DNA of 64,000 bases. Source: Anaerolineae bacterium. Lineage in GTDB: Bacteria > Chloroflexota > Anaerolineae > Aggregatilineales > Phototrophicaceae. This document shows positions 1 through 64,000 of this stretch, piece after piece. The notes beneath the pieces are model-generated. The model was not told the origin of the DNA. It ran no database searches and was given only the letters and a program-made list of their open reading frames with translations. Each line of letters begins with the position of its first letter. Positions within the stretch are counted from its first letter, which is position 1. The translations under genes were made by a program, and so were the position numbers. The stretch covers positions 1-64,000 of the forward strand of contig JABWBO010000014.1 in NCBI GenBank assembly GCA_013360465.1. The letters run 5' to 3'.

Positions 1-570
1 CGCCACGCGCCGGCGCGCCGTGCGAGGCGGCAGGTGCGTCGAAGCCTCTTCTATACCGATTCGCGCTGGACGCGGCGTAGAGTCTACGCCCAGCAGTCCT
101 ACCAGATCGAGCCAGTACTGCGCCTGATGCTTCGCCCCGAATCCGTCGTCGAGGATGCGCTCGGTCAGGAAAAACCCTCGCCCGTTTTCCAATCCCAGGC
201 GGCGCGGCGACGCGGCGCTCCACGCCAGCGCGGCGAACTTCAGCGCGCCGAAACGGGTCGAGAAGTGGTGCAGAAACACGATGGCGTCGTAGCGTCCGCG
301 CCGCAGCCGCGCGGCGAGCCGGATGGCGGCGACCAGGCTGCGGGGTCGCGCCAGCGCGCTCAGACGGTCGAAGGCGTGTTTATCAAACAGCAGCAGCTCA
401 TCAACCAGACCTGCATCCTGAAGGATAGGGGCGGCGTGCCGGGTGGTCAGCAGCGCCAGGTGGTCGGTCGGGTGCGCAGCGCGCAGCGCCGCCAGCGCCG
501 GCGTGGACAGTACGAGATCGCCGATGTCGGCGAGCTGCACCACCAGAATCCGCCGCACGTCGCCGCTCAT
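1..570 (-). CDS. Glycosyltransferase family 9 (heptosyltransferase-like), partial at the left edge
   Basis: The gene runs off the left edge; 190 codons are visible without a stop, starting at ATG 570-568. The N-terminus reads ILVVQLADIGDLVLSTPAL, followed by a stretch on competing transcripts of a sugar nucleotide fold (LLLFDKHAFD, YDAIVFLHHFSTRFGAL). This is the typical opening of the GT9 family, which adds heptose or other sugars to surface glycolipids or glycans from nucleotide-sugar donors in the cytoplasm. The ATG overlaps the TGA of the upstream GT4 gene in an ATGA junction, so the two are translationally coupled and probably act on the same surface glycan. The acceptor cannot be told from sequence. 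Confidence 0.8.
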   Translation of the reverse strand, partial: MSGDVRRILVVQLADIGDLVLSTPALAALRAAHPTDHLALLTTRHAAPILQDAGLVDELLLFDKHAFDRLSALARPRSLVAAIRLAARLRRGRYDAIVFLHHFSTRFGALKFAALAWSAASPRRLGLENGRGFFLTERILDDGFGAKHQAQYWLDLVGLLGVDSTPRPARIGIEEASTHLPPRTARRRVA

Positions 571-1646
571 CCTGCGGACTCCAGCGCATCCAGCGCCGCC
601 GCCGCCGCCACTTCCCAGGAAAACCGGCGCGCCTGAGCCAGCCCGCGCGCGATCAGGTCACGGCGCAGCGCCTCGTCGGAGGCGATCTGCCTCATGGCGG
701 CGGTGATCGACTCTTCGGAAAGCGGATCGACCAGCAGAGCGGCATCGCCGGCGAGTTCGGGCAGGCTGGAGGTGCTGCTGCAAATGACCGGCGTCCCGCT
801 GCTCATCGCCTCCAGCACTGGAAAGCCGAAGCCTTCGTAGAGCGACGGGAAGACCAGCGCCAGCGCCCCGGCGAGGACCGCGCCCTTATCCGCCGAGTCG
901 ATGTAGCCGGGCAAAACTACTCCGTCGGCGTCGGCGACCCAGGCGGGATCGAACAGCCAACCCTTCCCCCCTGCCAGCACCAGCGCCGGCGGATCACCAG
1001 TCTGCGCGACGCGCCACCGCCGATATGCGGCGACCAGCCGCGCGATATTCTTACGCGGCTGAAGCGTGCCGATGAATAGGAAGTAGCGCTCCGGCAGCCC
1101 ATACTTGCGCCGCGCGGCGTCACCGTCGCCAGCAGGCGGCGCATCGATGCCGGGATAGACGATGCGAATCTTGCGCGCCGACGCGCCATAGAAGCGCAGC
1201 AGGTCGTCGGCGGTCGCCCGGCTGTCCGCCAGGATCACCGAAGCGCGCGCCGCGCTGGCGCGGGTCGTCAGATCGAGATAACGGCGCTGCGCCGGAGGAT
1301 GCGCCTGCGGGAAATAACGATATCCCAGATCATGTACGGTCACGGCGGCGCGCCCCAGAAAAATGAACGGCAGGGCATGCGCCGGCGTCCACAAGATGTC
1401 CGGGCGGTCGCGCAGCGTCTCCGCCGCCAGCCGGAGGTGAGTCCAGGCGCGCGGAAACGGCATGACCTTGGCGACAGCCCGGTCTGTGCCGGGAAAAAGG
1501 TCGTCAGGCGGGGGATCACGAAAGTACAGGGTGTAGTCGTGGGCACGCGGCTGCCCCAGAATGTGGCGGATCATCTGCCGCGCATAGTGTTCCGTCCCGG
1601 TGACCTGGGCGACGGTCGTCCGGCTGGCATCGACAGCGATGTGCAT
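567..1646 (-). CDS. Glycosyltransferase family 4 (GT-B fold)
   Basis: A 359-residue retaining glycosyltransferase that should transfer a sugar from a nucleotide donor to a surface glycan or lipid-linked acceptor. The N-terminus MHIAVDASRT and the segment TEHYARQMIRHIL match the start of GT4 mannosyl/glucosyltransferases. The C-terminal donor domain holds FLFIGTLQPRKNIARL, and the EX7E motif appears in LYEGFGFPVLEAMSSGTPV (about residues 265-283). It starts 9 bp after the stop of the membrane-protein gene upstream and overlaps the GT9 gene downstream by 4 bp, so the three form a minus-strand operon for envelope glycan synthesis. Donor and acceptor are not predictable here. Confidence 0.9.
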   Translation of the reverse strand: MHIAVDASRTTVAQVTGTEHYARQMIRHILGQPRAHDYTLYFRDPPPDDLFPGTDRAVAKVMPFPRAWTHLRLAAETLRDRPDILWTPAHALPFIFLGRAAVTVHDLGYRYFPQAHPPAQRRYLDLTTRASAARASVILADSRATADDLLRFYGASARKIRIVYPGIDAPPAGDGDAARRKYGLPERYFLFIGTLQPRKNIARLVAAYRRWRVAQTGDPPALVLAGGKGWLFDPAWVADADGVVLPGYIDSADKGAVLAGALALVFPSLYEGFGFPVLEAMSSGTPVICSSTSSLPELAGDAALLVDPLSEESITAAMRQIASDEALRRDLIARGLAQARRFSWEVAAAAALDALESAG

Positions 1647-1655
1647 GGCGGCGGT

Positions 1656-2519
1656 TCAGGCGCGGCGGCGGCTCACGGCGCCGAGCAGCCACAGGACCAC
1701 CAGCACGCCGCCGGTGACAGGCGCAAGATAGGGCAGGATGCCGCTGAGATCGAAGGGGATCATTCCAGCATTGAAGGCGATGCCGACGGCGGCAGCGGCG
1801 ATCAGCAGCACGGCGAGGATCAGCAGACGGGTATTAGCAGGGCGACCGAGCAGCGCCGCCGTCAGGACAGCCAGCCCCGGCGCAGCCAGCAGCAGCGGGT
1901 ACGCCGACGCCAGATCAAGTCCCGGAACGCGCAGAGTCAGCGCTGCCAACCCGACGGTCGCGGCGATCAACACCGCCAGAAAGAGCAGTCCCCGCGACCA
2001 CCGCCCAAAGGACAACCAGCCCAGGAAGAGGATGAACGTAAAGAATGCCAGCGCCGCGCCGGGCGCCAACAGCGGATCGATCTGCCCGCCGGTGGTGTTG
2101 ACGAACGTCCAGCCGCCGCCGATGACGATCAGCAGCAGCGCTGGGATCGCCGACGCCAGGCTGCCCCGCTTGAGCGTGATCCCATTCGGGCTGGCGATCC
2201 TGCGTCCGCTTGCCGCGCGCTCCTGGCGTTCGGGGGCGGTCTCCTGCTCATCCCGCGCCAGATCATCCGCCTCACGGTCGCTGACCATGCTCAGCGAAGC
2301 GACGGCGGCGAGCGCGGCATCCACATCCGCGCCATCGCTCGGCATCCAGGCTTCATCCGGGATGACGGCGCGCGGGATAGGCAAATCCCACTCGCTGTCG
2401 TCGTCCGCCGCAGCAGGGGCGAACGATGCTTCCGGCGCTGACGGGTCCGAATCTGGCACGGGCAATAGTTCGGGCGCACCAGTCTCTTCTGGTTCAGGGA
2501 GGCGTTCTTGATCGTCCAT
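1656..2519 (-). CDS. Acidic N-terminal region plus about six membrane segments; unknown function
   Basis: A 287-residue protein if it starts at ATG 2519 (MDDQERLPEP); in-frame upstream starts at 2543 and 2555 are possible but would reach toward the divergent tRNA promoter region. The first ~110 residues are rich in Asp, Glu and Pro and look disordered. After a basic patch come about six hydrophobic segments, for example IPALLLIVIGGGWTFV, LFLAVLIAATVGLAAL and GGVLVVLWLLGAV. The shape resembles small polytopic proteins that sit beside surface-glycan genes, but no family is recognised. It is first in the operon with the GT4 and GT9 genes, with 9 bp between stop and next start, so an envelope role is inferred from context only. 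Confidence 0.7.
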   Translation of the reverse strand: MDDQERLPEPEETGAPELLPVPDSDPSAPEASFAPAAADDDSEWDLPIPRAVIPDEAWMPSDGADVDAALAAVASLSMVSDREADDLARDEQETAPERQERAASGRRIASPNGITLKRGSLASAIPALLLIVIGGGWTFVNTTGGQIDPLLAPGAALAFFTFILFLGWLSFGRWSRGLLFLAVLIAATVGLAALTLRVPGLDLASAYPLLLAAPGLAVLTAALLGRPANTRLLILAVLLIAAAAVGIAFNAGMIPFDLSGILPYLAPVTGGVLVVLWLLGAVSRRRA

Positions 2520-2586
2520 GCGCTGTATTTTGGCGGTTTTCATGATCTGCCGCAAGTGCGGCTTGATAGCTCGACGACTCCGAGCC

Positions 2587-2615
2587 TTGTCTGAGACCCG
2601 TCAAACCGCTATAAT
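2587..2615 (+). promoter_or_regulatory. Sigma-70-type promoter of tRNA-Cys
   Basis: TTGTCT at 2587-2592 and a perfect TATAAT at 2610-2615 are separated by exactly 17 bp. The -10 ends 12 bp before the first base of the tRNA, which is where transcription should start just upstream of the mature end. Confidence 0.75.
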
Positions 2616-2627
2616 GCCCTTCAGGTC

Positions 2628-2698
2628 GGCGACGTGGCCAAGTGGTAAGGCAAAGCTCTGCAAAAGCTTGATCACCGGTTCGAGTCCGGTCGTCGCCT
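2628..2698 (+). tRNA. tRNA-Cys (anticodon GCA)
   Basis: All four arms can be folded. The acceptor GGCGACG (2628-2634) pairs with CGTCGCC (2691-2697), followed by discriminator T. The D arm is GGCC with AAGTGGTAA. The anticodon stem AAGCT/AGCTT encloses loop CTGCAAA, anticodon GCA. The T arm ACCGG/CCGGT has loop TTCGAGT. There is no variable-arm expansion. The CCA end is not fully encoded (the bases after the discriminator are CA). It is a solo tRNA with its own promoter and a terminator directly behind it. Confidence 0.97.
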
Positions 2699-2699
2699 C

Positions 2700-2733
2700 A
2701 AAAGGGATGTCTCTTGTAGATATCCCTTTTTCG
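2700..2733 (+). terminator. Intrinsic terminator of tRNA-Cys
   Basis: AAAAGGGAT (2700-2708) pairs with ATCCCTTTT (2722-2730), and the T run continues to 2731. It begins two bases after the tRNA ends. Confidence 0.85.
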
Positions 2734-2788
2734 TTCGCTCTTCGTTCGACGCTGTTCAGGTGGTCGCTTGAACGGCATAAGGCGCGTC

Positions 2789-2998
2789 ATGCCAGCGAAG
2801 CGATCAACGCCAACCTCACCGGTGTCGCGCAGCAGGTCCGAGACTCCGCCGCTGCAAATTTCTCCGCGTCCTGCGGCAGCGCTGCCCAACTACACCCTTT
2901 CCACCGTCTGCCCCGGCTGCGGCGCGGAGACCTACCGGCTGTCGTGCAAGGTGCGCTGCGACCGGTGCGGCTTCATGTGGGATTGCAGCGAGGTCTGA
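2789..2998 (+). CDS. Small zinc-ribbon protein
   Basis: A 69-residue protein using ATG 2789, which has AAGG eight bases upstream; an in-frame ATG at 2768 has no ribosome site. The first ~30 residues are basic and Ser/Pro-rich. The C-terminal half holds two CxxC knuckles, CPGCG and CDRCG, separated by ETYRLSCKVR with an extra Cys, a zinc-ribbon arrangement seen in many small bacterial proteins of unknown role that may bind nucleic acid or protein. It follows the tRNA terminator and converges on the mannosyltransferase gene with only 7 bp between stops. Function is not known. Confidence 0.65.
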   Translation: MPAKRSTPTSPVSRSRSETPPLQISPRPAAALPNYTLSTVCPGCGAETYRLSCKVRCDRCGFMWDCSEV

Positions 2999-3005
2999 GA
3001 CCGCC

Positions 3006-4157
3006 TCAGGCGATCCAGCGCCAGGTGACGAAACGGCTGGCGAAAAGCAGCGCCAGCGCTCCCGCCGCTCCGTAGACCAGCAGCCGCTTCCATCGCTGGT
3101 CCGCCCCGCTGCCGAGCAGCAGATAAAACGGAAACAGCACTGCGCCGAAGCGCGGCATACCAACCAGCGTGCCGCTCATGATCGGGATGATCAGCGCGCC
3201 CAGCGCCATCACCCCTTCTCCGCGCGCCCGCCAGATCGACAGCCCGGCGAGCGCCAGATAGAACAGGGTCATGAACAGGTCGAGCCAGGACAGCGACCAT
3301 CCGTACCACGAGACCGGTTCGCCGCTGAAATAGACGGTGAACGCCTGAAAGGGTGTGCCGGCGGTGCGATCCCAGGTCAGTTCGTAGGTACTGAAATACG
3401 CCAGAGGATCGCCGACGCTGCCCCCCATCCACAGGATGTATGCCCCGAAGACCGCTGCCGGCAGGAACGCCAGCGTCAGACGGGCGATCCGCCGCCCACC
3501 TCCGCCGCCCTCATGCCAGGCGTACCACAGCAGCCCGGCGCACAGGGCAAAGCCAACCGAACGGGTCAGCGAGGCGAGGCAGGCAGCGGCGACCGCACCC
3601 AGGAACAGGCGGCGTTCCAGCAGGACGAAGGTCAGCAGCGAGAAGAACAGGAAGAGCGACTCGGTGTAGACGCCGGAAAGGAAGATGCTGATCGGCGAGA
3701 TCAGCAGCAGCCCTGCCGTCCGCCATGCCGCTGCCCTGCCGAAGCGTTTCTGCGCCAGCCAGAAGAGCAGATAGGTTGACGCCAGCAGCGCCGCGCTGGA
3801 GACGAGCAAACCTCCCAGTGTCGTGCAGGTACTCCAGTAGGGCGACAGCGGGCAGCCTTCCGGCGTCAGGAACGACGCCGCCCGCACCAGCAGCGGATAC
3901 GCCGGCAGGAACGCCATATCCGCCGCCGGTCGTCCTTCGTTCTGCCACTCGTAGCCATAAGTGGCGATGGTCGCGTAGAATGTGGCGTCCCAGCGATACC
4001 ACATGTCCAGCCCAGGTCCGCCGTCGCGCAGATGGGTGAAGTCGGCGCGTTCGTTCATCGGCAGCACCGCGAGCGCCACCGCGCCGAAACCGACCAGCGC
4101 CGCCCGACTGACGGCGAACAGCAGCGCGAGCAGCGCAGCATCGCGGCGGGCGATCAT
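3006..4157 (-). CDS. PIG-V-like integral membrane mannosyltransferase
   Basis: A 383-residue polytopic protein with about ten hydrophobic segments, starting at ATG 4157, one base after the TGA of the upstream MBL gene. The first loop after helix 1 carries YRWDATFYATIATYGYEW, the acidic WD-type loop shared by PIG-V (GPI mannosyltransferase 2-like) and related GT-C enzymes that use polyprenyl-phosphate sugars on the outer face of the membrane. Next comes FLPAYPLLVR, also typical. It probably adds a sugar to an extracytoplasmic glycan or glycolipid. The one-base spacing to the MBL hydrolase implies co-translation, although no functional link is evident. Confidence 0.8.
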   Translation of the reverse strand: MIARRDAALLALLFAVSRAALVGFGAVALAVLPMNERADFTHLRDGGPGLDMWYRWDATFYATIATYGYEWQNEGRPAADMAFLPAYPLLVRAASFLTPEGCPLSPYWSTCTTLGGLLVSSAALLASTYLLFWLAQKRFGRAAAWRTAGLLLISPISIFLSGVYTESLFLFFSLLTFVLLERRLFLGAVAAACLASLTRSVGFALCAGLLWYAWHEGGGGGRRIARLTLAFLPAAVFGAYILWMGGSVGDPLAYFSTYELTWDRTAGTPFQAFTVYFSGEPVSWYGWSLSWLDLFMTLFYLALAGLSIWRARGEGVMALGALIIPIMSGTLVGMPRFGAVLFPFYLLLGSGADQRWKRLLVYGAAGALALLFASRFVTWRWIA

Positions 4158-4158
4158 G

Positions 4159-5178
4159 TCACGCCAGCCCGTAGAGGAGCGCCGGGTTATCCTCACGCTC
4201 AACTTCTTCCAGGTTGCCAATCGCCAGCATGCCGTGCTGGTAGAGGTATTCGATGTGCGCGCCAACCTCCTCCAGCGCCAGCAGGATGTCGTAACCGTGT
4301 CGATCGGGATACATCTGTTTGGAAATATCGCTGATCGTTAGCGGCGCTCCAGCCATCCTGATCACATCCAGCACCCGTTCCAGTTTGCGCAGGTGCGAGG
4401 CGCGGATCGTCTCGATCCGTCCATAGAGGTCGTGGATCGGCTGTTCGTGCCCACCCAGTCCGAGCGCCACACCTTGCAGCCTGCCGACCTTCTCCAGCGA
4501 CTCCAGGTAGTGCCCCAAGCCGGTGTAATGGGTGATGCTCTCCGGAGCCTGGTGCGGCGTGATGCGTGACAGGATGTGATCGGCGGTGATCAGCACATCG
4601 TCCAGCTGAATACAGACCTGTCCTGGACAATGCCCCGGAGCGTGGATGAAGCGCATACCGTCGAGTTCCAGGTCTTCATCGAGCGCGATGCTGACCGGGA
4701 CCGAGCGAACGTGCTTCTTGGCAATCCCGTACATGTCCAGCAGATGCCCGCGCAGCTCCGGCTTGACCCCTGCCCGTTCCAGATAGACGCGCAGGTCCTT
4801 GGTGGCGACGACGACGCGCTCGTCGTAGTTGGTCAGCACCCGCCGATCCAGCGGATGAATCGCCACTTCCGCCCCGGTGCGTTCGTGAATTGCCGCCAGC
4901 CCGCCGAAGTGGTCGATATGCCCATGCGTGATCAGGATGCGCCGAATGTCGCCGAGCGCGAATGACTCGCCGAAATCGTCGTGTACCGCTGCGATTCCGG
5001 CAAGCAGATGATCGGTGCTGCTGCCCAGCCCGGAACCGGCATCGATGAGGGTCGGCACGCCGGCATCAAGCAGCACGTAGCAGTAGGCGATGAAGTTCGG
5101 AAACGCCTCCACCGGAATGCGGTAGAAGCGCGCACCGTGATGGGTGGTAAACCGTTCGATTGGGGGCAGGACAGCCAT
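4159..5178 (-). CDS. Metallo-beta-lactamase-fold hydrolase
   Basis: A 339-residue MBL-fold enzyme. The metal-binding motif THGHIDHFGG (HxHxDH) lies near residue 90, and further ligands are expected at APGHCPGQ (near 165) and in TADHILSR. The C-terminal ~90 residues form a helical domain (YGRIETIRASHLRKLERVL) as in glyoxalase II-like and LACTB2-like hydrolases that also contain a C-terminal winged-helix-like region. Substrate is unknown; a thioester or cyclic/phospho ester is typical of this group. Start ATG 5178 has AAAGG eight bases upstream. It is divergent from the tetR gene and co-transcribed with the PIG-V-like gene. Confidence 0.87.
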   Translation of the reverse strand: MAVLPPIERFTTHHGARFYRIPVEAFPNFIAYCYVLLDAGVPTLIDAGSGLGSSTDHLLAGIAAVHDDFGESFALGDIRRILITHGHIDHFGGLAAIHERTGAEVAIHPLDRRVLTNYDERVVVATKDLRVYLERAGVKPELRGHLLDMYGIAKKHVRSVPVSIALDEDLELDGMRFIHAPGHCPGQVCIQLDDVLITADHILSRITPHQAPESITHYTGLGHYLESLEKVGRLQGVALGLGGHEQPIHDLYGRIETIRASHLRKLERVLDVIRMAGAPLTISDISKQMYPDRHGYDILLALEEVGAHIEYLYQHGMLAIGNLEEVEREDNPALLYGLA

Positions 5179-5315
5179 ATTCTGAACCTTTCTGGCAGCA
5201 GAAATTAGAACACGCCGTCCCTACCCGCCACAAGGGCGGAACCGGTCGGTGCCGGGCAGCCCTTGTCCAGCCCCCAATCATTAGGGGCACAGATAATCGC
5301 AATCCATGATAAATT

Positions 5316-5341
5316 ATGACCATTCGGACGATTCTGGTCAT
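5316..5341. promoter_or_regulatory. Candidate TetR-family operator
   Basis: ATGACCA (5316-5322) and TGGTCAT (5335-5341) form a 7-bp inverted repeat with a 12-bp centre. The site lies 11 bp upstream of the regulator's ATG and inside the divergent intergenic region, the usual place for an autoregulatory TetR operator. Confidence 0.45.
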
Positions 5342-5352
5342 CAGGTCAATAT

Positions 5353-6075
5353 ATGAGCGAACCCGCGACAAACGCCGAGCGTGAGCAGGCGATCCTGGAT
5401 GCTGCATCCGCGTTGATCACACACTACGGCTACGACAAGACGACGGTCGAAGACATCGCGCAGCAGGCGGGCGTCGCAAAAGGCACGATATATCTGCACT
5501 TCAGGAGCAAGGACGATCTGTTCAGCGCGCTGATCGCGCGCGAGGCGCAGCGTGTCGCCGAACGCTCTTTCGCCCTCATCGACGCCGACCCGGAGGGCGT
5601 GACGGTCTACACGATCTTTCGCTATGGATGGCAGGCAATGCAGGAAAATCCCCTGCTGCGGGCGGTATACGTCCGTGACCGCCGCGTCCTTGGCGATTAC
5701 GTGCGGCGGCTGGCGTCGCTGCCGCAGTTCAGCCAGATGGTCAGCCTGTCGGGAGAATTCATCCAGCATTTTCAGCGGCTCGGTCTGATCCGCGCTGATC
5801 TCGACCCGGATGCGCTGCTCTACGTGCTGACCAGCTTCCGCTATGGGCTGCTGGTCGGCGATGCCGTCGTGCCGCTTTCGCGGACGAGCGTCGAAACGGT
5901 GGGTGAGGTGATCAGCAAGCTGCTGGCGAGCGGCATCGGTCCGCAGGGCGACTCGGCGAAGTCGGAAGAAGGGCTGCGCATTCTGCGCGACCTCTACGCT
6001 AAAGGGCTGGAATTCATGCGCGCCAATGGCAGGCAGGCTTCAAAGGACTCCAATCCAGGGAGTGGGACAATATGA
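5353..6075 (+). CDS. TetR/AcrR family transcriptional regulator
   Basis: A 240-residue repressor-type regulator. The N-terminal helix-turn-helix is plain: AILDAASALITHYGYDKTTV, then DIAQQAGVAKGTIYLHFRSK (about residues 10-60), the family hallmark ending in YxHFxSKxDL. The remaining ~180 residues are the all-helical ligand-binding and dimer domain, which carries no recognisable specificity. It heads an operon with an ABC-2 exporter; its TGA overlaps the ATG of the ATPase gene. It most likely represses this exporter and itself until a ligand or exporter substrate binds. A palindrome just upstream is a candidate operator. Confidence 0.92.
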   Translation: MSEPATNAEREQAILDAASALITHYGYDKTTVEDIAQQAGVAKGTIYLHFRSKDDLFSALIAREAQRVAERSFALIDADPEGVTVYTIFRYGWQAMQENPLLRAVYVRDRRVLGDYVRRLASLPQFSQMVSLSGEFIQHFQRLGLIRADLDPDALLYVLTSFRYGLLVGDAVVPLSRTSVETVGEVISKLLASGIGPQGDSAKSEEGLRILRDLYAKGLEFMRANGRQASKDSNPGSGTI

Positions 6076-7001
6076 GCAGCACCACCATCATTCAAACAGA
6101 AACACTGTCCAAGACCTATAAGGGAAAAGTCCAGGCGCTCAACCAACTAAACCTGAGCGTCAATCGGGGCGAGGTCTTCGGCTATCTGGGACCGAACGGC
6201 GCGGGCAAGACGACCACCATCCGCCTGCTTCTCGATCTCATTCGCCCCACCGCCGGACATGCTCGCGTCTTCGACATCGATGTCAACCAGGACAGCCGCG
6301 CCATTCGCGCCCGCATCGGTTATCTGCCCGGCGAACTCAACCTGTGGGATCGCCGGACGGCGATGCAGGTGATTCGCTACGTGGGCAGCGTGCGCGGCGG
6401 CGTGGACATGCGCTACGTGCAGGAACTCGCCGGGCGTTTGCAGTTCGATCTGACCAAGAAGGTGCGCAGCTATTCGACCGGCAACAAGCGCAAGCTGGGG
6501 TTGATCCTGGCGCTGATGAACAAGCCGGAACTGCTCATCCTGGATGAGCCGACGAGCGGGCTGGACCCGCTGATGCAGCAGACTTTCTACGAGATCGTGC
6601 GCGAAACGCGCGCCGACGGACGGACGGTCTTCCTGTCGTCGCACATCCTGAGCGAAGTCCAGGCGATCTGCGACCGGGTGGGCATCCTGCGCGGCGGCGT
6701 GCTGCAGGCGGTGCAGCGCGTCGATCAGTTGACCCAGGCGGATTTCCGCAACGTCACCATCCGCTTTCGGGAGCCAGTAGATGGAGCGCGGCTGCGGGCG
6801 CTGACCGGCATCTCTTCGCTGAGCATCGTCGATTCGACGGCGCAGTTCCAGCTTGCAGGCGATTTCGATCCCCTGCTGCGAGCGGTGCAGGACCTCTACA
6901 TCGTCTCAATGGAGGTCGAAAAGCCATCACTCGAAGAAGTGTTCCTGAAATTCTACGACAAGACGCCGAGCAGCAATCATCGCGCGGCGCAGTCGGCATA
7001 A
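6072..7001 (+). CDS. ABC exporter ATP-binding subunit (ABC-2 type)
   Basis: A 309-residue nucleotide-binding subunit. It shows Walker A GPNGAGKTTT (about residue 37), signature YSTGNKRKLG in place of the usual LSGGQ, Walker B LLILDEPTSGLD and switch His in FLSSHILSE. The last ~90 residues are the C-terminal extension common in drug- or antibiotic-type exporters of this class. The ATG overlaps the tetR stop (ATGA), and a GGGAG site lies within the end of tetR. It pairs with the permease that starts 18 bp downstream to export an unknown compound, with expression probably set by the TetR protein. Confidence 0.93.
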   Translation: MSSTTIIQTETLSKTYKGKVQALNQLNLSVNRGEVFGYLGPNGAGKTTTIRLLLDLIRPTAGHARVFDIDVNQDSRAIRARIGYLPGELNLWDRRTAMQVIRYVGSVRGGVDMRYVQELAGRLQFDLTKKVRSYSTGNKRKLGLILALMNKPELLILDEPTSGLDPLMQQTFYEIVRETRADGRTVFLSSHILSEVQAICDRVGILRGGVLQAVQRVDQLTQADFRNVTIRFREPVDGARLRALTGISSLSIVDSTAQFQLAGDFDPLLRAVQDLYIVSMEVEKPSLEEVFLKFYDKTPSSNHRAAQSA

Positions 7002-7019
7002 GGGTGGAAAGGCAAGATC

Positions 7020-7829
7020 GTGGCTTTGGCAGTATTCAATGAGACGCTGCGCCGTCACTGGCGCGCCATCCTGTGGTGGGGAATCGGCATCTCGCTGCTC
7101 GGAGGCAGCCAGTTTCTCGTGCTGGAAGACTCGGAGTCGCTTCAGCAGATCGCCGAACTGATGGAAAGCATGCCGCCCTTCTTCGTGCAGATGTTCGGCG
7201 GCGGTGATGTGGAATATATGGTGTCTCCGGAAGGCTACGTCGCTTCCAACTTCTTCAGCCTGGGGCTGATCATCTTCGCCTTCTACGCCGTGATCGCCGG
7301 GTTGAACGTGATCGCCAATGAGGAAGATCGCGGGCAGACCGATCTGCTGCTGAGCCTGCCGGTGACGCGCACGCGTCTGGTGGTGGAAAAGACAGCGGCG
7401 TTCGCGCTGATCATCGTCGGCATCGCCGCCGTCGTCTTCCTGGGCTTGATCCTGAGCATCTCGGCGACGGGTGTACTGGAGGTGCGGGCATCGCGCGTGC
7501 TGGAATCGACGATCAATATCCTGCCGGGGTCGCTGTTCGTGCTGGCGTTCACCGTGATGATCAGCGGACTGATCGGCAACCGCCCGCTCGCGCTGGGGAT
7601 CACCGCCGGGTTCGTCGCCGTCAGCTACTTCCTGGACACACTGGCGAGCCTCGCGCCCGATTCCATCATGGGGACGCTGCGGGCGCTGTCGTTCTTCCGA
7701 TACTATGACGGCGTCTTCACCATGCGCGACGGCTTGAACCTGGGCAACGTCACCATCCTGTTGGCTGCCAGTGCCATCCTGTTTGCGGCGGGGCTGCGCT
7801 TCTTCAACCGCCGCGATGTCGCGGTGTAA
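7020..7829 (+). CDS. ABC-2 type permease subunit
   Basis: A 269-residue membrane protein with six hydrophobic segments, starting at GTG 7020 with AAAGG eight bases upstream. The segment GLNVIANEEDRGQTDLLLSL followed by PVTRTRLVVEKT is the cytoplasmic loop typical of ABC-2 permeases (the EExRGT-like coupling motif). It should form the membrane half of the exporter encoded with the ATPase just upstream. A GC-rich hairpin with a T-rich tail follows the stop. The substrate is unknown. Confidence 0.9.
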   Translation: MALAVFNETLRRHWRAILWWGIGISLLGGSQFLVLEDSESLQQIAELMESMPPFFVQMFGGGDVEYMVSPEGYVASNFFSLGLIIFAFYAVIAGLNVIANEEDRGQTDLLLSLPVTRTRLVVEKTAAFALIIVGIAAVVFLGLILSISATGVLEVRASRVLESTINILPGSLFVLAFTVMISGLIGNRPLALGITAGFVAVSYFLDTLASLAPDSIMGTLRALSFFRYYDGVFTMRDGLNLGNVTILLAASAILFAAGLRFFNRRDVAV

Positions 7830-7841
7830 ACGCGCCGCTGG

Positions 7842-7870
7842 GGGCGAGCTGCTGGCTCGCCCTCTTTCTC
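7842..7870 (+). terminator. Terminator of the tetR-exporter operon
   Basis: GGGCGAGC (7842-7849) pairs with GCTCGCCC (7855-7862) around a 5-base loop, followed by TCTTTCTC. It lies 13 bp after the permease stop. Confidence 0.65.
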
Positions 7871-8036
7871 AGAAACTTGAAGCGCCCTTTCCATATCTTT
7901 GTGACAATCGCACAAGAAACGGAGGGGCATTTGGCGTTTTTTTTGAACCGGGGTTACGCTATGATTCATCAGTCGCCTTCAAGCGCGAGACGCGATCCCT
8001 GAGGGCTGGATTATTCTCGATAAGGAGTACAACTAG

Positions 8037-9074
8037 ATGAAGACAAGCCGTTTGATTGCAGTGCTGTGCGCGCTTCTGCTGGTCGCTCTGATGGCTCCTG
8101 CCGTCAGCGCCCAGGAGACGGCGGTCGAATCCGTCTGCCTCGTCACCGACGTGGGTCGCGTCAACGACGGTACTTTCAATCAGTTCGCCTACGAAGGCAT
8201 GATCCGCGCTGCCGAAGAACTCGATCTGGACAACACCTTCATCGAGACTCAGGCGCAGACCGACTACGCCGCCAACATTCAGGTCTGCCTGGATGAAGGC
8301 TATGACATCATCATCACCGTCGGCTTCCTGATCGCCGACGCCACCGCTACTGCGGCTGCCGACAACCCGGACACCTCTTTCATCGGCGTCGATCAGTTCT
8401 TTGCTGAAGCCCCCGAAAACCTGGTCGGCATTCTGTTCCGCGAAGACGAAGCCGGCTTCCTGGTCGGCGCGCTGGCGGCGCTGATGACCGAGAGCGGCAC
8501 GATTGCCGGCGTGTACGGCATCGACATCCCGCCGGTCGTCAAGTTCCGCAACGGCTACGAGAACGGCGCGAAGTACATCAACCCCGACATCAACATCCTC
8601 GGCGTGTACATCGACAGCTTCACCGCCCCGGATCGCGGCGCGACGGCGGCTGAGCAGTTCATCGGCGAAGGCGCGGATGTGATCTTCGGCGCGGGTGGTC
8701 CCACCGGCTCCGGCGGCATCAAGTTCGCGGCGGATGAAGGCGTCATGGTCATCGGCGTCGATCAGGACGAGTACTTCACGACCTTCGGCAGCGGCGAGAC
8801 CCCCGGCGCAGAAAACCTGATCAGCAGCGCCCTCAAGCGCGTTGACAACGGCGTCTACGACATGATCAGCGCCCTGGTCAGCGGCGAAGGCTTCCCCGGC
8901 GCGGCATATGTCCTCAGCGTCGCCAACGGCGGCATCACCTTCGCCGAAGCGCACGACGCCGAGGTTCCCGAAGAAGTGACGGCACAGGTTGCAGAAATTC
9001 AGGAAATGCTGGCAGCCGGCGACCTTGCGACGGGCGTGGATCCGGCGACGGGCGAGCTGCTCGAAGCTTCGTAA
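8037..9074 (+). CDS. BMP family (PnrA/TmpC-like) substrate-binding protein, orphan
   Basis: A 345-residue secreted binding protein. The signal peptide (residues 1-23) ends in VSA-QE with no lipobox Cys. The mature protein opens with VCLVTDVGRVNDGTFNQFAY, the hallmark of the Bmp/PnrA family that delivers nucleosides to ABC importers. Two alpha/beta lobes follow, with IITVGFLIADATATAA and GADVIFGAGGPTGSGG lining the usual ligand cleft. AAGGAG precedes the ATG. It is a single-gene unit flanked by terminators and has no transporter genes beside it. It may feed the BMP-type importer at 48.1-53.0 kb or one elsewhere in the genome. Confidence 0.92.
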   Translation: MKTSRLIAVLCALLLVALMAPAVSAQETAVESVCLVTDVGRVNDGTFNQFAYEGMIRAAEELDLDNTFIETQAQTDYAANIQVCLDEGYDIIITVGFLIADATATAAADNPDTSFIGVDQFFAEAPENLVGILFREDEAGFLVGALAALMTESGTIAGVYGIDIPPVVKFRNGYENGAKYINPDINILGVYIDSFTAPDRGATAAEQFIGEGADVIFGAGGPTGSGGIKFAADEGVMVIGVDQDEYFTTFGSGETPGAENLISSALKRVDNGVYDMISALVSGEGFPGAAYVLSVANGGITFAEAHDAEVPEEVTAQVAEIQEMLAAGDLATGVDPATGELLEAS

Positions 9075-9091
9075 AACCGTAACTCGGACAG

Positions 9092-9134
9092 AAAAAAACT
9101 CCCCCCAGAGCAAGGTTCTGGGGGGAGTTTTTTG
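9092..9134. terminator. Bidirectional intrinsic terminator between the BMP gene and rny
   Basis: The left arm AAAAAACTCCCCCCAGA (9093-9109) pairs with TCTGGGGGGAGTTTTTT (9117-9133), so each strand has a G/C-rich stem followed by a T run. It serves both convergent genes. Confidence 0.92.
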
Positions 9135-9149
9135 ATCCCGATTTTGGCG

Positions 9150-10682
9150 CTACTTGGCGAATTCGACCGCGCGGGTTTCGCGGATCACCTGCACCTTGAT
9201 CTGACCCGGATACTGCATGGTCTCTTCGATCTTCTTGGCGACCTCGCGCGAGAGGCGCAGCGCCGCCAATTCGTCCAACTGTTCCGGACGGACGATGATG
9301 CGTATTTCGCGCCCGGCTTGCAGCGCGTAGCTCTGTTCCACGCCGTCGAAGCTGTTGGCGATCTCTTCCAGCGTCTTGACGCGGCGAATATACGTTTCCA
9401 TGCTTTCGCGGCGCGCACCGGGACGCGCGCCAGAGATGGCGTCGGCAGCTTCGACGATGTACGCCTCGACACATTCCTGCTCAACCTCATGATGATGGCT
9501 GGCGACGCAGTTGATGATACGGGCTTGCACGCCGTAGCGCTTGATGAATTCCGCGCCGATCAGGGCGTGCGTGCCCTCCACCTCGTGATCGATGGCTTTG
9601 CCCAGGTCATGGAGCAAGCCGCCGGTCTTGGCGATCATGATGTCCGCGCCCAGTTCTGCCGCGATCATGCCGGCGATGTGGGCGGTTTCGATGCTGTGCG
9701 CGTGCTGGTTCTGCCCGTAGCTGGTGCGGAACTTCAGCCGACCGAGCAGTTTCAGGATTTCGGGGTGCAGACCGGGGATGCCGGTCTCGTAGGCGGCGCG
9801 TTCGCCTTCCTGCCGGATGATCTGTTCGACCTCGGCGCGGGCGTCTTCCACGAGCTTTTCGATGCGGGCGGGGTGGATGCGCCCGTCGACCACCAGCTTC
9901 GCCAGGGCGCGCCGCGCCACTTCGCGCCGCACCGGGTCAAAGCTGCTGATGGTGACCGCTTCGGGGGTGTCATCGACGACCACATCGACACCGGTCGCCA
10001 GCTCGAAGGCACGGATATTGCGCCCGGCGCGTCCGATGATCCGCCCCTTCATCTCGTCGCTCGGCAGAGGCACCACGCTCACGGCGATCTCGCTGATGTG
10101 TTCCGAAGCGAGGCGCTGCACCGCCAGCGAAATCACCTCACGGGCGCGGTTGTCCGCTTCATCGTGCGCTTCGGCTTCCACCTGGCGGATGATGCGCGCC
10201 ATATCATTGCGGGCTTCGGTCTCAACGGCGGCGAGCAGTTCGGCGCGCGCCTCGTCGGTGGTCAGTTGGGCGATGCGCGTCAGTTCGGCGACGCGCTCGT
10301 CCTGGAGCTTCTGAAGATCGGTCTGCTGCTTATCCAGCTTGCTCTGACGCTTGTTCAGGCTTTGCTCGCGCTGTTCCTGACGCTCGCGGATCTTGTCCAG
10401 CTCGTCGCGCCGGCGCAGCAGCCGCTCGTCTTCCTTGTCAAGTTCCCGGCGGCGGCGGACGGCGGTATTTTCCACCTCTTCCAGCGTCAGCCTTGCCTTT
10501 TCTTCAGACTCGCGAAGTGTTCGCTGCCCCTCTTCATTCGCCTTTGCCGTGATCGCCTTCGCTTCTTCTTCGGCTAAAAGCTTCCGGTTCCTGCCCTGTG
10601 AATTCTGATAGTTATTGAAAACTGCGATCCCGATCACGGCACCGATAGCGATGCCGATGATCAGGGGGACAATGAACTCCAT
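9150..10682 (-). CDS. rny: Ribonuclease Y
   Basis: A 510-residue membrane-anchored endoribonuclease that starts bulk mRNA decay in bacteria lacking RNase E. Domains in order: an N-terminal membrane helix ([19 protein letters not shown]), a long charged coiled coil (about residues 30-200), a KH RNA-binding domain with [15 protein letters not shown] (about 225), and an HD phosphodiesterase domain with [12 protein letters not shown] and the upstream His in [16 protein letters not shown]. Length is close to the usual 510-520. recX lies 68 bp upstream on the same strand, with which it may be co-transcribed. It ends at a shared bidirectional terminator. Confidence 0.97.
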
Positions 10683-10750
10683 CTCCGTTTGTGCGGACTG
10701 CCCGATGTCCTGACGAGTGCAGACCGCCTCCTCCTTCCTTAGGACGTGTT

Positions 10751-11425
10751 TCAGGTTTCGTCATAGAATTCGTCGGACGCTTCGTCCGCGAAATATTCCG
10801 GCATCTCCGCTTCGAGGTCCTCGATCATCCGCTTGATAGTCCTGCGCGCCAGGTCATGATTGAAACCCCGTCGCAGCAGATAAGCGGTCAAGCGATCGCG
10901 AAAGGCGCGCTGCGTTGATCCACGCAGTTTCTTCAGCTGCGATTCCGCCGCGCGATGTGCCGCCATCCCAGCATCGAGATCAGCAAGCGCCGCGTCGATC
11001 ACAGCGTTTTCGACGCCTTTCTGTTTCAGTTCGTAGCGTAACGCCTTTGGGCTGGTGGGTTTGAAACGATTCCGGTCTTCGACCCAGAGCGACGCGAAAA
11101 CCCGGTCATCCAGATAACCGATTTGTGTGAGGCGTTCGATGGCGGCATCAACGACCAGCGGGGCAACCCCATTGCGAGCGAGGTTTTGTTTTACCTCACC
11201 AACGCTTCGAGGGCGAAGTGTCAAGAAGCGCAGCGCACGATCGACAGCAAGTCCCACCGCTGACAGATTCATCAGCGCGTCGACATCAGCGTCGCTGAGG
11301 ATCTGCCCCCTGGACAAGCGCACCGCTTCGTCCAAGCTCAAACTGAACGCATACACATCGTCGACGTATACGTTCACCCGCTTCTTGTTGCGTTTTTGAA
11401 CTTCCAGCTTCGTGACAATGCCCAT
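10751..11425 (-). CDS. recX: Regulatory protein RecX
   Basis: A 224-residue RecX-family protein, which binds RecA filaments and limits recombinase activity. The core is built of three-helix repeats: [40 protein letters not shown] and [20 protein letters not shown], then [20 protein letters not shown]. The first ~50 residues ([20 protein letters not shown]) are the beta-rich extension present in many RecX proteins of this length. It precedes rny on the same strand. No LexA-like site was recognised upstream. Confidence 0.93.
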
Positions 11426-11589
11426 GTAACAGCATCGTAACCGTCCACACTCGGACGTCTCTCATTCAGCTAAGTCGCAGTGCAGGATACACGGCGTCGG
11501 TCTTTATTTGGATGACGACCAGCCTTATTATGAGTTATTATCCACATTTTGAGCGTTTTGCACAAGCGGTCAGGAGGTTTGACCCGCGC

Positions 11590-12384
11590 ATGTCGTCAAA
11601 AAACCGTGTGCTGGTGACCGGCGGGGGTACGCAGCTCGGCGACAGCATCGCCGGTGCGCTGCTGGCAGAAGGCGCTGAAGTCGTACTCCTGGTTCGCCCC
11701 GGCAGCGAAGCGCGGATGAGCGCACTGGACAGCCGCGTGCGCTGGCTGACCGCCGACGTATGGGACCCGGCGAGCCTGAAAGGGCGCGCGCGCGGCTGCA
11801 CTGCCGCCGTGCATACCGTCGGCAGCCTGATCGCCTACCCTCAGCAGGGATTGACCTACCAGTGGCTCAACTTCGTCTCGGCGCGCAACGTCGCTAATCT
11901 GTGCGTCAGCAGCGGCGTTGCGCATATGGTCCTGTTGAGCGCCGCCCGCGCGCCCTGGGTCAGCGGGCAGTACGTCGCCGCCAAGCGCGAGGCGGAGCAG
12001 TACCTTCAGCGCGTCGGGCTGCGCAGCAGCGTGATCCGCGCTCCGCTGACCTATACGCGCGGGGCGCGCCGGCAGGCTTTCTTCATGCTGGTGTCGCTGC
12101 TGGGGCGTCTGCCGATCTTCTCCTGGCTGGGGTTTCGCCGTGTCGCGCCGCTGCCCCTGGATGTGCTGGCGCGCGGCGTCGCCCGCCTGGCGCTGGAGCA
12201 GCGTCAGGGCAGCGCCGTGTTCTATGCCGGCGATCTGCGGCGCAGGAATACACGACGAGAACTGCGCTACGGTTGGGCACTGGCAGGCGGCGAAAGCGAT
12301 CTGGAGGACACCCGTCCGCGCCCGGTATCGGGCACAGAGGAAGATGGCTCGTTCGGCTGGACGCCGGGAGGCGAAAGCGGTTGA
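11590..12384 (+). CDS. NAD(P)-binding SDR protein (NmrA/NDUFA9-like)
   Basis: A 264-residue Rossmann-fold protein starting at ATG 11590; AGGAGG at 11572-11577 lies 12 bases upstream. The glycine-rich motif is VLVTGGGTQLGDSIAGALLA, then the acidic-position segment EVVLLVRPGSE. TAAVHTVGSLIAYPQ and MVLLSAARAPW are the usual beta4 and beta5 regions. The YxxxK pair appears as YVAAKREAEQYL. This matches atypical (extended) SDRs related to NmrA and complex-I subunit NDUFA9, which bind NAD(P) without always being catalytic. Its TGA directly abuts the TAA of the convergent winged-helix gene. Substrate is unknown. Confidence 0.85.
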   Translation: MSSKNRVLVTGGGTQLGDSIAGALLAEGAEVVLLVRPGSEARMSALDSRVRWLTADVWDPASLKGRARGCTAAVHTVGSLIAYPQQGLTYQWLNFVSARNVANLCVSSGVAHMVLLSAARAPWVSGQYVAAKREAEQYLQRVGLRSSVIRAPLTYTRGARRQAFFMLVSLLGRLPIFSWLGFRRVAPLPLDVLARGVARLALEQRQGSAVFYAGDLRRRNTRRELRYGWALAGGESDLEDTRPRPVSGTEEDGSFGWTPGGESG

Positions 12385-13107
12385 TTACGACGCCGAGGGT
12401 TCACGCAGGATGATATCGACCCCATAGGCGTTCGCCTTCAACCCGGTTTCATCCGGGCGGCGTTCGACCGGAAGGTCAAGATACATGCCGCCGCAGAACT
12501 CAAGATCGTCATCATCTTCTTTGAACTGAATGACCTCGACGCGCAGCCGGGCACGGGTGGTCGCGGCAGGCGTCACCTGGAAGGTGTGCTGCAAGTGGTC
12601 ATTGCCCAGCGTGAGGCTGGTTTCCTGGAGGCGCTGCGGTTCGCCGTTGAGGACGCCCAACCGCAGCATTACGTTCGCCGCATTCCCCAGGCGATCATCG
12701 TCATCGGGATCGTCGAAACCGACGATCACCCGCACAGTCTGTTCGGCGGGCAGCACAGTCGGCGCGACCAGGATCAGACGGCGGCGGACGAAGCGCGCTT
12801 CATCACCCATCATGCCCAGGTCGGACTCGTCCAGATCATCCATCAGGCTGTCCAGGTCGCCGGTCTCGCCCAAAGCGCGCACCGCGCGGCGTCCCTGCTC
12901 CGTCAGACGGTAGACCTGCTCACCGCTCAAAGTCAGGTAGTTGCGAGTGACCAGTCGGCGAATGCCTTTGCCAAATCCTCGGTCGCTCAACCCGGTGGCG
13001 TCGATGATGGCATCGACATGCGCTGCCTCGCCCTCGGCATTCGCAAAAAACCGAAGGATGGTCAGTGCCTCTGATGGCAGCGTGTACAGCCCACCTGACA
13101 AGTCCAT
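12385..13107 (-). CDS. Winged-helix N-terminal domain with unrecognised beta-rich C-terminus
   Basis: A 240-residue protein starting at ATG 13107 behind GGGGGAA. Residues ~5-75 look like a winged helix: ALTILRFFANAEGEAAHVDA, GLSDRGFGKGIRRLVTRNYL, then VYRLTEQGRRAV as the wing. An acidic linker (DLDSLMDDLDESDL) follows. The C-terminal ~130 residues are predicted from pattern as alternating strands with two acidic patches (DDPDDDDR, FKEDDDDLEF). No family is recognised for that half; it could sense a ligand or partner. It lies 63 bp downstream of the nucleotide-sugar dehydrogenase, and a CCCCGAT/ATCGGGG hairpin overlaps its ribosome site. Confidence 0.7.
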   Translation of the reverse strand: MDLSGGLYTLPSEALTILRFFANAEGEAAHVDAIIDATGLSDRGFGKGIRRLVTRNYLTLSGEQVYRLTEQGRRAVRALGETGDLDSLMDDLDESDLGMMGDEARFVRRRLILVAPTVLPAEQTVRVIVGFDDPDDDDRLGNAANVMLRLGVLNGEPQRLQETSLTLGNDHLQHTFQVTPAATTRARLRVEVIQFKEDDDDLEFCGGMYLDLPVERRPDETGLKANAYGVDIILREPSAS

Positions 13108-13116
13108 GCCAGCTTT

Positions 13117-13132
13117 CCCCCGATCAATCGGG
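13117..13132 (-). promoter_or_regulatory. Hairpin overlapping the ribosome-binding site of the winged-helix gene
   Basis: CCCCGAT and ATCGGGG (13117-13132) form a 7-bp stem with a 2-base centre. On the minus strand its 3' arm contains the G-run that serves as the ribosome site for ATG 13107, so folding could hide that site. Confidence 0.3.
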
Positions 13133-13170
13133 GCGAGCGCTGCCCGCCCCGTACTTCTGCCGCGCAATAC

Positions 13171-14496
13171 CTAGAGAGTCACCACACGCGCCGCACCACT
13201 CATGCCGCCAACGGCGTTGCGCGTATCGACCACCAGCTTACTATGTTCGAGGACTTGCCGCCAATCGTAGTTCGAATGATCGGTGACGATGACCACGCAG
13301 TCGGCATCCTTCAGCAGGGCTTCACTCCACATGCTCGTCTGCATGATCTGATCGTTTTCCAGATAGATCTTCGGCACATACGGATCATGATACTGCACAT
13401 GCGCGCCGCGCTTGCGCAGCAGCCCAATGACATCCAGAGCCGGGCTTTCGCGCACGTCGTCGATATCCTTCTTATAGGCGACACCCAGCACGACGATATT
13501 CGATCCGCGCACCGACCTGCACTCGTCGTTGAGCGCATCGCCGACTTTCTCAACGACCACTTCCGGCATGGAGGTATTGATCTCGCTCGCCAGTTCGATG
13601 AAGCGGGCGGTGTAATTGAGCGCCTTCAGCTTCCAGCTCAGATAATGCGGATCGACCGGGATGCAGTGACCGCCCAAGCCGGGTCCGGGATAAAATGGCA
13701 TGAAACCGAAGGGCTTAGAGGAAGCCGCGCGGATCACCTCCCAGACGTTGACATCGAGCTTATCGCACATCAGCGCCATCTCGTTGACCAGCCCGATGTT
13801 GACCGCACGGAAGGTGTTTTCCAGCAGCTTGACCATCTCGGCGGCAGCGGGCGAAGATACCGAGATGACCTGTTCGACCGCCGCGCCGTAGAGCGCCGAC
13901 GCCGCTTCGGTGCAGGCTGCGGTCACACCGCCGACGACTTTAGGCGTGTTGTGTACTCCATACTTCTTGTTGCCGGGGTCGATTCGTTCGGGCGAAAAAG
14001 CGACGAACACCGTCTCGCCGATCACGAAGCCGTCCTGCTGCAAACGCGGCACGATCAGTTCCTGGGTCGTGCCGGGGTAAGTCGTGCTTTCCAGCACCAG
14101 CAGCATCCCCTCATGGCAGATCGACGCCGTGCCTTCCACCGCCTGAATGACGTAGGACATATCCGGGTCTTTAGTCTTGCGCAGCGGGGTTGGCACACAA
14201 ATGCTGACCGCATCCGCCTGTCGCAGGTCGGCATAGTCGGTCGTCGCGCGCAGTTTTCCGCTTTCAACAAGCGGACGCAGGCGCTCGGTCGAAATATCGG
14301 GGATGTAACTGACGCCGCTGTTGAGCAGTTCCACCTTTGCCGCAGTCACATCGACGCCGATGACGTTGAACCCAACCTCGGCAAATTCCACCGCCAGAGG
14401 CAAGCCCACGTATCCCAGCCCGACAATGCCCACCGTCGCCGTGCGGTTATTGAGAAGGTCGATCAGGCGCTGTTTAATGGTCATATCCTGGAGCAT
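13171..14496 (-). CDS. Nucleotide-sugar dehydrogenase (UDP-ManNAc/GlcNAc dehydrogenase type)
   Basis: A 441-residue enzyme that should oxidise C6 of a UDP-sugar to the uronic acid with two NAD+, supplying precursors for surface polysaccharide. The start at 14496 (MLQDMTIKQ) has AGGA seven bases upstream. The NAD site is VGIVGLGYVGLPLAVEFA. The thiol catalytic motif is PGPGLGGHCIPVDPHYLSWK (Cys near residue 260). The C-terminal UDP-binding domain includes VLGVAYKKDIDDVRESPAL. The WecC/VipA/TviB branch is more likely than plain UDP-glucose dehydrogenase because of the HCIPVDPHYL form. It is probably the first gene of a unit with the winged-helix gene. Confidence 0.92.
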   Translation of the reverse strand: MLQDMTIKQRLIDLLNNRTATVGIVGLGYVGLPLAVEFAEVGFNVIGVDVTAAKVELLNSGVSYIPDISTERLRPLVESGKLRATTDYADLRQADAVSICVPTPLRKTKDPDMSYVIQAVEGTASICHEGMLLVLESTTYPGTTQELIVPRLQQDGFVIGETVFVAFSPERIDPGNKKYGVHNTPKVVGGVTAACTEAASALYGAAVEQVISVSSPAAAEMVKLLENTFRAVNIGLVNEMALMCDKLDVNVWEVIRAASSKPFGFMPFYPGPGLGGHCIPVDPHYLSWKLKALNYTARFIELASEINTSMPEVVVEKVGDALNDECRSVRGSNIVVLGVAYKKDIDDVRESPALDVIGLLRKRGAHVQYHDPYVPKIYLENDQIMQTSMWSEALLKDADCVVIVTDHSNYDWRQVLEHSKLVVDTRNAVGGMSGAARVVTL

Positions 14497-14579
14497 CCTT
14501 GAATGTCCTGAAGTCACCGGGGAATTATAGTCTCCGATGTAAAGGGGAATCAAGCGCGCGACGGCAGCGGGTGCGGAGG

Positions 14580-14623
14580 TGAAAAAAAGAGCAGGAAGGG
14601 CGCGGGCTGCGCCCCTCCTGCTC
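14580..14623 (-). terminator. Terminator of the PDZ-protein gene
   Basis: GAGCAGGAAGGGCGC (14589-14603) pairs with GCGCCCCTCCTGCTC (14609-14623) apart from one A-C mismatch. Seven A residues at 14582-14588 become the U run on the minus strand. Confidence 0.85.
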
Positions 14624-14659
14624 TCTCAAAGCGTGTCTGCAAAGCCGGTTTTCACACAA

Positions 14660-14716
14660 CCTCACCCCGGAAACCTGACGGTTTCCTGCCCCTCTCCAAT
14701 TGGAGAGGGGCGGTTG
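14660..14716. repeat. REP-like palindromic intergenic repeat, copy 1
   Basis: A CCTCACCCC lead-in is followed by GGAAACC/GGTTTCC and then by a perfect 22-bp palindrome at 14689-14710 with arms CCCCTCTCCAA and TTGGAGAGGGG. The same CCTC-CCCCTCTCC pattern recurs at 49.8 kb and, more loosely, near 38.97 kb. It lies in the gap between the PDZ gene and its terminator. Confidence 0.55.
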
Positions 14717-14745
14717 AGCGCAGCGAAAGTTCTCAGCGCATTGGC

Positions 14746-15669
14746 TCAGGCGGCTGCGCCGGCGTCCTCGTCTGCGGGGGCAGTCGAGTCCGATCCCTGG
14801 CTGTCACCCGGAGCCTCAAAGAAGTGGAACTGGTCGAAGGGGGTCTCACCCTCTCGGAAGGGCATGAAGAACTGTCCCATCTGCGGCATCTGCTGTTCGC
14901 CGAGCGTCACATCAATGGTGAGTACCTCTTCGCCGCGCGCCACCGTCAGGCTGACCACGTCGCCTGGTTCATAGGCGATCAGGCGATCACGCAAGGTCCG
15001 TTCGGCATCCACCGGTTCGCCGTTGACCGCCGTCACCACATCTTTCGCCAGCAGACCGGCTTCGGCGGCAGGCGATCCATCTGCAATTTCCAGGATCAGC
15101 GCGCCATCGGTCAGCGCGACTTCATTTTCCGCCGCGACCGCCTCATCGAGCGTGGCGAAGGTGACGCCCAATCGTCCGCTGCCCATCATCATATTCAGCA
15201 TCATCCCCGGCATCATGCCCGGCGCGGGGAAAACCTGAACATCGGGCATCTCGAAGTCCCGGTCGCCGCGATTGTCTCGGAAGCCAAACCTTCCTCGTGG
15301 GAAGTCGGCGGCGGCGGGGCGTTCGCCCAGCGTCGCCTCAACCGCCATCGCCTCGCCATCGCGGGTGATGTCCAGCGTCACCCCGTCGCCGGCGCTCATC
15401 GCAGCGATCAGCTCGGCGACTTCTGATGCCGAACTTACCGCTGTGCCGTTGACCGCCGTGATCACATCGCCTTCCTGTAAGCCGGCCACATCGGCTGCGG
15501 ACTCCGCCACAACCGAGGCGACGACCACGCCGTTTTCCTCGTCTTCGGCGAGCTGAACGCCCAGGAAACCCGGCTTGACATCATCATTCTGTGCGCTCAC
15601 CAGACCGACCACCGCCACCCCCATGAGGAGCGCCAGCGCCACGAGCGCGATTCTTCGTACTGCTGTCAT
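14746..15669 (-). CDS. Secreted protein with two PDZ domains, no protease domain
   Basis: A 307-residue exported protein starting at ATG 15669, preceded by GGAGGG. The signal peptide (residues 1-25) ends VGLVSAQ. Two PDZ domains follow: the first (about 30-115) has PGFLGVQLAEDEENGVVVAS and AGLQEGDVITAVNGTAV; the second (about 175-270) has GRLGVTFATLDEA and AAEAGLLAKDVVTAVNGEPV. HtrA-type proteases have this tandem-PDZ tail, but the trypsin-like domain is absent and no catalytic triad is present. It probably binds exposed C-termini of exported proteins. A Pro/Gly/Met-rich loop (MPGMMLNMMMG) lies between the domains. A row of GTG repeats sits upstream. Confidence 0.85.
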   Translation of the reverse strand: MTAVRRIALVALALLMGVAVVGLVSAQNDDVKPGFLGVQLAEDEENGVVVASVVAESAADVAGLQEGDVITAVNGTAVSSASEVAELIAAMSAGDGVTLDITRDGEAMAVEATLGERPAAADFPRGRFGFRDNRGDRDFEMPDVQVFPAPGMMPGMMLNMMMGSGRLGVTFATLDEAVAAENEVALTDGALILEIADGSPAAEAGLLAKDVVTAVNGEPVDAERTLRDRLIAYEPGDVVSLTVARGEEVLTIDVTLGEQQMPQMGQFFMPFREGETPFDQFHFFEAPGDSQGSDSTAPADEDAGAAA

Positions 15670-15760
15670 GCTGCTACCCTCCACCAAAGCTAACGTGAAT
15701 GCCCTCAAGCAGATCACACTCCTGACATTAGCCTGGCTGGCTGAAACCTCGGTGAGATAA

Positions 15761-15798
15761 GTGCAAAATAAGTGTAAAGCGTGTAAACAGTGTGTTAC
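15761..15798. promoter_or_regulatory. Row of four GTG(T/C)-type short repeats upstream of the PDZ gene
   Basis: GTGCAAAATAA, GTGTAAAGC, GTGTAAACA and GTGTGTTAC follow each other at 15761-15798, about 90-130 bp upstream of the PDZ gene start. Spaced repeats on one helix face resemble operator arrays of OmpR/PhoB-class regulators. The last repeat runs into the stop codon of the upstream gene. Confidence 0.35.
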
Positions 15799-16817
15799 GT
15801 ATCGTCGTCGCCGCCGCGCTTCAGCCGCTTGGTGATCGCCGAGCCGAACAGCCCGGTCATCAGCGACGAGGCAGCGCTGTCGCGCTCCATCTTGTGCGTC
15901 GGGTCCCATTCGCCGGTGCGCCGGCGCCCCAGCCATTCCACGAACGAATCGCGCGTCTGTACCAGCAGCGCCTCGACCGCGTCGCGGTCGCCTTCGGACA
16001 GCAGATCGCGCAGCATGGCAAGCGACGCGATGACCTGGTCGATGTGGCGAACCAGGTTGGCGCGGTCCTGAAACAGGGCGTCGCGCAGCGCGTCCGGGTG
16101 CGATTCCAGAAGATGGTGGGTCAGCTGCCCAAACGCCGGGTTCCCGACGCGGCGCACATCGTCCCAGTGATCCAGGTGTCGGATGGCGTCGAACGCTGCG
16201 ACGCCCAGCGCGGCAGGCAGCAGTTCCACTACTGAAGCCCAGGAATCGTGTTCCGCCGGGTCGGTGAAGCGCACCGATGCGCCGATCAACTGCGCCAAGT
16301 CGGTCGCCAGCTGCACGGCATCGGGGTCGGCGGCGGAGCCGGGCGAGACCAGGACAACACCATTGTCAAAGTAATCCTCGGCGGCATGATCGATATCGTC
16401 CAGCCCGTCGAACAGATAGCGGGCGTTGACCACCGGGGTGATCCCCACCTGATGCGCCTCTTTGCCCAGGTGTTTGGACGCCCATCCCGCCGATGGCTGC
16501 TTGAAGACTGTCGTATCCAGCACGACGCAGCCCGGAGTCAGCTCGCCGGACATCAACTGATAGGCGGCTTCGATCTCGTGCAGCGGCAGGGCGATCACGA
16601 TGATGTTCCGGTCGCGCACCGCCGCGCTCAGGCTGCGCGCCGCTGTATCGCATGCGCCCATCGCCCTGGCGGCTGCGACATTCTGCTCATCGGGATCATA
16701 TCCGGTGACGGCAAAGCGCTGCCGCGCGTCCTTGCTCTGGTTGTAGCGCCGCAGCGCCAGCCCGAATGAGCCTCCCAGGCGTCGCAGCCCGATGATCCCG
16801 ACGTTCACTGTTTGCAT
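15795..16817 (-). CDS. Prephenate/arogenate dehydrogenase-like NAD(P) protein
   Basis: A 340-residue protein starting at ATG 16817, preceded by GAGGGGG. The N-terminal Rossmann motif GIIGLRRLGGSFGLALRRY matches the TyrA pattern GLxGGSxAxAL except for the RR. The next segments, FAVTGYDPDEQNVAAARAMG and NIIVIALPLHEIEAAYQLM, also follow TyrA. LTPGCVVLDTTVFKQPS replaces the usual DVxSVK, so the substrate may not be prephenate. The C-terminal half is helical. It follows an HD-domain gene and an M50 protease gene on the same strand. Without the HPMxG motif of true TyrA, the exact reaction is uncertain. Confidence 0.75.
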   Translation of the reverse strand: MQTVNVGIIGLRRLGGSFGLALRRYNQSKDARQRFAVTGYDPDEQNVAAARAMGACDTAARSLSAAVRDRNIIVIALPLHEIEAAYQLMSGELTPGCVVLDTTVFKQPSAGWASKHLGKEAHQVGITPVVNARYLFDGLDDIDHAAEDYFDNGVVLVSPGSAADPDAVQLATDLAQLIGASVRFTDPAEHDSWASVVELLPAALGVAAFDAIRHLDHWDDVRRVGNPAFGQLTHHLLESHPDALRDALFQDRANLVRHIDQVIASLAMLRDLLSEGDRDAVEALLVQTRDSFVEWLGRRRTGEWDPTHKMERDSAASSLMTGLFGSAITKRLKRGGDDDT

Positions 16818-16874
16818 TGTCACCCCCTCTGGCATTCATGCAGACCATGTACGGAGTACGGCGTATCTGACCTT

Positions 16875-17402
16875 CTAGTTCAAATCGTCGGCGCGCTGAA
16901 GACGAAGCAATTCGGCATAGTGCGCGTGTTCTGACCACAGCTCGGCGTCATCCTGATGATGAGCGATCAGCCAGATCGCCCCGCCGGTCGCCCCCGCCGC
17001 GCCCGCCAGCTCGGCGCTCCACGTCGGATGCTGCGCTGCGACGACGAAAGGGCGTTCCAGAAGGCGGCGCGGATCTCCCTGGCTGAGCCGGTGGAACAGG
17101 CGCGGCAGGAACGCCCGCACCAGCACCGCCGCCGTCTTCTGCCAGATCGCCAGCGGGTAGTGCGACTTTCCCACATCGTGAAGCAGCGCCGCCGTGCCGA
17201 GATCGCCGCTGACGGGTCCTTCTGCCAGCAGGTCGCGCAGCACGCGCAGGCTGTGAATCTGCTCTGAGCGTTTCATGCGCCGCAGGAGCGCCAGCAGATC
17301 ATCGGCGAGATAGGGCTGGGCGGGAGCCACGTCGAGCGGCTGGGCGAAGGCGAACAGCGCCCGCAGCCCCTGCCCCAGCCGTCGTACAGGTGAGGTCCTC
17401 AT
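16875..17402 (-). CDS. HD-domain phosphohydrolase
   Basis: A 175-residue protein built around an HD domain. The first metal ligand is in SEQIHSLRVLRDLL (about residue 50) and the HD pair in ALLHDVGKSHYPL (about 75). A later His in VVAAQHPTWSAELAG and IAHHQDD complete the metal site. Such single-domain proteins hydrolyse nucleotides or other phosphoesters. The start ATG 17402 lies 6 bp after the M50 stop, so the two are co-translated. The C-terminus (ELWSEHAHYAELLRLQRADD) is characteristic of the HD proteins of this size. The substrate is unknown. Confidence 0.85.
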   Translation of the reverse strand: MRTSPVRRLGQGLRALFAFAQPLDVAPAQPYLADDLLALLRRMKRSEQIHSLRVLRDLLAEGPVSGDLGTAALLHDVGKSHYPLAIWQKTAAVLVRAFLPRLFHRLSQGDPRRLLERPFVVAAQHPTWSAELAGAAGATGGAIWLIAHHQDDAELWSEHAHYAELLRLQRADDLN

Positions 17403-17408
17403 CGCATC

Positions 17409-18080
17409 TCAGAAATAGAAGAGGTACAGCAGGTTCCCCAGACCCGCACGAAGGATCGAACGCGCCGGTTCGACAAACAACACCTGCCCGATATTCGGAA
17501 TCCCCGGAAGCTGCACGAAGGTGAGCAGCAGCACGCCGAAGAAGATCAACTGCGTCGTCGATTGATATTTGTGCCACTGCTCCGCCAGGTTTGGCGGCAG
17601 CAGCGCATACAGGATGTTCCAGCCGTCGATGGGAAAAAGCGGCAGCAGGTTGAAGATGAACAGGATGACGTTGAAGTACATCAGATAGGCAAGGATCAGG
17701 TTGACCACATCCGGCAGTTCGCCCACAAACCCCATGCCGAGGATGCGAATGACCAGCATGACCAGCACTGCCACCAGCAGATTCGACACCGGTCCGGCAG
17801 CGACGGCTGCCAGCCAGCGCCAGCGTCGGTTTTCGCGCGGCATGCGGTAGGGCGAGATCGGCGCTGCGCCCAGAAAACCGAAGCCGATCAGGATGAACAT
17901 CAACCAGCCGACCCAGTTGATGTGTACCAGCGGGTTCAGCGTCAGCCTGCCCTGCCGAGCCGGTTCCGGGTCGCCCATGCGCCAGCCCACATAGTTGTGC
18001 GCATACTCGTGAAGGGTCATCCCGATGCCCAGCGCGATCAAGGTCGCGAGGATTTGTTCCGGGGTTCTATCAAGAAGCAA
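17409..18080 (-). CDS. Site-2 protease family membrane metallopeptidase (M50)
   Basis: A 223-residue intramembrane protease-like protein. The zinc motif HEYAH is at residues 24-28, and the third ligand motif FNLLPLFPIDGWNIL (NxxPxxPxDG) is about residue 140. Several helices surround these motifs. The start is TTG 18080, supported by GGAG seven bases upstream and no better ATG. Rhomboid-like cleavage of transmembrane anti-sigma or signal proteins is the family role, but the substrate here is unknown. The short form without PDZ resembles the YdgP-like M50B group. It leads the unit with the HD and TyrA-like genes. Confidence 0.9.
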   Translation of the reverse strand: MLLDRTPEQILATLIALGIGMTLHEYAHNYVGWRMGDPEPARQGRLTLNPLVHINWVGWLMFILIGFGFLGAAPISPYRMPRENRRWRWLAAVAAGPVSNLLVAVLVMLVIRILGMGFVGELPDVVNLILAYLMYFNVILFIFNLLPLFPIDGWNILYALLPPNLAEQWHKYQSTTQLIFFGVLLLTFVQLPGIPNIGQVLFVEPARSILRAGLGNLLYLFYF

Positions 18081-18167
18081 GGTTAACTCCGGTTATCTGG
18101 CATAATAGCACGTGTCACCAAAGTATATCATGCGGGTTATCTACATCAGACATATGAAGGCTGAAAG

Positions 18168-18395
18168 ATGGATGAGACCACCAGCCAGGGCGGCTCGCCG
18201 CTTCGAGTAGGGCTTCACGTCGAACTACGCAAGCCCCATCCATGCGGCAGCCGCCGCTGGGTGATCACGCGAATCGGCGCGGATATCGGGCTGCGCTGTC
18301 TGGGCTGCGACCGCCGGGTCATGCTGGCGCGAAGCGAATTTAATAAGCAACTGAAGCGTCTGATTGACGAAGTTCATCAGAACAGCGAGGGATAG
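18168..18395 (+). CDS. DUF951 family small protein
   Basis: A 75-residue protein. The core VELRKPHPCGSRRWVITRIG, then ADIGLRCLGCDRRVMLAR, is the complete DUF951 signature, including a lone Cys followed by a CxxC. The family is widespread in Firmicutes and Chloroflexota, and its role is unknown; the fold suggests a small OB-like or zinc-binding domain. It ends 3 bp before the glycosyltransferase start, so both are probably translated together. Confidence 0.9.
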   Translation: MDETTSQGGSPLRVGLHVELRKPHPCGSRRWVITRIGADIGLRCLGCDRRVMLARSEFNKQLKRLIDEVHQNSEG

Positions 18396-18398
18396 GCA

Positions 18399-19601
18399 GT
18401 GAAAAAACGGATTCTGTTTCTGATGTCCGATACTGGCGGTGGTCATCGCGCAGCGGCGGAAGCGATCAGTGCGGCGCTCCTTCAACGTTACGGCGAGGAA
18501 AACCTGACCATCGATCTGGTCGATGTCTTCAAGTCCTACTCACCCTTCCCCCTGAACTACATGCCAGAGTTCTACCCCTGGCTGATCAACCACAGCAAAT
18601 CCTCCTGGGGGATGGGCTACAAACTCTCTAATTCTCGCGGCAGCGCCAAAGTGATGAGCAGGGCGATGTATGTCACCGGCGAAAAGCAGATGAAGCGGAT
18701 GGTACACGAAAACCCGGCGGATGTCGTCGTCTGCGTTCACTCCGTGCTGACCCGTCCGGCAGTTGACGCTTTCATGTATGCCGCCGATGACCGTCCTCCG
18801 TTCATCACCGTCGTCACCGATCTGGTCTCCACCCACATGTTCTGGTACGACAAACGAGTCGAGCGCACCCTGGTTCCCACCGAAGCCGCCTTCGAGCGGG
18901 GCGTGCTGGCTGGCTTGAAGCCGCAGTATATGCAGGTCACCGGACTGCCGGTGCATCCCCGATTCAGCGAAATCCCCGCACAGCGCGAGGCGCGCGCTGC
19001 CCTCGGTTGGGACCCCCACCTGCCCGCCATCCTGATGGTCGGCGGCGGCGATGGCATGGGTCCGCTGTACAAGAATGCCCGTGCGCTGAACGCCAGAAAG
19101 CTGAAATGCCAGTTGGTGATCATCGCCGGACGCAACAAGAGTCTGCAAGCCCGGCTTGAAGAGTCCGATTGGAACCAGCCGACGCACATCTACGGATTCA
19201 TGAAGGACATGCCCCATCTGATGGCGGCGTCCAGCATCCTGGTCAGCAAAGCCGGTCCGGCGACCATCTGCGAAGCGTGCATCGCCGGGCTGCCGATGAT
19301 CCTCTTCGACGCCATCCCCGGTCAGGAGACCGGCAACGTCGATTATGTGGTGGACAACAACGCCGGCGTCTTCGCCCCGACCCCGCGCAGTGTCGCCGAT
19401 GCCGCCGAAGCCTGGCTGGCAGAAGGCAGCGCCGGGCTGCGCCGCCGTTCCGAAAACGCCCGCCGCATCGCTCATCCCAACGCCGTCTGGGACATCGCCG
19501 ATGAAATCTGGCAGTACGCGCATCATCCGCGTATCCCGACTCAGCGCAGCGTGTCGCTGATCAAGCGAATCAGCGCCACGCGCCTGCTCGATTTTGTGTA
19601 A
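18399..19601 (+). CDS. Glycolipid glycosyltransferase (MGDG synthase/UgtP-like, GT28)
   Basis: A 400-residue GT-B enzyme that should transfer a hexose from UDP-sugar to diacylglycerol at the cytoplasmic membrane face. The N-terminus MKKRILFLMSDTGGGHRAAA carries the GGGH motif of monogalactosyl- and glucosyl-diacylglycerol synthases. It continues with SYSPFPLNYMPEFYPWLINH, a membrane-contact region, and TVVTDLVSTHMFWYDKRVER. The donor site holds ILVSKAGPATICEACIAGLP, the GT28 signature. A neighbouring DUF951 gene is 3 bp upstream. Glycolipids are expected in Chloroflexota membranes, which fits. Confidence 0.93.
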   Translation: MKKRILFLMSDTGGGHRAAAEAISAALLQRYGEENLTIDLVDVFKSYSPFPLNYMPEFYPWLINHSKSSWGMGYKLSNSRGSAKVMSRAMYVTGEKQMKRMVHENPADVVVCVHSVLTRPAVDAFMYAADDRPPFITVVTDLVSTHMFWYDKRVERTLVPTEAAFERGVLAGLKPQYMQVTGLPVHPRFSEIPAQREARAALGWDPHLPAILMVGGGDGMGPLYKNARALNARKLKCQLVIIAGRNKSLQARLEESDWNQPTHIYGFMKDMPHLMAASSILVSKAGPATICEACIAGLPMILFDAIPGQETGNVDYVVDNNAGVFAPTPRSVADAAEAWLAEGSAGLRRRSENARRIAHPNAVWDIADEIWQYAHHPRIPTQRSVSLIKRISATRLLDFV

Positions 19602-19746
19602 ACGTCGGATAGGGTATTGGATTCACCCGCAGAATTGTTAAGATTGTTAAGTAGCGTGCGCGGCGCGCTTAATGCAATGCGCCCTGGACGTTAATGTCAT
19701 CAAGCTAGAGTGGTTTGAGTCAAAGTACCCGTTTTGGAGGAAACTC

Positions 19747-21090
19747 ATGCTTAAGTTCAAGACGTTGGTCGTGGCGCTGCTGGCGCTGCTGGCGGTCGTG
19801 CCGGCTTTTGCCCAGGACGCTGTCGATGTCAAGGTCTGGATCGCCTTCACGGACGCCGGACGACTGGGCTGGGCGCAGGAGCGCGCCGCCGAGTTCAACG
19901 CGCTGTTCCCACAGTACAACGTGACCGTCGAAGGTTACGCCAACTACGAAGAGCTGTTCGCGGCGACGGCGCTGGCGGCGGAACAGAATTCGCTGCCCGC
20001 CATCGTCCAGTACTTCGAAGTCGCCACCCAGGATGCGCGCGACAGCGGCTACTTCAAGTCGATTGCCGAAGCGCTCGGCGACCGCACCGAAGTTAACGGA
20101 CAGGCGTTCAACCTCGACGACATCATCGGACCCGTCGCTGCCTACTACACCCTGGACGGTCAGTTCACCTCCATGCCCTGGAACACCTCCTCGGCGATCT
20201 GGTTCTCGAACATGACCATCCTCAACGCCGCCGGCGTCGATGCGCCCCCCGCCACCTGGGATGAGGTCGAGGCTGCCTGCGAGAAGGTCATGGCGCTGGA
20301 CAGCGCGCCCGAATACTGCTTCACCTTCCCGAATCACGGTTGGTTCTTCGAGCAGTGGCTCGCCCAGCAGAACGCCGAATTTGCCAACAACGGCAACGGT
20401 CGTGATGCCCGTGCCACCGAGGTGACGTTCGCCAGCGATGCCGGCGTCGCCGTCCTGGCGTGGCTCGACGACATGGCGCAGAAGGGCTATCTGTACTACA
20501 GCGGCGCGCAGGGCGGCGCTTCCTGGTCGACGGTCGATCAGGCGTTCAGCAGCCAGCAGGTGGCGATGACTGCCTACAGCAGCTCCGACACTGCCGTCTA
20601 TACCCAGGTCGGTGTGGACAACGGCTTCGAGGTCCTGGCGTCCTTCCTGCCTTACAATGACGATACCGGCTGGACCGGCAACCTGATCGGCGGCGCGAGC
20701 CTGTGGCTGGTCAATGGTCTGGCAGCGGAAGTCGAGGACGGCGCGCTGACCTTCCTGGCATTCATGACCAACACCGAAAACGCCGCCACCTGGCATCAGA
20801 CGACCGGCTATATCGCCATCCGCACCAGCGCCAACGAACTGCTGGCGGGCGAAGGCTGGTTCGAGACCAACCCGAACTTCAGCGTGGCAGCCGATCAACT
20901 GGCGACGAGTACCGTGACATCCGCGACGCGCGGCGCGATCCTCGGCGCTTTCCCGGCGATCCGCAACGTCGTCACGGCAGCCGTTGACACCGTCCTGCTG
21001 ACCGACTCCGCCCCGGCGGATGTCCTGGCGCAGGCGCAGGCGGATGCCAACGTCATCCTCGAAGAATACAACCTGCTCAACGCCGAATAA
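19747..21090 (+). CDS. Carbohydrate ABC transporter substrate-binding protein (family 1)
   Basis: A 447-residue extracellular binding protein starting at ATG 19747 behind GGAGGAAA. The signal peptide (1-21) ends VVPAFAQ with no lipobox Cys. The mature part begins VDVKVWIAFTDAGRLGWAQE, has LPAIVQYFEVATQDARDSGY and PWNTSSAIWFSNMTILNAAG, and follows the UgpB/MalE pattern of the extracellular solute-binding protein family 1. It should deliver a sugar or glycerophospho-compound to the two permeases encoded downstream. A perfect 12-bp hairpin follows its stop, probably protecting the 3' end of this highly expressed part of the mRNA. Confidence 0.93.
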   Translation: MLKFKTLVVALLALLAVVPAFAQDAVDVKVWIAFTDAGRLGWAQERAAEFNALFPQYNVTVEGYANYEELFAATALAAEQNSLPAIVQYFEVATQDARDSGYFKSIAEALGDRTEVNGQAFNLDDIIGPVAAYYTLDGQFTSMPWNTSSAIWFSNMTILNAAGVDAPPATWDEVEAACEKVMALDSAPEYCFTFPNHGWFFEQWLAQQNAEFANNGNGRDARATEVTFASDAGVAVLAWLDDMAQKGYLYYSGAQGGASWSTVDQAFSSQQVAMTAYSSSDTAVYTQVGVDNGFEVLASFLPYNDDTGWTGNLIGGASLWLVNGLAAEVEDGALTFLAFMTNTENAATWHQTTGYIAIRTSANELLAGEGWFETNPNFSVAADQLATSTVTSATRGAILGAFPAIRNVVTAAVDTVLLTDSAPADVLAQAQADANVILEEYNLLNAE

Positions 21091-21118
21091 CGCCGGCTGC
21101 GCAGCACACGTGCATGGA

Positions 21119-21145
21119 GGGGCATGGCGAGTTTCGCCATGCCCC
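21119..21145 (+). promoter_or_regulatory. Strong mRNA hairpin between binding-protein and permease genes
   Basis: GGGGCATGGCGA (21119-21130) pairs perfectly with TCGCCATGCCCC (21134-21145) around a 3-base loop. No T run follows, so a 3'-stabilising processing hairpin is more likely than a full terminator. Confidence 0.55.
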
Positions 21146-21183
21146 TTGCGTATTGGCAGATCACACGAGGAGGCAATGCCTCG

Positions 21184-22380
21184 ATGGACTCGTCACTTCC
21201 TCTCCTGGTCGCGGTGTTAGGGGCGGTCCTTGGCGGCGGGCTGCTGGGCTGGTCGTTTCGGCGCGCCTCGCAATCCCCTGCGCTTGGCGCCGGCATCGGT
21301 GCGGTCGCCGGAGTCTTCGGCGTAGGGCTGTTCATGGCACCGCTCAACTTCTGCACCTTCGAGGCGGATCGCACAACCGCAGATAATGTCTTCGGCGTCC
21401 TCCTCATCGCCGCCGGTTTCCTGCTCATCGTCCTGCCCGTCCGATGGGTTGCGCTGCGACTTGCCGCCGGTCAGCGGCTGATCGGCGCGCAGTCCACGCC
21501 GGGAGCGTTCAAAGGAACGGTGCTGCCCTGGCTGTTTCTGCTGCCCACGCTCACCGTCCTGGTCTTGTTCCTGTACTATCCTTCTTTCGATACCTTTCGA
21601 CTCTCGACACTGCTGGCGCGGCTGGGCACGCCGCGCACCGCGTTCGTCTGCGTCAACAACTACACGCGCCTGATCGCCGATACCAGCTATCTGAACAGCC
21701 TGGTGCTGACCCTGCTGATCTCGGCGGCGATTGTGGTCATCGGGCTGGTCCTGTCGCTGACCGTCGCCAATTTTGCCTACCAGCCGATCAAGGGCGCGAA
21801 GATTTACCGGGCGCTGCTAGTCTGGCCCTACGCCATTTCGCCCGCCGTCGCCGGCGTCATCTTCCTGATCCTCTTCAACCCGACGGGCGGCATCATCAAC
21901 TATTTCCTGGGGTCGCTGTTCAATCTCAAAATCCCCTGGCTGAATGATCCGGCGTTTGCGCCCTGGGCGATCATCCTCGCCAGCGTGTGGAAGTCGATGG
22001 GCTACAACATCCTCTTCTACCTGGCGGGCTTGCAGAACGTGCCGAACGACCTGCTGGAAGCCGCCGCCATCGACGGAGCCAACGCTTTGCAGCGCTTCGT
22101 GCGCATCGTCGTCCCCATGCTTTCGCCCATCACCTTCTTCCTGGTCATCACCAACATGACCTACGCCTTTTTCGACACCTTCGGCACGATTGACTACCTG
22201 ACCGGCGGTGGACCGCTTTCTTCGACCACCACATTGATGTATCGCATCTATCAGGTTGGCATCCGCAACAACGATCTGGGCAAGGCATCCGCCGAGTCGA
22301 TCATCCTGTTCGTGCTGGTCATCGGGCTGACTTATCTGCAATTTCGCGGCGGAGAACGCCGCGTCAGCTATGGAGCGTGA
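21184..22380 (+). CDS. Sugar ABC transporter permease (MalF/UgpA type)
   Basis: A 398-residue permease starting at ATG 21184; GAGGAGG lies ten bases upstream. Extra N-terminal helices (about residues 1-110) precede the usual six-helix core, which is unusual for UgpA-like subunits of ~300 residues. The EAA loop, LLEAAAIDGANALQRFVRIV, is clear near residue 300 and contacts the ATPase. It works with the binding protein upstream and the second permease starting 3 bp downstream. The shared ATPase (MsmX/UgpC-like) is not in the window, as is common for this family. Confidence 0.93.
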   Translation: MDSSLPLLVAVLGAVLGGGLLGWSFRRASQSPALGAGIGAVAGVFGVGLFMAPLNFCTFEADRTTADNVFGVLLIAAGFLLIVLPVRWVALRLAAGQRLIGAQSTPGAFKGTVLPWLFLLPTLTVLVLFLYYPSFDTFRLSTLLARLGTPRTAFVCVNNYTRLIADTSYLNSLVLTLLISAAIVVIGLVLSLTVANFAYQPIKGAKIYRALLVWPYAISPAVAGVIFLILFNPTGGIINYFLGSLFNLKIPWLNDPAFAPWAIILASVWKSMGYNILFYLAGLQNVPNDLLEAAAIDGANALQRFVRIVVPMLSPITFFLVITNMTYAFFDTFGTIDYLTGGGPLSSTTTLMYRIYQVGIRNNDLGKASAESIILFVLVIGLTYLQFRGGERRVSYGA

Positions 22381-22383
22381 GTC

Positions 22384-23262
22384 ATGACAGTGAGGACTCA
22401 GGATCGTGTCGCGGTCGCAGGCGATCAGGGTGTGCTGGCAGCGCTGAAACGGCTCCTCCCGAAGCGCTGGTACGCCCATCTCGTGCTGTGGATCGCCTGC
22501 GGGTTGATCGGTTTTCCGCTGTTCTATGCCATTCTCGTCAGCACGCAGAACAACAGCGAGGTGTTCGCCTACCAGTTCACGCCCGGCGCGAACTTTTACG
22601 CCAACTGGGATGTCGTCTTTAACATTTCCAAGCTGAGCGCCTACATGGTCAACAGCCTGATCATCGCTGCCGCCGTGACCACCGGCAAGGTGATCCTGTC
22701 GCTGCTGGCGGGGCTGGCGTTCGTCTATTTTCGCTTTCCGGGCAAATGGCTGGTCTTCGGTTTCGTGCTGATCACGCTGATGATGCCGACCGAAATCCTG
22801 ATCATCGCCCTCTTCCGGTTCGTCAACAGCCTGGGCTGGGGCAACACCTACATCGCGCTGATCGTACCGTTCATCGCCAGCGCCACCGGGTCGTTTCTGT
22901 TCCGGCAGCACTTCGCCAACCTGCCCGCCGAGCTTTCAGAGGCGGCGCAGCTCGACGGCGCGACGCCGCTCCAGTTCTTGTTTCGTGTGCTGGTTCCCGT
23001 GAGCTGGAACACCATCGGGGCGCTGACGGTGATCCAATTCGTCTATGTGTGGAATTTCTATCTGTGGCCCGCCCTGATCATCCAGGGGCAGGAGCGGCAG
23101 GTCGTGCAGGTCGGGCTGCGCACGCTTCTGGGCGGCGACAGCGCGGTGCGCTTCGGTCCGATGATGCTGGGCGCGGTCGCCGCCAGCATCCCCCCGCTGA
23201 TCATCTTCCTGCTCCTGCAGAAGCAGTTCATGAGCGGGTTCGCCATCACCCGCGACAAATAG
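22384..23262 (+). CDS. Sugar ABC transporter permease (MalG/UgpE type)
   Basis: A 292-residue permease with six membrane helices, starting 3 bp after the first permease. The EAA loop is ELSEAAQLDGATPLQFLFRV (about residue 183). The C-terminal stretch ends in PLIIFLLLQKQFMSGFAITR, a constant feature of UgpE-like subunits. It pairs with the 398-residue permease and the family 1 binding protein to import a carbohydrate. No ATPase gene follows; the next gene is convergent and a long hairpin marks the end. Confidence 0.95.
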   Translation: MTVRTQDRVAVAGDQGVLAALKRLLPKRWYAHLVLWIACGLIGFPLFYAILVSTQNNSEVFAYQFTPGANFYANWDVVFNISKLSAYMVNSLIIAAAVTTGKVILSLLAGLAFVYFRFPGKWLVFGFVLITLMMPTEILIIALFRFVNSLGWGNTYIALIVPFIASATGSFLFRQHFANLPAELSEAAQLDGATPLQFLFRVLVPVSWNTIGALTVIQFVYVWNFYLWPALIIQGQERQVVQVGLRTLLGGDSAVRFGPMMLGAVAASIPPLIIFLLLQKQFMSGFAITRDK

Positions 23263-23271
23263 CGACGATGA

Positions 23272-23303
23272 GAGGTCAGGCGGTGACGAGACCGCCTGAC
23301 CTC
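23272..23303. terminator. Long hairpin between convergent genes
   Basis: GAGGTCAGGCGGT (23272-23284) pairs perfectly with ACCGCCTGACCTC (23291-23303) around a 6-base loop. It lies between the permease stop and the DUF692-like stop. No T run is present, so termination could be factor-assisted. Confidence 0.5.
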
Positions 23304-23309
23304 AGCGCA

Positions 23310-24140
23310 TCATTCCGCGCCGACCGGCGCAGCCGCGTTGAATCGCTCGACCATCGTCAGCAGGCGCGTCGTGTCGTGAACAATCACATCGTAGTCGCTG
23401 CGCCAGTCGAACTGTGGAGTCACCCCGCCATACTCGCAGGTCACCACCCAGGGGCGCGCCCGCCGCGCCCGGAGCGCCGTCAGCGCCGCTTCAGCCGTTC
23501 GGAAATCCTCTTCGGTGAAAGCGAGGTGATCCATCAACCCGTTGTCGGTATCCCGGACGCCGGTCACGTGTACTTCGCCGGTGCGTTCCAGCGGCAGGCT
23601 CTCGATGTAAGCGACCGGATCAAGTCCCAGGGAACGGGCGGTGATCGTCGCATGGGCGGTGTCGAGCAGCAGCCCACAGCCCGTCTCCTTCAGCACGTCA
23701 TGGATCAGCGCCGGCTCGATGCAGTATGACAGCGCGTGCTTGTCGTTGGATCGTCTGCCGAAGGGCACATTTTCGGCGACGACGTTTTCCGCCCCGAAAC
23801 GCTGCGTCAGTTCTTGCAGGTCACGGACGAACTGCGCGCGCACCCGGTCGCGCGCCGCCTCTTCCGGCTGATCGCCGACGCCGGGCAGGTCTTCGGCGCG
23901 GACGTACAGATGGAGGTTCACCTTGGGCGTGTCCGTCTCGCGCATCCATCGTTCGACCTCCGCCCAGTCGGCTTTGTGCAGCGCCCCGGTACGCAGCGGA
24001 AAATGGATGTAGATCGGTCTGAGCGCGCGCGCGTCGCGGGTCAGGTCCTCCCAGGGTGGGCATTTGAAGCGGTCGAGCGTGATGGCGGCGCTGCCGAGCG
24101 CCCGCGCCGCCTGCGGTGAATAATTCAGCGCAAACTGCAT
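23310..24140 (-). CDS. DUF692/MNIO-like TIM-barrel protein
   Basis: A 276-residue protein with a TIM-barrel pattern. Tell-tale segments are ENVVAENVPFGRR (metal-site Glu/Asn), CGLLLDTAHATITARSLGLD (Asp and His of the third strand), PVAYIESLPLERTGEVHVTG (His) and VVTCEYGG (Glu near the end). They follow the order of DUF692 (multinuclear non-haem iron oxidases such as MbnB and TglH) and of xylose-isomerase-like sugar epimerases. The spacing LD-x2-H then P-x5-LP-x-ER favours DUF692. No peptide precursor or RRE-partner gene sits beside it. The neighbours are a sugar permease and a divergent sirtuin. Confidence 0.6.
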   Translation of the reverse strand: MQFALNYSPQAARALGSAAITLDRFKCPPWEDLTRDARALRPIYIHFPLRTGALHKADWAEVERWMRETDTPKVNLHLYVRAEDLPGVGDQPEEAARDRVRAQFVRDLQELTQRFGAENVVAENVPFGRRSNDKHALSYCIEPALIHDVLKETGCGLLLDTAHATITARSLGLDPVAYIESLPLERTGEVHVTGVRDTDNGLMDHLAFTEEDFRTAEAALTALRARRARPWVVTCEYGGVTPQFDWRSDYDVIVHDTTRLLTMVERFNAAAPVGAE

Positions 24141-24204
24141 TGGGTCCTCTTCCCATGCTCACTGTCGTTGTGCATTATACAACCCTGTCAGGGCGGTTTG
24201 CCGT

Positions 24205-24234
24205 TTGCCGATCGGGCGTGAAGAAATCTATAAT
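24205..24234 (+). promoter_or_regulatory. Promoter of the sirtuin-to-lgt operon
   Basis: TTGCCG (24205-24210) and a perfect TATAAT (24229-24234) are 18 bp apart. Transcription should begin near 24241, which rules out upstream in-frame starts for the sirtuin and supports GTG 24271. Confidence 0.65.
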
Positions 24235-24270
24235 CATGGTGAGCATGTCAGCCCTTATCGGAGCCGCCTT

Positions 24271-25041
24271 GTGGACGATTCCCTGCGCCAAGCCGTCAAT
24301 CTGCTGAGCAGCGCCGCGCGCGTGGCTGCACTCACCGGCGCAGGCGTCAGCAAAGAGTCCGGGATCCCCACCTTTCGCGATGCCCAGACAGGCTTGTGGG
24401 CGCAGTACGATCCCACCCAACTGGCGACTCCTCAGGCGTTCCGGCGCGCCCCCAGGCTGGTCTGGGATTTCTACGAGTATCGCCGCGAACTGATGCGTCC
24501 GGCGCAGCCCAACCCGGCGCACATCGCTCTGGCGCAGCTGGAACGCCGCGTTCCGCAGTTCACCCTGATCACCCAGAACGTCGATGATCTGCACGAACGC
24601 GCCGGCAGCATCCACATCATCCGGCTGCACGGGCAGATTCACCGTAATAAGTGCTTCAACGCCTGCCGGGGAGAACCGACGTATGTCGATGTCGCCGCCC
24701 TGGAATGGGATCGCGCGGCGGGTCCACCGAAGTGCCCGCACTGCGAGGCGTTCGTTCGCCCGGATGTCGTCTGGTTCGGCGAAGCGCTGCCCGCTGTGGC
24801 GCTGTCGGCGGCGCAGTCCGCCAGCGCCACAGCGGAGGTCATGCTGATCGTCGGCACTTCCGGCATGGTCACACCCGCCGCCGACCTGCCTTACATCGCG
24901 CGCCAATCCGGCGCTGCGCTCATCGAATTCAATCCTCTGCCCAGCGCCATCACCCCAATCGTGAACCTGCACATTGCCGAAACGGCGGGGGTCGCCCTGC
25001 CCCGTCTGCTGGCGGCGCTGGAAGAACGACATGGCGCGTAG
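24271..25041 (+). CDS. cobB: NAD-dependent protein deacylase (sirtuin, CobB-like)
   Basis: A 256-residue Sir2 enzyme that removes acyl groups from lysine, using NAD+ and producing O-acyl-ADP-ribose. GTG 24271 has GGAG seven bases upstream. Motifs: TGAGVSKESGIPTFRD (NAD), TQNVDDLHERAG, LHGQIHRNKC with catalytic His, and VRPDVVWFGEALP. Zinc ligands are CFNAC and CPHC. The segment FYEYRRELM keeps the Tyr-x-x-Arg pair that defines class III sirtuins, so succinyl or malonyl groups may be favoured over acetyl. It is the first gene of a long operon, and its stop overlaps the next ATG. Confidence 0.93.
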   Translation: MDDSLRQAVNLLSSAARVAALTGAGVSKESGIPTFRDAQTGLWAQYDPTQLATPQAFRRAPRLVWDFYEYRRELMRPAQPNPAHIALAQLERRVPQFTLITQNVDDLHERAGSIHIIRLHGQIHRNKCFNACRGEPTYVDVAALEWDRAAGPPKCPHCEAFVRPDVVWFGEALPAVALSAAQSASATAEVMLIVGTSGMVTPAADLPYIARQSGAALIEFNPLPSAITPIVNLHIAETAGVALPRLLAALEERHGA

Positions 25042-26110
25042 AGCGGCGGGAGGTCTGCTGATGCTGATCGGCGCGCTGCTGATGCTCGTCGGCATCGCCC
25101 GCTCCCAGGGATCGACGGTGGATCACCCCTTCCAAATCTTCCTGTCTCCGCGCGACCAGGGCGACGGACGGGATAATCTGATCTTCATTGATCTCTACAA
25201 TGGCGAAGAGCGGCGTCTGGCGCTGACAGGGACCCAGTATACGGTCACCGCCGACGGCGTGATGTTCTTCGACCGCGCCAGCGGACGAGTCAAGGTGGCG
25301 CAGCCGGACGGCGGGCTGGTCGATCATCCGTTTGCGCAGCTCCCGCCGGGTGCGCGCCGCATCGACTGGCAGATCGGCGCAGATCAGATCGCCTGGACGA
25401 TCACCTCTGGCATCGATTCAGCATTGGTCACCGAAACCTACGTGTCGGCGCTGAACGGCGTCGGACAGCGGCTCGTCTTCACCGACGGACCACGCGCCGG
25501 CATTCGCGCCTACCCAATCGCCTTCAACATCAACGCGACAGCGCTCTACATGGATTATCAGCCGGATACCATTGGCGACATCACGCCGTTACGCCAGTAC
25601 GCCGGGCTTTTCATAGTTGATCTCTTCACCGGGCAAGCCGAGTCGCTGCCCGGCGAACCGGGCTGTTTCTGTGGAGCGGGTTTCGGGGCGGGCTGGTTTG
25701 TGCGCCTGACGCTGGCTCCGGGCGGGTTTGACGTGCGCGCTTTCCTGGGCGAACGCGAAACGCGCATCGGCGCGCTCAGCTACCCGGATTACAACCAGGG
25801 CGGCGGGGTACTCATCAACCCGGCAGGGACGCGAGCGGTCTACGTCCTGGCGCGCCTCGCCGGACTGGGCGTCGAGCAGGACGCCTCGGTGATCGTCACG
25901 GTCGATCTGCTGAACGGCGACCAGCAGCCGGCTTCGCCGCCGCTGGATCAGCTGTTCCGCCCGCTCGCCTGGGTGGGTGACGATGCCATCCTGCTGGCGA
26001 ACCGGCGTGGTGACGGGACGTGGCGGTTTGAACTTTCCAGCGGCAGTCTGACGCAAATCGCATCCGGCGTGGTTCTTGGGACGATAGGATATAATAATGC
26101 CTATGATTGA
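25031..26110 (+). CDS. Membrane-anchored beta-propeller-like protein (TolB/WD-like), unknown role
   Basis: A 359-residue protein starting at ATG 25031, which overlaps the end of the sirtuin gene by 11 bp. An N-terminal hydrophobic segment (GGLLMLIGALLMLVGIARSQ) acts as a signal or anchor. The rest is beta-rich with repeated Asp/Gly turns and phrases such as NLIFIDLYNGEERRLALTG, GLFIVDLFTGQAESLPGEPG and IVTVDLLNGDQQPASPP. These resemble TolB-like or WD40-like propeller blades of extracellular sensor or scaffold proteins. A CFCG pair is in the middle. No catalytic motif is seen. It overlaps the endonuclease III gene by 14 bp. Confidence 0.75.
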   Translation: MARRAAGGLLMLIGALLMLVGIARSQGSTVDHPFQIFLSPRDQGDGRDNLIFIDLYNGEERRLALTGTQYTVTADGVMFFDRASGRVKVAQPDGGLVDHPFAQLPPGARRIDWQIGADQIAWTITSGIDSALVTETYVSALNGVGQRLVFTDGPRAGIRAYPIAFNINATALYMDYQPDTIGDITPLRQYAGLFIVDLFTGQAESLPGEPGCFCGAGFGAGWFVRLTLAPGGFDVRAFLGERETRIGALSYPDYNQGGGVLINPAGTRAVYVLARLAGLGVEQDASVIVTVDLLNGDQQPASPPLDQLFRPLAWVGDDAILLANRRGDGTWRFELSSGSLTQIASGVVLGTIGYNNAYD

Positions 26111-26798
26111 CGTGTCGCGGATCCCAGATTTCGACAGGCGCAAAGAGAAGTACGCGCCCATCGCCGCCATCCTGGATGAGGTCTATGGTCATCCGAACTG
26201 GCGTCCGTTCCTGCCCCCCTTGGATGAGCTGATCGACTGCATCCTCAGTCAAAGTACCAGCGACCGCAACCGTGAACGCGCTTTTACGGCGCTCAAAGCC
26301 GCTTTTCCGACCTGGGAGGCGGTCATGAACGCGCCGACGGATGAAGTCATCGCGGCGATCAAGCCTGGCGGCTTGGGGAATCAAAAAGGACCGCGCATTC
26401 AGAACGTGCTGCGCCGCATCTATATCGAGCGCGGTGAGCTGAGCATCGACTTCCTGGCGGACCTGCCGCTGGAGGATGCCCGCCGCTGGTTGACCTCACT
26501 CGACGGGGTTGGTCCTAAGACGGCGGCGATTGTGCTGTGTTTCGCCTTTCTGCGCCCCGCCTTCCCCGTCGATACGCATATTCATCGGGTCGGGCAGCGG
26601 CTCGGCTTCCTGCCGCACGGAATCAGCGCCGACAACGCCCACCCGGTGATGGAAGCCATCGTCCCGCCAGAAGATCACTTCGCATTTCATCTAAACCTGA
26701 TACGATTGGGACGCGAGATTTGTGATGCGCGGCGTCCACGCTGCGAAATCTGTCCATTAAATGCGCTTTGCGATACCTATCAGGCAACCAGCACATGA
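26097..26798 (+). CDS. nth: Endonuclease III-like DNA glycosylase/AP lyase
   Basis: A 233-residue HhH-GPD base-excision-repair enzyme. The helix-hairpin-helix is LTSLDGVGPKTAAIVLCFAF, with the catalytic Lys in GPKTA. The catalytic Asp is in FPVDTHIHRVGQRLG. The C-terminal 4Fe-4S cluster ligands follow the C-x6-C-x2-C-x5-C pattern (CDARRPRCEICPLNALC). The wedge residues lie in LSQSTSDRNRERAFTAL, a variant of the usual LSAQTTD. It should cut oxidised pyrimidines and abasic sites. Its TGA overlaps the ATG of the first histidine kinase. Confidence 0.92.
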   Translation: MPMIDVSRIPDFDRRKEKYAPIAAILDEVYGHPNWRPFLPPLDELIDCILSQSTSDRNRERAFTALKAAFPTWEAVMNAPTDEVIAAIKPGGLGNQKGPRIQNVLRRIYIERGELSIDFLADLPLEDARRWLTSLDGVGPKTAAIVLCFAFLRPAFPVDTHIHRVGQRLGFLPHGISADNAHPVMEAIVPPEDHFAFHLNLIRLGREICDARRPRCEICPLNALCDTYQATST

Positions 26799-28669
26799 GT
26801 GTGACTTCGACCTCGGCGAATTCTCCTCCAGTCAATGAGCAGGAGATCATCAACATGCGGCAGAACCTGCACCTGCTGCGTGCGCAGGTGCAGACCGGTC
26901 GCGTGGAGAGCGCCTTCCTGGATAAGCAGCTCGAAAAGCTGATCGACCTGCTCACACGGGTGCATTTCGAGCATAAGCAGTACAGGAAGCACAGTCGGCT
27001 GGAAGGTCTATACAACGTCATCAGCTTGTTAGGATCTACGCTCGACCTTCAGGAAGTCCTCGATCTGGTGATGGATTCGATCATCAAGCTGACCAGAGCC
27101 GAACGCGGTTTCCTGATGCTGCGCGGCGACGATGGTCAGCTTGAAGTACGCGCAGCGCGCCACTTTGACCAGCAGACGCTGACCGGCGACAAATTCCAGT
27201 TCAGCCGCACCGTCGTCTACGAAGTGCTTGACACCGGCGTGCCGATCATCACCACCAACGCGGCAGAAGACCCGCGCTATGCCGATCAGGCGAGCGTGAT
27301 CGGCGGCTCGCTGCGCAGCATCATGGCGGTGCCGCTGCGGGTACGCATGAGGGTGATCGGCGTCATCTACGTGGACAACAGCGCTATCACCGGGCTTTTC
27401 GACGAGAGCGAAAGCGAGATGCTTTCGACCTATGCCGCACAGGCAGCCGTCGCTATCGATAATGCCCGCCTGTTCAGCGTCACCGATCAGCAGCTTGCCG
27501 CTCGCGTCGAGGAACTCAAGCAGATGAGCGGCATGGACCTGCGGCTCAACGAGACCCTGGAACTGGACAAAGCCATCACATTGACGCTGGAATTCGCCTG
27601 CCGCATCGCCCAGGCGGACATAGGGCATTACGGGATGGTCCAGGGCGACCACATCATGACCATTCAGAACTACCCATCGGGTACGGAGGACACTCAGCCT
27701 TTCCTGCTCGACCGGCTGTACCCGCAGGCGCGCGAGGTCGTCGCCTATGGCGAGATGCAGATCATGCGCGACGAGGTGCGCGCGCAGAGCGTCATGTTCG
27801 TGCCCATCCTGCGCCCGCGCGAAAAGACGGTCACCGGGCTGCTGGTGCTGCGGCGGGCGGGTTCGGTCTTCAGCGGCGAACAGCGCGAAATGGTCGGACG
27901 AGTCGTCCTGCGCGCTGCCATCGCCATCGAGAACGCGCAGCTCTATGCGGCGGTGCAGGCGGCAGATCGCGCCAAGAGCGAGTTCGTCGGTATCGTCGCC
28001 CACGATCTCAAAGTGCCGATGACCAGCATCCTCGGCTATGCCGATCTGACCCTCATGGACGGCAATCTGCAAGTCGAGCAGGAACACTACCTGGAACGCA
28101 TCCGCGACACCGTGCGGCGGATGGAACGCCTGGTCTCCGATCTGGCAGACATCAGCCGCATCGAAAATGGGCAGTTCTTCATGGAAGAGACGCGCGTCAC
28201 CGTTGACGACATCATCCAGGCAGTGCGCGACAACATCATCACCGAAGTACGCCGGCGTAATCATGCCTATATCGAACACATCGAGCCGAACCTGCCGGAT
28301 ATGTGGGTCGATTACTACCGCCTTTTACAGGTCCTCACCAATCTGCTCAGCAATGCCTACAAGTACACCCCCGATGGCGGAGCGATCACCCTGAGCGTGC
28401 GCCTGCGCGGCGACCGCATCGAGTTCAGCGTCGTCGATACCGGGATCGGGCTTTCGCAGGAAGCTTTGGAAAAATTGGGCACAAAATTCTGGAGATCTAA
28501 CGATGAGTTCACCCGCTCCCAACCGGGGACCGGCTTGGGCTATGCGATTACGTCGAGCCTCGTCGAGCAGATGGGCGGGGTGATCGAGGTGGACAGCGAG
28601 GTCGGCAAAGGCAGCAAGTTCACCTTTACGATTGAGACGTACAAGGGGCAGGTGGAGCTGCTGGCGTAA
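26795..28669 (+). CDS. Sensor histidine kinase with two GAF domains (kinase 1 of 3)
   Basis: A 624-residue soluble kinase starting at ATG 26795 (ATGA overlap with nth). Order: a helical N-terminal coil (about 1-75), GAF 1 (about 80-225, with SLRSIMAVPLRVRMRVIGVI), GAF 2 (about 250-385), a HisKA helix pair with phospho-acceptor His403 in VAHDLKVPMTSILGYAD, and the ATPase domain with N box LTNLLSNAYKYTPDGG, G1 DTGIG and G2 GTGLGYA. There is no membrane segment, so it senses a cytoplasmic ligand, redox state or partner. No response regulator follows in this operon. Two further kinase-like genes come next. Confidence 0.95.
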   Translation: MSVTSTSANSPPVNEQEIINMRQNLHLLRAQVQTGRVESAFLDKQLEKLIDLLTRVHFEHKQYRKHSRLEGLYNVISLLGSTLDLQEVLDLVMDSIIKLTRAERGFLMLRGDDGQLEVRAARHFDQQTLTGDKFQFSRTVVYEVLDTGVPIITTNAAEDPRYADQASVIGGSLRSIMAVPLRVRMRVIGVIYVDNSAITGLFDESESEMLSTYAAQAAVAIDNARLFSVTDQQLAARVEELKQMSGMDLRLNETLELDKAITLTLEFACRIAQADIGHYGMVQGDHIMTIQNYPSGTEDTQPFLLDRLYPQAREVVAYGEMQIMRDEVRAQSVMFVPILRPREKTVTGLLVLRRAGSVFSGEQREMVGRVVLRAAIAIENAQLYAAVQAADRAKSEFVGIVAHDLKVPMTSILGYADLTLMDGNLQVEQEHYLERIRDTVRRMERLVSDLADISRIENGQFFMEETRVTVDDIIQAVRDNIITEVRRRNHAYIEHIEPNLPDMWVDYYRLLQVLTNLLSNAYKYTPDGGAITLSVRLRGDRIEFSVVDTGIGLSQEALEKLGTKFWRSNDEFTRSQPGTGLGYAITSSLVEQMGGVIEVDSEVGKGSKFTFTIETYKGQVELLA

Positions 28670-28743
28670 CGCGCGGGCAGCGCGGCGAACCGGCAGCGAG
28701 CGGCGTATGCTTGCACGTGGTGATGGGCAGACAGGGGGGATGA

Positions 28744-29646
28744 ATGACATCGCTTGAGCAAATCCACATGCTGGTGGATGAACTCATCCAGCAGGCGAAG
28801 ACCGGCGCGCTTGTGCCGGTGCGACTGCCCGGACAGCTCGAAGCTGTCAAGGACGCGCTGAATGCCTTGTCGAGTGCCGCAGGAGCAGCGCCGGTCGCCG
28901 CTGCTCCTGCGCAATCGGGCGCGGGCGAGACCACCGGCGCAGACGACCCCGTCGCCGAAGTCATGAAAGAACAGGCGAAATTCATCTCGCATGCGGTACA
29001 CGAGCTGCGCACGCCGATGACCAGCATTCGCGGCTATGCCGACATGCTCACCACCATGGGGCAGCTCAACGAGATGCAAAAGCAGTTCGCTGAAACTATC
29101 CGCAGCAACGCCCGGCGGATGGAAGGGCTGCTCACCGATGTGAGCGACATCAGCAAGATTCGCGGCGATACGCTGCGCTACGCCCTGAAGATGGACATGT
29201 ACAAGAACATCGCCATGATGGTCGAGAAGCAGATGCAGCCCATCGCAGAGTCGCTGGGGCGCAGCCTGACCTTCGATACGCCGCAGGGCTTACCCCTGCT
29301 CAATACCGATGGCGAACTGCTGGCGAAAGTGCTCTGCAAGCTGGTGGAAAATGCCCTGCGCTACGGTGAGGATGGATGCGCTGTCACGGTTCGGGCGAAG
29401 GCGGAGAACAACACGCTGTTCATCACCATTGAAGATAATGGCATCGGCATGTCGCCTGAAGATCTCGCCCAGCTCGGCACGATCTACTTTCGCTCGGAAA
29501 ATGAAGTCGTGCGCAGCCACAAGGGCAGCGGTCTGGGCATCCCGGTCGCCTATGGCATCCTCAAACTCCTAAACGGGACGGTCGCGGTCAAGAGTGAGCA
29601 GGGGGTCGGCACGACGTTCACCGTCTCCCTGCCAGGAATGCAGTAA
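28744..29646 (+). CDS. Histidine kinase without a sensor domain (kinase 2 of 3)
   Basis: A 300-residue kinase starting at ATG 28744 behind a GGGGGG site. The first ~75 residues are a short helical section plus an Ala/Gly-rich linker (SSAAGAAPVAAAPAQSGAG). The HisKA box FISHAVHELRTPMTSIRGYA puts the phospho-acceptor at His86. The ATPase domain has LCKLVENALRYGEDG, DNGIGMS and KGSGLGIPVAYG. With no PAS, GAF or membrane part it probably takes input from a partner, perhaps kinase 1 by heteromer formation. It lies 74 bp after kinase 1 and directly abuts kinase 3. Confidence 0.93.
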   Translation: MTSLEQIHMLVDELIQQAKTGALVPVRLPGQLEAVKDALNALSSAAGAAPVAAAPAQSGAGETTGADDPVAEVMKEQAKFISHAVHELRTPMTSIRGYADMLTTMGQLNEMQKQFAETIRSNARRMEGLLTDVSDISKIRGDTLRYALKMDMYKNIAMMVEKQMQPIAESLGRSLTFDTPQGLPLLNTDGELLAKVLCKLVENALRYGEDGCAVTVRAKAENNTLFITIEDNGIGMSPEDLAQLGTIYFRSENEVVRSHKGSGLGIPVAYGILKLLNGTVAVKSEQGVGTTFTVSLPGMQ

Positions 29647-30516
29647 ATGACGCTGGAACAGGCGCTTCGGCTGCTGGCGCGCCTGAAGGAAGCCGCTCCC
29701 CCATCGACCGCGGCGCGCCTGACGGAGGTGATCGCCTTTGTTGGGGAGATGGGGACGAATTCCTGGAATGGGGCTGCTGACGCCAATGGGGCTTTACCCC
29801 CACCGGAATCGGAGATCGAATTCCTGTCGCCGCGCCACATTCTGGATCACTCCGCCGGTCAGCTGACGAACATCCTGAGTATGGTTGAAGGGCAGGCATC
29901 GTCCCTGCGCGCCGGACGCCTGGGACGAGTGACCACCGAGCAGGCGGATGCGCTCAAGCTGGTCGTCGAATATGCCGCCAGCGGGCTGTCGCTGATCGAT
30001 CTGACGCAGCAGCTGACCAGCCTGCGCACCGGTGAGTTGTCCGTCGATTCTATCGTCTTCAATCCGCTGGATATCACCGCCGAGACCTGGCAGCGTCTTT
30101 CGCCGCGTGCCGAGGTGCGGGGGCATCAGTTCTCCATCCTGGCGGATGATCCTCTCCCTTATGCGCGGGGGGATTATCAGCGCATCCTGGCTATTCTGTG
30201 CGCGTTGGTCGATAATGCCATCCAGTATATGCCCTACGGCGGCGAGATCAGGCTGACGGTCAACACGCTGGGCAGTCAGCTGCTCTTCAACGTGGCGGAT
30301 ACCGGCATCGGCTTGACGCCTGAAGATCACCAGCACGTCGGCGAGCCGTTCTGGCGCGGGGTGCATCACCCACTGGTGCGGCAGCATCCCGGTTCCGGGC
30401 TGCATCTGTACCTGGCGCAGCAGACGCTCGCTCTGATGGGCGGGGATCTGTTTTTCTCTGGCGAAGCCGGCATCGGCAGCACCTTCAGCTTCACGCTGCC
30501 GGCGGAAGCCGATTGA
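29647..30516 (+). CDS. Histidine-kinase-like ATPase with divergent phospho-acceptor region (kinase 3 of 3)
   Basis: A 289-residue protein whose ATG follows the kinase 2 stop with no gap. The C-terminal ATPase domain is intact: N box LCALVDNAIQYMPYGG, G1 DTGIGLT, and G2 PGSGLHLYLAQQ. The HisKA position reads LDHSAGQLTNILSMVEG, lacking the conserved Glu/Asp and Pro after the His, so autophosphorylation is doubtful. It may be a regulatory pseudokinase partner of kinases 1 and 2, or phosphorylate an unusual site. The N-terminal 60 residues have no recognised domain. The gene ends the kinase run; CDP-alcohol phosphatidyltransferase follows 60 bp later. Confidence 0.8.
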   Translation: MTLEQALRLLARLKEAAPPSTAARLTEVIAFVGEMGTNSWNGAADANGALPPPESEIEFLSPRHILDHSAGQLTNILSMVEGQASSLRAGRLGRVTTEQADALKLVVEYAASGLSLIDLTQQLTSLRTGELSVDSIVFNPLDITAETWQRLSPRAEVRGHQFSILADDPLPYARGDYQRILAILCALVDNAIQYMPYGGEIRLTVNTLGSQLLFNVADTGIGLTPEDHQHVGEPFWRGVHHPLVRQHPGSGLHLYLAQQTLALMGGDLFFSGEAGIGSTFSFTLPAEAD

Positions 30517-30576
30517 GTTCTTTGTGGAAATGACCTTATCCTGCGGTGAACGCCTGGCTTCTGCGATATCCTGACC

Positions 30577-31185
30577 ATGCCTGAACTGCCCCCTCCTCGA
30601 ACATTGAGCGACCGCGCGCGCGCGCTGACCGCCGGCTTGACCCAACGCGCCGGCGCGGCGATGGTGCGCCTCGGCATCCATCCCGATACCATCACCCTCG
30701 TCGGTCTGCTGGTGGTCGCTCTCGGAGCCTATTTCATCAGCGTCGGCAGTCTGCAGGCTGGAGGGATCATCCTGCTGCTCAGCCTGCCCCTGGACGCCCT
30801 GGACGGCGCAACAGCGCGGGCGATGCGCCGCGTCGGACAGTTCGGCGCGGTGCTGGATTCAACGCTGGACCGCTACGCCGATGGGTTGATCTTCGGCGGA
30901 TTCATCCTCTACTTCGCCCGCCTGGACAACGAGACGGGCATCCTGCTGTCCCTGGCATCCCTGGCGGGCAGTTTTGTGGTAAGCTATGTGCGCGCCCGCG
31001 CCGGAGAAGCCGGTTTGAGCGTGAAAATTGGCTGGTTCTCCCGCTTCGAACGGGTGGTTGTGCTGCTGCTGGCACTGCTCGTCCCGCCGCTGCTGTGGAT
31101 TGGCTTGTGGGTACTGGCGGTGGGCACGAATCTCACCGCCATTCAGCGCATCTGGTACGTCTTCAAACATCTCAAAGAGGCTTAA
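30577..31185 (+). CDS. CDP-alcohol phosphatidyltransferase
   Basis: A 202-residue membrane enzyme of phospholipid synthesis, which joins a phosphatidyl group from CDP-diacylglycerol to an alcohol. The signature D-x2-D-G-x2-A-R-x8-G-x3-D-x3-D is complete in DALDGATARAMRRVGQFGAV and the following LDSTLD. Several hydrophobic helices flank it. The alcohol (glycerol-3-phosphate or myo-inositol phosphate) cannot be fixed from these residues, although PgsA-like synthases fit the size. It lies 3 bp before lgt, so the two membrane-lipid genes are coupled. Confidence 0.92.
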   Translation: MPELPPPRTLSDRARALTAGLTQRAGAAMVRLGIHPDTITLVGLLVVALGAYFISVGSLQAGGIILLLSLPLDALDGATARAMRRVGQFGAVLDSTLDRYADGLIFGGFILYFARLDNETGILLSLASLAGSFVVSYVRARAGEAGLSVKIGWFSRFERVVVLLLALLVPPLLWIGLWVLAVGTNLTAIQRIWYVFKHLKEA

Positions 31186-31188
31186 GGC

Positions 31189-32073
31189 ATGGAGTTCCAA
31201 GCAGAGTTCATTGAGTTCTCAATCGCCAATCAGGTTCTGCAAATTCGCTACTACGGCATCATCATCGTCGTGGCGATGCTGGTTGGCGCCTGGATTGCGG
31301 CGCGCCTGGCGAAGCGCGACGGGCGCGACCCGGATCACATCTGGGGCGCGCTGACCTGGGCGATCATCCCGGCAATTGTGCTGGCACGCCTGTGGTTCGT
31401 CTTCTTCCCCTCGCAAGACCTGGTGGCACAGGGGAAAGATACCGCCTGGTATCTCGCCAACTTCTTCAACCTGACGGATGGCGCTATCGCCATCTGGAGC
31501 GGCGGGCTGAGCATTTTCGGCGCGTTCCTCGGCGGTCTGATCGGCGCGTTCATCTACCTGCGCCGCAACAAGCTGCCGATTGCCCCCTGGATGGATATTG
31601 CCGGCGTGGCGCTGCCGCTTGGACAGGCGATCGGGCGCTGGGCGAATTTCATCAACCAGGAGCTTTACGGCATCCCGACCAGCCTTCCCTGGGGCATCAA
31701 CATCGACGCCGCGCACCGCGTCGATCCGTACAAGTCGCTGGTCGATTTCCCGTCAACAGAGACGCGCTTCCATCCGCTTTTCCTGTATGAATCGCTGTGG
31801 AACTTCCTGGCGTTCATCGTCCTGCTCAACATCTTCACCCGCTACCGCGACCGCCTGCGCTATGGCGACATCTTCCTGCTCTACATCATGCAGTATTCGT
31901 TCATCCGCTTCCTGCTGGAATTCATCCGCGTGGAAGTCACGCTGGTAGCTGGGATCAATTGGTCGCAGGTGGTGACGGCTGCCGGTTTCGTCATCGCCCT
32001 GGTCGTCTTTCTGGCACGCCGCCGCCTGCCGGCGGTCGCCGACGACATGAAGAGCAAGACCCCCGCGGCATAG
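31189..32073 (+). CDS. lgt: Prolipoprotein diacylglyceryl transferase
   Basis: A 294-residue polytopic enzyme that transfers diacylglyceryl from phosphatidylglycerol to the lipobox Cys of prolipoproteins. The signature is QAIGRWANFINQELYG (about residues 146-161), followed by LPWG. WSGGLSIFGAFLGGLIGAF is the loop before it, and the C-terminal RFLLEFIRVE is also conserved. It is the last gene of the operon that begins with the sirtuin. Its presence shows that lipoproteins are made, although the three binding proteins in this window carry signal peptides without a Cys. Confidence 0.96.
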   Translation: MEFQAEFIEFSIANQVLQIRYYGIIIVVAMLVGAWIAARLAKRDGRDPDHIWGALTWAIIPAIVLARLWFVFFPSQDLVAQGKDTAWYLANFFNLTDGAIAIWSGGLSIFGAFLGGLIGAFIYLRRNKLPIAPWMDIAGVALPLGQAIGRWANFINQELYGIPTSLPWGINIDAAHRVDPYKSLVDFPSTETRFHPLFLYESLWNFLAFIVLLNIFTRYRDRLRYGDIFLLYIMQYSFIRFLLEFIRVEVTLVAGINWSQVVTAAGFVIALVVFLARRRLPAVADDMKSKTPAA

Positions 32074-32134
32074 CACGCCATTTCGGAAGGTATCAGGGCT
32101 GCGCATGTGCCCTTTACCTCCTTAAAAATCTACT

Positions 32135-32177
32135 CCGCTTTCGCCTCTGCCGCCTGGGGCGGCAGAGGCGAAAGCGG
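32135..32177 (+). terminator. 20-bp perfect hairpin after lgt
   Basis: The 20-base left arm beginning CCGCTTTCGCC (32135-32154) pairs perfectly with the 20-base right arm at 32158-32177 around a 3-base loop. A smaller hairpin, GGGCG/CGCCC, follows. There is no T run. It probably closes the long sirtuin-lgt operon, although a REP-like repeat is an alternative. Confidence 0.5.
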
Positions 32178-32193
32178 GCGGGTTTCGCCCCCC

Positions 32194-32205
32194 TGACAAT
32201 TGTCA
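32194..32205. promoter_or_regulatory. Short perfect palindrome upstream of an ABC operon
   Basis: TGACAATTGTCA is a perfect 12-bp palindrome about 105 bp before the ABC ATPase gene at 32311. The length and symmetry suit a small dimeric repressor, but a second copy was not seen. Confidence 0.25.
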
Positions 32206-32310
32206 TACCTGATCTGGACGGGCGCTCATCGATTCTTTAAGCCCGCCCCGCTCTTCCTGTGCGATAATCATACTGAGTGACTTTTCGCACACAGCGTCCG
32301 GGAATCCCTG

Positions 32311-33273
32311 ATGATCGAAGCGCATGAACTGAGCAAACTCTATGATGATTTTCTGGCAGTAGACCGCGTCAACCTCGATGTCCCGGCGGGCACGGTGCTG
32401 GCGCTGCTGGGACCCAACGGCGCAGGCAAGACGACGACGGTCCGCATGCTGACCTCGATCCTCGCGCCCTCCGCCGGCAGCGCGCGCGTCGCCGGCTACG
32501 ATGTCTTGAAATACCCTGAAAAAGTTCGCGCCAGCGTCGGCGTTCTGCCGGAACAGCACGGCTTGTATGAACGCATGAAGGCTGTCGAGTACCTGGACTT
32601 CTTCGGGCGCGTCTACCGGCTGTCCGCCGCCGAACGGAAGAAGCGCAGCCTGGACCTGATGGAGCGCTTCGGGCTGACCTTCGCGCTTGGGAAGAAACTG
32701 GGCGAATATTCCAAAGGCATGAAGCAAAAGCTGGCGCTGGTGCGCGCCATGCTGCACGATCCGCCGGTGCTGCTGCTCGATGAGCCGACCTCGGCGATGG
32801 ACCCGCAGAGCGCCAAGCTGGTCCGCGACGCCATCATCGAGCTTCAGCGCGACCAGCGTACTTTTCTGATCACCACGCATAATCTGAGCGAGGCGCAGAG
32901 CCTCGCCAACCGCATCGCCATCATCCGTCACGGCAGGATCATCGCCAACGGCTCCTTCAGCGAGCTTGCTCGACGCTTCGCCGGCGAACAGATCATGGAG
33001 CTGCGGGTGCGCGGCATCCTCAACGGATTCGCCGGCGATCTGGCGCACACTTTCGCCGGAAAACTCAACATCGGCGACTCTGGGGACGATTGGGTGCAGT
33101 ACAGCGTCGCCGAACCGAGCGAGACCAACCCTCAGGTGATCCGCCATGCGGTCGGCAGCGGGGTCGATATTGTCTCGCTGGCTCCGATCAGCCGCACACT
33201 CGAAGATATCTACTTGCAGGTCGTCAAGGAAGACGAAGCCCAGGGAGGCGCAGCGCGTGAACACCTCCGCTAA
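32311..33273 (+). CDS. ABC exporter ATP-binding subunit (NatA-like)
   Basis: A 320-residue nucleotide-binding subunit. It shows Walker A GPNGAGKTTTVRML (about residue 35), a Q-loop in LPEQHGLYERM, signature YSKGMKQKLALVRA, Walker B VLLLDEPTSAMDP and switch His TTHNLSEAQSL. The C-terminal ~90 residues follow the NatA/CcmA-like exporter type with an added domain. A GGGAGG site inside its 3' end drives the next gene, whose GTG overlaps this stop by 17 bp. Together they form an exporter with a permease fused to a SpoIIM-like domain. Confidence 0.93.
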   Translation: MIEAHELSKLYDDFLAVDRVNLDVPAGTVLALLGPNGAGKTTTVRMLTSILAPSAGSARVAGYDVLKYPEKVRASVGVLPEQHGLYERMKAVEYLDFFGRVYRLSAAERKKRSLDLMERFGLTFALGKKLGEYSKGMKQKLALVRAMLHDPPVLLLDEPTSAMDPQSAKLVRDAIIELQRDQRTFLITTHNLSEAQSLANRIAIIRHGRIIANGSFSELARRFAGEQIMELRVRGILNGFAGDLAHTFAGKLNIGDSGDDWVQYSVAEPSETNPQVIRHAVGSGVDIVSLAPISRTLEDIYLQVVKEDEAQGGAAREHLR

Positions 33274-34792
33274 ATCACTCGACATCGACCCCATCCTCCT
33301 GGAGACGACAGATGCCCCCGGAGGGCTGTTTCACACTCTGAGCAACGCCCTGATCATCACCCGCCGGGAGGTGCGCGACAGCTTTCGTGACTGGCGCATC
33401 ATCGGTCCGATCGTCATCCTGACCTTCCTCTTCCCATTTCTGGCACAGTTCGTCGCCGCGCGCTTCGCCACTTACCTGGAAGGCTTCGGCGCGCAGATCA
33501 TCGGCGAACGAACGATTCCCTTCCTGCTGATGATCGTTGGCTTCTTCCCGATCTCGATTTCGCTGGTCATCGCCCTGGAGACCTTCGTCGGCGAAAAAGA
33601 GCGCCGCAGCCTGGAACCCCTGCTCAGCACCCCGCTTTCCAACACCGAGCTGTACGTCGGTAAGACGCTGGCGGCGATGCTGCCCCCGCTCATCTCCAGC
33701 TATGGCGGCATGGCGGTCTATCTCCTTTCGCTGCTCACGGGCGATCTGGCATGGCGACCGCAGCTCTGGTTGGTGGTTCAGATCATCCTGATCACGACGG
33801 TGCAGGCGCTCGTTATGGTCACCGGCGCGGTGGTGGTCAGCAGTCAGGCGACCAGCACCCGCGCGGCGAACCTGCTGGCGAGCTTCATCATCATCCCGAT
33901 GGCACTGATCATTCAGGGCGAAAGCGCGATCATGTTCCTCGCGCCAGATGCCGAGTCGCCCAGCGGAATTGGCGCGCTCTGGGCGATCATCGGGGGTATG
34001 TTCATCGTCGTGATCCTGCTGCTGCGCGTCGGTAACAGCATCTTCAACCGCGAAGAGCTGCTGGGGCGAACGCTGGACACCATCAACCTGAAAGCCCTGT
34101 TCCGGCACATCTTTCAATCGATTCGGGCGGTGGACGAGCAGGGCACGCCGGCGCGCAGCCTGTTCGACTGGTATCGTCGCGGCGTGACCTTAAGCCTGAA
34201 GCGGCTGCGGCTGGCGCTGCCCATCACCCTGGCGATCTTCGCGGTGGCGTTCATCGGCGGCATCTTGCTCGGACAGCTTCCTTCCTGGCAGATGAACCTG
34301 CCGCGCGGACTGCCGATCCGCAGCGTAGCGGGCGACATCCAGTTCTACACCGGACTGGTCTTCGGAGAGACCCATCCTATCCTGGCAATCGTCTGGCAGA
34401 ATGGGCGAATCCTGCTCGGCGCGACGATCCTGGCGCTCTTCACCTTCGGCACCGGCGCGCTCATCCTGACGCCTCCCGTCTATGTCATCCTGGGCTATGT
34501 CTTCGCGCAGCTCATCAACGCCGGCTACGATCCGTCCTTCATGCTGCCGGCAGTGCTGACTCACGGGATCATCGAGATTCCGGTCATCGTCCTGGCGACA
34601 GCCGCCGCGCTGCGCCTGGGCGCGGTCGTCACCCGCCTGCCCTCTGGGCTGACGCTCGGCGGAGCCTGGACGCAGGCGCTCGGCGACACCATCAAAATCG
34701 GTATAGGTATCATCGTGCCGGGGCTGATCCTCGCCGCCGCTGTAGAAGCCTACATCACGCCGCAGGTGGTGCAGCTGATGCTGGGCGGGTAG
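33257..34792 (+). CDS. ABC-2 permease fused to a SpoIIM-like (DUF95) domain
   Basis: A 511-residue membrane protein starting at GTG 33257, which has GGGAGG nine bases upstream. Residues ~25-290 are an ABC-2/NatB-type permease: REVRDSFRDWRIIGPIVILT, then LETFVGEKERRSLEPLLSTP (coupling motif), followed by five more helices. Residues ~320-505 form a second set of helices with the signature of the stage II sporulation protein M family: FTFGTGALILTPPVYVILGY and FMLPAVLTHGIIEIPVIVLA. The family is usually a separate protein. The fusion implies SpoIIM-like proteins work with ABC exporters, as their frequent neighbourhood suggests. The substrate is unknown. Confidence 0.85.
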   Translation: MNTSAKSLDIDPILLETTDAPGGLFHTLSNALIITRREVRDSFRDWRIIGPIVILTFLFPFLAQFVAARFATYLEGFGAQIIGERTIPFLLMIVGFFPISISLVIALETFVGEKERRSLEPLLSTPLSNTELYVGKTLAAMLPPLISSYGGMAVYLLSLLTGDLAWRPQLWLVVQIILITTVQALVMVTGAVVVSSQATSTRAANLLASFIIIPMALIIQGESAIMFLAPDAESPSGIGALWAIIGGMFIVVILLLRVGNSIFNREELLGRTLDTINLKALFRHIFQSIRAVDEQGTPARSLFDWYRRGVTLSLKRLRLALPITLAIFAVAFIGGILLGQLPSWQMNLPRGLPIRSVAGDIQFYTGLVFGETHPILAIVWQNGRILLGATILALFTFGTGALILTPPVYVILGYVFAQLINAGYDPSFMLPAVLTHGIIEIPVIVLATAAALRLGAVVTRLPSGLTLGGAWTQALGDTIKIGIGIIVPGLILAAAVEAYITPQVVQLMLGG

Positions 34793-34893
34793 AAAGAACT
34801 GTTTCGATCTGCTAACCAAAAACACCGCAGCACCGTCAGAATCGTGTACTACAATGGTGGGATACAGTCGATTCTGACGGAAAGCTGCGGACG

Positions 34894-35649
34894 ATGGCTC
34901 GCATCATTATCCTCGGCTCGGCGGCTGCGGTTTCGGACGCGGAGCATGACAACACTCACTTCATCCTGAACGGCGACACCTGCCCCATCTTGGTCGACTG
35001 TGGGTCGAATCCGCTTGGCAAGCTGCACAAGCTTGGCATCGACGACCACTGCATGATCGACATGATCCTCACCCACTTCCACCCGGACCATGTCTCTGGC
35101 GTGCCGAATATGCTGATGCACATGTGGCTGCTCGGTCGGTCTGCGCCGCTGCGCATCTATGGGCTGGCGCACTGCCTTGACCGCATTGAAGAGATGATGC
35201 TGGCATTCTCTTGGGACACCTGGCCCAATTTCTTCCCGGTGACGTTCCATCGTGTGCAGGAATGCGACCGAGCCTTCGTCATGGAGAACGACGACTTCGT
35301 GATCACGGCGTTTCCGACCAAGCATTTCATTCCCACCATCGGGCTGCGCGTCACCAATAAGTCCAGCGGCAGGGTGCTGGCATATACCTGCGACACGGAG
35401 CCTATTCCGGGTCTGGTCGATCTGGGGCGCGACGCCGACATCCTGTTTCACGAGTCGGCAGGCGAAGGTCCCGGTCATTCAAGCGCGCAGCAGGCAGGAA
35501 CACTGGCGGCACAGTGCGGAGCAAAGTCACTCTATCTGATCCATTATCAGGTGTGGAACACTGATCCGGTGCCGCTGGTTGCGGAAGCGAGACAGGTCTA
35601 CAGTGGTCCGGTGGCGCTCGCCCGCGACTTCGACGAATATGAGTTCTAG
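34894..35649 (+). CDS. MBL-fold hydrolase of the ribonuclease Z-like type
   Basis: A 251-residue MBL-fold protein. The metal motif THFHPDHVSG (HxHxDH) is at about residue 66, with further ligands in TKHFIPTIG, YTCDTEP and IHYQVW. The N-terminus IIILGSAAAVSDAEHDNTHF is the RNase Z/arylsulfatase-like strand-turn (LGxxxx) common to tRNase Z and cyclic-nucleotide phosphodiesterase relatives. It lacks the long exosite arm of true RNase Z, so the substrate is open. It is a single gene between an ABC exporter and lon. Confidence 0.85.
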   Translation: MARIIILGSAAAVSDAEHDNTHFILNGDTCPILVDCGSNPLGKLHKLGIDDHCMIDMILTHFHPDHVSGVPNMLMHMWLLGRSAPLRIYGLAHCLDRIEEMMLAFSWDTWPNFFPVTFHRVQECDRAFVMENDDFVITAFPTKHFIPTIGLRVTNKSSGRVLAYTCDTEPIPGLVDLGRDADILFHESAGEGPGHSSAQQAGTLAAQCGAKSLYLIHYQVWNTDPVPLVAEARQVYSGPVALARDFDEYEF

Positions 35650-35821
35650 AAGGCGCGGGCTGGCACGCCAACACAACGCTTACAGGCTTTTCACCAACTG
35701 TTGAGCTGGACACGCTTGATCTAACGTAGCTTTTACGCGGCGCATCTATACTGATAGCACGACCCCTAGAGCGGGTGGCTCAGCCGAGCGCTATCGAGAG
35801 CCATGACGAAAAGGATGAGCG

Positions 35822-38413
<2,592 letters not shown>

Positions 38414-38513
38414 ATAGGATAGGCGTTCTCTGCGACGCCAGACTTGCGCTGAAGCATCAGCCGGTAGACTCGTGGTTCTACCGGCTCCTGTCGGGATCGA
38501 CGAAGGGGATTGA

Positions 38514-38876
38514 ATGGCGAAGGTGATGATCATCGAGGATGACCAGACCTCGATTCGGCTGCTTCGCATCCTGCTTGAAGAGGTATATGGCTACGCGCTG
38601 GTCTTTGCGCGCACCGGCGCAGATGCCCTGACTCAGGCTCCGGCGAGTCACCCCGACCTGTTTCTGGTGGATTACCGGCTGAGCGATACCGACGGCATCA
38701 CCCTGATTCGCACGCTGCGCGGCATGCCGGAATTCGCCTCGACGCCGATCATCATGGCATCTGGCATGGATGTCGAAGAGCAGGCGCTCGCTGCCGGAGC
38801 CAGCCGGTTCCTGATCAAGCCCTACGAGCCGAGCGCGCTGCCCACACTGTTCCAGGAACTGATGAAACCCGCCTGA
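38514..38876 (+). CDS. Stand-alone response regulator receiver domain (CheY-like)
   Basis: A 120-residue single receiver domain. It has the acidic pair IIEDDQ at residues 9-10, the phospho-acceptor Asp53 in LFLVDYRLSDTDG, Thr/Ser switch MASGM and Lys102 in FLIKPYEPSA. There is no output domain. Such proteins shuttle phosphate between kinases or bind targets directly. It is the only response regulator in the window, while four histidine-kinase-like genes lie here (26.8-30.5 kb and 60.4 kb), so it is a candidate partner, though no linkage is shown. It starts 100 bp after lon. Confidence 0.93.
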   Translation: MAKVMIIEDDQTSIRLLRILLEEVYGYALVFARTGADALTQAPASHPDLFLVDYRLSDTDGITLIRTLRGMPEFASTPIIMASGMDVEEQALAAGASRFLIKPYEPSALPTLFQELMKPA

Positions 38877-38941
38877 TCAGGGGCTGCGCCGCCGACCTCC
38901 TGCCCCTTTCTCTGAACTGCTCCTTAGGCTGCGCCTTTCTA

Positions 38942-39083
38942 GAGGCTGTTATGAACTTCTGCGGCAGGAGTTCCCCTCACCCCTGTATCCCCTCTCCCAC
39001 GCGCGCGGGGCGAGGGGGCATGACTCCCCCTTCTCCCCGTTTTGTGAGAGAAGGGGGCTGGGGGGTTAGTTCATAACAGGCTC
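38942..39083. mobile_element. MITE-like element A with terminal inverted repeats
   Basis: The left end GAGGCTGTTATGAACT (38942-38957) matches, at 15 of 16 bases, the reverse complement of the right end AGTTCATAACAGGCTC (39068-39083). The interior carries C-rich CCCCTCACCCC and CCCCTCTCCC tracts and their G-rich complement, so the 142 bp can fold back on itself. It has no coding capacity. This is the structure of a non-autonomous miniature transposon or large REP element. It lies between the receiver gene and the ion channel gene. Confidence 0.7.
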
Positions 39084-39084
39084 C

Positions 39085-39219
39085 AGAGCCTGTCTGATAA
39101 TTGCCCTTGGTAGGGGCGCGTCGCGACGCGCCCGCCATAACCGTGACGATTTTTCAGGCAGTGCGGGCGGCTCGCGAGCCGCCCCTACGAGAGCGTTGAT
39201 GAATTATTAGATACGCTCT
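39085..39219. mobile_element. MITE-like element B ending inside the ion channel stop codon
   Basis: The left end AGAGCCTGTCTGATAATT (39085-39102) matches, at 15 of 18 bases, the reverse complement of the right end AATTATTAGATACGCTCT (39202-39219). Inside are two perfect 20-bp palindromes of related sequence (39114-39133 and 39165-39184), each centred on TCGCGA and flanked by GTAGGGG/CCCCTAC. The right end supplies two of the three bases of the ion channel TAG (39218-39220). It starts one base after element A, so the two may have nested or co-inserted. Confidence 0.75.
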
Positions 39220-39955
39220 AGGACTCATCCTTCTGGCTGCCTCCGCTGTTTAGCCCCACCAGCCGCCCGATCAGGATGGCGATGTACAGGACGCCAACCG
39301 CACCTTCCAGGGCGGCGAACGCCTGCGCCCAGGAGGTGACCGGCAGGATGTCGCCATACCCCATCGTCGTCAGGGTGACGAAGCTGTAATAGACGAATTT
39401 CTGCCAGTACAGCGCAGTATCCGGCGCGTAAGCGATCATGAAAGCCGGCGCGTCCTGGGTCGCCCGCGTGATAGTCTCGATGCACATGTACGCCGGGGCA
39501 AAGGCATACCCAAGGAGGATATAAACCGTGATCGCGGCGTAGATGACGGCGTTGGACATGCGGCGAACTTCCACGAACACAAATTCCAGCAGCGCGTAGA
39601 TGATGATGGCGTCGAAGACGATGAACCCGCCGAACAGCAAAACCGTCAACACAGGGTCCGGGGTGCGGGTCTGCGCCTCCACCAGATAGAGCACGCCCAG
39701 GACAGTCTGCCAGACTGCGGCGATCACGCCCAGCCAGACCCATTTCCGGTTGACGGCGACGAACGCGACCCCCGCTCCGAAGAAAGCGCAGAAGAGCACC
39801 AGGTAGATGACAGCCGGGACGAAACCCGTCTCGGACATTGGGTAAATGAGCGTCACCAGCGCGGCGCCAACGAAGAGGTAGCGTACCCGCGCCTGTACAC
39901 GCTGCATAGACGTGACTGCACCCGCGGGGCTTGTCAGAGATTGGAGGAAGTTCAT
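39218..39955 (-). CDS. Two-pore-type potassium-selective ion channel (Ion_trans_2)
   Basis: A 245-residue membrane protein with about six hydrophobic segments. The selectivity filter TMGYGD is in FVTLTTMGYGDILPVTSWAQ (about residue 199), preceded by a pore helix (YYSFVTLTT) and followed by the inner helix AFAALEGAVGVLYIAILIGR. There is no RCK or cyclic-nucleotide domain, so gating is not predicted. The first four segments are not voltage-sensor-like in Arg content. It should pass K+ down its gradient. The 3' end coincides with the end of a MITE-like element, so the C-terminus may be altered from the ancestral form. Confidence 0.9.
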   Translation of the reverse strand: MNFLQSLTSPAGAVTSMQRVQARVRYLFVGAALVTLIYPMSETGFVPAVIYLVLFCAFFGAGVAFVAVNRKWVWLGVIAAVWQTVLGVLYLVEAQTRTPDPVLTVLLFGGFIVFDAIIIYALLEFVFVEVRRMSNAVIYAAITVYILLGYAFAPAYMCIETITRATQDAPAFMIAYAPDTALYWQKFVYYSFVTLTTMGYGDILPVTSWAQAFAALEGAVGVLYIAILIGRLVGLNSGGSQKDES

Positions 39956-39990
39956 CAGGATTGCCTGTAGTTCTGTTCCAGAGCGCGCCG

Positions 39991-41154
39991 TTACGCCGGG
40001 TAGTGATCAAATTCGCGGAGGACGCGCCGGGCGATGACCATTCGCTGAATCTCGCTGGTCCCCTCGCCGATGGTCATCAAACGTTGATCCCGATAGATTC
40101 GTTCGACCGGATATTCTCGGCTGTAGCCGTAGCTGCCGTGAATCTGGATGGCGTTGCGCGCCACCTTCTCGGCGACTTCGGTCGCCATCAGCTTCGCCAT
40201 CGCTGCGGCTTTGCCGAAGTCACGCCCCTGATCCTTCAGCCAGGCGGCTTTGTGGACCAGCAGGCGCGCCGCCTCGATCTCCAGAGCGGCGTCGGCGATC
40301 ATCCACTGAATCGCCTGATGCTCACTGATCGGCTTGCCGAAGGCGTGACGCTGGCGGGCATATTTGACGCCTTCCTCGAACGCCGCCTGCGCCAGCCCGA
40401 CGCTCAGCGCGCCGATGCCGATCCTGCCGTTATCGAGCGTCTGCATGGTCTGATGAAAGCCGCCGCCTTCTTCACCCAGGATCGAGTCTGCCGGCACGCG
40501 CACATCCTCGAAGCTCAGCATGTGCGTGGGCGATCCTTTCAGACCCATCTTCTTTTCCGGCGGATGAATGGTCAATCCGGGAGCCGTCGTATCGACCAGC
40601 ATCATGCTGAAATCGTGAGAGCTGCCGCTGCTGCCGCTGCGCAGCAGTACCGTGATCACCGGCGCGATCCCGGCGTTGGTGATCCACGCCTTTGAACCGT
40701 TGATCACCCAGACATCGCCTTCGCGTACCGCCCGGGTCTGCACGCCGCCCAGCAGGTCGGAACCCGCCTGCGGCTCGGTCAGCGCCAGCGCGCCCAGATG
40801 CGCGCCATCCAGCAATACAGGGAACCACTTCGCCCGCTGTTCAGGCGTCCCCCAGCGCTTGATCGGCGAACAGCCCAGCCCGTTGTGTGCGGTGACCGAC
40901 AGCGCAGTCGATCCACAGGCGCGTCCCAGTTCTTCCATCGCCAGCGCCACGCTGATGGCGTCCATCTCGAAGCCGCCATGCGCTTCCGGCGCTTCCAGCG
41001 TGGTCAGCCCCAGGTCACGCATCTTGCGGATCGCCTCCCAGCGCAGCGAACCGGTCTCATCAACCTCGGCGGCGAACGGCTTCACTTCCGCTTCGCAGAA
41101 GTCGCGGACAGTGCGCTGCCACATCTTTTGTTCGTGATTCAGTTCAAAGTCCAT
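39991..41154 (-). CDS. Acyl-CoA dehydrogenase
   Basis: A 387-residue FAD enzyme that oxidises acyl-CoA to the 2,3-enoyl-CoA with electron transfer flavoprotein as acceptor. The family pattern is complete: LGALALTEPQAGSDLLGGVQ (acyl-CoA/FAD contact), KMGLKGSPTHMLSFEDVRVP, FGKPISEHQAIQWMIADAA and the C-terminal YRDQRLMTIGEGTSEIQRMV, where the GEGTSEIQ Glu is the catalytic base. This matches the short/branched-chain group. The substrate chain is not fixed. No other beta-oxidation gene is adjacent. A TPR gene is divergent, with 74 bp between starts. Confidence 0.95.
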   Translation of the reverse strand: MDFELNHEQKMWQRTVRDFCEAEVKPFAAEVDETGSLRWEAIRKMRDLGLTTLEAPEAHGGFEMDAISVALAMEELGRACGSTALSVTAHNGLGCSPIKRWGTPEQRAKWFPVLLDGAHLGALALTEPQAGSDLLGGVQTRAVREGDVWVINGSKAWITNAGIAPVITVLLRSGSSGSSHDFSMMLVDTTAPGLTIHPPEKKMGLKGSPTHMLSFEDVRVPADSILGEEGGGFHQTMQTLDNGRIGIGALSVGLAQAAFEEGVKYARQRHAFGKPISEHQAIQWMIADAALEIEAARLLVHKAAWLKDQGRDFGKAAAMAKLMATEVAEKVARNAIQIHGSYGYSREYPVERIYRDQRLMTIGEGTSEIQRMVIARRVLREFDHYPA

Positions 41155-41228
41155 AGGATCATCTCATCTTTTTGAAGTGCGACGATGGTTCTATTATATG
41201 CTTGGGCGAGGCATCGGCATAAGCGAGG

Positions 41229-41795
41229 ATGGCGCAGATGGCGGGTGGGTTGAATCAACGGCTGGGTTTCACGCGCTTTGAAGCCGACGAGTACTACAAG
41301 CGCGCCCTGGAATACTATCGCAAGAGAGAATTCGATAACGCCGTCGATTCCATGACGAAGGCGATTGCGGCGTTCCCCAACCAGCCCGAATACTATGCGG
41401 CGCGCGGTTTGATGCACTTCGACGACGCCAATTTCGACGAGGCGCGCGCCGATTTCGAACACGCCCTCAAGCTCTTCAAGGTTGAGCTGCTCGCTCACTA
41501 CGGGCTGGGGATGCTGGCGTTCCGCGAGGAACAGTGGGACGCGGCGCTGGAACACTTCCGAATCGCCTACAACGTCAATCCACAGCGCCCAGAGACGCTG
41601 TATTACCTCAGCCTGACCTACTACCACCGCCGCGATTTCGCGAGCGCCGCCAACCTGATGAAGCTGGCGCATGATCAGTTCGAGGCGAACGACGACAAGC
41701 GCAGGGGCGAAGCCGCCAGGTGGCTGCGCGAACTGAGCAAGATCGCCGAAAAGACTGCCGCCCTGCTGCAAAGCACCCAGAAACTGCCAGGATGA
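41229..41795 (+). CDS. Tetratricopeptide repeat protein
   Basis: A 188-residue soluble protein with four TPR units in a row: ADEYYKRALEYYRKREFDNA, VDSMTKAIAAFPNQPEYYAA, ARADFEHALKLFKVELLAHY and ALEHFRIAYNVNPQRPETLY, each with the W/L-G-Y-A-x-A-P spacing in degenerate form. The N-terminus (MAQMAGGLNQRLGFTRF) is short. It is likely a protein-binding scaffold. The last ~40 residues (ARWLRELSKIAEKTAALLQS) are helical. It converges with a small membrane-protein gene with a 6-bp gap. The partner is unknown. Confidence 0.85.
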   Translation: MAQMAGGLNQRLGFTRFEADEYYKRALEYYRKREFDNAVDSMTKAIAAFPNQPEYYAARGLMHFDDANFDEARADFEHALKLFKVELLAHYGLGMLAFREEQWDAALEHFRIAYNVNPQRPETLYYLSLTYYHRRDFASAANLMKLAHDQFEANDDKRRGEAARWLRELSKIAEKTAALLQSTQKLPG

Positions 41796-41801
41796 GAGAC
41801 G

Positions 41802-42236
41802 CTACCTGCGACGCCAGCGCGCCAGCAGCGCCGCGCCCAGCCCAACGAACGCGCCGGCAGCCCCCCACCATGGGGCGCGCGCCAGCACATCGAGGATCAT
41901 GCCAGGGGGGAAGTCGGGGAAGAGATGAGCGTGCCAGCCGGTCTTGATCACCATCAGCAGCGCTGCCGTCAGCGCCGTCCCCAAGCCGATCCCTGAGCCG
42001 GCGAGGATCAGCGCCACCTCAGTGCTGCGATGCCCCAGCATGCGTCCGTCGCGATGCAGGATGAACAGCCCAGAGAAGATGAAGCCGAAGACGACCGGCG
42101 TCGCCGCGCTGTGATCTTCAACGCCCATCCAGATCAGCAGCCCGACAGCGCACAGGGATAGAACAGCGCGCCGGAACCGGCGCAGCATCGCCATAATCGT
42201 CCGCACCGTCCTGAGGGTCTTCTGCACGCGCTCCAC
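41802..42236 (-). CDS. Small hypothetical membrane protein
   Basis: A 144-residue protein with about four hydrophobic segments: AVLSLCAVGLLIWMGV, PVVFGFIFSGLFIL, ALILAGSGIGLGTALTAALLMV and WWGAAGAFVGLGAALLA. The N-terminal 25 residues are basic. Start GTG 42236 has GAGG four bases upstream; ATG 42194 is an alternative. It follows the GH13 gene after 5 bp, so the two are probably co-transcribed. No family is recognised, and the function is unknown. Confidence 0.65.
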   Translation of the reverse strand: MERVQKTLRTVRTIMAMLRRFRRAVLSLCAVGLLIWMGVEDHSAATPVVFGFIFSGLFILHRDGRMLGHRSTEVALILAGSGIGLGTALTAALLMVIKTGWHAHLFPDFPPGMILDVLARAPWWGAAGAFVGLGAALLARWRRR

Positions 42237-42241
42237 CAGCC

Positions 42242-43876
42242 TCAGCGAGCGGATTGTTCCTGCCGATGGGTGGACTCGATCCGCTCCTGGCGACGGTGAT
42301 CGCCGTTGCGCGCCGACAGGCTCGGCGCAGGCTCAAAGCGGAAAACATGCGATTCATAAGGTTCCAGGATGGTCACCAGCCCCTCGCTGGTCATCGTCCC
42401 GCCCTGGCGCAGATACTCAGCCCCATTGGTCACGTCGTACAGTCGCCATTCCCGACCATTGAGCCATTCCCAGGCGGATAGATCGATGCGCCCGGACGAC
42501 CCGTGCTGGGTCAGATTGACGACGATCAGGCGGCAGCCTTGGTCATCGTCGCGCCAGCCATATGCCAGCAGATTCCAGTGCGTGATGTCGTTATAGCTGA
42601 GCGGGTGGATGTCGAACAACCGCCATTCACCGCGCTGGTAAATCGGCGACTGAATCTCTTTCAGCAGCCGCATGTAATACCCCTCCAGATCGCGGTGTTC
42701 GACTTCATCCGGCTGACGCTTGATCTGCACCGGCAGTTTGATTAACCGACCGGTGAGCTGTCCGTCATGCAGCAGGACGCCGCCGGGCAGCGTGCAGATC
42801 AGAGTCGCGACGGGCACACTGCGGCGAGCGCCCAACCCGTCGAAGGCGCGGCGTTCGTCGTGGTTTTCGATGAAGCGGATCATGCGGCGCTGATAGCGAG
42901 TATCGGCGAGCAGATGCAGCCGCAGCTTTTGCACGTCGCCCTCGTACAGGCGGTCATACAGCACTTTATCGTAGGCAAAGTCGAACCCCTGCAGGATGAG
43001 ATCGTACTCTTTGCCCCAGTAGGCTTCGGCAATGAAGACGAAATCCGGATAGTAGCGCTTGACGCCGCCGATCATCTCACGCCAGTAATCTCTGGCGGGC
43101 GCTTCACCGACAAAGCCATGCCACGTGCCGGCAAAGATGTCGGTCAGCATCAGCATCGCCATGTCACAGCGCACGCCGTCGCACTGCTTGGCAATATCGA
43201 TCAGGGTACGCAGGATGGCGCGCCGCAGCGCCGGGTGAAAGATGTTGAGCTGCGCGGTATCCGACCAGCCGGGCCACAGCGGGTCCCGCCCGTGCGCATA
43301 AACGCGCTTCTCGCCACTTCGGCTGGTGTGCAGGAAGAAATCGCTGGGGCGCTGTGCCAGGTCATCAGCCGATCCCTGGATGAAGTATTCGGGATGGTGA
43401 TCCAGCCAGGGGTGGTCGAAGGCGACATGATTCGGCACAAAGTCCAGCAGCAGCGACAAGCCGCGCCGCCGCAGCCGCTTGCGCAGCGCGCGCAGCCCTT
43501 CGCGTCCGCCGATGCGTTCATCCACCTCGTAGCTGTAGATGGCATAGGCAGAGCCGATCACGTCATCGTCGGTCAGGTCTGGAAGCGCGCCGCGATACTC
43601 GTGCTTATACTTCAGGGCGCTTTCCCTTCCGCCCGGTCCGCGCTGCCACACCCCCATCAGCCAGATCGTATCAATGCCGGGGCGCGCCAGCGCGTCTACC
43701 TCGACATCGGGGACATTCGCCAGGGTGATGGTCTCGCCATAGCGGCGGCTCAGCGTATTCAGCCACACCCAGGTATTGACTTGATACACGACCGGGCGCT
43801 CTGGCTCCGTCGAAATCACGGAAAAACCCTCTTCTTTCCCGCGCCAACGCAGGTGCAGCGATTCGAATAATTTCAT
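42242..43876 (-). CDS. Glycoside hydrolase family 13 (alpha-amylase type)
   Basis: A 544-residue enzyme if started at ATG 43876 (MKLFESLHLRW); ATG 43900 or earlier would leave almost no promoter space before the divergent cupin gene. The TIM barrel carries the four GH13 regions: LLLDFVPNHVAFDHP, GVRCDMAMLML with the nucleophile Asp, VFIAEAYWG with the acid/base Glu, and FIENHDERRA with the third Asp. The C-terminal beta domain has YESHVFRFEPA. The substrate is an alpha-glucan or related oligosaccharide. Glycogen-type use or trehalose-linked metabolism is possible. No signal peptide is seen, so it acts in the cytoplasm. Confidence 0.92.
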   Translation of the reverse strand: MKLFESLHLRWRGKEEGFSVISTEPERPVVYQVNTWVWLNTLSRRYGETITLANVPDVEVDALARPGIDTIWLMGVWQRGPGGRESALKYKHEYRGALPDLTDDDVIGSAYAIYSYEVDERIGGREGLRALRKRLRRRGLSLLLDFVPNHVAFDHPWLDHHPEYFIQGSADDLAQRPSDFFLHTSRSGEKRVYAHGRDPLWPGWSDTAQLNIFHPALRRAILRTLIDIAKQCDGVRCDMAMLMLTDIFAGTWHGFVGEAPARDYWREMIGGVKRYYPDFVFIAEAYWGKEYDLILQGFDFAYDKVLYDRLYEGDVQKLRLHLLADTRYQRRMIRFIENHDERRAFDGLGARRSVPVATLICTLPGGVLLHDGQLTGRLIKLPVQIKRQPDEVEHRDLEGYYMRLLKEIQSPIYQRGEWRLFDIHPLSYNDITHWNLLAYGWRDDDQGCRLIVVNLTQHGSSGRIDLSAWEWLNGREWRLYDVTNGAEYLRQGGTMTSEGLVTILEPYESHVFRFEPAPSLSARNGDHRRQERIESTHRQEQSAR

Positions 43877-44004
43877 CAGTCTCGATGAGAGTCTGCTCAT
43901 CGTGCGGCGAGACTCATAGCTCATCCGTTGTGGCGTCCCTGTAGACTTTTGCGACAGACACCGACATAATACGTCAAAACTCGCCATTCGTGGAGCATCG
44001 GATT

Positions 44005-44346
44005 ATGATGGACAATGCGCCATTTGTTACGCCTGCGGACGCCTCACAGATGTTGCTGCCCTTCGGAGCCTATCGCCGCACATTGGGCACCACTGAACAC
44101 ATGATGCTGCTGGAAGTCTATGTCCCGCGCGAGACAGTCGTCCCCGAACACAGCCATGTACACGAGCAGGTCGGCTATCTGATCAGCGGCAAGATGGAAT
44201 TCACCGTTGGTGGTGTCACACATACGCTGATTCCGGGCGACAGCTATGCCGTCCCCAGCAGTGTGCTGCACAGCGGACGGGCAATCGTCGATTCGGTTCT
44301 GGTCGAAGTGTTTTCGCCGCCGCGCGAGGACTTCCGTTCGAGGTAG
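44005..44346 (+). CDS. Cupin-domain protein
   Basis: A 113-residue single-domain cupin starting at ATG 44005 with GGAG nine bases upstream. The first cupin motif is VPEHSHVHEQVGYLISGKME (metal ligands His, His, Glu), and the second is GDSYAVPSSVLHSGR with His. The predicted beta-barrel binds one metal ion. Such proteins act as small dioxygenases, isomerases or sensors; the reaction is unknown. It lies in a divergent gap with the GH13 gene and is followed by a strong hairpin that also ends the molybdenum-hydroxylase operon. Confidence 0.9.
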   Translation: MMDNAPFVTPADASQMLLPFGAYRRTLGTTEHMMLLEVYVPRETVVPEHSHVHEQVGYLISGKMEFTVGGVTHTLIPGDSYAVPSSVLHSGRAIVDSVLVEVFSPPREDFRSR

Positions 44347-44362
44347 CGCCGCGTCCTGTCCT

Positions 44363-44400
44363 CAGGCTGGGGTGGACTGATACACCCCAGCCTGGTTTCT
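44363..44400. terminator. Bidirectional hairpin between the cupin gene and the Mo hydroxylase operon
   Basis: CAGGCTGGGGTG (44363-44374) pairs perfectly with CACCCCAGCCTG (44383-44394), with GTTTCTT after it on the plus strand. It lies between the convergent stops of the cupin gene and the large hydroxylase gene. Confidence 0.7.
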
Positions 44401-44405
44401 TACCT

Positions 44406-47222
44406 TCATTTCACATCGTGCCACGCTGTGTGAACTTCGCTGATCCCGGCGCGCATCGCCCGCAGCAGCGCATCCTGATCGACCGGGATGGAAAATACCC
44501 GCACGCCGACCGCGTTATAGATGGCATTGGCGATTGCCGGGCTGGTGTTGATCGACGGAATCTCGCCGACGCCCTTCGCGCCATACGGTCCCTCGCTGGC
44601 GCGGTCCTCCACCAACCGGGAAATGATCTCCGGCGAGTTCTTGATGCTCGGCATCTTGTAGCGGGAGAGCAGACGGGTCCAGGGCACGCCCTCCTCCATG
44701 ATGTAGGACTCGGTCAGGCAGTTGCCCATCGCCATGACGATAGCGCCTTCGATCTGCCCCTGGAGCATCATCGGGTTGATCGCCCGTCCGATGTCGGTGC
44801 TGGCGCAGACCTTATGACAATGGACCTCGCCGGTCTCCAGGTCAACTTCGACCAGCGCCGCCTGGGTGGCATAGCTGAAAGCGAAATGCATGTCGCCGCC
44901 TTCGCCGAGCGGCTGCGTCTTGGGTCCCCAGTATTCGTGACGGGTGCGCGGCGACAAGCCGTTCGCCCTCATGAAGCGGACCACCTCCCCCATCTCGACA
45001 CTATGCCCGTTAAAGCGCAGCAGTCCCTCCTCGTAGCGAATCTGATCTGGCGGCACATCCATCAGCTCAGCGGCGGAGCGCGACAGCGCCTCGCGCAGCG
45101 CAGCCGCTGCCAGGCGCGCCGCGTTGCCGGTCATGAAGGTCTGCCGCGAGGCGGTCGTGGGTCCGCCGTTCGGCGTCAAATCGGTGTCGCACAGCAGCAC
45201 GCGCACGCGCTCATAGGGCAGATGCAGCTCCTGAGCGGCGCACTGGGCGACGACATGGGCGATCCCCTGTCCCATATCCGCCGAAGCGGTGCGCACCTCG
45301 ACAAAACCGTCCTCGAAGGCTTCGATCTCCACCTCGGAGCGATCCGGCGCGCCGCCGCCCAACCCGGTGTTCTTGTAGGCACAGGCGAGGCCCCAGGCAA
45401 AGGCTTTGCTGCCCTCGCGCCAGGACCAGCGGAATGAGTCGCCCGCCGCCTGATGATGCGCCTGCATGTCGCGTTCGACATCCTTGATGGTCTCCAGCAG
45501 CCCGACCGATTCGCGCAGGAGCTGACCGGTCGCCGTCGTCACACCGACCTTTTGGGCGTTAATGCGGCGGAATTCAATGAGGTCCATGCCGATCGCTTCG
45601 GCGACCAGGTCCATATTCTGCTCGACGGCGAACGCCGACTGTGTGACGCCGAACCCGCGAAACGCCCCCGACGGAAGATTATTGGTATACATGGCATAGC
45701 AGTCGATTCGGGCGTTCGGCACACTGTAGGGTCCGGTCGCATGGGTGGTGGCGCGCGTCATCACTTTGTCGGAAAGCGAGGCATATGCGCCGCCATCGCC
45801 GTAGAGTTCCGCCTGGACGGCGGTCAGCCGTCCGTCGCGTTTTGCACCGGTCTTGATGCGGATGATGGTCGCGTGGCGCTTGGGGTGGAAGATCAGCGAC
45901 TCCTGCCGGCTGTACAGCATCTTCACGGGGTGACCGGTGACGGTCGCCAACAGCGCCACGTGAATCTGCCCGGCGATGTCTTCCTTGCCGCCGAAGCCGC
46001 CGCCGATCAGCGTGCCGATGACGCGCACCTCTTCTTCGCGCAGCCCCATCGCCCGGGCGATCTGGTCGCGGTCCTGGTAGGGAATCTGCGAACCGACATA
46101 GACCGTCAGCTTCTCATGACCCGGATAGCCTTTAGGCACGCCGATGGCGCATTCCGGTTCGAGGAAGGCATGTTCAGTCGTCGGCGTGCGATACTCGCGC
46201 TCGATGATCACGTCGGCTTCGGCAAAACCCTGCTCAATGTCGCCGTGCCGCACCTTGATATGCTTGAGCAGATTGCCGGTCGGGTGTTTTTCGTGAAGCA
46301 CGGGCGCTTCCGGCGAATGGGCATATTTCGGATCGGCGACGACCGGCAGCGGTTCGTAATCGACCTCGATCAGCTTCAGGGCGTGGGCGGCAGTATCTTC
46401 ACTGTCCGCCGCGACGATGGCGACGGCATCGCCGACATAGCGCACTTTGTCACCGCACAGCACGGGCCAATCGCGATAGACCAGCCCGTGCAGGTTTTCG
46501 CCCGGCACGTCGGCGGCGGTCAGGACGGCGTGAACGCCGGGAAGTGCCTTCGCCCGCTCCGTCCGCACCGCCAGCACGCGGGCATGAGGGTAGGGCGAAC
46601 GCAGCGTGCGCGCGAAGAGCATATCGGGAAAAACATAGTCGTCGGTATATTTTGCTCTGCCCGTCACCTTGTCGTAGACCTGCTGCGGCGGAACTGACCG
46701 GCTGATCGCCTCCATCGGCTCATCAACTGCCGGGTCATTGACCGACAGCGGCGGCAGTCCGCGCTTTTCGCGCGCTGCCGAGCGGATCGCCTGCATGACG
46801 CTGGTATAACCGGTGCAGCGGCAGAACGTATCCTTGAGCGCCCCCTTGATGTCCTCGTCGGTCGGGTCGGGATGCTCATCGAGCAGCGCCGCCGAGGTCA
46901 TGATCAAGCCCGGCGTGCAGTAGCCGCACTGCACCGCGCCATGCGTCACGAAATTGGACTGGAGAGGGTGAAGCTTTTCACCTTCCGCCAAGCCCTCGAT
47001 GGTCGTGATGCTGTGCCCCTGCGCCTTGAAGACCGGGTAAATACATGAATCGACCGGGGTGCCATCCACCAGCACGGTGCAGATGCCGCACTCCGCCTCT
47101 TCGCAGCCGATCTTGGTGCCGGTCAGCCCCAAATCGAGCCGAAGAAAATGCGCGAGCGTGCGCGATTCATCGACATCGCGGATGTGTTCCTGCCCGTTAA
47201 CGATAATTCTCAGTTCAGTCAT
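44406..47222 (-). CDS. Molybdenum hydroxylase, fused Fe-S and Mo-cofactor subunits (xanthine dehydrogenase family)
   Basis: A 938-residue protein starting at ATG 47222 behind GAGGG. Residues ~1-160 are the two-cluster 2Fe-2S subunit: GCEEAECGICTVLVDG (plant-type cluster) and CGYCTPG...CRCTGY (second cluster). Residues ~180-930 are the Mo-cofactor subunit: GGGFGGKED, AFRGFGVTQSAFAVEQNMD, and the catalytic Glu in AKGVGEIPSIN. FAD is on the partner gene upstream. The complex hydroxylates purine or other N-heterocycles or aldehydes at a carbon using water. The BMP-type nucleoside importer in the same operon favours a purine, but residues that fix substrate were not compared. Confidence 0.9.
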   Translation of the reverse strand: MTELRIIVNGQEHIRDVDESRTLAHFLRLDLGLTGTKIGCEEAECGICTVLVDGTPVDSCIYPVFKAQGHSITTIEGLAEGEKLHPLQSNFVTHGAVQCGYCTPGLIMTSAALLDEHPDPTDEDIKGALKDTFCRCTGYTSVMQAIRSAAREKRGLPPLSVNDPAVDEPMEAISRSVPPQQVYDKVTGRAKYTDDYVFPDMLFARTLRSPYPHARVLAVRTERAKALPGVHAVLTAADVPGENLHGLVYRDWPVLCGDKVRYVGDAVAIVAADSEDTAAHALKLIEVDYEPLPVVADPKYAHSPEAPVLHEKHPTGNLLKHIKVRHGDIEQGFAEADVIIEREYRTPTTEHAFLEPECAIGVPKGYPGHEKLTVYVGSQIPYQDRDQIARAMGLREEEVRVIGTLIGGGFGGKEDIAGQIHVALLATVTGHPVKMLYSRQESLIFHPKRHATIIRIKTGAKRDGRLTAVQAELYGDGGAYASLSDKVMTRATTHATGPYSVPNARIDCYAMYTNNLPSGAFRGFGVTQSAFAVEQNMDLVAEAIGMDLIEFRRINAQKVGVTTATGQLLRESVGLLETIKDVERDMQAHHQAAGDSFRWSWREGSKAFAWGLACAYKNTGLGGGAPDRSEVEIEAFEDGFVEVRTASADMGQGIAHVVAQCAAQELHLPYERVRVLLCDTDLTPNGGPTTASRQTFMTGNAARLAAAALREALSRSAAELMDVPPDQIRYEEGLLRFNGHSVEMGEVVRFMRANGLSPRTRHEYWGPKTQPLGEGGDMHFAFSYATQAALVEVDLETGEVHCHKVCASTDIGRAINPMMLQGQIEGAIVMAMGNCLTESYIMEEGVPWTRLLSRYKMPSIKNSPEIISRLVEDRASEGPYGAKGVGEIPSINTSPAIANAIYNAVGVRVFSIPVDQDALLRAMRAGISEVHTAWHDVK

Positions 47223-47269
47223 CTTCTGCGCCCTCACCTCACCAGTCTCGGCGTCTTCTCTGAAGTCAT

Positions 47270-48151
47270 CTAGCCACGCGCGCGCTGAATCGCGGCGTTT
47301 AGTGTACGCTGGAGCAGCACGGCGATCATCTCCTGACGGTACTCCGCCGTCGCGCGGTACTTGCTGGTGCGCGGGTGAAGCGCCGTCATGGCAAATTCCG
47401 CCGCGCGCTGGATGGTCTCATCAACGGCAGGCTGCCCGGCGAGCATCGCCTCGACTTCGACGGCGCGCATCGGCTTGGGCGAGATCGGGGCAAGATACAC
47501 CCGCGCCGCTTCGATGCTCGCCCACGCGGCATCCAGGCGCAGCCAGACGGCGCAGCCCAGAATCGGCAGCGCGACCCCCTGCGGACGCATGATCCGGCTG
47601 AACGCCGTCGCCTCGCCCGTGCCGCTCGCCTGGAAACGGAAGCGCAGCAGCAGATCACGCGTCGAGTCCAGCAGCGATTTGCCCGGTCCCAGGTAAAGAC
47701 CGGCGATCGGCAGCCAGCGGCGTGCGCCGTCCAGGATGATCTCGGCTTCGGCATCAAGCGCGACCAGCGATACGGTTCCGTCGCCGGCGGGCAGCGCGTG
47801 GGCGACGTTGCCACCGAGCGTCCCGACATTGCGCACCTGGGGACCACCGACCACGCCGCAGCTTTCGACCAGGCAGGTCGCCCTGCGCTGAAGCAGATCC
47901 GATTTGACGATCTGGGCGTGAGTGACTCCCGCGCCGATGACGATCTGACCGTCGCTTTCGGAAATCTGCCGCAGTTCGGGGATAGCCGTCACGTCGATCA
48001 GCGCCTCCGCAGCCGATTCGCCCTCGGCGCGCGCATCGACCAGCAGGTCCGTTCCGCCGGCGATCACCCGACCTCCGCCGTCATGCTGACGCAGCAGCGC
48101 CAGCGCTTCATCGACGGTGTGGGGTGTGTAATAACGATTCCAGAATTTCAT
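47270..48151 (-). CDS. FAD-binding subunit of the molybdenum hydroxylase (CoxM/CutM-like)
   Basis: A 293-residue flavoprotein starting at ATG 48151, which overlaps the ABC ATPase stop (ATGA). The FAD site is VIAGGTDLLVDARAEGE (residues ~30), and the second motif is VRNVGTLGGNVAHALPAGDG (about 105). The C-terminal part EYRQEMIAVLLQRTLNAAIQ is the family tail. It passes electrons from the Fe-S clusters of the 938-residue partner to NAD+ or another acceptor. Its position between importer and hydroxylase genes ties uptake to oxidation. Confidence 0.93.
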   Translation of the reverse strand: MKFWNRYYTPHTVDEALALLRQHDGGGRVIAGGTDLLVDARAEGESAAEALIDVTAIPELRQISESDGQIVIGAGVTHAQIVKSDLLQRRATCLVESCGVVGGPQVRNVGTLGGNVAHALPAGDGTVSLVALDAEAEIILDGARRWLPIAGLYLGPGKSLLDSTRDLLLRFRFQASGTGEATAFSRIMRPQGVALPILGCAVWLRLDAAWASIEAARVYLAPISPKPMRAVEVEAMLAGQPAVDETIQRAAEFAMTALHPRTSKYRATAEYRQEMIAVLLQRTLNAAIQRARG

Positions 48152-49704
48152 ACGTTCTCGCTTTCCAGCACCGCGCCCGCCATCATTGCGCCAATTTGCC
48201 GCACCGTCGCGCCCTCTCGGCTGACCACGCCGATGATGCATCCTTCATACATCACCGCGATGCGGTCAGAAAGGGCCATGATCTCGTCGAGATCCTCGGA
48301 GATCAGCAGGACGGCAGTTCCGCGCGCCCGTTCTTCCAGCAGGCGCAGATGAATATATTCGGTCGCGCGGATGTCCACGCCGCGCGTCGGCTGCGCGGCG
48401 ATCAGCAGTCCCGGCTTGCGAGAAAGCTCCCGCGCCAGGATTAGTTTTTGAATGTTACCGCCAGAAAGATTCTTGAGCGGGGTATCCGGTCCCGGCGTCT
48501 TGATCTCATAACGCTGAATCGCCTCACGACAGGCGCGATCCACCGCGCCATAGTTCATGAGTACGCCGCCGCGCGCGAAGGGGGACGCGGCGTGATCCTG
48601 CAAGATGAAGTTCTCGGCGCAGGTGAATTCCTTGATCGCCCCATCGACCATGCGCTCTTCGGGGATGTAAGCAACACCCAAATTATGGACGAACGTCGCC
48701 GACTTTCCCGTCACATCACGCCCGTTGACCTGGATCGTCCCGCCCTGCGTGGGGCGCAGCCCGGTGATCACCTGTGCCAGTTCGCGCTGACCATTGCCAG
48801 AGACGCCGGCAATGCCGACGATCTCGCCGCCGCAGACGCTCAGCGATACGCCTTTCAAACCCTGCTCACCACGCTCGTTCAGCGCCTTGACATCTTTCAG
48901 CCGCAGGTGTTCCGCGTGCAAATGCGTCTTGTCGCGCTGGTATTCCAGCACCACCGGACGTCCGACCATCATCTCGGCGAGCCGGCCACGGGTGGCGTCA
49001 TGCGTTGGGATGGTATCGACGCGCCTGCCGTCGCGCAGCACCGTCACACGGTCGGTGATCGCCAGCACTTCGTGCAGCTTGTGGGTGATGAAAATCGTCG
49101 CAATACCGTCGGTCTTCATCTGGCGCAGCACCCAGAACAGCTCATCGACCTCGCCCGGCGTCAGGACGGCGGTCGGCTCGTCGAGGATCAACAGGGCAGC
49201 GCCCTTGTAAAGCGCCCGCAGGATCTCCACCCGCTGCTGTTCACCGACGGCAAGCTGCCAGATCGGCACATCGGGATCGACCTTCAGATGATACTGCTCG
49301 GAAAGCTGCCGAAGCCGGCTGGCGACCCCTTTGAGATCAAGCCGCCAGCCGCGTGACGATTTCATGCCAAGCGCGACGTTTTCCGCTACGGTCAGCGACG
49401 GAACGAGCATGAAATGCTGATGGACCATGCCAATGCCGCTCTGAATGGCATCGTGAGGAGAACGCACCCGCGCCGGCGTCCCATCGAGCATCACCGTGCC
49501 CTCGTCTGGCTGGTACAGCCCGTAGAGCATCTTCATCAGCGTACTCTTGCCCGCGCCGTTCTCGCCCAGCAGGGCGTGGATCTCGCCGGAACGCACATCG
49601 AAATCGACATGATCCACCGCCAGCACTCCGGGAAAGCGCTTCACAATGCCAATCATGCGCATCTCGTTGATACGTTTCAGTGTAATTGCCGCTTGCGTAG
49701 TCAT
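48148..49704 (-). CDS. Nucleoside/sugar ABC importer ATP-binding protein (two ATPase domains)
   Basis: A 518-residue double ATPase of the RbsA/YufO type. Domain 1 has Walker A GENGAGKSTLMKML (about residue 50), a signature in LAVGEQQRVEILRAL and Walker B LLILDEPTAVLTP. Domain 2 has GVSGNGQRELAQVITGL in place of Walker A, signature LSGGNIQKLILARELSRKPG, and Walker B LLIAAQPTRGVDI, the degenerate pattern typical of such proteins. It powers the two permeases encoded upstream in the same operon. The family exports energy to nucleoside or purine uptake in Firmicutes. It ends overlapping the FAD subunit gene. Confidence 0.95.
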   Translation of the reverse strand: MTTQAAITLKRINEMRMIGIVKRFPGVLAVDHVDFDVRSGEIHALLGENGAGKSTLMKMLYGLYQPDEGTVMLDGTPARVRSPHDAIQSGIGMVHQHFMLVPSLTVAENVALGMKSSRGWRLDLKGVASRLRQLSEQYHLKVDPDVPIWQLAVGEQQRVEILRALYKGAALLILDEPTAVLTPGEVDELFWVLRQMKTDGIATIFITHKLHEVLAITDRVTVLRDGRRVDTIPTHDATRGRLAEMMVGRPVVLEYQRDKTHLHAEHLRLKDVKALNERGEQGLKGVSLSVCGGEIVGIAGVSGNGQRELAQVITGLRPTQGGTIQVNGRDVTGKSATFVHNLGVAYIPEERMVDGAIKEFTCAENFILQDHAASPFARGGVLMNYGAVDRACREAIQRYEIKTPGPDTPLKNLSGGNIQKLILARELSRKPGLLIAAQPTRGVDIRATEYIHLRLLEERARGTAVLLISEDLDEIMALSDRIAVMYEGCIIGVVSREGATVRQIGAMMAGAVLESENV

Positions 49705-49801
49705 TGAGGTTCAGTCAGTTCTCGTCTGAGAATAATTATAACGACTGGCAACAAAATCGACATTCTAGGGTATGTCTGTAGACTCACTTTCTGTTGTCCC
49801 C

Positions 49802-49882
49802 TGCGGTCCTCATCCCTGCTGCGCTTCGCTTAGCGTCCCCTCTCCATTTTCATGGAGAGGGGACCGAGGGGTGAGGACCGCA
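49802..49882. repeat. REP-like palindromic repeat, copy 2
   Basis: The outer arms TGCGGTCCTCA (49802-49812) and TGAGGACCGCA (49872-49882) are a perfect inverted repeat. Inside is a 13-bp stem GTCCCCTCTCCAT/ATGGAGAGGGGAC (49835-49864) with a 4-base loop. It occupies most of the 196-bp gap between the BMP binding-protein gene and the ATPase gene, where it could reduce readthrough to the ATPase. The C-rich/G-rich motif matches the copy at 14.7 kb. Confidence 0.65.
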
Positions 49883-49900
49883 TACGGCAGTTTAGCCGCC

Positions 49901-50902
49901 CTATGCCTCCGCTTCCGGTAGAGTCACGGTCTCCCCGGCGATAATGCCCTCGCTCAACGTTTCAACCCATTCCTGAATCTGTTCTGCGTCTTCGGCAGCG
50001 ACAGCCTCGCTCAGGACCATCTCCAGACCGCCGTTTTCCAGCGTGAGTACATAGGACTCGCCGCCCAGCGTGCCTTCGTCGATCTTAGCGATGATGTCCA
50101 TCAGGACCACGTCCCAGCGATAAACCTGGAACAGCACACCGGCTTCTTCCGAAAGCTCCGCCTGACTCGACTGGGTGCCGAACCACTTCAAGCCGTTCTC
50201 ATTGGCAACGGCAATCGGACCGACGACCATCTGCGCCGAACCGGTGAGGATATCCGCGCCGTTGGCGACGAAGGCGTTGGCGGCTTCGGTCGCCAGGGGC
50301 ACATCGCTGAACGACTGGATGTAGGTCACGTTGACGGCGATGTCGGCATTGGCAGCCACAGCGCCGGTCTTGAAACCGTCAACATACAGCTTGGCATCGC
50401 CCACTTCAATGGGACCGACGACGCCGATATTGCCGGATTCGCTCAGCATGGCGGCGACGTAGCCATTGATGTAGCCGCCCTGATCTGATGCGGCGGTGTA
50501 GGCATAGACATTGTCCAGACCGAAGGTGTTGACATCGGTGCCCCAGGCGAAGGAGACATCCGGGAATTCCGGCGCCAGTTCTTCGATGATCGCTCCATAC
50601 TGCGAACCATGCGCGATAACCAGGTCGTACTCGCCAGAGGCAGCCCATTCGCGCAGCGCGACTGCCGCATCATCGACGATGAACGTCCCTTCCTGGAAGG
50701 TGAACTCGAAGGCATCGCCCATTTCCTCGTCAATCAGCGTGAGCGCGTCGAACATGCTCTGGCTGAAGGCGAGGTCGTTTGTCGCGCTCGGCGCGACGGC
50801 GGCGACCCGGAAAACGTCATCCTGCGCCTGAGATGCCGGCAGCAGCGCCAGCGCCGAAAGCGCGAACATGACCAGCACGACGAGACGAATTCGTTTACTC
50901 AT
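49901..50902 (-). CDS. BMP family substrate-binding protein of the nucleoside-type importer
   Basis: A 333-residue exported binding protein. The signal peptide (1-26) ends ASQAQDD, with no lipobox Cys. The mature start FRVAAVAPSATNDLAFSQSM is the divergent form of the BMP signature. YDLVIAHGSQYGAIIEEL and ADILTGSAQMVVGPIAVANE form the two lobes of the cleft. It lies 38 bp after the second permease and 196 bp before the ATPase, with a palindromic repeat in that larger gap. The binding partner transporter is the pair of permeases and the ATPase of this operon. It is clearly diverged from the orphan BMP protein at 8.0 kb. Confidence 0.93.
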   Translation of the reverse strand: MSKRIRLVVLVMFALSALALLPASQAQDDVFRVAAVAPSATNDLAFSQSMFDALTLIDEEMGDAFEFTFQEGTFIVDDAAVALREWAASGEYDLVIAHGSQYGAIIEELAPEFPDVSFAWGTDVNTFGLDNVYAYTAASDQGGYINGYVAAMLSESGNIGVVGPIEVGDAKLYVDGFKTGAVAANADIAVNVTYIQSFSDVPLATEAANAFVANGADILTGSAQMVVGPIAVANENGLKWFGTQSSQAELSEEAGVLFQVYRWDVVLMDIIAKIDEGTLGGESYVLTLENGGLEMVLSEAVAAEDAEQIQEWVETLSEGIIAGETVTLPEAEA

Positions 50903-50941
50903 GGTGCAACCAACCTCCCTGTCAACGGCGAAAAATAGTCA

Positions 50942-51868
50942 TCACCCACCCCGATCAAACGGTTTGGTCAGCGCAGTTGGCTTTTCCGTCTGCTTCGAGG
51001 CGAAGACTAACGCAATGATGGTGATCACATACGGAGCCATAACGGCAAATTCCGACGGCACGTCAATGCCCAGTGCGCTGATCTGAAGCTGGAGCGCGTT
51101 GACGAAGCTGAACAGCAGCGCGCCCGCCAGCACCCCAAAGGGACGCCAGCGCCCAAAATAGACCAGCGCGACAGCGATGAAGCCCAGACCCGACGTCAGG
51201 TTTTGCTGGAAGACCTTGAGAAGCGCCGTCGAAAGCGATGCCCCCGCCACGCCGGCGAGGATGCCGCCGATGATCACCGTGATGTAACGCACCCGTACCA
51301 CGCTGACACCCATCGCATCCGCCGCTTCCGGATGCTGCCCGACGGCGCGGATCATCAAGCCGAAGGGGGTGCGGTTGAGGATGAACGCGGCGATGGGGAT
51401 CAGAGCGAAGGCGACATACACCAGCAGATTGTGATTAAAGAAGATTTCGCCCAGGCTCAGGAATTGAATGTCTGACAGGATAGGGATCGCCACGCGGGGA
51501 AAGCCATCGACGGAACGCGGCGTTCCGACCAGCTTCTGGAACAGCAGTTCGCTCATGCCCAGCCCAAACAGGTACACACCGATGCCGCTGATGCCCTGCT
51601 CCGCCTTGAGCGTCACGCTGATAAACGCCATCGCCAATCCCATCAGCGCGCCAACCAGCACTGCCGCCAGCAGCGCCAGCAGGAGATTGCCGGTCAGCAG
51701 GGCGACATAGTATGAGAAGAAAGCGCCCATCAGCATGATGCCGTCAACGCCGAGATTGAGTACGCCGCTGCGCTGTCCAAACATTTCGCCAACGCTGGCA
51801 AATACGTAGGGGGTCGCCAGACGAATCGCCGAAGCGAAGACGCTGGGGGCAAGGATGCTCTCGATCAT
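50942..51868 (-). CDS. Nucleoside-type ABC importer permease (YufQ-like)
   Basis: A 308-residue permease with eight to ten hydrophobic segments. The RbsC-like signature appears in GQRSGVLNLGVDGIMLMGAF (about residue 33) and in GLMIRAVGQHPEAADAMGVS (about 175), the cytoplasmic coupling loop. It pairs with the 393-residue permease that overlaps its start by 4 bp (ATGA junction). Together with the BMP protein and ATPase downstream they form a full nucleoside, purine or similar importer. Confidence 0.95.
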   Translation of the reverse strand: MIESILAPSVFASAIRLATPYVFASVGEMFGQRSGVLNLGVDGIMLMGAFFSYYVALLTGNLLLALLAAVLVGALMGLAMAFISVTLKAEQGISGIGVYLFGLGMSELLFQKLVGTPRSVDGFPRVAIPILSDIQFLSLGEIFFNHNLLVYVAFALIPIAAFILNRTPFGLMIRAVGQHPEAADAMGVSVVRVRYITVIIGGILAGVAGASLSTALLKVFQQNLTSGLGFIAVALVYFGRWRPFGVLAGALLFSFVNALQLQISALGIDVPSEFAVMAPYVITIIALVFASKQTEKPTALTKPFDRGG

Positions 51869-53046
51869 AAGGGAGTCTCCGCCGTCGCGGCGCGCGCTTC
51901 GATGCGCTCCGGTTGAATGAGCAGCTTTGCACGCCGCCGGTTACGCACCTGGGTAAAAATCTGGCTGCTGACGACGAAGACCACGATCAGCCCGTTGATG
52001 GTCGTCACCAGCGCCGCCGGGATACCTACCGCCCTTTGCATGTTTTGCGCGCCGACCAGCAGCCCCCCGAAGAAGATGGAAGCGGGGATCGCTCCAAAGG
52101 GGTTCAACCCTCCGAAGAGCGCGGCGACGATGCCGTTGAAGCCCGCGCCGCCCGTGAATCCGGCTGGCGAGCCGTCGGTCTGAAGACGGTACTGCAAGCC
52201 CAATACCTGCACGGCTCCGGCTAACCCGGCGCAGCCGCCGGCGAGGAACATCGCCAGCACCATCTGGCGTCCCACCTTAATGCCGGCATAGCGTGAGGCG
52301 CGTTCATTATAGCCAACAGCGCGGATGCGATAGCCGATGGCGGTGCGCCACAGCAGAATGTAGATGACGATGGCGAGGACGACGGCGATCACGAACCCAT
52401 AGTGCAGCCGGGTGCGGTCGAAGAGCGGTTCGGACATGCCGGGCAGTCCAAAGACCAAACGGGGCAGCTCGGCAATTTCGGCGATGCGCGCGGTTTTCGG
52501 GATGTTGTTCGAGCCGGCAGCTGCCGGGTCCAGCAGGGGTCCATTGAGCAGATAGTTCATGATCTGCACGGCGACCTGGTTGAGCATGATCGTGCTGAGG
52601 ATTTCGTTGACGTTGAAGAAGGCTTTGAGATAGCCCGCCAGCCCGCCAAAGAACCCGCCGGCGACAAACCCGGCGATGAGCGCCAGCGGAACCACCAGCA
52701 CACCCAGCGACTCGCCGATCCACAGGGTGACGGCGACTCCCGCCAGCGCCCCGAAAATCATCTGCCCTTCGCCGCCGATGTTGACCACATTGCCGCGAAA
52801 AGCCACGCAAATGCCGATGGCGACGAAGAGGATCGGAATGGCTTTGACCAGCGTTTCGGCGGTGGCATTGACCGTGCCAAAGGCTCCCTGAAACATTGCG
52901 CCGTACGCTGTTGCGATGTCGGCATTGAGCGCCGCCAGCAGAAACGAGGCGACCACCAGCGCCGCAATCACCGCAACCAGCAGGGGGACGACGTTGAAGA
53001 GTCTATTGAGAAGCGCGCGTGTTGTCGTTGAAACCATCAAATTCAT
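51865..53046 (-). CDS. Nucleoside-type ABC importer permease (YufP-like)
   Basis: A 393-residue permease starting at ATG 53046 (MNLMVSTT); ATG 53037 is an alternative. About ten helices. The signature GNVVNIGGEGQMIFGALAGV (about residue 88) and the coupling loop GYRIRAVGYNERASRYAGIK (about 245) define the RbsC/YufP family. It is first in a six-gene operon (permease, permease, binding protein, ATPase, FAD subunit, Mo hydroxylase). A TATACT on the minus strand about 20 bp before its ATG (53067-53072 in plus coordinates) may be the -10, but no good -35 was seen. Confidence 0.94.
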   Translation of the reverse strand: MNLMVSTTTRALLNRLFNVVPLLVAVIAALVVASFLLAALNADIATAYGAMFQGAFGTVNATAETLVKAIPILFVAIGICVAFRGNVVNIGGEGQMIFGALAGVAVTLWIGESLGVLVVPLALIAGFVAGGFFGGLAGYLKAFFNVNEILSTIMLNQVAVQIMNYLLNGPLLDPAAAGSNNIPKTARIAEIAELPRLVFGLPGMSEPLFDRTRLHYGFVIAVVLAIVIYILLWRTAIGYRIRAVGYNERASRYAGIKVGRQMVLAMFLAGGCAGLAGAVQVLGLQYRLQTDGSPAGFTGGAGFNGIVAALFGGLNPFGAIPASIFFGGLLVGAQNMQRAVGIPAALVTTINGLIVVFVVSSQIFTQVRNRRRAKLLIQPERIEARAATAETPL

Positions 53047-53237
53047 CGTCCAGAGCAAACCCGAAAAGTATATCTGTTGGCTATTAGAACCGAATTCAGC
53101 ATTTCCGACAACATCCTCGGCGAGCCTTTAGAAAAACGTAGCAAATATCACCGCATATCGCGTTTGGGGTGGTTTCTCGTACAATAGGGAGCAGTGGCTC
53201 ATTCATTGTTAGATTAGTCGGACTCCAGGGTACACAG

Positions 53238-55031
53238 ATGGATATCTATCAACCTGACAGACGACGCAAAGGGCGCGCCCGCGAACGCAGCGCCGCCCGC
53301 CAGCGCAAGCAGATGGTCGTGCGCCAGACCACCAAACCGCAGGATGCCGATACAGTGCCGATTGAGCGCCCGGTCATGAGCCGCGCCCCCTATGAACCCG
53401 GCACGTTCGATACAGAAGTGTTCAAGGGGCGCGCCGTGGTGATGCTGCGCGATGGCTGGTGGTACGTAAGCCAAAACCGCCTGATCATGGTGGGGATCGC
53501 GCTGCTGCCGGTGCTGCTGGTCGCGTTGTATCTCGGCTCTTTCATCCTGGGCAACCGCGTCTTCCCCAATGTCTGGGTCCTCGGTCGCGACATCGGCGGA
53601 ATGAACGCCGACGAAGCATCGTCCATGCTTCAGACTCTCTGGACTCAGGAGACGCGCATCACGCTTGCTGATGGCAGCCGCATCTGGAACGTGACCCCCG
53701 CGCAGATCGGTGTTGTGCTGGACGCTGCCGCAACCGTAGAAGCCGCCAGGGCGATTGGGCTGTCCGGCGTACCGTTCGGCTATGGCATCACGCCGGTGGT
53801 CAGCCTGGACTTCCTGGCAGCACAAAACACGCTGCTCGATCTGACAGAGCAGACCAAAATCCTGCCCTATAATGCCGCATTCCAGTGGAACGGCTCGCAG
53901 GTTCTCGGCGTCGAGGGGAGCGATGGGCGATTTCTGGACATCGCCGCGACGATGGCGGCGCTGGAAGCCAACCTGGCGCTGACTGCCGAGTCCCGGCGAT
54001 TTGATCTGATCATGACCATCGTCCCGCCCGATGTCCGCGATCCCTCGCCCTATCTGGCTCAGGCGCAGGCGTTCGTCAGCCATCCTTTCACGATCAAGGG
54101 GTTTGATCCCTTCACCAACGAGAGTTTTGCCTGGTCCACCGATCGGGCGACGCTCACTTCCTGGCTGGAAGTCGATACCGACGGGCTGACCGTGCGCGAA
54201 GCCGTCTACGCCAATTTCGTCGATGCCCAGACTCAGTCGCTGCAAAGCACCAGCGCACTGCGTTACATCGAGACCAATGACTCTATCGCCAAGATGCGTG
54301 AAGCCATCGCCGAAAATGCGGAAGAGTTCACCGTGCGCGTCCGCTATCGTTCCTATCAGCACGAGGTTGAACCGGGCGATACAGGTTACCGCATTGCTCG
54401 GCGCAACGGCGTGCCGTTCTACCAGCTCGAACTGGCTAACCCCAATCGCGATTGGGAGGTGCCGCTAGTCGTGGGCGAACTGGTCAACATCCCTTCGCCG
54501 GACATCATGCTGCCCATCGACCCGGTCCCCAGTAAGCGCATCGTGGTCAATCTGCGCACGCAGTCCCTTGCCGTCTTCGAAAACGGCGAGATGATCCGCA
54601 CCTGGGTGATCGCTTCCGGTATGGATCGCGCGCCGACTTCGCCGGGTATCTTCCAAATCCTGAACCATGACGAAAAGGCATCAGGCGGCAGCTACGAGTT
54701 GTGCAGCGATATGGGCTGCGCACAGTGGGAGATGGACTGGTTCATGGGCATCTACGAGGTCGTGCCGGGGCTGGTCAACGGCTTCCATGGCAACGTGCTG
54801 CTGCCCAACGGGCGGCTCCTGGGCGACGGCAACGTCGGGAGTCCGGCGACCTTCGGCTGTGTCATGTCGGAAAACGAGCCGGCACAGTGGCTTTTCGACT
54901 GGGCAGACGAGGGGACGGTCGTCGAGATCATCGCGGGCGATTTCCTGCCGCGCAGCGCCCAGGCGGAAGCTTTCTGGAATGACGGCGCCAGGACGCAGGC
55001 GACGCCAATGGTCAGCCCTGATCGGATCTAG
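53238..55031 (+). CDS. L,D-transpeptidase (YkuD) with membrane anchor, PG-binding and LysM-like domains
   Basis: A 597-residue cell-wall enzyme starting at ATG 53238 with AGGG upstream. After a basic ~75-residue cytoplasmic tail comes a membrane helix (LIMVGIALLPVLLVALYLGS), then VanW-type peptidoglycan-binding domain (about 105-340), a LysM-like module (EVEPGDTGYRIARRNGVPFY) and a YkuD domain (about 425-575) that cross-links or modifies peptidoglycan. The catalytic region has NGFHGNVLL and, later, PATFGCVMSENEP with the nucleophile Cys; the His that normally precedes the Gly-Cys is replaced by Phe. A terminator follows the stop. Confidence 0.85.
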   Translation: MDIYQPDRRRKGRARERSAARQRKQMVVRQTTKPQDADTVPIERPVMSRAPYEPGTFDTEVFKGRAVVMLRDGWWYVSQNRLIMVGIALLPVLLVALYLGSFILGNRVFPNVWVLGRDIGGMNADEASSMLQTLWTQETRITLADGSRIWNVTPAQIGVVLDAAATVEAARAIGLSGVPFGYGITPVVSLDFLAAQNTLLDLTEQTKILPYNAAFQWNGSQVLGVEGSDGRFLDIAATMAALEANLALTAESRRFDLIMTIVPPDVRDPSPYLAQAQAFVSHPFTIKGFDPFTNESFAWSTDRATLTSWLEVDTDGLTVREAVYANFVDAQTQSLQSTSALRYIETNDSIAKMREAIAENAEEFTVRVRYRSYQHEVEPGDTGYRIARRNGVPFYQLELANPNRDWEVPLVVGELVNIPSPDIMLPIDPVPSKRIVVNLRTQSLAVFENGEMIRTWVIASGMDRAPTSPGIFQILNHDEKASGGSYELCSDMGCAQWEMDWFMGIYEVVPGLVNGFHGNVLLPNGRLLGDGNVGSPATFGCVMSENEPAQWLFDWADEGTVVEIIAGDFLPRSAQAEAFWNDGARTQATPMVSPDRI

Positions 55032-55070
55032 ACGCCGCCCCCGCCGAAGCAAGGTACTCCTGTCCAGTTA

Positions 55071-55104
55071 CCCCCGAAGCGCCTCGTCGCTTCGGGGGTT
55101 TTTG
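55071..55104 (+). terminator. Intrinsic terminator of the L,D-transpeptidase gene
   Basis: CCCCCGAAGCG (55071-55081) pairs perfectly with CGCTTCGGGGG (55088-55098) around a 6-base loop and is followed by TTTTTG. Confidence 0.9.
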
Positions 55105-55333
55105 TTGTGCAGGATGTATGAATATCTCTCGCACGCCGAGTCAACTCATGTCCCATTCATAATAATACACCTCCGCATTTTTGTTCTATTCTCAACTTTT
55201 CATTGAGCATGAAAACGTTTCGAGTCATTCTGGGAGCGCTACCTGTGAGCGGCAGCAAATTTGTTAATTATTTCACGAGCGATAATGAATTCCTGAACGA
55301 TCTATTTTTGCGGATTCCCCCCTACGATCCGGT
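55105..55333. other. AT-rich intergenic stretch, no gene seen
   Basis: About 230 bp between the L,D-transpeptidase terminator and the candidate small-RNA promoter. It is clearly richer in A+T than the rest of the window (for example ATTCATAATAATACACCTCC, then TTTGTTCTATTCTC). No open frame with a ribosome site, no repeat and no tRNA or riboswitch pattern was found. It may hold upstream control sites for the unit that follows. Confidence 0.5.
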
Positions 55334-55362
55334 TTGACTTTCCCCTGAGCGCCCCATATACT
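55334..55362 (+). promoter_or_regulatory. Near-consensus sigma-70-type promoter
   Basis: TTGACT (55334-55339) and TATACT (55357-55362) are separated by exactly 17 bp, each one base from consensus. Transcription would start near 55369 and run into a 10-bp stem and an intrinsic terminator. Confidence 0.75.
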
Positions 55363-55368
55363 TCAGAC

Positions 55369-55470
55369 ATAAATAAAATAAACGAAGTGCGGGATGGAAG
55401 ACATTTCTTTTAAAAGACTTAATCCTCATCCCGCACACAAAATAGGCGCCTCTCACGAGGCGCTTTTTAT
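55369..55470 (+). ncRNA. Candidate small RNA or attenuated leader (about 100 nt)
   Basis: The predicted transcript runs from a near-consensus promoter to a terminator. It contains GTGCGGGATG (55387-55396) and its exact complement CATCCCGCAC (55427-55436), giving a 10-bp stem with a 30-base A/T-rich loop. The terminator GCGCCTC/GAGGCGC (55446-55463) is followed by TTTTTAT. A short in-frame ATG at 55394 lies in the stem but has no separate ribosome site. Alternatives: a leader with attenuation control of the S9 peptidase gene that begins 60 bp further on, or a leader peptide. No known RNA family was recognised. Confidence 0.55.
55446..55469 (+). terminator. Intrinsic terminator closing the candidate small RNA
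   Basis: GCGCCTC (55446-55452) and GAGGCGC (55457-55463) form a 7-bp stem with a 4-base loop, followed by TTTTTAT. It ends about 60 bp before the S9 peptidase start. Confidence 0.85.
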
Positions 55471-55530
55471 TTGCGTTACAATAGTCTGCGCAATCCAACA
55501 TCCAACCTGATCCTCACCCTACTGGACGGC

Positions 55531-57522
55531 ATCATGACTTCTGCTTCCAATAAACCCATGCACAATATACAAATGCGCATGTTTGGCACCTGGGACAGCG
55601 TCATCACAGCGGAGTCTGTGGCGCTGAATGCGCGCATCGGCGATGCTGCCTGGGACAGCGACGGCAAGACCCTGGTCTGGACGGAATCGAGGCAGGGCGC
55701 TACCTGGCTCATGGCGAAGACGGGTCAGGATTCGCCACGTTTCCTGACCGATGGCAACATCCCGGTGCGTGGACGCATCGGTTACGGCGGCGGCGACTTC
55801 ACCGTCGCGGGTGGAGTCGTCTATTTCGTCGGTCACGACAGGCGGGTCTTCAGCCTGCCCCTTGCAGGCGGCGTTCCTCATCCGATCACACCGCCCTTTG
55901 GCGCAGCCGCCGCACCAACCATCTCCCCCGACGGACGCTTCCTGATCTTTGCCCACCATCACGAGGGCGTCGACGGTCTGGCGGTGGTCGATGTTGATGG
56001 CAGGCAGTTCCCGCGCAAGCTCGCCTACGACGCCGATTTCGTCATGCAGCCCGCCTGGCATCCTTCCGGCAGCCTGCTCGCCTACGTGATCTGGAATCAT
56101 CCGCAGATGCCCTTCGACGGGACGCAGCTGATCGTCGCACAGCTCCAGGAAACTGCCGGGCTGCCGGCGGTCGTCAGCACCTCGATCCTCGCCGGCGGAC
56201 CCGATACCGCTATCTTCCAGCCCGCATTCTCGCCAGATGGACGCAAACTGGCATACGTCAGCGATGAGACGGGCTGGTGGCAGATCTATATCTATGACCT
56301 GGAGACAAAGCAGACTCGCCAGATCACCGACGTACCGGCAGAACATGCCGCGCCGGCGTGGGCACAGGGGATGCGCACCATCGGCTGGTCGCCGAGCGGT
56401 GACGCCCTTTACTTCCTGCGCAGCGCACTCGGCAAGTCGCGCCTGGGCATGGTCGAGCTGACGAACGGCACGACGCGCGAAGTCCGGGCGCTGGAACACT
56501 ACGACTCGATGCGTCAGATCGCCGTCTCGCCCACTTATGATGAAGTCGCCCTGATCGCCGCATCCACCACCACCCCCGATCGACTGGTCAGCATCGAAAT
56601 CGACCGCCTGCACATCCCGCCCGCGCTGTCGCTGGGCAGCGACGACTCTGGCGTGGGGAGGATAGCGGTCATCATCGCCGAGCAGGAAGTGATCCACGCG
56701 CGTTCGCGGTCGGAGATGCTGCGCGACCAGATCGCGCCCGGTCAGCCGGTGGAATGGACGGGGCACGACGGCGAGACGGTCTACGGATGGTACTACCCGC
56801 CGTTCAATGCGCGCTGCCGCAGCAGCGGCGCGCCTCCGCTGATCGTGCGCGTTCACGGCGGACCAACCGGACAGTCGCGGCAGAACTACGCGCCGGAAAC
56901 GCACTTCTTCACGACGCGCGGTTATGCGCTGCTGGATGTCAATCATCGCGGCAGCACCGGCTATGGCAAAGCCTACAAGGACAAGCTGCGCGGCATGTGG
57001 GGCGTCTATGATGTTGAAGACAGCGCCAGCGGCGCACTGGCGCTCGTCGAACGCGGTCTTGCCGACCGAAGCAAGCTGATCATCCTGGGCGGCAGTGCCG
57101 GCGGCTACACGGTGCTGCAATCGCTGGCGACCAAACCGGGACTGTATGCCGCCGGCGTCTGCCTGTACGGCATCTCCAATCAATTCCTGCTTTCCTTCAA
57201 CGACGCCTGGAAATTCGAAGCGCGCTACAATGATACGCTCCTCGGCACGCTGCCGGAATCGACCGCGCTCTTTCGCGAGCGTTCGCCGCTCTTCCACGCC
57301 GACAAGATCAGCGATCCGCTGATCATCTTTCACGGCGAGGACGACGAGGCGGTTCCAATCAGCCAGGCAGAAGTGATCGTCAAGGCGCTGCGGCGGCGCG
57401 GCGTGCCCCACGAGTACCACGTCTACAAGGGCGAAGGGCACGGTTGGCACAAATCAGAGACGATCATCCACTACCTGAAAGCGACGATCGATTTCTTGCA
57501 GCAGATCGTGATCTTCAAGTAG
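55531..57522 (+). CDS. S9 family peptidase (acylaminoacyl/dipeptidyl-peptidase type)
   Basis: A 663-residue serine peptidase starting at ATG 55531. Residues ~20-390 form a beta-propeller with TolB-like blades (GDAAWDSDGKTLVWTES, SPDGRFLIFAHHHEG, FSPDGRKLAYVSDETG) that gates access. Residues ~400-663 are the alpha/beta-hydrolase domain: IVRVHGGPTGQSRQNY (oxyanion region), the nucleophile Ser in ILGGSAGGYTVLQSL, Asp in FHGEDDEAVP and His in GEGHGWHKSE. It cuts short peptides, probably in the cytoplasm because no signal peptide is seen. It follows a terminator-like hairpin and is linked to the UbiA-family gene 26 bp downstream. Confidence 0.95.
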   Translation: MMTSASNKPMHNIQMRMFGTWDSVITAESVALNARIGDAAWDSDGKTLVWTESRQGATWLMAKTGQDSPRFLTDGNIPVRGRIGYGGGDFTVAGGVVYFVGHDRRVFSLPLAGGVPHPITPPFGAAAAPTISPDGRFLIFAHHHEGVDGLAVVDVDGRQFPRKLAYDADFVMQPAWHPSGSLLAYVIWNHPQMPFDGTQLIVAQLQETAGLPAVVSTSILAGGPDTAIFQPAFSPDGRKLAYVSDETGWWQIYIYDLETKQTRQITDVPAEHAAPAWAQGMRTIGWSPSGDALYFLRSALGKSRLGMVELTNGTTREVRALEHYDSMRQIAVSPTYDEVALIAASTTTPDRLVSIEIDRLHIPPALSLGSDDSGVGRIAVIIAEQEVIHARSRSEMLRDQIAPGQPVEWTGHDGETVYGWYYPPFNARCRSSGAPPLIVRVHGGPTGQSRQNYAPETHFFTTRGYALLDVNHRGSTGYGKAYKDKLRGMWGVYDVEDSASGALALVERGLADRSKLIILGGSAGGYTVLQSLATKPGLYAAGVCLYGISNQFLLSFNDAWKFEARYNDTLLGTLPESTALFRERSPLFHADKISDPLIIFHGEDDEAVPISQAEVIVKALRRRGVPHEYHVYKGEGHGWHKSETIIHYLKATIDFLQQIVIFK

Positions 57523-57548
57523 CGATTCAGAGGGCGGATCGAGAAATC

Positions 57549-58505
57549 ATGGCGAAACGCGACACCACGAGCGCAGAAACGGCGGCACAGCGCGGAACCG
57601 GCGGGGTGCTGACCGGACTGCTGCGCACCATGCGCCCGCATCAGTGGACAAAGAACGGGCTGGTCTTCGCCGGCATCGTCTTCGACGGGCAGCTCTTCGT
57701 CTTCGACTCGCTCCTGCGGGTGATCAGCGCCTTTGTGCTGCTCTGCCTGGCGTCCAGCACCATCTACATCGTCAATGACATCGTCGATGTCGAAAGCGAC
57801 CGCAAACATCCGCGCAAGCGCCGCCGTCCTATTGCCTCTGGGCGCGTGCCGATCCCGACAGCGATCCTCAGCGCCGCCCTGCTCGGCGGCGGCACACTGC
57901 TGGCGGCGCTGGCGCTCAACTGGCGAATCGCGATCATCCTGGTACTCTATGTGATCATCCACCTGCTCTACAGCTTTTGGCTCAAGCATGTGGTCATCAT
58001 GGATATTCTGTCGGTGACTTCCGGCTTCGTGCTGCGGGTCCTCGCCGGCGTGGTGGTGATCCAGGTGCAGGCGTTTTCGCCCTGGCTGTACGCGACATCC
58101 GGGCTGCTGGCGCTCTTCCTGGTGATCGGCAAGCGGCGTCAGGAGCTGCTCGAACTGGAGGATGAGGCGGGCAGCATCCGGTCAACGCTGAGCCAGTACA
58201 ACCTGCCGCTGCTCGACGAGATGCTGCGCATGGTCATGACCGGCACGTTCCTGACTTACCTCTTCTATACCGTCGAGTCGCCTTCCGTGCTGCTGGCGGG
58301 CACGAAGCTGGGGCTGGTCACCGTGCCCTACGTCCTATATGCGCTGTTCCGCTACATGTACCTGATCCACGTCAAAGGAGAGGGCAGCGCGCCGGATGAA
58401 GTCCTGCTGCGCGACCGCCCCTTGCAGATCGCTATCGTCTTGTGGGGGCTGACCTTCATCGTCGTACTCTACGTGCTGCCCGGCATCCTCGAAGCGCCAG
58501 GATAA
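57549..58505 (+). CDS. UbiA-family prenyltransferase, decaprenyl-phosphate phosphoribosyltransferase-like
   Basis: A 318-residue membrane prenyl-phosphate transferase starting at ATG 57549. The first aspartate-rich motif is NDIVDVESDRKHPRKRRRPI and the flanking RPHQWTKNGLVFAG and ASGRVPI match 5-phospho-alpha-D-ribose-1-diphosphate:decaprenyl-phosphate transferase (the Rv3806c-like group), which begins the path to decaprenyl-phospho-arabinose. It has about nine helices. Many non-mycobacterial genomes carry homologues whose product is a polyprenyl-phospho-ribose for other surface glycans. It probably supplies a lipid-linked pentose here. The S9 peptidase gene is 26 bp upstream. Confidence 0.9.
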   Translation: MAKRDTTSAETAAQRGTGGVLTGLLRTMRPHQWTKNGLVFAGIVFDGQLFVFDSLLRVISAFVLLCLASSTIYIVNDIVDVESDRKHPRKRRRPIASGRVPIPTAILSAALLGGGTLLAALALNWRIAIILVLYVIIHLLYSFWLKHVVIMDILSVTSGFVLRVLAGVVVIQVQAFSPWLYATSGLLALFLVIGKRRQELLELEDEAGSIRSTLSQYNLPLLDEMLRMVMTGTFLTYLFYTVESPSVLLAGTKLGLVTVPYVLYALFRYMYLIHVKGEGSAPDEVLLRDRPLQIAIVLWGLTFIVVLYVLPGILEAPG

Positions 58506-58538
58506 CAGCGCGCTCATCGCTGCTTCGGCAGAGGTGAC

Positions 58539-58573
58539 GGGGCAAGGGCGCACAGAGAATGCCGCCCTGCCCC
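58539..58573. terminator. Hairpin between the UbiA-family gene and serS
   Basis: GGGGCAAGGGCG (58539-58550) pairs with CGCCCTGCCCC (58563-58573) with one bulged A. It lies between convergent stops; TCTTC follows on the plus strand. Confidence 0.55.
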
Positions 58574-58586
58574 TCTTCATTGGCGT

Positions 58587-60002
58587 TCAGGGCGCGGGGA
58601 TTAGCTCCGCGCCGATGTAGGGGCGCAGCGCCTCCGGCACGACGACGCTGCCGTCCGCCTGCTGATAGTTCTCCAGGATGGCGATGATCACGCGCGGCGT
58701 CGCCAGCCCGCTGCCGTTGAGCGTATGCACGAAGCGCGGTTTCTTTTCCCCATCGGGGCGATACTTGAGGTTGGCGCGGCGCGCCTGGAAGTCCTCGGTG
58801 TTGCTGCATGAGCTGACTTCCAGCCATTCCCCGCAGCCCGGCGAGAACACTTCCAGGTCATACTTCTTGCTGGCGCTGAAGCCCAGGTCCCCGGTGACGA
58901 TCTCCAGGCGGCGGAAGGGCAGCCTGAGCAGGCGCAGCACGCTGCTGGCGGCTTCGGTCAGCGACTCCAGCTCCTCGTAGCTCTTCTCCGGCGCGGTGAA
59001 CTTGTACAGCTCGACCTTTTCGAACTGATGCACCCGTTTGATGCCGCGCACGTCGCGTCCGGCGCTGGTCTTTTCGCGGCGGAAACAGGGGGTGTGCGCC
59101 GCGTAGTACAGGGGAAGCTGCGCCTCTTCGAGGATTTCATCGCGGTACAGATTGGTGACGGCGACCTCGGCGGTCGGCAGCATGTACAGGTCCGCTTCCG
59201 GGTCATGATAGACGTTTTCCCGGAACTTGGGGAACTGCCCCGCCCCGAACATCATCTCCTCGCGCACCATGTAGGGCACGTAGACTTCGGTGAAGCCGTT
59301 GGCACGGGCAGTATCCAGAAAGAAGCTGATCAGCGCCCGCTGCAAACGCGCGCCCATCCCCTTGAGGACGTAGGCACGTGAGCCGCCGATCTTGATCCCC
59401 CGGTCGAAGTCGATGATATCCAGCGCCGGACCCAGGTCCCAGTGCGGTTTTGGCTGAAAATCGAACTCGTAGAAGCTTCCTTCCGGCGTCCAGGCAATAT
59501 TTTGTTCCTCGCTGTCGAAAACCGGGACGCTCTCGTGCGGCAGATTCGGCAGCCACAGCATCTTGTCGCCCAGATCGGCTTCCACCTGGCGTATCGTCTC
59601 ATTGATGCGCTCGACGGTCGCGCCCATCGCGCCGAGCGCGCCCATCATCTGCTCGAATGCGGCGGCGGCGGTCAGGGCACCGGCATCCGCCGCCGGCACT
59701 TCGCCGATCAGTACGGTATGCGCATCGTCGTACTGCCCGGCACTGACCAGTTCGGCGACCCGCGCCGCACGCGCGGCGCGGGTCGCATCGTCGAGCGACT
59801 TATCGCCGCGCAGCCGTCCAACGCTCTTGTTCAGTTTATTGCGCGCCGCCTGCACCGTCTCCGCCTCCGTCAGCAGGGCGCGGCGGCGTTTGTCCAGTTC
59901 CAGGATGGCATCGACGCGCTCTATCGCCGGGGCGTCGTTGAGTTTACGCAGCTGTTCCTTGACCCATTCGGGCTTCTCACGCAGTAATGCGATATCCAGC
60001 AT
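58587..60002 (-). CDS. serS: Seryl-tRNA synthetase
   Basis: A 471-residue class II synthetase starting at ATG 60002 behind AAGGAG. The N-terminal ~110 residues are the helical tRNA-binding arm (MLDIALLREKPEWVKEQLRK through TAFEQMMGALG). Motif 2 is in PCFRREKTSAGRDVRGIKRV, and motif 3 in LNGSGLATPRVIIAILENYQ (R of GLATPR binds ATP). The serine pocket has TAEVAVTNLY. The arm in this protein is about 40 residues longer than the typical form, with an insertion near residues 70-100 (DDATRAARAARVAELVSAGQ). A hairpin and a 58-residue membrane-protein gene lie just upstream. Confidence 0.97.
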   Translation of the reverse strand: MLDIALLREKPEWVKEQLRKLNDAPAIERVDAILELDKRRRALLTEAETVQAARNKLNKSVGRLRGDKSLDDATRAARAARVAELVSAGQYDDAHTVLIGEVPAADAGALTAAAAFEQMMGALGAMGATVERINETIRQVEADLGDKMLWLPNLPHESVPVFDSEEQNIAWTPEGSFYEFDFQPKPHWDLGPALDIIDFDRGIKIGGSRAYVLKGMGARLQRALISFFLDTARANGFTEVYVPYMVREEMMFGAGQFPKFRENVYHDPEADLYMLPTAEVAVTNLYRDEILEEAQLPLYYAAHTPCFRREKTSAGRDVRGIKRVHQFEKVELYKFTAPEKSYEELESLTEAASSVLRLLRLPFRRLEIVTGDLGFSASKKYDLEVFSPGCGEWLEVSSCSNTEDFQARRANLKYRPDGEKKPRFVHTLNGSGLATPRVIIAILENYQQADGSVVVPEALRPYIGAELIPAP

Positions 60003-60119
60003 AATGGCGCTCCTTGCAGATGGCAGAGTCACAACACAGTTCAGGGTGAATAGAGCTTCTGAATACCCGCAACAGGACAGGGCGCGCCGCGTCCTGTCCG
60101 CCGCTCACCAACGCCGCGC

Positions 60120-60296
60120 TCAGGACGTCCCGCCGTCCTGGTTGGTAGACGACTCAGGGCGCGGCGGCGCGGGGCGCTCTTCCGGCAGCGGGCGCGTGAA
60201 ATCGCTGTAGAGGCGCACGACAGCAAACGCCAAGCCCAGAATGATGATGACGATCACCAGCGTGTCGAAGAATTCCGGCGTCAGCGAACGAAACAT
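60120..60296 (-). CDS. Small single-span membrane protein (58 residues)
   Basis: A short reading frame from ATG 60296 to TGA 60120 with AAGG nine bases upstream. Residues ~9-30 (FFDTLVIVIIILGLAFAVVR) form one membrane helix. The tail is Pro-rich and polar (RPLPEERPAPPRP). It sits between the PAS-ATPase terminator and serS, both on the minus strand. The helix followed by a charged tail argues for a real small membrane protein rather than chance. Function is unknown. Its transcript must start within or just after the upstream terminator. Confidence 0.55.
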   Translation of the reverse strand: MFRSLTPEFFDTLVIVIIILGLAFAVVRLYSDFTRPLPEERPAPPRPESSTNQDGGTS

Positions 60297-60311
60297 AGTC
60301 CCTCGCCTTCA

Positions 60312-60352
60312 AGAAAAAAAAGCGCCTCTCCTGAGACCGTCAGGAGAGGCGC
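60312..60352 (-). terminator. Intrinsic terminator of the PAS-ATPase gene
   Basis: GCGCCTCTCCTGA (60322-60334) pairs perfectly with TCAGGAGAGGCGC (60340-60352). On the minus strand the stem is followed by a run of eight T residues (A run at 60314-60321). Confidence 0.93.
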
Positions 60353-60393
60353 GGAGAAACAACCTCAGTGCGGATCAGGCGCAGTGCGGTTCA

Positions 60394-61524
60394 TCACATC
60401 GCGGAAGACTCGCGCGGTGTCTCATGCCAGAGGGGCAGCTTGATGCTGAACGTCGTGCCCACGCCCTCTTCACTTTCGAACCAGATTCGCCCGTTCATCG
60501 CCTCGATCTCGTGTTTGCACAGATACAGGCTCAGCCCATAGCCGAACTCGCCCATCACCTGCGGCTGCCGCGCCCGCATGAACGGCGCGAACACCCGCTC
60601 GCGTTCTTCCAGACGGATGCCGTAACCCTCATCGACGACATCGATCTGGGCGGAATCATCACGATTCGCGTAAGCGATCACCTTGATTGGCAGCCCGCGC
60701 ATACTATACATGATAGCATTGCGCAAAAGGTCTTGCAAGACGGTCGTCAGATGCCCTGTCGAGGCGTAAATCGCCAGCTTGGGCGGGATGATCGACTGGA
60801 TGCGCCGGCGGTAATCCCCCTGGTCGCTTTCGGGATCAACCAGCTGAATCTCGTCGAGCGATTCCAGGAAGTCCTCCATGAAGTCGGCGAGGACGATCTT
60901 ACGCCGTTCGCCAGAGACCTGCTCGCGCAGCAGACCGGTGCGCAGACATTCCAGCCGTTCCACCATGTTGGTGAGCGACTGCAAGCGGAACATATGAATG
61001 TCGATCAGTTTCGCGAAGCCGGTCACCCGCCCGGAGATCTGCTCGGCGCTCGTGCCTGGTTTCGCCCTGGAGATCAACTGCACGATCAGGTCGGTGTGCC
61101 CCTGAGTCGCTACCATGACATCACGGACTTCGCTCAGATACTTGTCGAACACGTCGTTCATCGCCGACCAATCGGGCTTGTCGAGGGTGAGCAGCGTGTA
61201 TTTCTCCCCACCTTCGTGCATCGACGAGACCCAGCAGGGGATTCGCTCCCCGGAGCGGTAGATCGAGAAGCGCACGGCGTCGTCTCCGGCGATCACGGCG
61301 CGCCGGATGTCGTCAATGGTCCTGCCATGATCGACCAGACGGGCATTGAATGCCACCTGTGCCGCGCTCCAGCCTTCCGCTTGAATCAGCTTCAGATCCG
61401 CGCCAAGCAGCGCCTTCGCCGCCTGATTGACCATGACCAACCGGTCGGCGCTGTCGAAAATAAGCACGCTGTGCGGGAAGCCATCAGCCAGGTGCTGCGA
61501 TGTGAGTTGTGATTTCGTCGCCAC
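60394..61524 (-). CDS. PAS-domain sensor ATPase, histidine-kinase-like without a clear H box
   Basis: A 376-residue soluble protein starting at GTG 61524. A PAS domain (about 10-120) starts SVLIFDSADRLVMVNQAAKA. A long helical section (about 125-220) occupies the HisKA place but has no HE-x-RTP box; nearest His are in TQGHTDLIV and IDIHMFRL. The ATPase domain is intact: LQDLLRNAIMYSMRG (N box), DEGYGIRL (G1) and GEFGYGLSLYL (G2). It may phosphorylate a different residue, act as a pseudokinase, or use another His. A TGTAA/TTACA inverted repeat lies about 50 bp upstream. Its own terminator follows. Confidence 0.82.
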   Translation of the reverse strand: MATKSQLTSQHLADGFPHSVLIFDSADRLVMVNQAAKALLGADLKLIQAEGWSAAQVAFNARLVDHGRTIDDIRRAVIAGDDAVRFSIYRSGERIPCWVSSMHEGGEKYTLLTLDKPDWSAMNDVFDKYLSEVRDVMVATQGHTDLIVQLISRAKPGTSAEQISGRVTGFAKLIDIHMFRLQSLTNMVERLECLRTGLLREQVSGERRKIVLADFMEDFLESLDEIQLVDPESDQGDYRRRIQSIIPPKLAIYASTGHLTTVLQDLLRNAIMYSMRGLPIKVIAYANRDDSAQIDVVDEGYGIRLEERERVFAPFMRARQPQVMGEFGYGLSLYLCKHEIEAMNGRIWFESEEGVGTTFSIKLPLWHETPRESSAM

Positions 61525-61569
61525 GTCCCCGTGCCCGTGTAAGTCAACACCCTCTTCTCACAAGAAGAT

Positions 61570-61585
61570 TGTAACGAAGATTACA
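61570..61585. promoter_or_regulatory. Short inverted repeat upstream of the PAS-ATPase gene
   Basis: TGTAACGAAGATTACA has 5-bp arms TGTAA/TTACA with a 6-base centre, at 61570-61585, about 45 bp before the gene start. It could be an operator. No matching second copy was seen. Confidence 0.25.
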
Positions 61586-61625
61586 GCATAGTGGTTGTCA
61601 GGTTTTCTATACCGAAGGCGTGATG

Positions 61626-61663
61626 TGCGGCGGGGCGACCTGAAGCGAGGTCGCCCCGCCGCA
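61626..61663 (-). terminator. 16-bp perfect hairpin after lysS
   Basis: TGCGGCGGGGCGACCT (61626-61641) pairs perfectly with AGGTCGCCCCGCCGCA (61648-61663), 9 bp from the lysS stop. There is no T run on the minus strand. Confidence 0.6.
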
Positions 61664-61671
61664 TCCGGGTC

Positions 61672-63210
61672 TCAGTCCAGTTTTCGCAGATGGGGGTACA
61701 GCAGCACATCGCGGATGCTGCGCTGATCGGTGAGCAGCATGACCAGGCGGTCTACGCCCATGCCGAAACCGCCGTTGGGCGGCATACCGTAGCGCATCGC
61801 CCGCAGATAATCTTCGTCGAGCGGCGCGGCATCGTCATCATCGGGGCGAAACGTCCGCGCCATCTCCAGGAAACGCGCTTCCTGGTCGCGCGGATCATTC
61901 AGTTCGGTGAAGGCGTTGCCCATCTCCATGCCGTTGATGTAGAACTCAAAGCGTTCGACATGGACGTCGTCGTAGGTGACGCGCTTGGCAAAGGGCGAAA
62001 TGTCGCGCGGGTAATCGAGTACGATGGTCGGCTGAATCAGGTTCGGCTCGACGTACGTGCCCAGCAGATGTTCGACCAGCTTCCCCCAGGTCTGCCCTGG
62101 TTTCAGCTCACCGCCCATTTCCAGGATGCGCGCCTCCAGCGACGCGGCATCCGGGTAATCCATGTAGTCGATGCCGGCATACTGCCTGATGCTCTCGCGG
62201 ACGGTCAGGCGCTTCCAGGGCGGCGTCAGGTCGATCTGCTGTCCCTGGTAGGTGATCACCGTTCCCCCGGTCACCTCCTGAGCCGCCGACGAGACCATCT
62301 GCTCGGTCAGGTGCATGACGCCCTCGTAGTCGATGTACGCCTTGTAGAACTCCAGCATGGTGAACTCGGTATTGTGCTTGAAGCTCACCCCTTCGTTGCG
62401 GAAGTCCCGCCCAATCTCGTAGACGGCGTCATAGCCGCCGACCAGCAGGCGCTTGAGATACAGCTCGAAGCTGATGCGCAGGTAGAGGTCCTGATCGAGC
62501 TGATTGTGATGCGTGATGAAAGGTCGCGCCGCCGCGCCGCCGTAGAGGGGCTGCAAGATCGGCGTCTCAACTTCCAGGAAGCCCCGCGAATCGAAGAACT
62601 GCCGCAGGGCGCGAATCGCCTTAGCGCGGGCGATGAAGACATCGCGCACGTCGCGGTTGACGGCAAGATCGGCATAGCGCTGGCGGTAGCGGGCTTCGAC
62701 ATCGCTGAATTCGCCGTATTCGACACTCGTGCCGTCGTCCAGCACCCGCTGCTTGATGACCGGCAGCGGGCTGAGCGACTTGCTCAGCAGCGTCAGCGCA
62801 CTCACCCGCACGCTGACTTCGCCCGCCTGAGTGCGCATCATCGTGCCGGTCGCCTGGACGAAGTCGTCCACCTCGATCAGCTTATCCTGTGCCAGCGCAT
62901 AGACCGCCGGGTCCATATCGTTGATGCGCAGGAAAAGCTGCAAGCGTCCGCTCTCGTCCTCGATGTGCATGAACGCGACTTTGCCCTTGATGTTCTGCCG
63001 GCGCACCCGTCCGACGACCGTGACAGGGACCGGCGCCGCCGACAAGTCATGATCAGGGTTGGCGGCGGCGTAGGCTTCGTATGCCTCAACCGCCTCGGCG
63101 CAGCGGTGAGATCGTTCAACGCGCGTAGGATAGGCTTGCACCCCGCGCGATTCCAGTTCACTCAGTTTTTCCAGGCGTTCCAGTTCCAGCTTGTTGGGCT
63201 GCCAGGTCAT
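61672..63210 (-). CDS. lysS: Lysyl-tRNA synthetase, class II
   Basis: A 512-residue enzyme starting at ATG 63210, one base after the greA stop. The N-terminal OB-fold (about 55-160) holds [20 protein letters not shown]. The class II core has [20 protein letters not shown] (motif 2) and [17 protein letters not shown] (motif 3). [11 protein letters not shown]-type residues are present as [20 protein letters not shown]. All catalytic motifs are intact. Coupling to greA is by the one-base spacing, and both follow one promoter at 63.83 kb. A 16-bp hairpin lies just after the stop. Confidence 0.98.
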
Positions 63211-63211
63211 C

Positions 63212-63691
63212 TCAGGCAATCGCCTTGATGAGGAAGATGATCTCCCCTGCCGGCGCGTGGACGGTCACTTTATCGCCGACCTTCGCACCCAGCATCGCCT
63301 TGCCCAGCGGGCTTTCGACGGAGATCTTTCCGGCATCGGGGTTGGCTTCCGCCGAGCCGACCAGGTGATAGACTTCTTTCTCTTTGGATCCCTGCTCGAC
63401 AACCGTGACCTTCGCCCCCAGGATGACGCTCTCTTTTTTGCCCTTGGCGGCAGGTTCGATGATCTGAGCGCTGCGCAGGATCGTCTCCAGGCGTTGAATC
63501 TCGCCTTCGACAAACGCCTGTTCGTTCTTGGCGTCTTCATACTCCGCGTTCTCGCTCAGGTCGCCGCCTTCTTCCATTGCGAGACGCAGTCGCTCAGCCA
63601 CCTGGGGACGGCGCTCATCGGTGAGTTCTTTGAGGCGAGCCTCGAGCGTTTTCATCCCTTCCGGGGTGAGATACTGGGTTTGCTGCGTCAT
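63212..63691 (-). CDS. greA: Transcription elongation factor GreA
   Basis: A 159-residue factor starting at ATG 63691 with GAGGA six bases upstream. The N-terminal coiled coil (LTPEGMKTLEARLKELTDER, then LRLAMEEGGDLSENAEYEDA) carries the acidic tip DLSENAEYE that enters the RNA polymerase channel and triggers cleavage of backtracked RNA. The C-terminal FKBP-like domain has YHLVGSAEANPDAGKISVES and SPLGKAMLGAKVGDKVTVHA. An upstream in-frame TTG exists but has no ribosome site. The 130-nt leader is structured and includes a Met-Arg minigene. lysS follows with one base between the genes. Confidence 0.97.
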   Translation of the reverse strand: MTQQTQYLTPEGMKTLEARLKELTDERRPQVAERLRLAMEEGGDLSENAEYEDAKNEQAFVEGEIQRLETILRSAQIIEPAAKGKKESVILGAKVTVVEQGSKEKEVYHLVGSAEANPDAGKISVESPLGKAMLGAKVGDKVTVHAPAGEIIFLIKAIA

Positions 63692-63719
63692 GATAATCCT
63701 CAACTCTGAAGAGAAGAGC

Positions 63720-63739
63720 AAAAAAGCGCTTCTCAGCGC
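63720..63739 (-). promoter_or_regulatory. Terminator-like hairpin in the greA leader
   Basis: On the minus strand GCGCT (63739-63735) and AGCGC (63730-63726) form a 5-bp stem with a GAGA tetraloop, directly followed by TTTTTT (63725-63720). The short stem suggests a partial attenuator. It lies downstream of the greA promoter. Confidence 0.55.
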
Positions 63740-63751
63740 ATTTCGTCTCCT
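63733..63751 (-). other. Met-Arg-stop minigene in the greA leader
   Basis: AGGAG (63751-63747), five spacer bases, then ATG CGC TGA (63741-63733) read on the minus strand. The ribosome site is better placed than that of many genes here. The stop codon is part of the terminator-like hairpin, so a ribosome on the minigene would block the hairpin. Confidence 0.45.
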
Positions 63752-63785
63752 GTACAAATGTACAAAGACACAGCAATTTGCTGTG
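63751..63785. promoter_or_regulatory. Two adjacent palindromes in the greA leader
   Basis: TGTACA-AA-TGTACA at 63751-63764 and CACAGCAA-T-TTGCTGTG at 63769-63785. Both are perfect inverted repeats. They lie in the leader about 40-70 bases after the predicted transcription start, so they could be DNA operators or RNA stems. Confidence 0.5.
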
Positions 63786-63828
63786 CCTGGTTTGGAACGC
63801 GCTGGCGCTCCGGTTGTTTATAACCTGA

Positions 63829-63857
63829 ATTATACCAGAGCAAATAGGGACTGTAAA
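63829..63857 (-). promoter_or_regulatory. Promoter of greA-lysS
   Basis: On the minus strand TTTACA (63857-63852) and a perfect TATAAT (63834-63829) are separated by exactly 17 bp. Transcription should start near 63822, giving a leader of about 130 nt. Confidence 0.8.
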
Positions 63858-63932
63858 GCAAGCACAACGCCCAGAAACGCTTGTATAACTCGCTCAAACT
63901 GCCGCGAATCACGGGGAGATTGAGGATTTGGT

Positions 63933-64000
63933 TCACGCCTTGCCGCCGATGGCGAAAGCGACCTTGATCCCGTGCGGCGCGTCTGCTAGACTTCCTTCTT
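63933..64000 (-). CDS. C-terminal fragment of a gene running off the right edge
   Basis: A reading frame open from the right edge to TGA 63935-63933, with 22 codons ending in HGIKVAFAIGGKA. The composition fits a real protein tail in a high-GC genome. It is too short for any family assignment. It lies on the same strand as greA, upstream of the greA promoter; no terminator separates them. Confidence 0.35.
   Translation of the reverse strand, partial: EGSLADAPHGIKVAFAIGGKA

Follow-up and report, generated by a model that had tools for sequence, protein, structure and literature searches.

A probable small RNA gene with a covarying long-loop stem and its own promoter and terminator in one family of Chloroflexota

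Does the intergenic stretch that separates an L,D-transpeptidase gene from an S9 peptidase gene in an Anaerolineae bacterium hold a small RNA gene of its own, or is it the leader of the peptidase gene? The stretch lies in a window (the whole stretch of DNA analysed) of 64,000 nucleotides from contig JABWBO010000014.1 of a 5.93-Mb draft genome. The original prediction, made from the sequence alone, placed TTGACT-17-TATACT, a 10-bp stem and an intrinsic terminator one after the other at 55334–55470. All three were confirmed there and in that order (Table 1), and the patch is indeed richer in AT than its surroundings (41–47% G+C versus 59–68% in windows within the flanking genes). The ATG of S9 at 55534 lies 64 bp beyond 55470. 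Between the terminator and this start codon a TACAAT at 55478–55483 is perhaps the -10 box of S9 itself.

Table 1. Features of the locus, in coordinates of the window
Feature	Position	Strand	Remarks
Upstream neighbour, YkuD L,D-transpeptidase with PG_binding_4	53169–55031	+	
Terminator-like hairpin after the L,D-transpeptidase ORF	55070–55099		
Candidate operator TTCACGAGCGATAATGAA	55272–55289	.	ATTAnCGnTAAT palindrome in a weak form; located by visual comparison with L104 and L107
-35 box TTGACT	55334–55339	+	From promoter scan; no change in sister genome G006
-10 box TATACT	55357–55362	+	17-nt spacer after -35; unchanged in sister genome
Predicted small RNA, ~100 nt	55369–55470	+	Start inferred from -10 box, end from T run
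Long-loop stem, 5' arm GTGCGGGATG	55387–55396	+	
Single-stranded A/U-rich loop, 30 nt	55397–55426	+	Identical in sister genome
Long-loop stem, 3' arm CATCCCGCAC	55427–55436	+	Stem of 10 bp
Intrinsic terminator: hairpin of 9 bp closed by a tetraloop, plus T run	55444–55468 (hairpin 55444–55465)	+	
Downstream neighbour, S9 prolyl oligopeptidase with PD40 repeats	55534–57522	+	

The promoter is near-consensus as claimed, with 10 of 12 positions matching, yet by itself it is not significant, since a scan finds 2 promoter-like sites in 10 kb as against 2.2 in shuffles. The predicted RNA folds at -36.4 kcal/mol (z -7.08), an energy as low as which was seen in none of 200 shuffles, and its long-loop and terminator hairpins coexist in both the minimum and the centroid predicted structures. 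The element might instead overlap a short protein-coding gene: a 44-aa mechanical ORF at 55203–55337 reaches into the -35 box, and its frame, read by eye, seems to continue in the sister genome, where a C run shorter by 1 nt shifts it. Against this, differences fall 9, 8 and 3 times at codon positions 1, 2 and 3, so that third positions are not favoured, and the loop varies from 29 to 47 nt across homologues in steps that are not multiples of three. We give the coding reading very little credence.

A DNA search of 61 relatives gave, among the matches listed, one real match besides the window, namely the locus in the close genome G006 (the sister, 91% identity). The next-best of the matches listed, L003 (E 0.0104, 46 nt), looks by eye like coding sequence. 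The element differs from the sister at 6 of 137 positions, whereas the intergenic sequence immediately before it shows 35 differences in 223 (Fisher p 0.001) and the fourfold sites of S9 show 62 in 361 (p 0.0001); promoter boxes, loop and terminator carry no change. Two observations count against an RNA gene. The sister's single stem change, G55396C, breaks the innermost pair with no compensation, and the stretch from the terminator to the S9 start (55471–55533) has only 1 difference in 63 positions, so that constraint is not limited to the RNA. Elsewhere, alignment with the sister opens 132 extra nt in the sister at window positions 53201–53300, close to where the L,D-transpeptidase gene begins, and 146 extra nt at 49701–49800.

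Homologues of the element were sought upstream of S9 orthologues, whose proteins are about half identical (96% in the sister) and whose named host genomes are labelled mostly Chloroflexi or Anaerolineae, with one Aggregatilineales. Read directly, these upstream regions have the same order of parts with differing stem sequences. A promoter together with an 8-bp long-loop stem occurs in 15 of 26 regions, against 0.05 expected from dinucleotide shuffles, in a scan that is independent of any RNA model and whose form was set after those regions had been read; the arrangement as a whole thus exceeds chance. When no promoter is required the stem is found in 17 of 26 regions, versus 5.4 in shuffles. 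The strict scan leaves 11 of the 26 without the element, which counts against an RNA gene; the covariance model later recovered it in two of those 11, L035 (as L122) and L039 (as L108).

That model, built with the window itself among its sequences, matches the window at 55385–55467 with 69.8 bits (E 3e-13 across the loci retrieved). It gave 95 matches, 38 of which were dropped for repeating a locus that was already in the count, on the opposite strand or as a second match. Setting aside L138, L139, L140 and L143 on reading reduced the remaining 57 to 53 loci, with L141 and L142 retained despite an absent stem. Of the hits in the 62 matching genomes of the order (below), the set leaves out the weak ones in G122, G134, G135, G136, G139 and G151, together with one contig of G145 and one of the two of G086. 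Strong copies number 44, in 44 genomes of the window's family, and covariation was counted on these 44 best matches alone, the cut being placed directly above the first match to the opposite strand. In 16 initial sequences, picked by a scan that itself requires complementary arms, 6 of the 9 stem pairs had changed on either side; in the 44, all nine have. The compensatory stem changes across Chloroflexota that the original prediction proposed as its check are therefore found. Stem cells are paired in 96.1% of cases, compared with 83.1% when shuffled and 38–66% when slid, and double-change cells number 115 against 28.3 in shuffles. The terminator helix behaves similarly (6 of 8 pairs changed on both sides, 96.3% of cells paired). 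L114 and L121 offer an example: they differ at 3 of 87 positions, two of which are the two sides of one pair, changed from G-C to A-U. RNAalifold, given no structure, returned the same two helices and an unpaired loop from the 44-sequence alignment, which had been fitted to the model. Since a model that takes pairing into account was used both to collect and to align the 44 homologues, the alignment leans towards pairing, and this has to be counted against the RNA gene. One could still see in the locus a chance arrangement without function, the promoter match alone being no commoner than in shuffles; with the covariation of every stem pair and the recurrence upstream of S9 orthologues, such a coincidence is scarcely credible.

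The original prediction had also offered an alternative, an attenuated leader of the S9 gene, that is, a cis-acting or riboswitch-like element whose terminator is bypassed under some signal. S9 lies downstream, on the same strand and within 140 bp, at 38 of the 53 loci, and the conservation between terminator and S9 fits a leader too. The linkage looks like shared synteny, since an L,D-transpeptidase gene is found upstream almost as often (32 of 53): both neighbours are present at 27 loci, S9 only at 11, the transpeptidase only at 5 and neither at 10. A leader of this kind would always stand directly upstream of the gene it regulates, but 15 of the 53 loci have no S9 downstream (at L104 and L132, whose contigs end 773 and 8 nt downstream, there is too little sequence to judge). 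S9 follows 36 of the 44 strong copies and is missing for certain from 7 of the 43 with enough downstream sequence (L095, L112, L120, L124, L125, L126 and L127); at L120 and L125 the next frame in the mechanical ORF listing lies on the opposite strand. These copies argue for a free-standing gene rather than simply an S9 leader, and the RNA persists at loci without the L,D-transpeptidase as well. Furthermore, the predicted fold contains no competing antiterminator, and pairing of the loop with the 150 nt that follow the RNA and contain the S9 start is not above that of shuffles (mean z +0.16 over 36 loci, with one below -2). The S9 leader is therefore not supported, and we consider it improbable. 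The small-RNA interpretation of 55334–55470, by contrast, is strongly supported by sequence comparison, through the 44 strong copies, the covariation of all nine pairs and the copies without S9.

How widely does this RNA occur? Within the order, 62 of 154 genomes match at E 0.01, second matches in a genome being for the most part the same place read on the other strand. The window's family accounts for 59 of the 62, and the three matches outside it are weak (E 0.0018–0.0076). The 92 genomes of the order without a match at this threshold weigh against a small RNA gene. An even draw of the class yielded 12 matches in 396 genomes at 0.001, 11 of them in the family and the other in G441, and a draw of the phylum yielded 4 in 400, two in the family and two weak and unconfirmed (G518 and G812, with no clear promoter by eye). 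The RNA therefore appears restricted to one family, within reach of these models. The G441 match adjoins an apparent tRNA gene. In genus g17, weak matches at L141:4975-5046 and L142:5052-5123 come with TTGACA and a terminator, have no long stem, and carry a GATTTATTGAAA-like unit twice, nearly identical each time; they are perhaps a stemless relative of the RNA. Five further g17 genomes have weak matches (G122, G134, G135, G136 and G139). A link with phototrophy was considered and rejected: of the 154 genomes in the order, 5 have a PF00124 reaction-centre match, and among these an RNA hit is present in G014 and G002 only (weak in G002). The PF00124 match is absent both from the window's genome and from G108, whose copy of the RNA gene lies at G108:C1:2541016-2541103 on the minus strand.

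The homologues also share sequence upstream of the stem. At 48 of the 53 loci there is a promoter that fits the consensus in 9 or more of its 12 positions, compared with 83 of 1060 background segments. Farther upstream, 33 of 53 regions contain ATTATCG, where 2.0 would be expected, and 36 of 53 loci the palindrome core TAnCGnTA, with GAATTATCGATAATTC as its best form. Matches to at least 11 of the 16 palindrome positions sit either 40–43 bp (18 loci) or 51–55 bp (13 loci) before the -35 box, making 31 of 53, and none of the 53 loci has such a match at 44–50 bp; of the remainder, 19 have lower scores and 3 match best at a greater distance. The two spacings are about one helical turn apart, which would leave a bound protein facing RNA polymerase, as expected for an activator. 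The palindrome thus suggests that a DNA-binding regulator, an activator, acts upstream of the RNA. In the window the right half of the candidate operator starts 53 bp before -35, and L104 and L107 carry TTCACTAxCGATAATGAA about as far upstream. The window's palindrome is a weak form, missed by the core pattern as well as by the 16-mer scoring, and this counts against our reading of the locus. In G084 the palindrome lies within a 40-bp dyad, TTGTGC-N6-GAATTATCGnTAATTC-N6-GCACAA, exact on both sides; one side of these TTGTGC/GCACAA flanks is exact in G091, and they are found in none of the other 6 genomes searched. At no more than 2 mismatches the palindrome occurs at 11 places in 8 genomes and a reversed control pattern at 1. 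Two of the 11 are the RNA gene itself (G084 and G091), while of the other nine, seven overlap a frame of at least 120 aa and two (G085 L157 and G012 L161) lie just before one. A wide regulon was rejected, as G084 and G091 hold no other site with up to 2 mismatches outside a reading frame; uniqueness was judged in these two genomes only, because in the other six the palindrome at the RNA gene itself is too weak to pass. Recurring TTTAAC and TTTTCAYAA words were also seen by eye some 40–60 bp before the palindrome (e.g. L119, L113, L115 and L128), and we take them to resemble Pho-box half sites.

What the RNA does may be sought in its loop. This is A/U-rich and poor in G (91 of 1516 letters across homologues), and at offsets of 10–17 nt it is more similar to itself than shuffles are (8.2 of 11 versus 6.7, sd 0.15, highest of 200 being 7.2), although A/U sequence of low complexity inflates such values and the shuffling preserved dinucleotides only approximately. 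Two tandem A/U-rich units could bind a single-strand RNA-binding protein, so that the RNA would titrate it. The paucity of G and the self-similarity speak for this sub-case of a small RNA, the low complexity of the loop weakens it, and we hold it as a tentative possibility. More doubtful is a fuller version, with a family-wide RNA independent of Hfq, in which the stem serves only to present the tandem loop to such a protein, within a nearly private circuit of one regulator and one RNA; the near-privacy is suggested by G084 and G091, with their lack of other palindromes outside reading frames. CsrB/RsmY-like protein sponges carry repeated GGA in their loops. Such a sponge was rejected on the low G content (G was counted, not GGA). 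Finally, Hfq was found in none of 61 genomes (the control was positive in 5 of 14), and an Hfq-dependent base-pairing RNA, for which Hfq has to be encoded in the genome, is thus at odds with these relatives.

Altogether, we think it probable that the locus is a usually single-copy gene for a small RNA of ~100 nt with its own sigma-70-type promoter and its own terminator, acting independently of Hfq. Comparison among homologues shows the putative promoter, the covarying stem, the make-up of the loop and the terminator. Transcription would begin at the sigma-70-type promoter, under the control of an activator-type regulator bound at the upstream palindrome, and end at the terminator. The predicted 9–10 bp stem would hold open the G-poor, A/U-rich loop of some 30–40 nt, with the terminator hairpin next to it. 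Once exposed, the loop may act in trans without Hfq, either by pairing with mRNA or by binding a single-strand RNA-binding protein; we slightly favour pairing because it is the commoner way. The locus thereby adds to the Chloroflexota a strongly covarying small RNA family, together with a candidate site for its regulator, in relatives in whose genomes Hfq was not found.

The RNA matches no described family at Rfam 15 cut-offs. At gathering score the whole window gives only a tRNA, and in a permissive scan of the locus and six homologous loci the best match over the RNA is istR, with 25.7 bits against a gathering score of 45. Open-access text searches returned nothing on this RNA and no small-RNA study for Chloroflexota. 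The genome of Phototrophicus methaneseepsis ZRK33, a cultured and reportedly phototrophic bacterium, is given as 5,631,885 bp, with RNA-seq reads deposited under PRJNA685946 and PRJNA758590 (PMC8941918). Chloroflexi-1 RNA (RF01698), listed for Chloroflexus aggregans (PMC2864571), is likewise a candidate structured RNA from this phylum, but it differs in that our locus gives no Rfam match at cut-off. Like 6S RNA (RF00013), the predicted RNA is small and has a stem enclosing an open single-stranded region, whereas it has about half the length of the 6S gene. Identity with 6S was rejected: no RF00013 match is listed for the locus, and a separate 6S gene above the RF00013 cut-off lies elsewhere in the same genome (G000:C193:14403-14579). 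Trans-encoded bacterial small RNAs differ from it in that here no Hfq is found in 61 relatives and the loop is A/U-rich and G-poor, but the likeness to them is extensive: a free-standing gene, a similar size, an own promoter that here looks regulated, an intrinsic terminator and an exposed single-stranded region.
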